Part shown: one piece after another, positions 1 to 33,340 of the stretch
How positions within the stretch are numbered: position 1 is the first letter of the stretch
Layout of the letters: each line of letters opens with the position of its first letter
From: Kineococcus vitellinus
Lineage (GTDB): Bacteria; Actinomycetota; Actinomycetes; Actinomycetales; Kineococcaceae
Assembly (NCBI RefSeq): GCF_009906315.1
Contig: NZ_JAAALL010000011.1
Span: 1 to 33,340, forward strand
Direction of reading: 5' to 3'
DNA length: 33,340 nt
Program-made: the position numbers and the translations under genes
The notes under the pieces: generated by a model
Databases searched by the model: none
What the model saw: the letters and a program-made list of their open reading frames with translations, nothing else
Told to the model about the DNA's origin: nothing

Positions 1-15
1 CTCCTGGTGTGCCAT
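1..15 (-). CDS. Start of a gene running off the left edge
   Basis: Only the first five codons (Met-Ala-His-Gln-Glu) are inside the window. The start is supported by an AGGAGAG ribosome site on the minus strand at 26-32, ten bases upstream of the ATG. The gene lies 60 bases downstream of the amidohydrolase stop on the same strand, so the two are probably co-transcribed. Its function cannot be inferred. Confidence 0.5.
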
Positions 16-75
16 GGTCTGTGATCTCTCCTGAGCCGGGTGCGGGCGGGGGGGTGGAACGGGGCGGCCGGTGGG

Positions 76-1932
76 TCAGGCGCGGAAGGGCCGACCGGTG
101 ATGCGGTCGCTGACCTTGCAGCAGCAGGCCCCGGCGCCCAGGCAGTCGGCGCCGTGCCGGGTGCTCATGGCCACGGCGGCGGCGCTGGCGGTGGATCCGG
201 AGCCGCTCGTGGAGCTGGCAGCGCCGTGCACGACGGCGCCGTCGAGGACGGTGGCGGAGATGCTCATGTCCGGCAGCTGGTGCACGTCGGCGCCGAGCAG
301 GTCGCCGTCGACGACGCACACGTCGGCGACCATGCCGGGCTGCAGCGTGCCCTTCCACCGCTCGGCGTGGTCCTGCCAGGCGGGGGTGCGCGTGTAGGAG
401 ATCAGCGCCTCCAGGCGGGTGATCGCCTGCTCGGGGCCGCTGACCCCGCCGTACATGCCCTCGCGGGTGACCGCACCGAGCACCCCGACCAGCCAGTCGG
501 GCATCGTCACCGGCGCGTCGGAGGCGCTGGAGACCCGCACGCCCGCGTCCAGGGCGCTGCGGTAGGGCGCTTGCCAGGCGGTGCGCTCGGGACCCAGGAC
601 GCTCTCGACGCTGTTGCCCAGCAGGTACTTGATCGCTGCGTTCATGTTCGCGCCGATGTCGTGGCGCGCCATCGTCCGCAGCGTCTCCCGCGGCGCCAGG
701 TCGCCGTGGATGACGTAGTGGCGAAGGTCCTCGCGCCGCCACCGCGGGCCCATGGCCGCCAGGTAGGCGGCGACCACCGCGTCGATCGTGGCATCGCCGG
801 TGGCGTGGGTGCCCACCTGCATCCCCGCGGTGATCGCCACGGCGATGATCTCGTTCAGCTCGGCGAGCTGCTCCTCGATGCTCGCGCCGGCCACGGTGAG
901 GGCGCCGCTGCCACCGTCCAGGTACGGCTCGTGCAACCAGGCGGTCTTGGCGGCGGTGGGGATGCCGTCGCCGAAGACCTTCACCCCGGCGACGCGCAGC
1001 ACGCGCTCGTCGACGCCCTGCGGGCGGGCGTAGGAGCCCAGCGTGCTGCGCAGCCCCGCCGCGCTCGGCCCGGCGCTGAGCAGCGCGGTGATCCGCACCT
1101 CCAGGCGCCCGGCGGCGGCTTCGGCGGCGTAGACGGCCAGGGTGTCCAGGTCGATGCCCGGCTCGGTGATGCTGGTGATGCCGCGCTGGTGCAGCAGCTT
1201 CGTCCCGGCGCGCACGCTCTCGGCGATCTGCTGCGCGGTGAACGGGGGCACCACGGCGCGCACGAGGTTCTGCGCGCCCTCGCGCAGCACACCGGTGGGC
1301 TCACCGTCGGCGTCCTTCTCGATGACCCCGCCGGGCGGGGCCACGGTGTCGCGGGTGATGCCGGCCAGTCGCATCGCGGCGGTGTTGGCCGTGGTGGCGT
1401 GGAAGGAGAAGTCGGTCAAGACGACGGGGTGCTCACCGGAGACGGCATCGAGGTCGGCTGCTCGCGGCGGGCGCGGCAGGCGGTTGTCGTTCCAGCCCTG
1501 ACCGCGGATCCACGCCGCCGGGTCCGTGGTGGCCGCCACGGCTTCGCGCACGACGGCGACGAGGTCCTCGATGGAGGCGGTGTCGACCGGGTAGGAGTAC
1601 GGCGGCAGGTTCAGGCTGAGGGAGTTCAGGTGCAGGTGCGAGTCGTTGATGCCGGGCAGGACGGTTCCTCCTGCGGCGTCCAGGACTTGCGTTCGCCGCC
1701 CGCTCAACCGCTTGATCTCACGTGCCGAACCCACCGCGACGATGCGTCCGGCGCGGACGGCGACGGCCTCGGCCACGCGGCAGTGCTGGTCCATCGTGAG
1801 GACCTTGCCGTTGACGATGACCAGGTCGGCGGGGCCACGACCTGTGGCGGCGCTCGCCGGCACGGCCGATCCGGCGAGCGCCGCTCCGGTGGCACCGGCG
1901 CTGAGCAGGGTTCGGCGACTGAGGTGGGACAC
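76..1932 (-). CDS. Tat-exported amidohydrolase, YtcJ-like (Amidohydro_3)
   Basis: This 618-residue metal-dependent hydrolase belongs to the amidohydrolase_3/YtcJ branch, whose members hydrolyse C-N bonds; the substrate is not predictable. A twin-arginine signal (SRRTLLSAGATGAALAGSA, ending near ASAA, residues 4-29) implies export. The N-terminal beta-sandwich strand (LVIVNGKVLTMD) is followed by the metal motif INDSHLHL, then THATGD, YVIHGD and SSASDAPV, and the C-terminal 'GMVADVCVVDGDLL' strand. The GTG start is set by AGGAG seven bases upstream. The last about 45 residues are unusual: a Ser/Gly/Ala linker and a Cys-rich end (CLGAGACCC). It is divergent from the LuxR gene and probably leads an operon with the gene that leaves the left edge. 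Confidence 0.9.
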   Translation of the reverse strand: MSHLSRRTLLSAGATGAALAGSAVPASAATGRGPADLVIVNGKVLTMDQHCRVAEAVAVRAGRIVAVGSAREIKRLSGRRTQVLDAAGGTVLPGINDSHLHLNSLSLNLPPYSYPVDTASIEDLVAVVREAVAATTDPAAWIRGQGWNDNRLPRPPRAADLDAVSGEHPVVLTDFSFHATTANTAAMRLAGITRDTVAPPGGVIEKDADGEPTGVLREGAQNLVRAVVPPFTAQQIAESVRAGTKLLHQRGITSITEPGIDLDTLAVYAAEAAAGRLEVRITALLSAGPSAAGLRSTLGSYARPQGVDERVLRVAGVKVFGDGIPTAAKTAWLHEPYLDGGSGALTVAGASIEEQLAELNEIIAVAITAGMQVGTHATGDATIDAVVAAYLAAMGPRWRREDLRHYVIHGDLAPRETLRTMARHDIGANMNAAIKYLLGNSVESVLGPERTAWQAPYRSALDAGVRVSSASDAPVTMPDWLVGVLGAVTREGMYGGVSGPEQAITRLEALISYTRTPAWQDHAERWKGTLQPGMVADVCVVDGDLLGADVHQLPDMSISATVLDGAVVHGAASSTSGSGSTASAAAVAMSTRHGADCLGAGACCCKVSDRITGRPFRA

Positions 1933-2066
1933 GGGTGACTCCTGTCAACGGTGGCAGCAGCCGGGCGGCCGGGCCAGCAGTGGGGATGGGCTGAGGTAAG
2001 CAGCAGCGGCGCTGCGCTGGCATCCGTAGAAGTACCGAGGACGTCGCCGAGCCGGGCGGGTAGGTC

Positions 2067-2095
2067 TTGTCGGTTATCGACCCTCGGCGTACTGT
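2067..2095 (+). promoter_or_regulatory. Likely sigma70-type promoter of the LuxR gene
   Basis: TTGTCG (2067-2072) and TACTGT (2090-2095) are separated by 17 bases. This would give a leader of roughly 24 bases before the ATG at 2126, with a GAGGAG ribosome site at 2116-2121. Only consensus match and position support it. Confidence 0.45.
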
Positions 2096-2125
2096 CGCGG
2101 CTCACAGCGGAAACCGAGGAGTCGC

Positions 2126-3190
2126 ATGGACGTCGCGGCCGTGACCATCGCGGCGGAACTGGGCGCGCTGACCTCGAAGGCGGAGTCGATCCAGGTGGCC
2201 GGGCGGGTGCTGGAGCTGTTGAACCGGGTCCTGCCCAGTGACGCCTCGGCCCTTCAACTGGTCGACGGTGCGCGAACGTCCATCCTGGCCAGCCGGGGAG
2301 GCGTGGGCGACACCTGGAGCGGCACCGGAAATGACGCCGGGAGCGACATCGCCCGGAGCTTCTTGAACGATCCTCACCTGCCGCGCGTGGTGGGCGCCCG
2401 CGTTCCCCGGTCTCTGTCGACGGACGCGGGGAACACCTTCCGCGAGGGTTCCTTCTTCCGCCGCTACCTGCAGCCGTCGGGTTTTCAGGACGGGATGTCC
2501 GTGCACCTGGCGATCGACGGTGTCACGCTCGGGTTCTTGCACCTTTCAGCGGTGCAAGAGGTCTTCGGGCACGAGCAGCAGGTGCTGGCCGCTGCCTTCC
2601 AGCCGGTCCTGGCCAAGTGGCTGCACGAGGAGCGCAGCGGTGCCGGCTGCCGCCGGATCGGTCTGGATCTCTCGCACCGCTTGCCGGCGCACTGCTGCGC
2701 GGCGGTGGTCACCGGGGGACGCGTGGAGGAGGTGACGGGCTTCGAGCGACCGCACCTGCTCGCGGACCCGGTGTTCGCCCGCATCCTGCACCACTGCGGC
2801 TTGCACCCCCGGCACCGGCTGACGGCTTGGTGGTACAGCGAGCGGGGGTGGTACCGGTTCGTCGTCGAACCTCTGCTCGGCGGCGAACGAGTGCTCAACG
2901 GCGCCGTTCCGCTCCTGGTGCACGCCGTCGCGGGCGACCTGCCGGCAGGCTTGACGCACCGCGAGGTCGATGTGCTGACCTGTCTGGCCGTGGGCATGGA
3001 CAACGCCTCCATCGCCGACTTGCTGGGCATCTCGCTGCGGACGGTGCACTCACACGTGGAGGGCGCGCGCCGCAAGACGGGCAGCGCCAACCGGCTGCAG
3101 GCAGCGGCCTACGCCCACCGCGAGGGGGTGCTGCACCCGCTGCGGCAACTACCCGACGCCGGGGTGGGCAGGCTCTGGCACCGGCAGTGA
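2126..3190 (+). CDS. LuxR-family regulator with N-terminal GAF-like sensor
   Basis: This 354-residue protein has a C-terminal LuxR/FixJ helix-turn-helix at about residues 275-333 (LTHREVDVLTCLAVGM, then NASIADLLGISLRTVHSHV). The first about 180 residues resemble a GAF-type ligand or redox sensor (LQLVDGARTSILASRGG; FQDGMSVHLAIDGVTLGFLHLS). There is no receiver domain, so control by a bound small molecule is more likely than by phosphorylation. It is divergent from the amidohydrolase and could regulate that gene; this is inference from position. The start follows GAGGAG by four bases. Cysteines at 'GAGCRR' and 'AHCCAAVV' fall in the central part, with no clear metal motif. Confidence 0.85.
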   Translation: MDVAAVTIAAELGALTSKAESIQVAGRVLELLNRVLPSDASALQLVDGARTSILASRGGVGDTWSGTGNDAGSDIARSFLNDPHLPRVVGARVPRSLSTDAGNTFREGSFFRRYLQPSGFQDGMSVHLAIDGVTLGFLHLSAVQEVFGHEQQVLAAAFQPVLAKWLHEERSGAGCRRIGLDLSHRLPAHCCAAVVTGGRVEEVTGFERPHLLADPVFARILHHCGLHPRHRLTAWWYSERGWYRFVVEPLLGGERVLNGAVPLLVHAVAGDLPAGLTHREVDVLTCLAVGMDNASIADLLGISLRTVHSHVEGARRKTGSANRLQAAAYAHREGVLHPLRQLPDAGVGRLWHRQ

Positions 3191-3193
3191 GCG

Positions 3194-3215
3194 CAGCGGC
3201 CTGATCGCGCCGCTG
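3194..3215. terminator. Stem-loop between convergent genes
   Basis: CAGCGGC (3194-3200) and GCCGCTG (3209-3215) form a 7-bp stem with an 8-base loop in the short gap between the LuxR gene and the convergent membrane-protein gene. There is no T-run, as is common for high-GC hosts. It could serve both directions. Confidence 0.35.
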
Positions 3216-3244
3216 ACCCGCCCGCGGTTGCCCCACCCGGCCGT

Positions 3245-3844
3245 TCACGGCGGCAGCAGCGCCATGGCGCTCATCGCCAGCATGCTGGCCGCCATCGCGC
3301 TGCTGCACGCACCGCCCACGAGGGCACTTGATCTTGCGTGCCCGCCGGGGTGCGGGACGCTCGGGTGCCCGGCCTGTGCGCGGCGCGTGCAGCGGCTCAG
3401 CGCGAACGACAGCCACGCCGCGGCGACGAGCAGCGCCAGGACAGCGCTCTCACCGGTGGGGCCGGCGACGGTGTGCTGGTGAGCACCGGGAGGCAGCACG
3501 AGCGCCGGGCTGGAGGCGCCGGCGTGAGCGTGCGGGGGTTCGAGCAGCAGCAGCACCGCCATCGCGAGCAGTTCCACCGCGCTGAGAACGCTCCCGCAGT
3601 TCCGGTGGGCGCGCGCGGCACTGCTCCACGCGGCCGTCAGCGTGGCCACGACGATGGTCAACCAGAGCCCGAAGGGAAGCGCCCTACCGGCGCCGGCCGT
3701 CAGGGCGGGCACCATGGCCACGCCCATCACCAGCTGCGGCCAACGCTGTCGGCGGCGCACCACCACGGCCAGCAGCGCCAGCGTGAAGCCGAGCACCGCC
3801 AGGCTGAGGTGGGCGTGGGCGAGCAACGCGCCGCGCTCGCTCAC
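3245..3844 (-). CDS. His/Met-rich integral membrane protein (DUF5134-like?)
   Basis: This 199-residue protein has about five or six hydrophobic segments (near residues 8-30, 36-54, 57-77, 84-102, 131-152 and 175-198). It carries histidine clusters between helices (PPHAHAG, GAHQHT) and a Met-rich last helix (MAASMLAMSAMALL). The GTG start overlaps the stop of the permease gene (GTGA), so the two are translationally coupled. The topology and ending loosely recall actinobacterial DUF5134 proteins, but I cannot confirm the family. Because the unit also encodes a copper-dependent amine oxidase, a role in copper handling is attractive. That is inference from the metal-binding residues and gene order only. 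Confidence 0.7.
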   Translation of the reverse strand: MSERGALLAHAHLSLAVLGFTLALLAVVVRRRQRWPQLVMGVAMVPALTAGAGRALPFGLWLTIVVATLTAAWSSAARAHRNCGSVLSAVELLAMAVLLLLEPPHAHAGASSPALVLPPGAHQHTVAGPTGESAVLALLVAAAWLSFALSRCTRRAQAGHPSVPHPGGHARSSALVGGACSSAMAASMLAMSAMALLPP

Positions 3845-5346
3845 CTCGGCGCGGAGCTCGGCGCGGAGGTCGGTGCGCCCGCCGAGGGGGGGCTCGGCCG
3901 GGCACCTGCCGCGGTGGTCGCCGCAGCCGCGCTGCCCGGCGCGGCGCTCGGTGGGCGTCTGGCGCTCGCGGCACCGGCCACGAACGCCAGCACCACCAAC
4001 GCCAGCAGCAGCACGGCGAGCACGGTGGAGCCGCCGATGAGGGTGGTGAAGTTCGCCAGGACCGCGGCCAGCACTCCGAGCAGGCCCACGCCTCCCAGCG
4101 CAGGGGCGACGCGCGTGTTCCAGGCGCGCCGGTCGATGTCGCCGCGTGCGAAGAAGACCAGGACCGCCGCGCAGGCCAGCAGCATCAGGACCAGCACGCT
4201 GAGGGTGGCCAGACCCGACATCCAGGTGAACAGCTGCGCGACGGGATCGGCGCCGGCCAGGGTGAATGCGGCCAGGACCACCAGCGCGCAGACGGTCTGC
4301 GCCAGTGAGCCGGTGTGCGGGGAGCGGTAGCGGTGGTGGGTGCGGCTGAGCAGGTGCGGTAGGGCCCCGACGCGGCCCAGCGCGTAGCAGTAGCGGGCGA
4401 TGGCGTTGTGGAAGGCCAGCAGCGCGGCGAAGAGGCTGGTGAACAGCAGCACGGGCAGGACGTGCGCGCCGAAGGTGCCCAGGTACCGGGCGCTGAGGAC
4501 CCCGATGACCAGGTCGGCGGTGTGCTCACCGGCCACCGCCTGCACCCGCGAGGGACCCACGGCGACGACGACGGCCCAGCTGGCGAAGGCGTAGAAGACG
4601 CCGATGAGGACCACGGCCACGTACGTGGCGATCGGGACGGTGCGCCGCGGGTTCCTTGCTTCCTCGCCGTAGATGGCGGTGGCCTCGAATCCGATGAAGG
4701 AGGCGATGGCGAACATCAAGGCGATGCCGGGCGATCCGGAGGCGAAGGTGGTTGGCTCGAAGGAGTCCAGCGAGGCGCCTTCCGGGCCGCCGCGCAGCAG
4801 GATCGCGGCGCTGAGCAGGGCGACGACCCCGATCTCCAGGACCAGCAGCACACCCAGGATCTTCGCGCCCAGGTCGATGTTGCGGTAGCCGAGGAAGCCG
4901 ACGACGGCGAGCAGGATCGCCGCCCACGCCCACCACGGCAGCTGCGGCCCGCCGTAGCGCACGGCCAGCGACTGCAGGGTGCTGGCGGCCAAGCCGTAGA
5001 TGCCCGCTTGGATCGCGGTGTACGTCAGCAGCGCCAGACCCGCCGCGCCCAGTCCCGGCGCCCGGCCCAGCCCCCGGGTGACGTAGGCGAAGAACGCCCC
5101 GGTGTCGGTGACGTGCCGGCTCATGGCGGCGTAGCCGACGCTGAACAGCAGCAGCACCGCCGCCACCGCGAGGTAGGCCACCGGGGTGCCGGCTGCGTTG
5201 CCCAGCGCGAGCATCACCGGCAAGGCTCCGCCGATCGCGGTCAAGGGCGCCGCGGAGGCGACGACGAGGAAGACGATGCCGGGCACGCCGATGGATCCGC
5301 GCAACCCGGTGGCGGGCTGCTGCGCTGGTGCGCCCGGCTCAGTCAT
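3841..5346 (-). CDS. APC-superfamily amino acid/amine permease
   Basis: This 501-residue inner-membrane transporter has about 12-14 helices. APC hallmarks include [21 protein letters not shown] at the start of helix 1, '[24 protein letters not shown]' in the helix 6 region and '[21 protein letters not shown]'. The C-terminal about 35 residues are a Pro/Ala/Ser-rich cytoplasmic tail. The ATG lies inside the end of the amine oxidase gene (ATGACTGA, 8-base overlap) and its stop overlaps the next start, so three genes form one coupled unit. The coupling suggests it imports the amine that the oxidase uses (for example tyramine, phenylethylamine or ethanolamine-like substrates). The exact substrate is not readable from sequence. 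Confidence 0.9.
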
Positions 5347-7384
5347 CGCTGCGCCCACCACAGCACGAGGAGCTCGCCGCCGCCCCAGCGGCCGAGGCTC
5401 CGCCCGCCGACGCGGTGCAGTGCGCGCCCGCCGACGGTGGCACGTCCAGAGCGGGGTTGCGGTCGAAGAAGCCCACCGGCTTGAGCTTGAAGCCGGTGTA
5501 GTCCACCGGCATGATCGGCCAGTCCTCCGGCCGGGGCACGTGGGTGAGGCCGAAGGTGTGCCAGACCACCAGGTCGGCGCCGTCGATGTCGCGGTCGGCG
5601 GCCACGTAGGCCGGCAGCCCGGAGCCACCGGTGTGCTGGTTGACGAAGTCGCCGGCGGAGTAGCGCTGCGCGGGGTCGTAGCGGGTGACCCACAGGTGTT
5701 CGGTGGCGAACTCGGCGCGGCGCTGGATGGAGGAGTCCGGCGCGGCCAGCAGCGTCGGCTGGCCTTCGGGGAGCAGGGCGTAAGCCACCGGCTGACCCAG
5801 CGCGTTGCGGCGCTGGGGGTTGGTGATGTGCCACACCCGCGCCAGGGAGGGGTTCGCCTGGCGCCGGGCCTGCGACTCGGTGCGCAGGGGCGTGGTGGTG
5901 GTGGTGAACGCGTTGCCCCGCGGGTTGTCCGGGCCGGTGGGCACGCGGCGGACCTCGACCTCCTCGACGAGGTTCTCCTCGCCGTCGACGGCCATGTCCA
6001 GCCGGGCGGAGAAGAGGTGCTGGTGGTAGGGCGCTCCCAGACCCGGGGCGATCTGCGAGGCGTAGGGGTAGGCGTTGCCGTCCTCGTCCGGCGCCGGGTA
6101 GGCGGAGGTGAAGACGATGCCGGTGGCCTTGGCCTCGAACTCGATGGTGCCGTCGAGGTAGAGGTACCAGTAGAAGCCGTAGTCGTAGTTACCGATGGTG
6201 GTAAAGAAGGAGATCACCAGGCGGCGCTGGCGGCGCACGGTGGACGTGCCCGCCCAGGCGTCGGTGTGCTTGAAGAGGATGCCGTAGTCCTCCTCATGGA
6301 TGCACACCGCGTTGGGCAGGATCCTGGGGTTGCCCAGCTCGTCGGCGACGACGGCGTCCATGTAGGTGATCTCGCCCAGGCAGTCGCAGCCGAGCTCGAG
6401 GGCGTTGGCGTAGCGGCCCACGAGGTACTCACCGGTGTCGAAGTAGTTCTGCCAGCTGCGCACCGGAGATGGGTCGGCGTAGGGCACGACCATCTCGGCG
6501 ATCGAGGCGCGGTGGACGATGGGACGCTCGCGGCCCTGGTCGCGGTCGAAGAAGGAGATCTGGTGCAGGACCAGACCCTCACGGGCATCGAAGCCGACGC
6601 GCACCGAGAAGTTCTCCCAGCGCAGCAGGTCGCCGTCGAGGGTGAAGCTGGGGCCCAGCGGCTGAGTGATCTCGATCGGCTTCTGCGTGGTGCGGTACTC
6701 CCCGCGCACCTTCGGGTCGTCGTAGTTGCCCGAGCCGGCCGGCACCGGCACCGCACCGAGGTCGATCACCTGGGTGACTTCGTGGGCGATGACGTCGACG
6801 TAGCCGACCAGTCCGTCGATCGGGTGGGCCCAGGCGTGGTCGCCGGGGTGGTCCTGGCGGAAGGCCAGCCCGCGCAGGATGCGCCGACCGCTCTCCTCGG
6901 CGTACTCGAACACGCCCGCCGACAACGGCGCCACGCGCACGTCGGCGACGTCGAGGTCGCGCACGGCCAGCGCAGCCAGCCAGCGCTCGTCGGTGGCCAG
7001 CAGCTGTTCGACGAGCTCGAACTCCTCGTCCAGGACCGGCAGCTGGCCGTCGGTGGCCGCGTCGAGGTCGCTCACCGAGACGACCTGTCCGCGCCCGGGC
7101 GCGGACAGTTGGACGATGGCGTCCTTGGCCGCGACCCGGTTGACGTCGTGCAGCAGCACCCGCGCCCGGCGCGGGGCCAGGCTGCCGAGCGCGCCGGCCT
7201 CGCGCAACTCCTGCTTGGTCGGCTCGTCGAGCCCGACGTAGACGAAGCGCGAGGTCTCCCGCAGCAGGCCGGCCGCATCCAGTGCGGCGCGGACGGCGTC
7301 GATCTCGGCGGCCGTCAGCGAGGACAGCGGGTGGGTGCCGTGCGTGGTGGGACTCGCGGCGGGAACAGGCGTGATCGCCGTCAT
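5339..7384 (-). CDS. Topaquinone copper amine oxidase
   Basis: This 681-residue primary-amine oxidase converts R-CH2-NH2 with O2 and water to aldehyde, NH3 and H2O2. The cofactor motif TIGNYDYG places the topaquinone precursor at Tyr400. The catalytic base is Asp316 in YFDTGEY. The copper ligands are His454 and His456 (PYHQHLF) and His615 ([11 protein letters not shown]), and the C-terminal [12 protein letters not shown] motif is intact. N2/N3-type domains precede the catalytic domain. There is no signal peptide, as in Arthrobacter cytosolic enzymes and unlike periplasmic TynA of E. coli. The ATG follows AGGAGGT. It is first in a coupled unit with the permease and a His/Met-rich membrane protein. 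In this context tyramine, dopamine or phenylethylamine are likely substrates (inference). Confidence 0.95.
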
Positions 7385-7420
7385 GCGGACCTCCTCGTTG
7401 AGTCTCCGAGCGTAGAAGAA

Positions 7421-7450
7421 AAGGTACGCGACGGGTTACGCCCACGGCAA
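7421..7450 (-). promoter_or_regulatory. Likely promoter of the amine oxidase unit
   Basis: Read on the minus strand, TTGCCG (7445-7450) and TACCTT (7421-7426) are 18 bases apart. The start would be near 7414, with a leader of about 30 bases carrying AGGAGGT before the ATG at 7384. The assignment rests on consensus and spacing. Confidence 0.4.
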
Positions 7451-7483
7451 GAACTCGTTGCGCGCCTGTTTCACCACGATCAC

Positions 7484-7604
7484 CGCAGGCGCCTGCGCAC
7501 CGGCGCCACACCTGCGCCACACCTGCGCCGCAGCCGACAGGCGAGAGCCACGCCCCGCGTGCATGCGGGCGCATCAGGTCCGTGGGCGTATCAGGTCCGT
7601 GGGC
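7484..7604. promoter_or_regulatory. Palindrome and two repeat pairs upstream of the amine oxidase
   Basis: The 242-base gap between the TetR stop and the amine oxidase start holds three ordered elements. There is a perfect 14-base palindrome CGCAGGCGCCTGCG at 7484-7497. There is a tandem 11-mer GCGCCACACCT, about 2.5 copies, at 7503-7529. There is a 15-base direct repeat ATCAGGTCCGTGGGC at 7573-7587 and 7590-7604, phased at 17 bases. They lie about 70-190 bases upstream of the predicted start. They are candidate sites for the adjacent TetR or for the FeaR-like AraC protein. Confidence 0.4.
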
Positions 7605-7626
7605 ACGTCACGTCAGCGGTCGGCGC

Positions 7627-8220
7627 TCACGGCCGGTGAAGCGCCGCCAGGAAGGTGTTCAGCGAGGTCAGCAACCGCTCGGCGCTGAGCGCCCCCGCTC
7701 CGGACAGAGCCAGGATCTGCGCGCCCGTCAGCTGCGCCAGCAGCTGGTCGGCCAGCACTGCGGCATCGACGGCTGAGACGACCTCACCGGCCCGGCTGGC
7801 CTCCTGCAGCCAGGTGACCAGCGCAGCGTGCCAGGTCGCCATCGCCTGACCGTGCACCCGCGCGAGTTCGGGGTCCACGACCGCATGGCTCCATGCCGCG
7901 ATGGCCACCCGAGCCTCGTGCAGCCTCAGCTCGTCCAGGGGCAGGACTTCCTGGCAGAAGGCTCGCAGCGCCGCCACACCCGCCAGCCCGTGCGTCACCG
8001 CCGCTGCACGCTGGTTGGTCTGCTCGTAGACGTACTGGTAGGCCGATCGGAGCAGATCCTCCTTGTCGGCGAAGTAGTGCGTCAAAGCGCCGTTGGCGAA
8101 CCCGGCCTCCCGGGCGATCTCGCGCATGGTCGCGGCGTCCGCACCGTGCTCACCGATGAGGCGCCAGGTGGCCTGGATGATCTCGCGGCGCCTAGCGGCG
8201 TGATCGACGAGCTTGGGCAT
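7627..8220 (-). CDS. TetR/AcrR-family repressor (BetI-like)
   Basis: This 197-residue protein has an N-terminal TetR helix-turn-helix at about residues 10-56 (RREIIQATWRLIGEHGADAATMREIAREAGFANGALTHYF is the region; the recognition helix is around GFANGALTHYF). A helical ligand domain of normal length follows. The pattern resembles BetI-type repressors that respond to aldehydes or choline-like ligands. The start follows GAGGAG closely. It sits between the aldehyde dehydrogenase and amine oxidase genes on the same strand, so it probably controls one or both in response to the amine or aldehyde. That role is inferred from position only. Confidence 0.85.
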   Translation of the reverse strand: MPKLVDHAARRREIIQATWRLIGEHGADAATMREIAREAGFANGALTHYFADKEDLLRSAYQYVYEQTNQRAAAVTHGLAGVAALRAFCQEVLPLDELRLHEARVAIAAWSHAVVDPELARVHGQAMATWHAALVTWLQEASRAGEVVSAVDAAVLADQLLAQLTGAQILALSGAGALSAERLLTSLNTFLAALHRP

Positions 8221-8373
8221 GGCTCCTCGTCCGCGTCAGCGGGTCGACCGGGCGCCGACCGCGACCCAAGCCTGCCACGCCCGAGATCACGCCGCGGGAG
8301 GTGGTCAGCGCGGCGCTCCCTGGCGCCGTGCCCCCTGAACCAGCACCGCTGCCAGCTCCTGGCCACCACCTGC

Positions 8374-9858
8374 TCAGGCCGTGGGAGCGATCGTGGGCGA
8401 GGCTGCGCTGATCACCTGCGGTGCGGCGACAGCCTTCAAGCCCTCCACCCCGAACTCCAGCCCGTAGCCGGAGCCCTTGACCCCGCCGAAGGGCACCATC
8501 GGGTGCACCCCGCCGTGGGAGTTGATCCAGACCGTGCCCGCCTGGATCCGTTCGGCCACCGCCCGCGCGGCCGCCGGGTCGGCGGACCAGACAGAAGCAC
8601 CGAGGCCGGCCTCCAGGCGGTTGGCGCTGGCGACGGCGTCGTCGATCTCGCTGTAGCGGATGATCGGCAGGGCCGGCCCGAACTGCTCCTCGTCGACCAG
8701 TGGGTCGCCGTCCTTCAGATCCGCGATCAGGGTGACGGGGAAGAAGAGCTCACCCAGCTCGGTGGCCGGCTGCCCGCCGGTGACGATGCGGCCACCGCGC
8801 TGCTTGGCGTCTTCGACCAGGCGGGCGACGACGTCGAACTGCTGCTTGTTCTGCAACGGACCCAGCACGCTGGTCTCGTCCAGGCTCGCCCCCATCGGCA
8901 TCGCGCGGGCCACGTCGGCGAGGGCGTCGACGACCTCCTCGTAGAGGGAGTCGTGCACGTACAGGCGCTTGAGGGCTGCGCACGTCTGGCCGGTGTTGAT
9001 GAAGGCTCCCCAGAAGAGGCCGTCGGCGATCGCCTGCGGGTCGGCGTCGGGCAGGACGATGCCCGCGTCGTTGCCGCCCAGCTCCAAGGTCAGCCGCGCC
9101 AGGTTGCCGGCAGAGCTCTCGATGATCCTGCGGCCGGTGGCGGTGGAACCGGTGAACATCACCTTGTCCACATCGGGGTGGGACGCCAGGCGCGCGCCCA
9201 CCTCGCCCTCGCCGGAGACTGCGCTCAGGACACCTTCGGGCAGCTCCTCGTTAAGGATGGAGATGAGGGCCAGGACGCTGAGGGGGGTGTACTCGGAGGG
9301 CTTGACGACGACGGCGTTGCCCATGCGTAGCGCGGGGGCGACCTGCCAGATGGTGATCATCAAGGGCCAGTTCCACGGGCCGATCGCGCCGACGACACCG
9401 ACGGGGCGGTAGGTGAGCTCCGCGCGGGTGGCACCGTCGTCGACGACGACCTGCGGCTCGAGCGTCGTGGCGGCGGTGGCGCGCAGCCACGCCGAGCAGG
9501 CGCCAACCTCGAAGCGGGCGTTGGGCCCATTCAACGGCTTGCCCTGCTCGCGGGCCAGCAGCCGTGCCAGCGGCTCGGCGAGGGCGTCGATGCGGTCGGC
9601 CATGCGCAGCAGCACCTGCGAGCGCTGCTCGTGCCCGCTCGCGGCCCAGGCGGGCTGCGCGGCGCGGGCGGCGGCCACGGCCGCGTCGAGGTCCTGCTTG
9701 CTGTGGACGGGGGCCGCGCCGAGAACGGCTCCGGTGGCGGGCTCGCGGATCTGGCGGCCTTGCCCCTGCGGGGCGCTGACCCGGGCCAGCAGGTCCTCCT
9801 CAGAGCCGGCGGAGGTGGCGGTGGCAGAGGTGCTCGCGCCGGTGTCGGTGGCGGTCAT
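8374..9858 (-). CDS. NAD(P)-dependent aldehyde dehydrogenase
   Basis: This 494-residue ALDH-superfamily enzyme has the Asn motif GPWNWPLM, the general base Glu259 in LELGGND and the nucleophile Cys293 in GQTCAAL. The ending SGYGLEFGVEGLKAV is typical of the family. It oxidises an aldehyde to the acid. As the gene upstream of the TetR and amine oxidase genes and divergent from a GMC oxidoreductase, it could act on the arylacetaldehyde from the amine oxidase (FeaB-like role) or on the GMC product. Sequence alone does not decide. The N-terminal Thr/Ser/Ala stretch (first about 17 residues) is low-complexity and could mean the true start is slightly downstream. A weak upstream ribosome site (AAGGAG) supports the ATG used here. 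Confidence 0.92.
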   Translation of the reverse strand: MTATDTGASTSATATSAGSEEDLLARVSAPQGQGRQIREPATGAVLGAAPVHSKQDLDAAVAAARAAQPAWAASGHEQRSQVLLRMADRIDALAEPLARLLAREQGKPLNGPNARFEVGACSAWLRATAATTLEPQVVVDDGATRAELTYRPVGVVGAIGPWNWPLMITIWQVAPALRMGNAVVVKPSEYTPLSVLALISILNEELPEGVLSAVSGEGEVGARLASHPDVDKVMFTGSTATGRRIIESSAGNLARLTLELGGNDAGIVLPDADPQAIADGLFWGAFINTGQTCAALKRLYVHDSLYEEVVDALADVARAMPMGASLDETSVLGPLQNKQQFDVVARLVEDAKQRGGRIVTGGQPATELGELFFPVTLIADLKDGDPLVDEEQFGPALPIIRYSEIDDAVASANRLEAGLGASVWSADPAAARAVAERIQAGTVWINSHGGVHPMVPFGGVKGSGYGLEFGVEGLKAVAAPQVISAASPTIAPTA

Positions 9859-10012
9859 GGTGCTCCTTCACATCCTTGCGGGTTCCTCGGTGAACGGACC
9901 GCGGACGGGCTGCGGCCAGGATCCCCCCGGCCCGGGCTGAAGGCTTGGGCGTGCGCGCGCAGTGCTTGTCCGAGAGCGCACAAGAGTCGCCCACCCCGCT
10001 GACTCAGGCTGT

Positions 10013-10041
10013 CCGCTCGCAGCAGAGTGGCGAACGAGCGG
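10013..10041. promoter_or_regulatory. Inverted repeat in the ALDH/GMC divergent gap
   Basis: CCGCTCG (10013-10019) and CGAGCGG (10035-10041) are a perfect 7-bp inverted repeat with a 15-base spacer, in the 238-base gap between the divergent ALDH and GMC genes. No convincing -35/-10 pair was identified. It is a candidate operator only. Confidence 0.25.
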
Positions 10042-10096
10042 CGCATCGACGTCCGGTGCACCAGCCAGCACAGCCGAGCCGTCGAAGGAGACGATC

Positions 10097-11632
10097 GTGA
10101 GCCGGACGACGCCAGGTGCGGTCCCCTCCTACGACACCGTCGTCGTGGGCGCCGGTTCGGCCGGCTCTGTGATCACCCGGCGCCTGGTGGACGCCGGCCA
10201 GCGGGTGCTGCTGCTGGAGGCCGGCGGCGAGGACCTCAACCCGGCCATCCACGACGTCGGTCGCCTGGGCGAGCTGTGGCACGGTCCGGAGGACTGGGGG
10301 CACTTCACCACTCCTCAGGAGCACGCCCTCGGCCGACGCCTGCACCTACCGCGCGGCAAGGTGGTCGGCGGCTCCCACGCCCTCAACGCGACCATCTACG
10401 TGCGAGGGCACGCCAGCGACTACGACGCCTGGGCAGCCGCCGGCTGCACCGGCTGGGGGTGGCGGGACGTCCTGCCGGCCTTCAAGGCCATCGAGGACTA
10501 CGACGGCGGCGCCAGCGAGCTGCGTGGCAAGGACGGCCTGCTGGATGTCGTCGGCAGCTACCCGCTCGCCCCGATCCAGGCTTCCATCGTGCAGGCCGCC
10601 CAGCAGGTCGGCATCCCCTTCAACCCTGACTACAACGCCGGAGAGCTGGACGGCATCTCGCAGCAGCAGATCACCGTGCGCGACGGGCGACGGCTGAGCA
10701 CCTACACCGCCTACGTGCGCCCCGTGCTCGACTCCCCCGCCCTCGAGGTCGTCACCGGTGCGCACGTGCACCGCCTGCTGCTGGAGGGTGGGCGGGTGGT
10801 GGGTCTGGAGTACGAGGTGGGCGGGCGGCTGGTGCGCCAGCAGGCCGGGAGGATCGTGCTCTCGGCCGGCGCCATCGGCTCCCCCAGGCTGCTGCTGCTC
10901 AGCGGCATCGGGCCGGCCGCGGAGCTGGAGGCGGTGGGAGTTCGCCCAGTGCTGGACCTGCCCGGCGTGGGCAAGAACCTGCACGACCACTTCCTCTCCC
11001 CGGTGATCTTCGCCACCGGACGTGAGATCGCCCCGCCCGCGGGTGGCGCCTCGGTCACCCAGACGCACCTGTTCGCCCGCAGCCGGCCCGAGCTGGAGGT
11101 GCCCGACACCCAGCCGATCCACTTCAGCGTCCCCATGTACGAGCCGTGGATGCAGGGCCCGAGCAGTGGCTTCTCCTTGATGGCGGGCCTGATCCGCCCG
11201 CACAGCCGCGGCGAGCTGCGCCTGTCCGGCTCCTCCCCGCACGACGAGCTGCTCATCGACCCGGCAGCGCTGTCCGAGGAGGCCGACCTGCAGGCACTGG
11301 CCTTCTCGGTGGCTCAGTGCCGCCGGATCGGCGCCGCGCCGGCGCTGGCCGAGGAGTGGGGCGCACGAGAGCTCTATCCGGGCGCCGAGGTGGACAGCGA
11401 GGAAGCGGTGCGCGAGTACGTGCGTCGCACCGTGATCACCTACCACCACCAGGTCGGCACCTGCCGCATGGGCGTGGACGAGATGGCGGTGGTCGATCCG
11501 TGCCTGGCGGTGCACGGCGTGCAGGGCCTGCACGTGGCGGACGCCTCGATCATGCCGCGCATCACCTCCGGCAACACCAACGCTCCCAGCATCATGATCG
11601 GGGAGAAGGCCGCAGCAGCCCTGACCAGCTGA
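10097..11632 (+). CDS. GMC-family FAD oxidoreductase (choline/alcohol dehydrogenase-like)
   Basis: This 511-residue flavoprotein oxidises an alcohol to an aldehyde. The dinucleotide fold VVGAGSAGSVITRRL begins near residue 16. The GMC signature is GKVVGGSHALNATIYVRGH, with His replacing the usual second Ser of GGSS. The second signature LSAGAIGSPRLLLLSGIG is present. The C-terminal catalytic region is YHHQVGTCRMG (His450/451), with Gln where Pro is usual, followed by SGNTNAPSIMIGEKAA. I chose the GTG at 10097 because GAAGGAG lies six bases upstream; the longer frame to 9962 has an atypical, unconserved N-terminus. It is divergent from an ALDH gene, suggesting a two-step alcohol-aldehyde-acid oxidation. 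The substrate is unknown. Confidence 0.9.
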   Translation: MSRTTPGAVPSYDTVVVGAGSAGSVITRRLVDAGQRVLLLEAGGEDLNPAIHDVGRLGELWHGPEDWGHFTTPQEHALGRRLHLPRGKVVGGSHALNATIYVRGHASDYDAWAAAGCTGWGWRDVLPAFKAIEDYDGGASELRGKDGLLDVVGSYPLAPIQASIVQAAQQVGIPFNPDYNAGELDGISQQQITVRDGRRLSTYTAYVRPVLDSPALEVVTGAHVHRLLLEGGRVVGLEYEVGGRLVRQQAGRIVLSAGAIGSPRLLLLSGIGPAAELEAVGVRPVLDLPGVGKNLHDHFLSPVIFATGREIAPPAGGASVTQTHLFARSRPELEVPDTQPIHFSVPMYEPWMQGPSSGFSLMAGLIRPHSRGELRLSGSSPHDELLIDPAALSEEADLQALAFSVAQCRRIGAAPALAEEWGARELYPGAEVDSEEAVREYVRRTVITYHHQVGTCRMGVDEMAVVDPCLAVHGVQGLHVADASIMPRITSGNTNAPSIMIGEKAAAALTS

Positions 11633-11636
11633 GACC

Positions 11637-11668
11637 GCACTGGCGGTACGCCGGTGGTGCGCCAGTGC
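11637..11668. terminator. Stem-loop after the GMC gene
   Basis: GCACTGGCG (11637-11645) pairs perfectly with CGCCAGTGC (11660-11668) across a 14-base loop. It starts five bases after the GMC stop, between convergent genes, so it is a likely terminator. No T-run follows. Confidence 0.5.
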
Positions 11669-11714
11669 TCGCCGCTGGTGCGCAGATCCTCGCGTGGACG
11701 CTGAAAACGATCGT

Positions 11715-11775
11715 GCGTGCTCGCGAGGGCGGCTCAGCCGCGCTGGGCGCTGCCGCGTGCTCGCGAGGGCGGCTC
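11715..11775. repeat. 21-base direct repeat at the 3' end of the AraC gene
   Basis: The 21 bases at 11715-11735 recur exactly at 11755-11775 (core GCTCGCGAGGGCGGCTC), offset by 40 bases. One copy is inside the AraC coding end (Glu-Pro-Pro-Ser-Arg-Ala-Arg) and the other begins at its stop codon. This looks like a small tandem duplication. Confidence 0.8.
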
Positions 11776-12702
11776 GCCGTAGGCGCCCTTGTAGGCGTGG
11801 GAGAAGTGCGCCGGGTCGCTGAAGCCCCAGCGCGCACCGATCGCCGCCACGGGCAGGCCCACCTGCGCAGGGTCGGTGAGGTCACGGCGGCAGCGCTCCA
11901 GGCGTCGTTGCTTGATCCATGCCGCGACGGTGGCGCCTTCGGCCCGGAAGAGGGCGTGCAGGTGCCGCGTGGAGACGTGGTGGGCCGCGGCGATGCTGAC
12001 CGGGCTCAACGTCGGATCGGCCAGGCGGGCCTCGATGTGCTCGTGGATGCGGGCCAGCAGGGCGCGCTGGCGGGCATCCGCGCTGGAGCGCACATCCAGT
12101 TCAGAGCAGACCAGCGTGGTCACCAGGTCCAGCGCGTGGCTGCTCAAGCGCGCCCGGGCCGGCTCGGCGACGCGCTCGAGCTGCTCGGCCATGTGCGCCA
12201 GGAACGGAGCCACCACGGCACCTACGCCGTGCGCGCCGTCGAAGCGCGTGGCCGTCACCTCCCGCACCTGCTCGGGCGGCAGACCGATCAGGGAGTGCGG
12301 AAACATGAGGATCAGCGCGCGGAAGTCGTCGTCGAAGGCCATGGAGTAGGGGCGCGAGGTGTCGTAGACCGCCACGTCACCGGCGGCCAGCACCGCCTCC
12401 CGATCGCTTTGCACCAGCAGGCAGCTGCCTTCCAGCTGCACGCTCACCTTGAAGCGGGGAGCTCCTCCTCGCTGCACCAGCCCGGGGGTGCGCTCCACCA
12501 GGTGGCGGCGGGCGTCGATCTCGATCACCTCGATGCCGGCGGCTCCCCTGGAGCGCAGGTGCGCGCGGAAGCGGTCGGGAGCGCTGGTGCTCACCTGCAG
12601 CGGCACGAAGGCGGAGGAGACCGCCTCGCTGAAGGCGTCGATGCCCTGCAGCTGCAGTCCGGCGCCGGTCGCCGGGTGGGTGTACGGAGTCGTCGACGTC
12701 AT
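11734..12702 (-). CDS. AraC-family activator, FeaR-like architecture
   Basis: This 322-residue protein has an N-terminal AraC_binding_2-type sensor (about residues 20-190; motifs RFRAHLRSRGAAGIEVIEI and AAGDVAVYDTSRPYSMAFDDDF). The C-terminal domain has two AraC/XylS helix-turn-helices (about 215-315; LSPVSIAAAHHVSTRHLHALF and IGARWGFSDPAHFSHAYKGAYGE). The same architecture is found in FeaR, the activator of tynA and feaB in E. coli aromatic-amine catabolism. With an amine oxidase and ALDH nearby, a FeaR-like job is a reasonable guess but is not shown. The ATG at 12702 is preferred over 12726 because GAGGAGG lies six bases upstream. Confidence 0.88.
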   Translation of the reverse strand: MTSTTPYTHPATGAGLQLQGIDAFSEAVSSAFVPLQVSTSAPDRFRAHLRSRGAAGIEVIEIDARRHLVERTPGLVQRGGAPRFKVSVQLEGSCLLVQSDREAVLAAGDVAVYDTSRPYSMAFDDDFRALILMFPHSLIGLPPEQVREVTATRFDGAHGVGAVVAPFLAHMAEQLERVAEPARARLSSHALDLVTTLVCSELDVRSSADARQRALLARIHEHIEARLADPTLSPVSIAAAHHVSTRHLHALFRAEGATVAAWIKQRRLERCRRDLTDPAQVGLPVAAIGARWGFSDPAHFSHAYKGAYGEPPSRARGSAQRG

Positions 12703-12794
12703 GGACCCCTCCTCGAGCGCCGCCACGGCACAGTGGCGGTCCGCACGATGCTAACCGCCTCGTCGGTGCCAGCAGCAGACGCAGCTGCGCTCGC

Positions 12795-13511
12795 TCACCC
12801 GAGTGCGCGCGCAGCGCCGCCTGGGCGCCCCAGCGCTGTGGACAGCTGCCGGGCCGCTGCGCTCAGCCGTGCGGCGACCTCCGCCTCGTCGAGCACGGTG
12901 CCGTCGATGTAGACCACCGCGAGGGCGCAGGGCTCCTCCAGGTGCGCCGGCACCGGAACCGCCACCGCCCGCAGCCCCGGGATCACCTCGTCGTGGGAGG
13001 TGGCCCAGCCACGGCGGCGCACCTGTTCGACCTCCGCCGCGCGGGAACCTGCCGGCACCGCAGGGCGCGCTGCGAGCAGCGCCAGTCCCGGCGCCCCGCG
13101 CTCCAGAGGGTGCACGGTGCCGGGGCGCTGGGCCAAGCTCGCGCCGGGGCGGCGCGGCTCCACGCTGGCCAGCGTCACGCAGTCGTCGCCGCGGGCGACC
13201 ACCACGAAGGCGGTGACGCCGAGGTCGGCCGCCGCGGCCTCCAGCACCGGCTCGGCCGCGGTGCGCAGGTCGGGGAGCACCGAGCGCGCCAGGACCGCCA
13301 GCCCGACGCCGGGGCGATAACGCCCGGCGGCGTCGCGATCGACGAGGCGGTGCGCTTCCAGCGTGCGCAGCAGCCGGTAGGCGATGGAGCGGTGCAGTCC
13401 CAAGCCGGCGGCGACGTCGTCCACGCTCAGCGCCTGCTCAGCGGCGGCGAGCAGTTCCAGCACCTGCAGTCCGCGCGACAGCGTCTGCGACAGCGCTCCC
13501 TCGACGGCCAC
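12795..13511 (-). CDS. IclR-family regulator
   Basis: This 238-residue protein has an N-terminal winged helix at about residues 8-70 (LSRGLQVLELLAAAEQALSVDD; GLGLHRSIAYRLLRTLEAHRLV). The IclR effector domain follows (VVVARGDDCVTLASVEP; GWATSHDEVIPGLRAVAVPV). The GTG start is preceded by GAGGAGG. It is divergent from the MobA-type monooxygenase, the usual arrangement for IclR-type regulators of aromatic catabolism (PcaR, PobR, MhpR types). The intergenic region holds two phased inverted repeats that are good operator candidates. The likely effector is 3-hydroxybenzoate or a related hydroxyaromatic (inference). Confidence 0.9.
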   Translation of the reverse strand: MAVEGALSQTLSRGLQVLELLAAAEQALSVDDVAAGLGLHRSIAYRLLRTLEAHRLVDRDAAGRYRPGVGLAVLARSVLPDLRTAAEPVLEAAAADLGVTAFVVVARGDDCVTLASVEPRRPGASLAQRPGTVHPLERGAPGLALLAARPAVPAGSRAAEVEQVRRRGWATSHDEVIPGLRAVAVPVPAHLEEPCALAVVYIDGTVLDEAEVAARLSAAARQLSTALGRPGGAARALG

Positions 13512-13640
13512 TTCGCCTCCTCACTCCTTGGACCACCAGCTCATCACCGGCTTGATCACCACATCGAGCGTCGCACCGGTCGTAGTGCGGCGCGCTGGCG
13601 GCGCCAGGTGCCGCGAACCCTACCGATGCGCCGGGCGGCC

Positions 13641-13669
13641 TTGACGGCTCCAACCACTGACCCTACGGT
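13641..13669 (+). promoter_or_regulatory. Promoter of the MobA-type monooxygenase
   Basis: TTGACG (13641-13646) and TACGGT (13664-13669) are separated by exactly 17 bases. The predicted start, near 13676, falls inside the first inverted repeat described below. The same TACGGT -10 hexamer recurs in the candidate promoters at 25.48 kb and 31.42 kb. Confidence 0.6.
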
Positions 13670-13670
13670 T

Positions 13671-13705
13671 GTTCTACATCAGAACTGCTCGTTCCGATAT
13701 CGAAT
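13671..13705. promoter_or_regulatory. Two phased inverted repeats, candidate IclR operators
   Basis: Site 1 is GTTCT-ACATC-AGAAC (13671-13685), a perfect 5-bp inverted repeat. Site 2 is GTTCCGATATCGAAT (13691-13705), centred on the palindrome CGATATCG and resembling the known PcaR/PobR-type GTTCGATAATCGCAC pattern. The centres are 20 bases apart, about two helical turns. Both lie at or just after the predicted start of the monooxygenase, a repressing position unless IclR activates on the other strand. Confidence 0.5.
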
Positions 13706-13750
13706 ACGCCGTTCCTGGCGCAGGGTGCCACAGAGAGGTGGGCAGAGCCC

Positions 13751-15655
13751 GTGCAGTTCCACCACCACGGATACGTCTCCGGCGATCCCCGGATCCAGCC
13801 GGCTGCCGGCACGGGGCTGGACCGCCCCGAAGAGCTGCCCGAGCGAGTCGACGTGCTCATCGTCGGCACCGGACCGGCCGGGATGATCGCGGCCGCGCAA
13901 CTGGCTCAGTTCCCCGGCGTGAGCACCCGCATCGTCGACCGTCGCGAGGGCCGACTGGCGATCGGTCAAGCCGACGGCATCCAGGCGCGCAGCGTGGAGA
14001 CCTTCCAGGCCTTCGGCTTCGCCGGCCGCATCAGCGCCGAGGCCTACCGCATCACCGAGACGGCCTTCTGGAAGCCGGATCCCACCGACCCCGCGCGCAT
14101 CACGCGGACCGCGCTGACACCCGACGACCCCTCCGAGATCAGCGAGTTCCCGCACCTGATCGTCAACCAGGCGCGGGTGCTGGACTACTTCGCCGAGGCG
14201 ATGGCCAACGCCCCGACGCGCATGCGCCCGGACTACGGCTACGAGTTCCAGGACCTCCTCGTGCACCCCGCGAGCGAGGACCATCCCGTCGAGGTCACCC
14301 TGCGGCGCGCGGCGGGCGAGGACGCGGGACGGACGTGCACCGTGCGCGCCAGGTACGTCATCGGCGCTGACGGTGCGCGCAGCCGGGTGCGCGCCTCCAT
14401 CGGCTGCACGCTGGCGGGGGCGGCGGCCAACCACGCCTGGGGGGTCATGGACGCCCTGGCCGTCACCGACTTCCCCGACATCCGCCGCAAGTGCGCCATC
14501 CAGTCCAGCACCGGGGGCAGCATCCTGTTGATCCCCCGTGAGGGTGGGCACCTGTTCCGCATGTACGTCGACCTCGGCGAGGTGCCCGAAGGCGGCAGCA
14601 GCGCGGTGCGCGCCACCACCCTCGAGCAGATCATCGCCACCGCCCAGGAGATCCTGCACCCCTACACCCTCGATGTGCGCGACGTCGCCTGGCACAGCGT
14701 CTACGAGGTCGGCCACCGCCTGAGCGACCGCTTCGACGACGTCCTGCCCGAGCAGGCGGGCACCCGCACCCCCCGGGTCTTCATCACCGGCGACGCCTGC
14801 CACACCCACAGCGCCAAGGCCGGGCAGGGGATGAACGTCTCGATGCAGGACGGGTTCAACATCGCCTGGAAGCTCGGCCACGTGCTCGAGGGCCGCGCCC
14901 CCGAGAGCCTGCTGACGACCTACTCCGCCGAGCGGCAGGTGGCCGCGCAGGCCCTCATCGACTTCGACCGCGAGTGGTCGACGCTGATGGCCAAGAAGCC
15001 CGAGGAGATGGCCGACCCCGGCGAGCTGGAGCGCTACTACGTGCGCACCGCCGAGAACCTCGCCGGCTTCGCCGTGCAGTACACCCCCTCGATGCTGGTC
15101 GCCGAGCCGGCCCACCAAGGACTGGCCACCGGCTTCCCCATCGGCAAGCGCTTCAAGTCCGCTCCCGTGGTGCGTGTGTGCGACGGCAACCCGGTGCAGC
15201 TGGGCCACCACGCCACCGCCGATGGCCGCTGGCGCATCTACGTCTTCGCCGACGCGGCGGCGCCGGGTGCGGCCACGGCGGTCGACGAGTTCGCGCACTG
15301 GCTGGGCCAGGCGCCGGACTCACCGCTGACCACCACCCCTGCGGGCGCGGACGTCGATGCGTGGTTCGACGTCAAGGTGGTCTACCAGCAAGAGCACGCC
15401 AGCATCGACATCGCCTCCGTGCCGGAGCTGTTCAAGCCCCGCACCGGCCGCTTCGAGCTGGTGGACTACGAGAAGGTGTACGCCGCCGACCCGGCGGCCG
15501 ACATCTTCACCGCACGCGGGCTGGACCGCGACGGTGTCGTCGTCGTGGTGCGCCCGGACCAGTACGTGGCCAACGTGCTGCCCTTGAGCGCGGAGCCAGA
15601 TCTGGCGGCCTTCTTCGCTCCGCTGCTGCGCGTGCCGGTCCCCGCGAGGGCTTGA
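13751..15655 (+). CDS. mobA: 3-hydroxybenzoate 4-monooxygenase (MobA type)
   Basis: This 634-residue FAD-dependent aromatic hydroxylase is expected to convert 3-hydroxybenzoate, NADPH and O2 to protocatechuate. The flavin motif VLIVGTGPAG begins near residue 35, followed by GQADGIQARSVETFQAF, SEFPHLIVNQARV, the DG motif GADGARSRVR, and AWGVMDALAVTDFPDIRRK. The GD motif is GDACHTHSAKAGQGMN (from about 347), and the C-terminal thioredoxin-like domain ends in VVVVRPDQYVANVLPL. As I recall it, the Comamonas testosteroni enzyme shares the opening MQFH, the length (639) and these blocks, so the assignment is stronger than generic 'phenol hydroxylase'. The GTG start has only a weak GAGAGGTGG upstream. 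It is divergent from the IclR gene, with clear operator-like repeats between. Confidence 0.88.
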   Translation: MQFHHHGYVSGDPRIQPAAGTGLDRPEELPERVDVLIVGTGPAGMIAAAQLAQFPGVSTRIVDRREGRLAIGQADGIQARSVETFQAFGFAGRISAEAYRITETAFWKPDPTDPARITRTALTPDDPSEISEFPHLIVNQARVLDYFAEAMANAPTRMRPDYGYEFQDLLVHPASEDHPVEVTLRRAAGEDAGRTCTVRARYVIGADGARSRVRASIGCTLAGAAANHAWGVMDALAVTDFPDIRRKCAIQSSTGGSILLIPREGGHLFRMYVDLGEVPEGGSSAVRATTLEQIIATAQEILHPYTLDVRDVAWHSVYEVGHRLSDRFDDVLPEQAGTRTPRVFITGDACHTHSAKAGQGMNVSMQDGFNIAWKLGHVLEGRAPESLLTTYSAERQVAAQALIDFDREWSTLMAKKPEEMADPGELERYYVRTAENLAGFAVQYTPSMLVAEPAHQGLATGFPIGKRFKSAPVVRVCDGNPVQLGHHATADGRWRIYVFADAAAPGAATAVDEFAHWLGQAPDSPLTTTPAGADVDAWFDVKVVYQQEHASIDIASVPELFKPRTGRFELVDYEKVYAADPAADIFTARGLDRDGVVVVVRPDQYVANVLPLSAEPDLAAFFAPLLRVPVPARA

Positions 15656-15670
15656 ACCTGCAAGACCCGC

Positions 15671-15719
15671 AGCACGCCTCGGCCGCCGCTCGCTCGGGGA
15701 GCGGCGGCCGAGGCGTGCT
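15671..15719. terminator. Perfect 21-bp hairpin, bidirectional terminator
   Basis: A 21-base arm (15671-15691, starting AGCACGCCTCGG) is matched without error by its reverse complement at 15699-15719 across a 7-base loop. It lies 16 bases after the monooxygenase stop and 16 before the end of the convergent ThDP-enzyme gene. Confidence 0.9.
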
Positions 15720-15735
15720 CACCACGCGGCCGCGG

Positions 15736-17385
15736 CTACCTCGCGGCGGTGTTCACCGCGATGATCTCCTCCTGGTGAGGCGCGACGACGCTGGCGCTGA
15801 TCCGGCAGTCCAGCAGGAAGACGCCCTCGCGCCCCGAGGCGATCCAGTCCGCCAGCCGGTCGAGGTCCTCCAGCGTGCGCGCCACCGCGGCCTCGGCGCC
15901 CACCGCGCGCGCCAGGGCCGCGAAGTCGACGTCGGGGATGAGCATCGGCTCCAGCGCCAGGCCCTGCTTGCCGTACAGGCTCACCTCGGCGTTGTAGGCG
16001 GCGTCGTTCCACACCACGACGATCCCCCGGCGGGTCTCACGCACCACGCTCTCCAGGTCGGCCAGCGCCATCAGGCAGCCGCCGTCCCCGGTGCTCAGCA
16101 CGATCGTCGACTCGGGGCAGGCGCGGGCCGCGCCCACGGCGCTCGCCAGTCCCAGCCCGATGCTCTGGTAGGCGGTTCCGACCATCTGCATCCGGTGCGG
16201 TGCGGCTACCGGCCAGTAGGCGTTGGCCCAGCCGATGAAGTGACCACCGTCGGAGACGACGACCCGGTCCTCGGGCAGCACCCCGGCCAGCCGGGTGGCC
16301 ACGCTGCGAGGGTCGAGTCGGCCGTCGGCCGCCAGGCCGACACCCGGGTCGCGCCGGTGCAGGCCGCGGCCGGTGATCTCGGCCACCGCGGCGCGCCAGC
16401 CCGGATCGGCGCCCCGGCGCTCCGGCAGGGCCTCGCGCACCGCGCGCACGGCCTGGGCGGCGTCACCGCGCACGAAGTGCGTGACCGCCGGGTGGGTGGG
16501 GCCCCGCCCCTCGTCGACCTGGATCACCCGCGTGCCCGGGGCGAAGAGGCGCCCGAAGCGGGAGGTGAACTGGTTCAGACCCGCCCCGACCACCAGCACG
16601 ACGTCCGCGTCCTGCACCAGGGCCATCGCCTCCTCGTGGCCGAACCCCCCCACCACCCCCACGTCGTGGCGCGCATCGGGGAAGGTGCCGCGGGCGATCG
16701 CCGTGGTCCCCGTGACCGCCCCGAGCGCCTGCGCCAGATCCCCGAGCACGGCGCCCGCGCCGGCCAGGACGGCGCCGCGCCCGGCGAGCAGGAAGGGCCG
16801 CCGAGCAGGAGCCAGCTCCGCGGCGGCGGCAGCGGCCGCGGGGGCGTCCACGGCGGGCGGTGCAGGCACTCGCAGCGCGGGCAGCTCGCCGGCCTCCGCC
16901 GCGGAGCGGGCCGCGAGGTCGTACGGGATCGCCACCACGACCGCGGTGCGCTCGCAGAGCGCGTGCTGCACCGCCGCCGTCGTCACCGCGGCCGCGTCCT
17001 GCCGGCCGACGGTGAAGGTGCGCACCCCCAGGGCGGCAGCGATCGCCACCTGGTCCACGTCCCAGGGGCGCGGGCCGGTGGTGGGTCGCTCCCCCACCAC
17101 CAGCACCAGGGGAACCCTCGCCTGCGCGGTTTCGGCCAGCGAGGTGATCGCATTGGTGAAGCCGGCGCCGTAGGTGGTGGTGGCCACGGCCAGGCGGTTG
17201 CAGGCGCGGGAGTAGGCATCGGCCGCCGCGACCGCGGCGGCCTCGTGCCGGACGGCGGTGAAGCGCACCTGGCCGGCGGTGTGCAGGGCGTCGATGAAGT
17301 GAGCGTTGCCGTTGCCCATGAGGCCGAAGGCGTCGCTGGTGTGAGGTGCCAGGGCGCGCGCGACCTGGGCGGAGACGGTGGGCAT
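15736..17385 (-). CDS. ThDP-dependent decarboxylase/synthase (acetolactate synthase-like)
   Basis: This 549-residue, three-domain ThDP enzyme has the catalytic Glu48 in AVRHEAAAVAAADAY, a central domain (GAGLNQFTSRFGRLF region) and the C-terminal ThDP/Mg motif TGDGGCLMALADLESV (GDG from about residue 433) closing with WNDAAYN. The length fits the acetolactate synthase/benzoylformate decarboxylase group. No ALS regulatory subunit or ilvC lies nearby, so a catabolic 2-keto-acid decarboxylase, for example acting on aromatic 2-keto acids, fits the setting better than isoleucine/valine synthesis; this is inference. I chose the ATG at 17385 because the homologous domain begins there (PTVSAQVARAL). 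The frame is open further upstream but looks non-coding. Confidence 0.85.
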   Translation of the reverse strand: MPTVSAQVARALAPHTSDAFGLMGNGNAHFIDALHTAGQVRFTAVRHEAAAVAAADAYSRACNRLAVATTTYGAGFTNAITSLAETAQARVPLVLVVGERPTTGPRPWDVDQVAIAAALGVRTFTVGRQDAAAVTTAAVQHALCERTAVVVAIPYDLAARSAAEAGELPALRVPAPPAVDAPAAAAAAAELAPARRPFLLAGRGAVLAGAGAVLGDLAQALGAVTGTTAIARGTFPDARHDVGVVGGFGHEEAMALVQDADVVLVVGAGLNQFTSRFGRLFAPGTRVIQVDEGRGPTHPAVTHFVRGDAAQAVRAVREALPERRGADPGWRAAVAEITGRGLHRRDPGVGLAADGRLDPRSVATRLAGVLPEDRVVVSDGGHFIGWANAYWPVAAPHRMQMVGTAYQSIGLGLASAVGAARACPESTIVLSTGDGGCLMALADLESVVRETRRGIVVVWNDAAYNAEVSLYGKQGLALEPMLIPDVDFAALARAVGAEAAVARTLEDLDRLADWIASGREGVFLLDCRISASVVAPHQEEIIAVNTAAR

Positions 17386-18388
17386 GCGGACTCCGGAGGA
17401 CGGTGTGGCGGTTTCCCTATGTGTCTCGCGGCACCGTCGCTTCGTGCCCCTTTTGCGGGCACCGGGACCATCGTCCGGACGAAGCAACTGTAGGACAGGC
17501 GGCGTGGAGGGGGAACCCCGGAACTGCTGCGCTCTCCACGACCTCTGCGACCTGCGCGGCGCCTGCGGTCTCCGCGACAGCACCGTCGAGAGCTCGTGCA
17601 CGACGGTCGCGCTCAGGCGCGTGACAGCGTGCCAGCTGCGAGGAGTCGTGCAGACCGTCGCTGAGGAGGCGGCGGGATGGATCCCGCCCGCGTCGGAGTC
17701 GTCTGCCGGGTCGACGGCCCGCTCGGCCCGGCGCTGCACCTGCTGCCGCTGCAACTCGCGCCGGCCCGGCTCAGCTCCCTGGCTCAACCGCCGGAGCGCG
17801 GGACGCCGGTGTCGTGCGCACCAGGTGGAGGCGCCGGCCAGCTGCAGGCAGCGGCATGGCGAGGCCTTGCACCGGCGAGATTTCAAGACTCTCGAGGACG
17901 CTGGACACCGACCCTCGGACGGTCATCGCCCCGTCCTCCTCGACCGGATCGTCCACCAGCTCCACCACCGCCGGGGCGCGACCTGCGGTGACGACGTCGA
18001 GGACCTCGAGCGAGTCCGTCGCCGGGCGCACCGACCCAGGCCGGTGACGCCGTGAAGGCGCGTCGTGGCCCGGCCGATCAGCGCCCGTCGACCAGGACCA
18101 CCTGCGAGGCCAGCACGAGTTCACGGCGCCGCGCTCCGCGCGGCAGGTCCCGGCAGGGGGAGGGATGCCCCCGTCGAGCGTGCAGGCGTGCCGACTGGCC
18201 GGGTGGTGAGCAGGTCCGCGCGAGCCGCGCGGGGTTCACGGTGCTGGCGCTGCGGCTCCCTCGCCGGTGGCGGCCCCGGGTACGTCTACGCGTCGGCTGC
18301 TCGAGCCCATGGCTGAGCCCTCCCGATGGGGTGCGCGACGGAGCCCGGGCGCGACGCCTCGCCGTGGCAGGCCTCAGAGGTGATGGGC
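17386..18388. other. About 1 kb without a convincing gene
   Basis: This gap separates the ThDP enzyme and MFS transporter genes, both on minus. It contains an inverted repeat GTGCCC-N7-GGGCAC at 17444-17462, about 60 bases upstream of the ThDP gene. A short plus-strand frame (17677-17991) has a well-placed GAGGAGG but a Pro/Arg-rich, unconvincing product. A minus-strand coding remnant is listed separately. No transposase or tRNA was seen. Confidence 0.5.
17771..18124 (-). pseudogene. Possible decayed coding remnant, family unknown
   Basis: On the minus strand this frame reads as ordinary actinobacterial protein in its middle (SLEVLDVVTAGRAPAVVELV, then MTVRGSVSSVLESLEISPV and GLAMPLPAAGRRLHLVR). 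It has no ribosome site or plausible start, and its first about 30 residues are Arg/Pro-rich. Just upstream a second frame ends in ELVLASQVVLVDGR before a stop at 18078, which could be the preceding part of the same gene in another frame. I do not recognise the family. Confidence 0.25.
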
Positions 18389-19759
18389 TCAAGCGTGGCG
18401 GATGCCGTAGATCGGGTTCTGCGCCTGCTCCTCCTCGTTCTCCGGGCCCAGCGCGATCCCGCGGCGGTCACGGATGAGCAGCGTGGCGGCGAAGGCGATG
18501 ACCGTCAGCGCGCTCAGGTACCAGCCCACGGAGTGGACCGTCCCCGTGCGCTGCACCAGAGCCGTGGCGATGGTCGGCGCGAACGCGCCTCCCAGGATCG
18601 CTCCCAGGGCGTAGGAGATGGACACTCCCGAGTAGCGGATGGAGGCGGGGAAGAGCTCGGAGAAGAAGGCTGACTGCGGCCCGTACGTCAGGCCGATACC
18701 GATGCTGAACAGCCCCAGCCCGAGGGCCAGCAGGAGGATGTCGCCGGAGTTGACGAGCGCGAACATCGGGAAGATCGCCGCCAGCTGGCAGATCCATCCC
18801 ACGATGTAGGTGTTGCGCCGCCCGATGCGGTCGGAGACGACACCGGCGGTCCACGTCGAGGCCAGCCACACCACCGCCGAGAACAACACCGCAAGCAGTA
18901 CCGAGGTGCGCTGCAGGCCCAGCGGACCGTCGGGGTCGGTGGAGTAGTTCTGGATGAAGCCGCCGGTGGTCATGTAGCCGGCGGCGTTGTTGCCGGCGAA
19001 GGTGAGCGCAGCCAGCAGGACCAGCAGCGAGTGCCTGCGGAAGAGCCGGAGCACGGGGACGCGGGTCTTGGCGCCTCGCGCGGCGATCTCGCGGAAGACC
19101 GGGCTCTCCTCGACGGTGCGGCGGATGACGATGCCCACCACCAGCAAGACGATGCTCAGCAGGAACGGCACCCGCCAGCCCCAGTCCAGGAACGCGTCGC
19201 CGGGGGCGAGCACCCCGCTCATGAGAGCGAGGACGCCGGAGGCGAGCAGCATGCCCAGCGGGACCCCGATCTGCGGGTAGGCCCCGTACTTGCCGCGCTG
19301 CCCGGCGGGGGCGTTCTCCACGGCCATCAGCACCGCCCCACCCCACTCACCGCCGGCGGAGATGCCTTGCACGATGCGCAGCAGCAGCAGCAGGACCGGC
19401 GCCAAGACACCGGCCTGGGCGTAGGTGGGCAGCACGCCGATCAGCGTGGTCGCCCCACCCATGAGCAGCAGCGTGATCACGAGCATCCGCTTGCGGCCGA
19501 TCCTGTCCCCGAAGTGCCCGGCCAGGAAGGCGCCCAGGGGGCGGAAGAGGAAGCTCAGCCCGACGGTGGCGAAGGACAGCAGGATGGCCGTGGACTTGCC
19601 GGCAGGACCGAAGAAGGTCTGGGCGAAGACCAGACCGGCTGCGTTGGCGTAGATGAAGAAGTCGTACCACTCGACCGTCGTGCCGATGACGGTGGCGGTG
19701 GCGACCCGCCGACGCTCGGCGGCCGCGGACCTGGGTGACTTCGTCGTGAGGACGGACAC
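18389..19759 (-). CDS. MFS transporter, metabolite:H+ symporter (MHS) type
   Basis: This 456-residue, 12-helix permease belongs to the ProP/KgtP/ShiA-like MHS group. Evidence is the first-helix motif GTTVEWYDFFIYANAAGLVF, the loop 2-3 motif GHFGDRIGRKRML, RIVQGISAGGEWGGAV in helix 4, and the second-half repeat SDRIGRRNTYIVG. These transporters bring in carboxylates, including aromatic acids. Next to the hpa cluster, uptake of 4-hydroxyphenylacetate, homoprotocatechuate or a similar acid is likely (inference). The GTG at 19759 is chosen over the longer frame because GAGGGAG sits upstream of it. It is the last gene of the minus-strand hpa side, with its own 508-base upstream region. Confidence 0.9.
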   Translation of the reverse strand: MSVLTTKSPRSAAAERRRVATATVIGTTVEWYDFFIYANAAGLVFAQTFFGPAGKSTAILLSFATVGLSFLFRPLGAFLAGHFGDRIGRKRMLVITLLLMGGATTLIGVLPTYAQAGVLAPVLLLLLRIVQGISAGGEWGGAVLMAVENAPAGQRGKYGAYPQIGVPLGMLLASGVLALMSGVLAPGDAFLDWGWRVPFLLSIVLLVVGIVIRRTVEESPVFREIAARGAKTRVPVLRLFRRHSLLVLLAALTFAGNNAAGYMTTGGFIQNYSTDPDGPLGLQRTSVLLAVLFSAVVWLASTWTAGVVSDRIGRRNTYIVGWICQLAAIFPMFALVNSGDILLLALGLGLFSIGIGLTYGPQSAFFSELFPASIRYSGVSISYALGAILGGAFAPTIATALVQRTGTVHSVGWYLSALTVIAFAATLLIRDRRGIALGPENEEEQAQNPIYGIRHA

Positions 19760-19943
19760 TGATGACTCCCTCGTCGTGTGGTGCGGGGCCAAGACGCTCG
19801 GCCGCGTTCGAGTACCGAGCGCCCTGCTCCGAAGTAGGTGCTTTCCTGCACCAGGAACGGTGTCGCGACGGCCAGCTCATCCCGTGTCCCGGTGGAAGTC
19901 CGGTCGACTGGCGCAGCGTCAGCAGGTTCACCGTCAGCACCAG

Positions 19944-19963
19944 TCAGGTGCTCTTCCACCTGA
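19944..19963. promoter_or_regulatory. 20-base inverted repeat upstream of the MFS gene
   Basis: TCAGGTG and CACCTGA are perfect 7-bp arms with a 6-base spacer, about 185 bases upstream of the MFS start. It is a candidate binding site for a dimeric regulator. The binding protein is not identifiable from sequence. Confidence 0.35.
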
Positions 19964-20220
19964 TCAGGCTCGGCGGGCGGTTGCGCCTCCGCGCCGGCTG
20001 TTCGGGCGGACTGGTCGGTGGCTCCAGCACAGCGCTCGCTGTCGTAGCTGGAGTTGGAGCTGGAGCCCGCAGGGACGCCACCGCCAGTGGGCTGTCAGTC
20101 GTGCCTTGAAGGAGGGTCCACCTGCCGGTGACCGTTGCCGGCGTCAGCCAGTGCAGCCAGCCCGCTCACCCGTTGCCGGCTGGCTCGCCACGGCGCACGC
20201 GCGGACGGACACTGCGACGG

Positions 20221-20256
20221 CTGCTCGGACGGCTGCTCGGACGACTGCTCGGACGA
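20221..20256. repeat. 12-base tandem repeat, three copies
   Basis: CTGCTCGGACGG, CTGCTCGGACGA and CTGCTCGGACGA follow each other directly, with partial copies on both sides. The array ends 11 bases before the gabD stop codon, on its downstream side. Confidence 0.85.
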
Positions 20257-20267
20257 CTGCGCCCAGC

Positions 20268-21746
20268 TCACAGCGGGAAGCTGACGTACTTGATCTCCAG
20301 GTACTCCTCGATGCCCTCGGCGCCACCCTCTCGGCCGAAACCGGAGGCCTTGATGCCCCCGAACGGGGCGGCCGCGTTGGAGATCACCCCGGCGTTCAGG
20401 CCCACCATGCCCGTCTGCAGACCCTCGGCCACGCGCAGGCCCCGCGCCATGCCCTGGGTGTAGGCGTAGGCGACCAGGCCGTACTCGGTGTCGTTGGCCA
20501 GCGCCAGCCCCTCCTCCTCGGACTCGAAGGTCACCACCGGCGCGACCGGCCCGAAGGTCTCCTCCGTCAGCAGCCGCGCCCCCGCGGGCACGCCGGTCAC
20601 GACGGTGGGCGCGTAGAAGTAGCCGTCCTGCCCGATCTGCTCACCGCCGGTGAGCACCTTCGCGCCGGCCTGCACCGCCTCATCGACGCGGGCGGCCACG
20701 TCGGTGCGGGCACCCGCGTCGATGAGCGGGCCGACCTCGACGCCGTCCTGGGTGCCGCGGCCCACCTGCAGCGCGCCCATCGCCTCGCCCAGGCGCTCGG
20801 TGAAGGCGGGCGCGATGCCGGACTGGACGTAGAAGCGGTTGGCGGCGGTGCACGCCTCACCCATGTTGCGCATCTTCGCCGCCATCGCGCCCTCGACGGC
20901 CGCGTCGAGGTCGGCGTCGTCGAAGACGAGGAAGGGGGCGTTGCCGCCCAGCTCCATGCTGGTCCGCAGCAGCCGCTCCGCGCTCTGGCGCACCAGGGCC
21001 TGGCCCACGGGGGTGGAGCCGGTGAAGGTCAGCTTGCGCAGCCGCGCGTCGGCGATCAGCGGCGCGGTCACCTTCCCGGTGGTGGAGGTGGTGATGACGT
21101 TGAGGACCCCGTCGGGCAGGCCGGCGTCGGCGAAGACCTGCGCCAGCTTGAGCATGGTCAGCGGTGTGGCGGTGGCCGGCTTGATGACGATGGTGCACCC
21201 CGCGGCCAGGGCGGGGCCGATCTTGCGGGTGCCCATGGCCAGCGGGAAGTTCCACGGGGTGATCGCCAGGCACGGTCCGACGGGCTGCTTCATGGTCAGC
21301 AGCCGCGAGCCGCCGGCGGGGTTGGCGCTGTAGCGGCCGGAGATTCGGGAGGCCTCCTCGGAGAACCAGCGCAGGAACTCCGCGCCGTAGGCGACCTCTC
21401 CGCGCGATTGGGCCAGCGGCTTGCCCATCTCCAGGGTCATCAGCAGCGCGAAGTCCTCGGCGCGCTCGGTGACCAGCTCGAAGGCGCGGCGCAGGACTTC
21501 CGCGCGCGCTCGGGCTGCAGTGGCCGCCCAGCCGTCCTGGGCTGCGACCGCGGCGTCCAGGGCGTCGGCGCCGTCGTGGACGTCGGCGTCGGCGATGCTC
21601 GTCAGGACTTGGCCGGTGGCGGGGTCCTCCACCGCGATGCGCTCGGCGCGGCGTCCCTGACGCCAGCGGCCTCCAATGAAGAGCAAGGGTGGCACTGCAG
21701 CCACCAGCGCCCGCTCACGCTCCGTTGTGATGCTCGTGCTGGTCAT
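20268..21746 (-). CDS. gabD: Succinate-semialdehyde dehydrogenase (GabD-type ALDH)
   Basis: This 492-residue ALDH has the GabD-type signatures TPWNFPLAMGTRKIGPALAAGC and MELGGNAPFLVFDDADLDAAV (Glu265), Cys299 in NMGEACTAANRF, and the C-terminal SGFGREGGAEGIEEYLEIKYV typical of succinate-semialdehyde dehydrogenases. It oxidises succinic semialdehyde to succinate with NAD(P)+. HpaI in this cluster releases succinic semialdehyde, so this enzyme completes the route into the TCA cycle. The ATG follows GAAGGAGA. It lies 190 bases downstream of hpaD on the same strand, separated by an unusual triple repeat, so it may have its own promoter. Confidence 0.92.
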   Translation of the reverse strand: MTSTSITTERERALVAAVPPLLFIGGRWRQGRRAERIAVEDPATGQVLTSIADADVHDGADALDAAVAAQDGWAATAARARAEVLRRAFELVTERAEDFALLMTLEMGKPLAQSRGEVAYGAEFLRWFSEEASRISGRYSANPAGGSRLLTMKQPVGPCLAITPWNFPLAMGTRKIGPALAAGCTIVIKPATATPLTMLKLAQVFADAGLPDGVLNVITTSTTGKVTAPLIADARLRKLTFTGSTPVGQALVRQSAERLLRTSMELGGNAPFLVFDDADLDAAVEGAMAAKMRNMGEACTAANRFYVQSGIAPAFTERLGEAMGALQVGRGTQDGVEVGPLIDAGARTDVAARVDEAVQAGAKVLTGGEQIGQDGYFYAPTVVTGVPAGARLLTEETFGPVAPVVTFESEEEGLALANDTEYGLVAYAYTQGMARGLRVAEGLQTGMVGLNAGVISNAAAPFGGIKASGFGREGGAEGIEEYLEIKYVSFPL

Positions 21747-21772
21747 GCGTCTCCTTCGTCGCGTTCATCGTG

Positions 21773-21782
21773 ATCGATCGAT
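21773..21782. promoter_or_regulatory. Palindrome ATCGATCGAT upstream of gabD
   Basis: A perfect 10-base palindrome lies about 27 bases upstream of the gabD start, nested in CATCG...CGATG arms (21767-21784). Its position near the start of the transcript suggests an operator. There is no further support. Confidence 0.3.
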
Positions 21783-21824
21783 GCGTCCACTGCTCGCTGC
21801 ACCCATCGGTGACTGCGCCCGTCG

Positions 21825-21872
21825 CTCGGTGCACGTGCTACTCGGTGCACGTGCTACCCGGTGCACGAGCTA
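21825..21872. repeat. 16-base tandem repeat, three copies, GCACGTGC core
   Basis: CTCGGTGCACGTGCTA occurs at 21825-21840 and exactly again at 21841-21856, then as CCCGGTGCACGAGCTA at 21857-21872, followed by a partial copy. The first two units contain the overlapping palindromes GTGCAC and GCACGTGC; the third keeps only GTGCAC. The array lies between hpaD and gabD and could be an array of binding sites or a simple repeat. Confidence 0.9.
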
Positions 21873-21876
21873 CCCG

Positions 21877-21890
21877 GCGCCCTCGGGCGC
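21877..21890. terminator. GC-rich hairpin after hpaD
   Basis: GCGCCC (21877-21882) and GGGCGC (21885-21890) are complementary; folding needs a small loop by opening the inner pair. It lies about 50 bases past the hpaD stop in the direction of transcription. It is weak evidence for a terminator or attenuator before gabD. Confidence 0.25.
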
Positions 21891-21936
21891 ACCGCCGGGC
21901 GCTGAAGGCGCGGCCGAGCACCGAGGAGCGCCCGGA

Positions 21937-23010
21937 TCAGACCTGGTGGCCGACCTTGAAGCCCTGCTCGACCTCGTCGCGGCGGGTGTAGGAGAACCCG
22001 TCCGCGCCGATGGTCACGTCCGACTCACGGGCGTGGGCGCGCTCGACGACCTCGCGGGGGTTGCCGTCCAGGTCCAGCACGGTGGAGGCGTTGGCGTACC
22101 AGGAGGGCACGACGGGGTTGCCCCACCAGTCGCGGCGCTGGTTGTCGTGCACGTCCCAGGTGACGACGGGGTTGTCGGGGTCGCCGGTGTAGTAGTCGTG
22201 GGTGTAGATCTCGATGCGGTGCCCGTCGGGGTCCAGCAGGTACAGGTAGAAGGCGTTGGAGACCCCGTGCCGTCCCGGGCCGCGCTCGATCTGGTCGCTG
22301 CGGCGCACCGCACCGAGGTGGTCGCACAGGTGCAGGATCTGACTGCGCTCGTGGGTCGCGAAGGCGATGTGGTGCATCCGCGGGCCATCACCGCCGGTCA
22401 GCGCCACGTCGTGGACGGTGGGCTTGCGGTACATCCAGGCCGCGTAGACGGTGCCCTCCTCGTCCTCGATGTCCTCGGAGACCTTGAAGCCGAGCCCCTC
22501 GTAGTAGCGGCGCGCGGCGGGCACGTCGGGGGTGACGACGTTGAAGTGGTCCAGGCGCGAGATGGCGCCGGCGCCGTGGACGTCGTAGCGCTGGGTGAAG
22601 CGCTCCACGTGCTCGGCGTCGTGGAAGAACTCCACGGGGAAGCCGAGAGGGTCCACGATCTGCACGGCTTCGCCGATGCCCTTGGTGGTGCCCGCAGGCA
22701 CCCGGCGGACCTCGACACCCAGGGCGCGGTAGTACTCCTCGGCGAGGTCGAGGTCGCCCGGGGTGCGCACCCGGTAGGCCAGCTTGGCGCAGGCGGCGGC
22801 GGGGCCCTTGCGGATGACCAGGGAGTGGTGCAGGTACTCCTCGAAGGCGCGCAGGTAGAGCGCGTCGTCGGTCTCGGCGGTCACGACCAGGCCGAGCAGT
22901 TCGGTGTAGAACCACTTCGAACGCTCGAGGTCGGTGACGACGAGCTCGGCGTAGGCGCAGCGGATGACGTCGGGTGGGGTGGGCAGGTTGTCGGTTCCGA
23001 CGGTGCTCAC
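21937..23010 (-). CDS. hpaD: Homoprotocatechuate (3,4-dihydroxyphenylacetate) 2,3-dioxygenase
   Basis: This 357-residue type I extradiol dioxygenase opens the ring of 3,4-dihydroxyphenylacetate to 5-carboxymethyl-2-hydroxymuconate semialdehyde. Counting from the GTG at 23010, the metal ligands fall exactly at His155, His214 and Glu267, the numbering known for the Brevibacterium fuscum Fe enzyme and the Arthrobacter Mn enzyme. The second-shell residues Asn157, Trp192, His200, Arg243, Tyr257 and Arg293 also match. That agreement supports both function and start. GAGGAG lies upstream. Whether the metal is Fe or Mn cannot be told from sequence. The stop lies near the triple repeat, and hpaE ends 35 bases upstream of the start, so hpaE and hpaD are co-transcribed. 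Confidence 0.97.
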   Translation of the reverse strand: MSTVGTDNLPTPPDVIRCAYAELVVTDLERSKWFYTELLGLVVTAETDDALYLRAFEEYLHHSLVIRKGPAAACAKLAYRVRTPGDLDLAEEYYRALGVEVRRVPAGTTKGIGEAVQIVDPLGFPVEFFHDAEHVERFTQRYDVHGAGAISRLDHFNVVTPDVPAARRYYEGLGFKVSEDIEDEEGTVYAAWMYRKPTVHDVALTGGDGPRMHHIAFATHERSQILHLCDHLGAVRRSDQIERGPGRHGVSNAFYLYLLDPDGHRIEIYTHDYYTGDPDNPVVTWDVHDNQRRDWWGNPVVPSWYANASTVLDLDGNPREVVERAHARESDVTIGADGFSYTRRDEVEQGFKVGHQV

Positions 23011-23045
23011 GGCAGTCTCCTCATCGAGGCGTGCAGGGAAGGGGG

Positions 23046-24578
23046 TCAGTAGTCGATCTCGCTGGCGGCGCGGGCGCCGAAGCGGGCGGTGTGCACATCG
23101 CCGAGGGTGATGTGCACGGCCTGCTGCTCGGTGTAGAAGTCGATGGAGCGGTAGCCGCCCTCGTGCCCCAAGCCGGAGGCCTTGACCCCGCCGAAGGGGC
23201 TGCGCAGGTCGCGCACGTTGTGGGAGTTCAGCCACACCATGCCGGCCTCGATGGAGTGCGCGACGCGGTGCCCGCGCTGCAGGTCGGAGGTCCACACGTA
23301 GCCGGCCAGGCCGTACTTGACGTCGTTGGCCAAAGCGACCGCGTCCGCCTCGTCCTCGAAGGGGGTGATCGCCACGACGGGGCCGAAGATCTCCTCCTGG
23401 AAGATGCGAGCGGTGGAGGGCACATCGGCGAAGACGGTGGGCGCCAGGTAGTTGCCGACCGGCAGGTGCGCCGGGCGGGCGCCGCCGGCGACCAGGCGGG
23501 CTTCGCTCTTGCCGACCTCGACGTAGCCCATGACGCGCTCGTAGTGCTCGGGGTGCACCAGCGCGCCGACCTCGGTCTTCGGGTCGTGCGGGTCACCGAC
23601 GACGATGTTCGTGGCGCGGGCGGCGAAGCGGTCGACGAAGTCGTCGTAGATGCTGCGCTCTACGAGGATCCGGGATCCGGCGGTGCAGCGCTCACCGTTG
23701 AGGGAGAAGACGCCGAAGAGGGTGGAGTCCAGTGCGGCCTCGATGTCAGCGTCGGCGAAGACGACGGCCGGGGACTTGCCGCCCAGCTCCATCGACATGC
23801 CCTTCAGGTGGGTCGCGGAGTTGCGGAAGATCAGCTGGCCGGTGGTGGTCTCGCCGGTGAAGGAGATCAGCCGGGTGCCGGGGTGCTTGACGAGGGCGTC
23901 GCCGGCTTCCTCGCCGATGCCGTTGACGAGGTTGAAGACGCCTCGCGGCAGACCCGCCTCGGTGAAGATCTGCGCCCACAGGCTTGCCGAGAGGGGGGTG
24001 AACTCGGCGGGCTTGAGGACCACGCTGCAGCCGGAGGCGATGGAGGGGGCCAGCTTCCAGGACTCCAGCATGAAGGGGGTGTTCCAGGGGGTGATCAGTC
24101 CGGCGACGCCGACCGGCTTGCGGTTGACGTAGTTGATCTGCTTTCCCGGGACCTTGTAGGCGTCGTCGGTCTGGGCGACGATCAGGTCGGCGAAGAAGCG
24201 GAAGTTCTCCGCCGCGCGCTGGGCTTGGCCGAGGGCCTGGGTGATGGGCAGGCCGGTGTCGAAGCTCTCCAGCTCGGCCAGGCGCTGATCGGCCTGCTCC
24301 ACGAGATCGGCGATCTTGTTGAGGACCCGGGCCCGGGCGCGGGCAGGCTTCTCGGCCCAGGCGCCGGAGTCGAAGGCGCGTTGAGCGGCCTGGACGGCGG
24401 CGTCGACGTCGGCGGCCTGGCCGGCGGCGGCGGTGGCGTAGTCCTCGTTGGAGACCGGGTCGAGGACGTCGAAGGTGGAGCCGTCGAGGGAGTCGCGCAG
24501 CTCGCCGTCGATGAAGTGTTGCAGGTGGGTGGGCAGGTCCTCCGGGACGTGCCGGGTGGAGCTCTCCAGTGCGGTCAC
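23046..24578 (-). CDS. hpaE: 5-carboxymethyl-2-hydroxymuconate semialdehyde dehydrogenase
   Basis: This 510-residue ALDH oxidises the HpaD ring-cleavage product to 5-carboxymethyl-2-hydroxymuconate. It has TPWNTPFMLESWKLAPSIAS, the base Glu264 in MELGGKSP, the nucleophile Cys298 in NGERCTAGSR, and the HpaE-type endings SHNVRDLRSPFGGVKASG and GYRSIDFYTEQQAVHITLGD. The GTG at 24578 is chosen because AGGAGA lies seven bases upstream and the protein then has the family's length. The frame upstream (to 24965) has an Arg/Pro-rich, shadow-like composition. hpaD follows after 35 bases; the GntR gene precedes it by 140 bases. Confidence 0.93.
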   Translation of the reverse strand: MTALESSTRHVPEDLPTHLQHFIDGELRDSLDGSTFDVLDPVSNEDYATAAAGQAADVDAAVQAAQRAFDSGAWAEKPARARARVLNKIADLVEQADQRLAELESFDTGLPITQALGQAQRAAENFRFFADLIVAQTDDAYKVPGKQINYVNRKPVGVAGLITPWNTPFMLESWKLAPSIASGCSVVLKPAEFTPLSASLWAQIFTEAGLPRGVFNLVNGIGEEAGDALVKHPGTRLISFTGETTTGQLIFRNSATHLKGMSMELGGKSPAVVFADADIEAALDSTLFGVFSLNGERCTAGSRILVERSIYDDFVDRFAARATNIVVGDPHDPKTEVGALVHPEHYERVMGYVEVGKSEARLVAGGARPAHLPVGNYLAPTVFADVPSTARIFQEEIFGPVVAITPFEDEADAVALANDVKYGLAGYVWTSDLQRGHRVAHSIEAGMVWLNSHNVRDLRSPFGGVKASGLGHEGGYRSIDFYTEQQAVHITLGDVHTARFGARAASEIDY

Positions 24579-24695
24579 GACGCTCTCCTGTTCTCGTGGA
24601 CGTCCTCGGGACGTCTCGGGGGTCTCCTGGAGGCGGGCCGGACTGCGGTCCGTCGAGGAGCCGGGGTGGGTGAGGCGGTGGGTGGAGCAGTCGAC

Positions 24696-24731
24696 CAGGC
24701 GGTGGTCCAGGCGGTGGTTCAGGCGGTGGGG
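24696..24731. repeat. 12-base tandem repeat over the end of the GntR gene
   Basis: CAGGCGGTGGTC, CAGGCGGTGGTT and CAGGCGGTGGGG follow directly. The GntR stop codon (24719-24721) spans the junction of the second and third copies. Further degenerate GGCGGTGG units precede the array. Repeat slippage here would alter the protein end. Confidence 0.8.
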
Positions 24732-25417
24732 GCCTGGGCGGCCTCGTGGGCCAGCACGGCGCGCAGGGTCGCCGAGCGGTGCTCGCGTGCTGCGTGCTCC
24801 ACGACGAGCGCGTCGGCGCCAGAGGCGATCAGGTCCAGCAGGGCGTCGTGCTCGGCGACCGACTGGTGGGTGCGATCGGGCACCATGGAGAAGACGCTGG
24901 TGCGCAGGGTGCTCAGCCGACGCCAGCCGCGGTCGACGAGGTCGAGCAGGTGCGGGTTGGGGCAAGGGGCTGCCAGCGTGCGGTGCAGCCGCTGGTTGAG
25001 CTGGCTGAAGCGCTGGGTGTCGAAGTCTCCCCGATCCAGCTCGGCCAGTTCGGCGCGCATGAGCTCGTTGAGCCGGCGCGCCTCCTGCAGGTCCGCGGCC
25101 GTCAGCAGCGCCACGGCCTGCCCGACCGCAGCCCCCTCGACCACGGCCAGGGTCTCCATGGTCCAGCGGTACTCGACGGGGTCCAGGCCGCGGACGGTGG
25201 CACCGACGTTGCGCTCGAACTCGACCAGGTGCTCAGCCTCCAGACGCCGGATCGCTTCGCGCACCGGAACGGTGGAGGAGCCCAGCTCCTTGGCCAGCGA
25301 GCCGAGGACGAGGCGGTAGCCGGGGGTGTACCGGCCGGAGACGATGCGCTCGCGGATCAGCTGGTAGGCGACCTCGACCTTGGAGGTGGCGACTCCGGCC
25401 ACGGGTCCGGGGGTCAT
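24719..25417 (-). CDS. GntR/FadR-family (FCD) regulator of the hpa cluster
   Basis: This 232-residue protein has an N-terminal winged helix at about residues 10-75 (YQLIRERIVSGRYTPGYRL; SSTVPVREAIRRLEAEHLV) and an FCD all-helical effector domain (ETLAVVEGAAVGQAVALL; LNQRLHRTLAAPCPNPHLLDLV; EHDALLDLIASGADALVVEHAAREH). FCD domains bind carboxylates, often through a metal. I prefer the ATG at 25417 because GGAGG precedes it; a GTG at 25432 would add five residues. It is divergent from the hpaG-type gene across a promoter region with three CGTATA-like sites, so it probably represses both sides and responds to an arylacetate or cleavage product (inference). Confidence 0.9.
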   Translation of the reverse strand: MTPGPVAGVATSKVEVAYQLIRERIVSGRYTPGYRLVLGSLAKELGSSTVPVREAIRRLEAEHLVEFERNVGATVRGLDPVEYRWTMETLAVVEGAAVGQAVALLTAADLQEARRLNELMRAELAELDRGDFDTQRFSQLNQRLHRTLAAPCPNPHLLDLVDRGWRRLSTLRTSVFSMVPDRTHQSVAEHDALLDLIASGADALVVEHAAREHRSATLRAVLAHEAAQAPTA

Positions 25418-25480
25418 CGGCGTTGCCTCCACGTCGTCGTCGGAGCCTCTAGCTGATCCGCATCGTATATCTTAAGGTAC

Positions 25481-25509
25481 ACCGTAGGAGATGCAGCGTC
25501 TCGCCACAA
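25481..25509 (-). promoter_or_regulatory. Promoter of gntR-hpaE-hpaD
   Basis: Read on minus, TTGTGG (25504-25509) and TACGGT (25481-25486) are exactly 17 bases apart. The start would be near 25474, next to the ATCGTATAT site. Confidence 0.5.
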
Positions 25510-25524
25510 GGCCTCGACGGGTGC

Positions 25525-25553
25525 ATGACAAATCGTATACGGTCTCAGATACA
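25525..25553 (+). promoter_or_regulatory. Promoter of the hpaG-H-I operon
   Basis: ATGACA (25525-25530) and GATACA (25548-25553) are exactly 17 bases apart. The palindrome CGTATACG sits between them. The leader would be only about 11 bases, just enough for AGGAGAG (25559-25565) before the start, so the true start of transcription may be slightly upstream. Confidence 0.5.
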
Positions 25554-25570
25554 ACGTCAGGAGAGAGTCG

Positions 25571-27127
25571 ATGATGACCCAGCCCGACCGCGGCGACCAG
25601 CCCAGCCGTGACGACGAAGCCGGCCCCGACCCGCGCTTCGCGGTCCTGCCCGCAGGCCGCCCCGGCAAGGTGGTCGCCGTCCACCTCAGCTACCTCTCCC
25701 GCGCGCAGCAACGCGGGCGGCGACCCGCCGCCCCCTCCTACTTCCTCAAGCCCTCCAGCTCGCTGGCCGCCGGCGGCGGCACGGTCGAGCGACCGGCGGG
25801 CACCGAATTGCTCGCCTTCGAGGGGGAGATCGCCCTCGTCATCGCCAAGCCCGCCCGCCGGGTGCCTGCCGATCGGGCTTGGGGGTACGTCGCCCACATC
25901 ACCGCGGCCAACGACCTGGGCCTGTACGACCTGCGCGCCAACGACAAGGGCTCCAACGTCCGTTCCAAGGGCGGCGACGGCTTCACCCCGCTCGGCCCTG
26001 CGCTCATCGACGCCGCGGATCTCGACGAGCGCGCGCTGCGCGTGCGCACCTGGGTCAACGGCCAGCTGGCCCAGGAGGGCACCACCGACGGCCTGCTGTT
26101 CCCGCTCTCGCAGATCGTCGCCGACCTCTCCCAGCACTTCACCCTCGAGACCGGGGACCTCATCCTCACCGGCACCCCCGCCGGCTCCAGCGTCGTAGCC
26201 CCCGGCGACGTCGTCGAGGTCGAAGTCGACGTGGTCGCCGGCGCGGCCACCGGGGCGAGCACCGGGCGGCTGGTGACGACCGTGCTCCAAGGCGAGCACC
26301 CTTTCGACCCGGCCCTGGGCTCGGGACCGGCCGTGGACGACACCCAGCGCGAGGAGGCGTGGGGCTCGCGGGCAGCTGCCGGCCTCCCTCAGCGATCCGG
26401 CGCCGACGACGCCCATGGTGTCCTGCCTGACGACCTGCCTGACAACCTGCGCGACAAGCTCGAACGCACCCCCGTCGCCGCCCTCTCCGGCCAGCTGCGC
26501 AAGCGCGGGCTGAACAACGTCACCATCGACGGCGTCACCTCCAACCACTCCGACCGCAAGCTCGTGGGCCTGGCCCGCACCCTGCGCTTCGTCCCCAACC
26601 GCGAGGACCTCTTCGCCTCCCACGGCGGCGGGTACAACGCCCAGAAGCGAATCTTCGACGCGGTCGCCCCCGGTGAGGTCATCGTCATCGAGGCCCGCGG
26701 TGAGACCGGCTCGGGAACCCTCGGCGACATCCTGGCCATCCGCGCCCACGCCCGCGGCGCCGCTGGGATCGTCACCGACGGCGGCGTGCGTGACCACGAC
26801 GCCGTCACCGCGGTCGGCCTGCCCGTCTACTCCCGCGGAGCCCACCCGGCCGTGCTGGGGCGCAAGCACGTTCCGTGGGAGGTCGATGTCACGATCGCCT
26901 GCGGAGGCACCACCGTCCAGCCCGGCGACGTCATCGTCGGGGACGCCGACGGGGTACTGGTCCTCCCCCGCGCCCTTGCCGAGGAGGTCGTGGACGCCGC
27001 CTTGGCCCAAGAGCGTGAGGACGCCTGGATCGCCGAGCAGGTCGCCGCGGGTCACCCGGTGGACGGCCTCTTCCCGATGAACGCCGAGTGGCGCGCCAGG
27101 TACACCGCGCACAACGAGCAGGGCTGA
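25571..27127 (+). CDS. hpaG: FAH domain-RraA domain fusion in the hpaG position
   Basis: This 518-residue protein has two unrelated folds. Residues about 28-245 are a fumarylacetoacetate-hydrolase (FAH) domain with the metal residues in FEGEIALVI and the signature HITAANDLGLYDLRANDKG, plus TGDLILTGTPAGSS. Residues about 295-505 are an RraA/HMG-aldolase-like domain (SGQLRKRGLNNVTIDGV; GTLGDILAIRAHARGAAGIV; GGVRDHDAVTAVGLPVY; GDADGVLVLP). Classical HpaG is two FAH repeats catalysing decarboxylation and isomerisation of the HpaE product. Here one repeat is replaced by RraA, a family with keto-acid aldolase and decarboxylase activity. The linker (about 246-294) includes the repeat-like LPDDLPDNLRDKL. 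Start: ATG ATG after AGGAGAG. It begins the operon with hpaH and hpaI. Confidence 0.9.
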   Translation: MMTQPDRGDQPSRDDEAGPDPRFAVLPAGRPGKVVAVHLSYLSRAQQRGRRPAAPSYFLKPSSSLAAGGGTVERPAGTELLAFEGEIALVIAKPARRVPADRAWGYVAHITAANDLGLYDLRANDKGSNVRSKGGDGFTPLGPALIDAADLDERALRVRTWVNGQLAQEGTTDGLLFPLSQIVADLSQHFTLETGDLILTGTPAGSSVVAPGDVVEVEVDVVAGAATGASTGRLVTTVLQGEHPFDPALGSGPAVDDTQREEAWGSRAAAGLPQRSGADDAHGVLPDDLPDNLRDKLERTPVAALSGQLRKRGLNNVTIDGVTSNHSDRKLVGLARTLRFVPNREDLFASHGGGYNAQKRIFDAVAPGEVIVIEARGETGSGTLGDILAIRAHARGAAGIVTDGGVRDHDAVTAVGLPVYSRGAHPAVLGRKHVPWEVDVTIACGGTTVQPGDVIVGDADGVLVLPRALAEEVVDAALAQEREDAWIAEQVAAGHPVDGLFPMNAEWRARYTAHNEQG

Positions 27128-27199
27128 GCCCTCTACTCCGGCCCTCGACTCGACCAAGACCCCGATCACGGCCCCGATCCCACCCTGAGGAGGACGTCG

Positions 27200-27985
27200 A
27201 TGCTGACCCCCGAGACCATCACCGCGATCGCAGACGAGCTGGCCACCGCCGAACGTGAGCGCACGGTGGTGCCCCTGCTCACGGCCCGCTACCCGGACAT
27301 GGCGGTGGAGGACTCCTACGCGGTCCAGAACGAGTGGCGCCGCCGCGGGATCGAGGCCGGCCGGCGTCCGGTGGGACGCAAGATCGGCCTCACCTCCAAG
27401 GTCATGCAGGCGGCCACTGGCATCACCGAACCCGACTACGGTGCGATCTTCGCCGACATGGTCTTCGAGAGCGGCAGCGTGATCGAGCACGCGCAGTTCT
27501 CCAACGTCCGCATCGAGGTGGAACTCGCCTTCGTGCTCGGCGCCGCCCTGTCGGGACCGCACGTCTCGATCTTCGATGTGCTGCGCGCCACCGAGTACGT
27601 CGTCCCCGCCTTGGAGATCCTCTCCTCGCGCATCCAGATGCAGGGCCGGACCATCGTCGACACCATCAGCGACAACGCCGCCATGGGCGGGATGGTGCTG
27701 GGCGGCAGCCCCGTCGCCGTCGACGAGGTCGACCTGCGCTGGGTCTCCGCCCTGCTGTACCGCAACGAGAGCATCGAGGAGTCCGGCGTCGCCGCCGCGG
27801 TCCTGAACCACCCCGCCTCCGGCGTGGCGTGGCTGGCGCAGAAGCTCGCCCAGCACCAGGACCACCTCGCCGCCGGGGAGATCGTGCTTGCCGGCTCCTT
27901 CACCCGCCCGATGTGGGTGCATCCCGGGGACACCGTCCTCGCCGACTACGGACGACTGGGGACGATCTCGTGCCGCTTCAGCTGA
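27200..27985 (+). CDS. hpaH: 2-oxohept-4-ene-1,7-dioate hydratase
   Basis: This 261-residue member of the HpaH/MhpD hydratase family adds water to 2-oxohept-4-ene-1,7-dioate to give 4-hydroxy-2-oxoheptanedioate. Signatures include VGRKIGLTSKVMQAATGITEPDYG, the acidic metal site in RIEVELAFVLG, and VVPALEILSSRI, with the C-terminal LAAGEIVLAGSFTRP and VHPGDTVLADYG. Length is normal for the family. GAGGAGG lies six bases upstream of the ATG. It follows the FAH-RraA gene by 72 bases and its end overlaps the hpaI start by 16 bases. Confidence 0.95.
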   Translation: MLTPETITAIADELATAERERTVVPLLTARYPDMAVEDSYAVQNEWRRRGIEAGRRPVGRKIGLTSKVMQAATGITEPDYGAIFADMVFESGSVIEHAQFSNVRIEVELAFVLGAALSGPHVSIFDVLRATEYVVPALEILSSRIQMQGRTIVDTISDNAAMGGMVLGGSPVAVDEVDLRWVSALLYRNESIEESGVAAAVLNHPASGVAWLAQKLAQHQDHLAAGEIVLAGSFTRPMWVHPGDTVLADYGRLGTISCRFS

Positions 27986-28776
27986 AGCCCACTCTGCGCG
28001 AGCGCCTGAGCGCCAGCGACCGGGCGTTGTTCGGCGGCTGGATCTGCTCCGGCTCCCCCGTCGTCGCCGAGATCATGGCCGGCTCCGGCCTGGACTGGGT
28101 GCTCATCGACATGGAGCACGCACCCAACGGGCTCGAATCCGTCCTCGCCCAGCTCTACGCCGTCTCCGGCTACCCGGTCACCCCGGTCGTGCGGGTCCCC
28201 GCCGCTGACGACGTCGTCCTCAAGCAGGTCCTCGACCTCGGTGCGCAGACCGTCCTCGTACCCATGGTCTCCACACCTGAGCAGGCACGGGCGGTGGTGC
28301 AGGCGACGCAGTACCCACCAGCGGGCCGACGCGGAGTCGGCAGCGCGCTGGCGCGTTCGGCGCGCTGGAACCGTGTCGAAGGATACTTGCAGGACGCCTC
28401 GCAGCACGTGAGCGTCATCGTGCAGGTGGAGACGAGCGAGGGCGTGCAGAACGCTCGGGCGATCGCCGAGACTCCCGGCATCGACGCCGTCTTCGTCGGC
28501 CCCAGCGACCTGGCCGCCTCGATGGGCTTGCTCGGCCAGCAGAGCCACCCCGATGTGGTCGGGTCAGTGCGGGATGCGCTGGCAGCCGCGCTCGCCGCCG
28601 ACAAACCGGTCGGCGTGAACGCCTTCGATCCCACCGTCGCGCGGGGCTACGTCGAGGCGGGCGCTCAGTTCGTGCTCGTGGGTGCGGACGTCGGTCTGGT
28701 CGCGCGCGGATCTGAGGCGCTTGCGACTGACTTCATCACCGCTGATCGCGAGGAGCAAGAACGCGCTTCCTACTGA
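27970..28776 (+). CDS. hpaI: 4-hydroxy-2-oxoheptanedioate aldolase
   Basis: This 268-residue class II aldolase of the HpcH/HpaI family splits 4-hydroxy-2-oxoheptanedioate into pyruvate and succinic semialdehyde. Diagnostic stretches are GLDWVLIDMEHAPNG (catalytic His50), PVVRVP (Arg75), PPAGRRGVGSALARSARWNR, VQVETSEGVQNARAIAE and DAVFVGPSDLAASMG. They follow E. coli HpaI closely as I recall it. The GTG at 27970 gives the family's length; it overlaps the hpaH end by 16 bases, with GGGGA upstream, implying translational coupling. The longer frame upstream is a shadow of hpaH. Confidence 0.95.
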   Translation: MPLQLKPTLRERLSASDRALFGGWICSGSPVVAEIMAGSGLDWVLIDMEHAPNGLESVLAQLYAVSGYPVTPVVRVPAADDVVLKQVLDLGAQTVLVPMVSTPEQARAVVQATQYPPAGRRGVGSALARSARWNRVEGYLQDASQHVSVIVQVETSEGVQNARAIAETPGIDAVFVGPSDLAASMGLLGQQSHPDVVGSVRDALAAALAADKPVGVNAFDPTVARGYVEAGAQFVLVGADVGLVARGSEALATDFITADREEQERASY

Positions 28777-28804
28777 GCCACCGGCTCCGAGGGCGGCGAA
28801 GACC

Positions 28805-29400
28805 TCAACCTCGAGTGGCTGCTCCTGCGCGCCCAGCGGCGTCAGGCGGACGTGCGCCGTCGAGCACCCAAGCCGGCACCTGCAGGGCGAGGACGCGCAC
28901 GACGGAGATCGCGGCGGCGACGCCCGCGCCCAGCACGAGATCGTCGGCGTTCCAGGTCGAGGAGACACCGACGACGAGCGCCCCGACCACCGCAGGCACC
29001 GCGTAGAGGTCCCAGTCTGCCCGAAGGTCTGCCCGGAACAGCGCCGGCGTCTCGCGGGTGAGGACGTCGCGCAGCCCCCCGTGACCCACGGCAGTCGTGA
29101 CCGCGAGCAGGGCGCCGAGCCGTGGTCGATGGCCTTCTCGGTGCCCGCGGCGCAGAGAAATCCCAGGCCCGCTGCGTCGACGACGAGCAGGGGCTTGCTC
29201 AACGATTCGAAGCGAGGTTGGGCGACGAACGCGGTGGCGGCCGCTGCCAGGGCCACCACGAGGCGCTCCCGCCGCTGGAAGGCCGGCGGCGACGTGTCGC
29301 CGAGCACGAGGTCGCGCACGATCCCGCCGCCCAGCGTGGTGACCACGACCAGCGTCACTGTCCCCACCAGGTCGTGGTCGCGGTCGATCGCCACCGGGGC
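28805..29400 (-). pseudogene. TRIC/UPF0126 cation-channel gene, 5'-truncated and frameshifted
   Basis: On minus, one frame reads DLVGTVTLVVVTTLGGGIVR, then VVDAAGLGFLCAAGTEKAIDHG, a hallmark of the trimeric intracellular cation channel (UPF0126/YadS) family. Near 29119-29122 a single missing base shifts the frame. The rest (VGHGGLRDVLTRETPALFRA; VPAVVGALVVGVSSTW) continues in the 28805 frame to the natural stop. Restoring one C gives a continuous IDHGLGALLAVTT-type sequence. The N-terminal membrane segment is also missing: homology stops at about 29400, where an MFS fragment on the opposite strand begins. Non-functional unless the frameshift is a sequencing error, and truncated in any case. 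Confidence 0.75.
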
Positions 29401-29401
29401 C

Positions 29402-29671
29402 CCGAGCGATGCCGGCGCCGCGTCAGGCCTGGTGAACACCGCCCACCAACTCGGCAGCTCATTGGGCCTGGGCATCCTCGTGACCGTTGCCTCGCAGACC
29501 ACCAACACCGGCACCACCACGCCGTCGGCCGTCGTCGCCCACGTCGGCGCAGCCTTGAGCGGTAGCAGCCTCTTCCTCGCCGTGGCTGCGGTCATCACCG
29601 TGGTCTTCATCGTCGTTCCCTGGCGCCGACGAGCAACCGCGACCGTCGCAACGCCCTCATCGGTGTCGTAA
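29402..29671 (+). pseudogene. C-terminal fragment of a DHA2-type MFS drug exporter
   Basis: This frame reads SDAGAASGLVNTAHQLGSSL, then GLGILVTVAS, VVAHVGAALSGSSLFLAVAA and VITVVFIVVPWRRR to a stop. It is the last two or three helices of an EmrB/QacA-type (14-helix) MFS transporter; 'DAGAASGLVNTAHQLGGSLG' is a family hallmark. Only about 89 residues remain of about 500 and there is no start. The left boundary coincides with the truncated start of the TRIC gene on the other strand, marking a recombination junction. Confidence 0.75.
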
Positions 29672-29931
29672 AGGGCCTGCCGTCCGAGTGCACCATGCAC
29701 CTCGGCACCTCGGTACCTGATGACGCGGCAGGAATCCTGCTCTGTCGCAGTAGTCGACAGGACTGGGGCCCCAGCATCAACTGACGTCCTCACCGTGCTC
29801 GCCGCAGCCGTGGAGGCCGGCTCAACGCGCTGACGCGGCGGGCGCCGCACACGGCGGCGGTCACGACCAGCCGAGCAGGCCATCACGGCAGGCCGTCACG
29901 GCGGCCTGCGGCATGTCCCACTACGGCGCCG
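29672..29931. other. Intergenic region without a gene
   Basis: No coding frame is convincing. It contains a short palindrome GCAGGA-A-TCCTGC at 29728-29740 and, near the right end, the hairpin listed separately. Confidence 0.4.
29888..29909 (-). terminator. Hairpin ending the LacI transcript
   Basis: GCAGGCCG (29888-29895) pairs with CGGCCTGC (29902-29909) around a 6-base loop. It is 23 bases past the end of the short frame that follows the LacI gene on minus, a natural place for a terminator. Confidence 0.45.
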
Positions 29932-30078
29932 TCAGGGCACCGCGACCGGCGCGAAGACCACCACCTCGGTCTCGGCGACCGAACGCGCCTGGGCCCAGCC
30001 CCACGTCGGGTCCTGCCAACCTGCCTCCACGTCCACCGCCCATACCGCACCGCTCTCGCGCACCACCGACCTCAGCAG
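29932..30078 (-). pseudogene. Short coding frame directly after the LacI stop
   Basis: The 49 codons right after the LacI TGA are open and in the same frame, reading SVVRESGAVWAVDVEAGW, QDPTWGWAQARSVAETEVV, VFAPVAVP, then a stop. The composition looks like real protein, not shadow. GTG codons at 30066 and 30063 could start it, but no ribosome site is clear. It is either the tail of a lost gene that followed lacI or a readthrough extension. Function unknown. Confidence 0.35.
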
Positions 30079-31179
30079 TCAGTGCACCTGGCGCTCGGAG
30101 AGCGGTCGTGCTGTCGACGAGCGGACGACGAGCTGGGTCGCCAGTTCGATGTGGTGGCTGTCCAGCCCGTGACCGTCGATCAGGCGGCGCAGGGTGCGGA
30201 ATGCGACGCGACCCATCTCCTGCAGCGGCGTGCGTACTGTCGTCAAGGGGGGTGTGGTCAGCGACGCGACGTAGGTGTCGTCGAAGCCGACCACGCTGAG
30301 GTCGGCGGGCACTTGCAGGCCAAGAGCGTGGGCTGCCTGGAGCACTCCCATGGCCACGAGGTCCGTGATGGCGAAGACCGCTGTCGGCCTGTTCCCGCGG
30401 GTGAGGAAGGTGGATGCGAGGCGAGCGCCGGTGGAGGAGTCGAGCTGCCCCCCTCCCACGATCGCGGCGTCGAAGGCGACTCCGTGCTTCTCCAACGCTG
30501 CCCGATAGCCGTGCAGGCGTGCGAGGTTGACGTCCGTGTCGTCGGGCCCGCCGATGTAGGCGATTCGGCGGTGGCCCAGCGCGAGCAGGTGCTCGGTGGC
30601 GGACACTCCGCCTGCCCAGTTGGTGGCACCGATGCTGACGACGTCCTCGTCAGGGGAGTGCACCGGGTCGATCACCACCAGGGGCAGGCCGGCCACCCTG
30701 AGCTCCCTGGCCTGTTGCGGCTGGATGTCACTGGTCACGAGCAAGACGCCCCGACGGTCCGCTGCACGCGGGTTCCTCATCCACGGCCGCTCGCCGTCAG
30801 AAGCGCCCCGCACCGCGAACTCGCTCACGATGACGTCGACGTCGTCCTCGCGGGCGGCTGCGACCACCCCGCGCTGGAGCTCCGTGGCGTAGGGGCTCAT
30901 GAAGTCGTCGAAGGCGAGTTCGATGGTGACGCGCTGGCTGGAGCTGCGACGACGAGTGGTGGGCACGTACCCCTGTTCGTCAAGGAGCCGTTGCACCTCG
31001 GCGCGTGTGCGAGGCCCCACGTCCTCGCGGCCGTGGATCACCTTGGAGACCGTGGCCAGGGAGACACCCGCCGCGGAGGCGACGATCGCGAGGGTCGTCT
31101 TGCGTTCGGAGGCAGGGACCGCTGGTGTGGCCGTGCCCTGCGGTGAGGAAGGCGGGGCCGTCACCTTGCGTCGAGCCAC
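30079..31179 (-). CDS. LacI-family repressor
   Basis: This 366-residue protein has a LacI helix-turn-helix and hinge at about residues 28-75 (TTLAIVASAAGVSLATVSKV; DVGPRTRAEVQRLLDEQGYV) and a periplasmic-binding-like effector domain (VTIELAFDDFMSPYATELQRG; GHRRIAYIGGP; AVFAITDLVAMGVLQAAHALG; LSVVGFDDTYVASLTTPPLTTVR). This group senses sugars or sugar acids. A 27-residue Pro/Thr-rich N-terminal extension precedes the DNA-binding domain. The GTG start follows AGGAGG by six bases. It is divergent from the damaged dehydrogenase/dehydratase locus, across a region with strong palindromes that are probably its operators. Its original target appears to be a sugar-acid catabolic gene. Confidence 0.93.
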   Translation of the reverse strand: MARRKVTAPPSSPQGTATPAVPASERKTTLAIVASAAGVSLATVSKVIHGREDVGPRTRAEVQRLLDEQGYVPTTRRRSSSQRVTIELAFDDFMSPYATELQRGVVAAAREDDVDVIVSEFAVRGASDGERPWMRNPRAADRRGVLLVTSDIQPQQARELRVAGLPLVVIDPVHSPDEDVVSIGATNWAGGVSATEHLLALGHRRIAYIGGPDDTDVNLARLHGYRAALEKHGVAFDAAIVGGGQLDSSTGARLASTFLTRGNRPTAVFAITDLVAMGVLQAAHALGLQVPADLSVVGFDDTYVASLTTPPLTTVRTPLQEMGRVAFRTLRRLIDGHGLDSHHIELATQLVVRSSTARPLSERQVH

Positions 31180-31288
31180 AGGGTCCTCCTGTCGAAGCTG
31201 CCGGCGCCGGGCGCCGCTGATCGTCGTGGGTACAGCATGGGCCCTGCGCCTCGCTCATGCGGACGGCACGCCGAGTGCTCCGCGGTGT

Positions 31289-31309
31289 GGTCACGAAATT
31301 TTCGTGACC
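31289..31309. promoter_or_regulatory. Near-ideal LacI-type operator
   Basis: A perfect palindrome with 10-bp arms (GGTCACGAAA and its reverse complement) around one central T lies 110 bases upstream of the LacI gene. Length and symmetry suit a LacI-family dimer. Confidence 0.65.
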
Positions 31310-31399
31310 TAGAGCCGTACCGCTCACGCAGTGCTTCGCCGCTCTCATCCGCGCCAGGACAGCACTAATGCCCTACGCGGGTGATGTGATGCTGAATGC

Positions 31400-31429
31400 T
31401 TGACAGGGGCCGAAAGCGTTGCCTACGGT
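31400..31429 (+). promoter_or_regulatory. Strong promoter with LacI-like site in the spacer
   Basis: TTGACA (31400-31405, a perfect -35) and TACGGT (31424-31429) are 18 bases apart. The spacer holds CGAAAGCGTTGCC (31411-31423), similar to LacI/CcpA-type half-symmetric operators. The start would be near 31436. Confidence 0.6.
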
Positions 31430-31446
31430 TGCGCGACGCTCTAAAA

Positions 31447-31460
31447 GCGAAAGTTTTCGC
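31447..31460. promoter_or_regulatory. Second LacI-type operator, just after the promoter
   Basis: GCGAAA-GT-TTTCGC has perfect 6-bp arms and sits about +11 to +24 from the predicted start, a classic repressing position. It shares the CGAAA/TTTCG core with the 21-base palindrome at 31289-31309. Confidence 0.55.
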
Positions 31461-31570
31461 CGCAATGGGGGGCAGATCGTGGAGTCACGTGGCGTGGCGG
31501 TGCATGGACGGCCGACGACTGCCAGCCACCTCGCGGTGGTGGTCGTGGCGACGCCCCGACGGGCTGCCCG

Positions 31571-32235
31571 TTGAGGGCCGCCCCGCTGCGCGGCCCTGAC
31601 GAGCTCGCCGTCGAGGACGTGGAGCTGGAAGCTCCCGGGCCGGTGAGCTGCGAGTGCCCGCAGAAGCCGTCGGGGTCTGCCACACCGAGCTGCACTACAT
31701 GAGCGGCGACATGACCTGCCCGCTGCCCGTCGTCCTCGGTCACGAGGGCGTAGGCATCCTGGAGCAGGTGGGAGACGAGGACCTCGACATCAGCGCCGAC
31801 GACGTCATCGTCGTGCACGGCGCCGGGCCCCGCGGCTACCCCGGCATGCCGGAGGTGTCCAACGTGCCGCTGCCCGCCAAGCTGCTGCGCGCCGGCGTCA
31901 GCGACATGGTGCGCATCAGCGACGGCCGGATCAGCGGCACGGGTTTCGGCGCGGTGGTCCTGCACGTGGCGCCCGAGGCCGCCGTCGGCGGCCCGCTCGG
32001 CCTGCTGCGCACCGGGGACGTCATCACCCTCGACGTCCCCGCCCGCCGCCTGGACGTGCAGCTGAGCGAGGAGGAGCTCGCCGCGCGCACCCCGTCCTGG
32101 GAGCGCGGCAGCGGCGTCGGCGACGGCGGCTGGCCGTGGCTGTACGCCGAGCACGTGCTGCAGGCCGACGAGGGCGCCGACCTGGACTTCCTGCGCGGCG
32201 CGCGCGGCAGCGCGGTGCCCCGCGACTCCCACTGA
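31571..32235 (+). pseudogene. Alcohol dehydrogenase-IlvD/Edd dehydratase chimera, frameshifted
   Basis: The first part is the N-terminus of a zinc alcohol dehydrogenase: RGPDELAVEDVELEAPGP, then, after one missing G at about 31642, VGVCHTELHYMSGD and PVVLGHEGVGILEQVGD. At about 31770-31790 it changes in frame into the C-terminus of an IlvD/Edd-family dehydratase (sugar-acid type): GPRGYPGMPEVSNVPLPAKL, MVRISDGRISGTGFGAVVLH and RTGDVITLDVPARRLDVQL, with a natural end. From 31654 on, one frame of 193 codons is open. Both enzymes lack their catalytic cores or cofactor domains, so activity is unlikely. The controlling promoter and operators upstream look intact. Confidence 0.7.
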
Positions 32236-32299
32236 AGCGCCCGCAGCACCCGCAGCACCCGCACCGACCCACCCACCGACCGATGCAGGAGGAACCGCG
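32236..32299. repeat. Short CCCGCAGCA repeats before an orphan start site
   Basis: The 9-mer CCCGCAGCA occurs in direct tandem about 2.5 times, followed by CCGACCCACCCACCGACCG. The stretch ends in a textbook AGGAGG ribosome site before the ATG at 32300. Confidence 0.5.
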
Positions 32300-32353
32300 A
32301 TGACCACCGGTGCCGACGCCCCCGCCCGCCGGGGACGGGCCCCCGCGCGGCGC
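32300..32353 (+). pseudogene. Orphan gene start: strong ribosome site, about 15 codons, then unrelated sequence
   Basis: GCAGGAGGAACCGCG-ATG is an excellent initiation site placed 64 bases after the dehydratase stop, as for the next gene of an operon. The first codons read TTGADAPARRGRAPARR. From about 32354 the sequence is the 3' end of the convergent VOC gene, and the open frame continues only as its Arg/Gly-rich shadow. I interpret it as a gene truncated by deletion or by insertion of the VOC segment. Its identity is lost. Confidence 0.4.
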
Positions 32354-33289
32354 TCAGCCGCTCGCGCCGGGGGTGGAGCCCGTGGGGACCAGCACCAGGG
32401 CGGTCCCGTCCGCGTCGACCAGCCGGCGGCCCGGGCCGCCCAGCGCGGAGCTGCGGGCCCCGCGCGCCCGCAACCGGCGCTCGGCGAGCTCCGGGTCCCC
32501 GGTCGCCAGCCCGATCGCCCGCAGGCCGGTGCGCCCCGGGTCGTCGGCGGGCGCGGGCAGCGGCTCGACGTCGTAGGAGAACAGCTCCAGCGTCCCGTGC
32601 CCCGCCGCCAGATAGCTGCGCACGTACCCGCGCTCGTCGCCCGGGTGCGGGACCTGCCCCAGGGCGGGCAGCGCCAGGTCGTCGCGGTAGGTCGCCAGCG
32701 CGCGGTCGAGGTCGGCGGTCGTGAGCGCCGCGTGGTCCAGCACGAGGGCCTCGCCGGGCGCGGCCGTCGCGTCCCGCTCGGAGACCAGTTCCGCGTTCCA
32801 CGTCGTCGTGTGGACCAGGCGCCCGGCGACCAGTTCCACGAGGGCGCCGTCGGGGTCGGAGAAGAACACGATGCGCACGTCGCCGAGCGCGGTCATCGGG
32901 GCGATGGCGAACGGCACGCCCGCCGCCGCCACGCGCTGCGCCCAGGCGTCGACGTCGGCCACCGTGAAACCCACGTGCCGCAGCCCCGACTGGTGGTTCA
33001 CCACCTGCCAGCCCGCCGGTTCCGGGCGCGGCCGGCGCACGAGGTGCACCAGGCCGCCACCGGCGTCCAGCCACGCCTCCTCGGCGGTGGCGGGCGCACC
33101 GGCGGCGGGGGACAGGCCCAGCAGGCCCGTCCAGAAGCCGAGGCTGCGCTCGAGGTCGACCACGCCGAGCTCCACGTGGTGCAGCGTCGTCCCGGGGGCG
33201 AGGGTCACGGCACCACTGGACACCCGCACCGGTGCGGCGTCAACCGCCTCCCCGGCCTCGACCCCCACGGCCACGACCCCCACGGCCAC
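32354..33289 (-). CDS. Two-domain VOC (glyoxalase/dioxygenase-fold) protein
   Basis: This protein of up to 311 residues has two vicinal-oxygen-chelate modules. Module 1 is about residues 36-158 (LHHVELGVVDLERSLGFWTGL; LRHVGFTVADVDAWAQRVAA; FFSDPDGALVELVAG). Module 2 is about 180-305 (LDHAALTTADLDRALATYRD; GTLELFSYDVEPL). Potential metal ligands are His37/38, His in LRHVGF and Glu in ALVELV. It could be a ring-cleavage-type or glyoxalase-like enzyme; the substrate is not predictable. The start is uncertain: the 33289 GTG opens with a (VGVVA) repeat and has no ribosome site, a GTG at 33208 begins right before the first module, and the frame also stays open to the window edge. Confidence 0.8.
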   Translation of the reverse strand: MAVGVVAVGVEAGEAVDAAPVRVSSGAVTLAPGTTLHHVELGVVDLERSLGFWTGLLGLSPAAGAPATAEEAWLDAGGGLVHLVRRPRPEPAGWQVVNHQSGLRHVGFTVADVDAWAQRVAAAGVPFAIAPMTALGDVRIVFFSDPDGALVELVAGRLVHTTTWNAELVSERDATAAPGEALVLDHAALTTADLDRALATYRDDLALPALGQVPHPGDERGYVRSYLAAGHGTLELFSYDVEPLPAPADDPGRTGLRAIGLATGDPELAERRLRARGARSSALGGPGRRLVDADGTALVLVPTGSTPGASG

Positions 33290-33290
33290 G
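33261..33290. repeat. 15-base tandem repeat at the VOC gene start
   Basis: ACCCCCACGGCCACG occurs exactly twice in tandem, with a partial third copy after it. Read on minus it encodes a repeated Val-Ala-Val-Gly-Val stretch if translation starts this far upstream. Confidence 0.7.
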
Positions 33291-33340
33291 ACCCCGACGG
33301 TTTCGGGCGCGCCCGCGTCCCGGCTGCGGGGGCGCTGTGA

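Follow-up and report, generated by a model that had tools for sequence, protein, structure and literature searches.

A FAH-RraA fusion protein in the place of HpaG in actinobacterial homoprotocatechuate gene clusters

The tyrosine-derived homoprotocatechuate pathway is well described, and HpaF and HpaG perform standard steps in it. A 33,340-nucleotide stretch of Kineococcus vitellinus DNA (contig NZ_JAAALL010000011.1, forward strand; the window) contains a cluster of this pathway in which a fusion of a fumarylacetoacetate hydrolase (FAH) domain and an RraA-like domain lies where HpaG would be expected. Does this fusion replace HpaG, and what does each half do? The first-pass annotation had proposed a domain swap within HpaG, in which an RraA domain took the place of one of two FAH repeats and supplied the decarboxylase step. 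The features of the window that bear on these questions are as follows.

21937..22971, minus strand: hpaD, homoprotocatechuate 2,3-dioxygenase (TIGR02295, 415.7 bits, cut-off 321.4; start according to the model match)
23046..24521, minus strand: hpaE, CHMS dehydrogenase (TIGR02299, 665.1 bits, cut-off 638.35; start according to the model match)
24719..25432, minus strand: GntR/FCD-family regulator, divergent from the fusion gene (Pfam GntR and FCD)
25571..27127, plus strand: FAH-RraA fusion gene, candidate HpaG replacement (open reading frame of 518 aa; Pfam FAA_hydrolase and RraA-like; NF009399)
25670..26281, plus strand: FAH half, residues 34-237 (Pfam FAA_hydrolase; metal triad E84/E86/D115 and K133 kept, R44 for the lid His)
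26282..26482, plus strand: linker, residues 238-304 (from alignments; conserved positions G250 to G265)
26483..26962, plus strand: RraA-like half, residues 305-464 (Pfam RraA-like; metal motif D386-X20-R407-D408)
27200..27985, plus strand: hpaH, 2-oxo-hept-4-ene-1,7-dioate hydratase (TIGR02312, 356.2 bits, cut-off 351.5)
27970..28776, plus strand: hpaI-like aldolase (TIGR02311, 296.2 bits, below the cut-off of 368.8; Pfam HpcH_HpaI, 173 bits)

HpaD, HpaE and HpaH of the window cluster score above the NCBIfam equivalog cut-offs. The hpaI-like gene is named from homology and place, as its TIGR02311 score is under the cut-off; its GTG start at 27970, which is our own reading of the sequence, overlaps the hpaH stop. 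Farther left, beyond hpaD, lie genes for an MFS transporter, two aldehyde dehydrogenases, a TPP enzyme and a phenol-hydroxylase-like FAD monooxygenase. The gene set would fit a tyrosine/4-hydroxyphenylacetate supercluster.

The fusion gene has the sequence AGGAGAG directly 5' of its ATG. A Pfam domain search bore out the earlier reading of one FAH and one RraA-like domain in this frame: FAA_hydrolase matches residues 34-237 in a single stretch (163.3 bits, cut-off 23.9), as RraA-like does residues 305-464 (114.4 bits, cut-off 24.5). The NCBIfam model NF009399/PRK12764 spans both halves (residues 30-515; 803.2 bits, cut-off 444). It has the same architecture at full length under the generic name 'fumarylacetoacetate hydrolase family protein', and the model entry gives no pathway or activity. 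The FAH-RraA architecture is already catalogued in NCBIfam, without a function, and the gene is not unique; no description of the architecture, or of an assay of the fusion, was found in the open-licence literature. An artefact of chance, assembly or reading frame can be dismissed, as the architecture and metal-site residues are kept in 90 aligned fusions; this alignment includes the window's own protein and no DHDPS-type fusion.

E. coli HpaG, used as a reference, scores 465.4 bits with TIGR02305 (the N-terminal FAH repeat of HpaG) and 472.1 bits with TIGR02303 (the C-terminal repeat). The fusion reaches 91.7 bits against the cut-off of 228.65 for the former and 152.5 bits against 276.4 for the latter. 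Its RraA half scores above the cut-off for NF006093, a model of the PRK08245 RraA-like subfamily (232.3 bits against 208; residues 290-516), but below the cut-offs of the HMG/CHA aldolase models (TIGR02798, 87.7 against 304.5 bits; NF006731, 98.6 against 179 bits) and of the RraA RNase E regulator model (NF006875, 53.0 against 136 bits). NF006093 bears the name 'hypothetical protein'.

The first-pass annotation had named a second, complete HpaG elsewhere in the genome as the case against replacement; it was sought and none was found. The genome (4.86 Mb, 99.94% complete, 698 contigs) contains five FAH matches, and profile searches found no two-FAH HpaG among them. The best score with the N-terminal HpaG model (HpaG-N) is 98.7 bits against the cut-off of 228.65. 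For two of the FAH proteins (C30 and C204) the top models are NF053535 (sugar-acid hydrolase) and TIGR02303, each under its cut-off; a further match, at C532, is known from profile searches alone. The idea of a hidden HpaG was dropped, as neither the FAH nor the HpaG-N profile searches found one in this genome.

Distribution across genomes points the same way. Among 296 genomes of the class, HpaD is above its cut-off in 20, spread over 8 family codes, and the fusion is found in exactly those 20. The exact test on this table gives about 2e-31, a value to be read as descriptive rather than as a clean probability because the sampled genomes are related. A fusion was called where the RraA half scored at least 335 bits, and both halves were verified directly at all 21 fusion loci in the 20 genomes; at one of these (G617) the FAH half is cut by the contig edge. 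The RraA and HpaD matches lie on one contig, less than 5 kb apart, at all 21 loci. HpaG-N is above its cut-off in none of the 296 class genomes, in a scan in which no control matched, and in none of 27 fusion genomes. The control for this model came from plasmid records: it is above the cut-off in both of two with classical HpaG (291 and 243 bits) and below it in a Deinococcus single-FAH record (170 bits) and in both fusion plasmids.

In the phylum sample (396 genomes) the fusion is above the cut-off in eight, all within the 13 genomes that have HpaD. One of the eight (G338) has the fusion and HpaD on separate short contigs, and its HpaD contig also bears an FAH that is unfused but of the fusion subtype. 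There are two exceptions to the pairing. G528, whose HpaD is below the cut-off (294.6 bits), lacks a fusion and has two FAH-family matches close by; in G268 an additional HpaD above the cut-off (330.8 bits) has no adjoining fusion. Since the fusion and HpaD share the same 20 of 296 genomes and adjoin each other, and HpaG-N is found in none, the fusion is the normal substitute for HpaG in actinobacteria. The annotation's claim that it lies in place of HpaG is upheld, and in our judgement it very probably stands in for that enzyme.

The same fusion was looked for in other actinobacterial hpa clusters and proved widespread; 95 fusion loci were collected for comparison. In a scan of named genomes the best 80 of 547 relatives are all from actinobacteria, mostly Microbacterium; the other genera in this best 80 include Cellulomonas, Nocardia, Streptomyces, Micromonospora, Rhodococcoides, Cryobacterium and Microbispora. 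Eleven plasmid records have a match, and in four of them it covers most of the query. These four include pTC2 of Paenarthrobacter aurescens TC1 and a Rhodococcus plasmid with the same cluster.

Gene content is similar across the 95 fusion loci. Of these, 93 contain HpaE, 92 HpaD and 89 a homologue of the GntR/FCD regulator, and many loci have the order fusion-GntR-HpaE-HpaD-HpaH-HpaI. HpaH and HpaI occur together in 81 and HpaH alone in two; in six there is a DHDPS-family protein instead. Six loci lack HpaH, HpaI and DHDPS, and each of these ends at a contig end. Because the DHDPS protein is never found alongside HpaH and HpaI in fusion loci, it may perform both the HpaH and the HpaI steps. 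In one full-length locus, L066 of Streptomyces sp. SID10853, HpaH, HpaI and HpaB accompany the fusion; HpaD and HpaE are absent within 9 kb, and DUF3500 genes are found in their stead.

The five phylum genomes with HpaD and no fusion have other gene sets. Four clusters (L032-L035, from G032, G058, G111 and G081) contain a single FAH with HpaE and HpaD and no RraA match, which suggests that one FAH can suffice; DHDPS genes are confirmed for L032-L034, and L035 has a broken FAH frame. The fifth (L031, from G109) has a standalone RraA that shares 54% identity with that of the fusion, beside DHDPS, HpaD and ALDH genes. Its HpaD is divergent (39%), no FAH match lies within the 16 kb of the locus, and G109 has an unfused FAH elsewhere in the genome (G109:C1). 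An RraA at this level was found in one of 39 genomes of its family. A further locus, L160, has an unfused FAH of the fusion subtype with a dioxygenase-like protein, an HpaE-like ALDH and no RraA match, so a fusion-type FAH may itself decarboxylate. Around the standalone RraA genes of L044, L145-L150, L153, L155 and L156 the queries used found no hpa cluster. Another gene set, with a 4-oxalocrotonate tautomerase, is reported for Rhodococcus ruber Chol-4 (PMC6498646).

HpaF is missing from the fusion clusters. It was found at none of the 95 fusion loci and at none of eight further loci (0 of 103), and the same search matched three of three classical loci. The HpaF family PF02962 is above its cut-off in two of the 27 fusion genomes. 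In G412 the gene is on the contig of the fusion, about 68 kb away, in a stretch shared with one FAH and one MFS gene; in G402 the HpaF stretch has no match to the hpa queries. A 4-OT-type tautomerase, which could help the pathway, is present in 15 of the 27; as both HpaF genomes are among these 15, the remaining 12 have neither protein. Nor was HpaF found in the four single-FAH clusters or in L031. This weakens the idea that the fusion caused the loss of HpaF, and the absence of HpaF is no proof of what the fusion does.

The ancestry of the FAH half does not bear out the idea of an HpaG that retained one repeat and exchanged the other for RraA. A tree built from 49 FAH domains unites the 18 FAH halves taken from fusions (96/92) and places them with 15 unfused actinobacterial FAH proteins of the SR type (100/99). 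HpaG-C and HpaG-N fall into a separate group (99/95), together with single FAH proteins from other hpa clusters. Forcing the fusion and HpaG-C-type rows, single-FAH rows included, into one clade is rejected (p-AU 0.0017), as is forcing the fusion together with all HpaG-type rows (p 0.015); these values lean toward rejection because the groups were picked after the alignment had been viewed. By sequence, the FAH half still finds its best PDB match in HpaG, whose C-half scores higher. A domain swap inside HpaG is not supported, because the FAH half clusters with unfused FAH proteins and the AU test rejects its grouping with HpaG-C; on this evidence the fusion is another protein that occupies the position of HpaG, not an HpaG with one repeat exchanged. 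The tree of RraA halves, made with the long row L143 left out, has a resolution too low to date the fusion or to tell if the L031 standalone RraA derives from one.

The active-site residues differ between the two halves in how closely they follow known enzymes. The FAH half has the metal triad E-x-E...D and the Lys of the FAH superfamily (FAHD1, Cg1458 type): E84, E86, D115 and K133 are invariant in the 90 aligned fusions. It lacks the lid His/Glu acid-base dyad of that superfamily, which in FAHD1 is reported to be H30/E33 (PMC7116474). Position 44 is Arg in all 90, and position 47 is Gln in 89 and Glu in one. The fusion of G338 has Glu at 47, as do three of the six DHDPS-type fusions (L151, L152 and L157); the other three have Gln. 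His and Glu are retained in E. coli HpaG-C, in the single FAH of L032-L034 and in that part of the broken L035 frame which spans the lid. Among unfused FAH relatives, the 22 compared have Glu at 47 and, without exception, Arg at 44. The loss of the lid His therefore predates the fusion, and the proposal that the His-to-Arg change arose with the fusion was abandoned.

In the RraA half the motif D386-X20-R407-D408 is present in 90 of 90 fusions; we take it to be the metal and catalytic motif of HMG/CHA aldolases. In most RraA homologues, metal binding and catalysis are reported to depend on one or the other of two motifs (PMC5065237). The predicted structure of the fusion is of moderate quality (pLDDT 77.5, pTM 0.47), so that the relative placing of the domains is unreliable, and model confidence is low in the linker at 250-255 and 276-286. 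Residues 14-243 of the model match the folds of Thermus thermophilus HpcE (1wzo, Z 22.9) and the C-half of HpcE/HpaG (1i7o, Z 21.5); residues 284-506 match RraAS2 (5x15, Z 26.6) and an HMG/CHA aldolase (3noj, Z 22.5).

How might two such halves do the work of HpaG? The fusion would convert 5-carboxymethyl-2-hydroxymuconate, the HpaE product, to 2-oxohept-3-ene-1,7-dioate in the homoprotocatechuate meta-cleavage pathway. Its RraA half would be a metal-dependent decarboxylase which grips the 2-oxo-acid head of OPET and takes off the distant carboxylate. The FAH half would be a metal-dependent enol-keto isomerase, acting before or after decarboxylation, and might also perform the HpaF isomerisation. 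The product would pass to HpaH and HpaI, or to one DHDPS-family protein in some relatives. OPET is a 2-oxo acid with its distant carboxylate on a CH(COOH)CH2COOH end; CHA, the substrate of HMG/CHA aldolase, has a head and an end similar to these.

The assignment of decarboxylation to RraA and isomerisation to FAH is made because both activities are reported for these folds. An RraA-fold HMG/CHA aldolase is reported to decarboxylate oxaloacetate (PMC5065237), and FlDet, of the RraA family, to take water and CO2 from a 2-oxo hexarate as a dehydratase/decarboxylase (PMC8563752). FAH-domain proteins are described as strong oxaloacetate tautomerases and, on average, about 2x10^4-fold weaker decarboxylases (PMC10825186). 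A decarboxylating RraA half is favoured because its metal motif is invariant (90 of 90) and because in L031 an RraA lies beside HpaD with no FAH match; L031 counts for less in that it is one cluster with a divergent HpaD and an unfused FAH elsewhere in the genome. An isomerising FAH half is favoured because the metal site is kept while the lid dyad has become Arg/Gln, and HpaG-C and the single-FAH clusters keep His and Glu. It weighs against the assignment that the lid His-to-Arg change is older than the fusion, that some fusions keep Glu at 47, and that L160 and L032-L035 have FAH without RraA, which also allows the reverse reading. A decarboxylase step supplied by the RraA half, as the first-pass annotation had suggested, is plausible; the assignment of both halves is, from the comparisons made here, about evenly balanced. 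The explanation that we prefer as a whole, an HpaG replacement with a decarboxylating RraA half and a FAH half that is an enol-keto isomerase, is one in which we infer the activities, their assignment and their order, and it falls just short of an even chance. Against it weigh the position of the RraA half under the HMG/CHA aldolase cut-offs, HpaG as the best PDB match of the FAH half, a structure model that is only moderate, a loss of HpaF that is not special to the fusion and the tautomerase found in 15 of 27 genomes.

The halves could also have the opposite roles, with FAH decarboxylating OPET as HpaG does and RraA isomerising HHDD or CHM. This would suit the kept metal triad and Lys of the FAH half, its best sequence match to HpaG (C-half higher) and fold matches that include HpcE/HpaG, as well as L032-L035, where one FAH seems enough, and L160, where FAH of the fusion subtype occurs unfused and without RraA. 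It sits poorly with the loss of the lid His throughout the fusion family, with a FAH half that does not group with HpaG-C (AU p 0.0017), and with L031, whose RraA has no FAH match in its 16-kb stretch. Nor is an RraA-fold isomerase described in the accounts cited here. We consider such a reversal of roles unlikely, though a substantial possibility.

Two further alternatives take the RraA half out of the HpaG steps. It might be a class II pyruvate aldolase, acting on 4-hydroxy-2-oxoheptanedioate or a related 2-oxo acid, and leave the work of HpaG to the FAH half. Yet 87 of the 95 fusion loci already have HpaH with HpaI or a DHDPS protein (81 and six, respectively), and the RraA half is under the cut-offs of the aldolase models; such an aldolase is improbable even with the D-X20-R-D motif kept, a fold match to 3noj (Z 22.5) and a report that most RraA homologues are likely class II pyruvate aldolases (PMC5065237). 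A non-catalytic RraA half, as a structural or RNase-E-inhibitor type domain on a FAH enzyme, would hardly account for a metal motif in 90 of 90 fusions or for the strict link of the fusion with the hpa cluster, and the RNase-regulator model gives 53.0 bits against 136. What speaks for it is that the closest solved structure is RraAS2 of Streptomyces coelicolor (5x15, Z 26.6), reported to be an RNase ES inhibitor (PMC10126417); we judge it very improbable.

A bolder form of the preferred reading, that of a decarboxylating RraA half and an isomerising FAH half, is that a single enzyme, built from two unrelated folds, covers the steps of HpaF as well as those of HpaG: its FAH half would interconvert keto and enol forms, the RraA half would remove CO2 in between, and the intermediate would be handed across. 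This is unlikely. If true, it would be an independent actinobacterial invention of these steps, with an RraA fold decarboxylating a meta-cleavage intermediate.

The fusion resembles HpaG/HpcE of E. coli (TIGR02303 and TIGR02305, NF011750) in its place in the pathway and in the gene cluster, in having two domains on one polypeptide, and in a FAH fold with the metal triad and Lys. It differs in having a single FAH, which belongs to another group of the FAH tree, a second domain of a different fold (RraA), Arg for the lid His and no hpaF in its cluster. In Corynebacterium aurimucosum ATCC 700975 the published order hpaGLEDHI, with the regulatory hpaL between hpaG and hpaE, resembles the fusion loci, and hpaF, whose product its authors assign to cauri_0890, is elsewhere on the chromosome; the hpaG product is named HpaG and the account of the cluster mentions no RraA domain, the comparison being one of descriptions (PMC2830990). 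The HMG/CHA aldolase/oxaloacetate decarboxylase (LigK/ProA type, 3noj) shares with the RraA half the RraA fold, the D-X20-R-D motif and metal-bound 2-oxo acid chemistry; the RraA half differs in being under the TIGR02798 and NF006731 cut-offs, in its fusion to FAH and in a substrate that is deduced. FlDet, a KDGR dehydratase/decarboxylase, is like the proposed RraA half, by its description, in the decarboxylation of a 2-oxo dicarboxylate by an RraA-family protein, but it belongs to a sugar-acid pathway, is standalone and also dehydrates (PMC8563752). Arthrobacter sp. Rue61a, whose closest sequenced relative at publication was A. aurescens TC1, is reported to grow on homoprotocatechuate, 4-hydroxyphenylacetate and tyrosine (PMC3534580); this growth supports a working pathway in such bacteria.

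The finding means that many soil actinobacteria very probably degrade homoprotocatechuate with a fusion of two other protein families in the place of HpaG. Four natural gene sets bear on the division of labour: the fusion with HpaH and HpaI, the fusion with DHDPS, a single FAH with DHDPS, and RraA with DHDPS. Databases label the fusion 'fumarylacetoacetate hydrolase family protein' or 'dimethylmenaquinone methyltransferase', and a firm assignment would correct many annotations. It would also test a further catalytic role for the RraA fold and provide a clean case of a non-orthologous fusion replacing a pathway step.

In six fusion clusters from other genomes (L151, L152, L154, L157, L158 and L159), the hydratase HpaH and the aldolase HpaI are replaced by one protein of the DHDPS family, which may be a combined hydratase-aldolase. 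The fusion cluster of Streptomyces sp. SID10853 (L066, 6417-8908) contains HpaH, HpaI, HpaB and DUF3500 genes; the ring-cleaving dioxygenase HpaD and the CHMS dehydrogenase HpaE were both not found within 9 kb around the fusion. This cluster perhaps represents a different ring-cleavage route.

A Streptomyces coelicoflavus plasmid (L130, 5496-15456) encodes a standalone RraA that belongs to the PRK08245 subfamily. The neighbours of this RraA are an extradiol dioxygenase-like protein, an HpaB-like oxygenase, ALDH, RidA and an FAH gene; L130 is a further ring-cleavage cluster, with RraA and FAH as separate genes. An unfused FAH of the fusion's subtype is present in genome G041 (L160, 4651-12826). 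Near it are a GntR gene, glutamine synthetase, a P450, a dioxygenase-like match and an HpaE-like dehydrogenase.

In the window, a short ORF (31654-32235) has an alcohol dehydrogenase N-terminal match which continues into a dihydroxy-acid dehydratase C-terminal match; it is possibly an assembly chimera or gene remnants. The gap separating the divergent GntR gene from the fusion gene contains ATCGTATACGGT (25532-25543), which includes the palindrome CGTATACG. It looks like a GntR/FCD operator.
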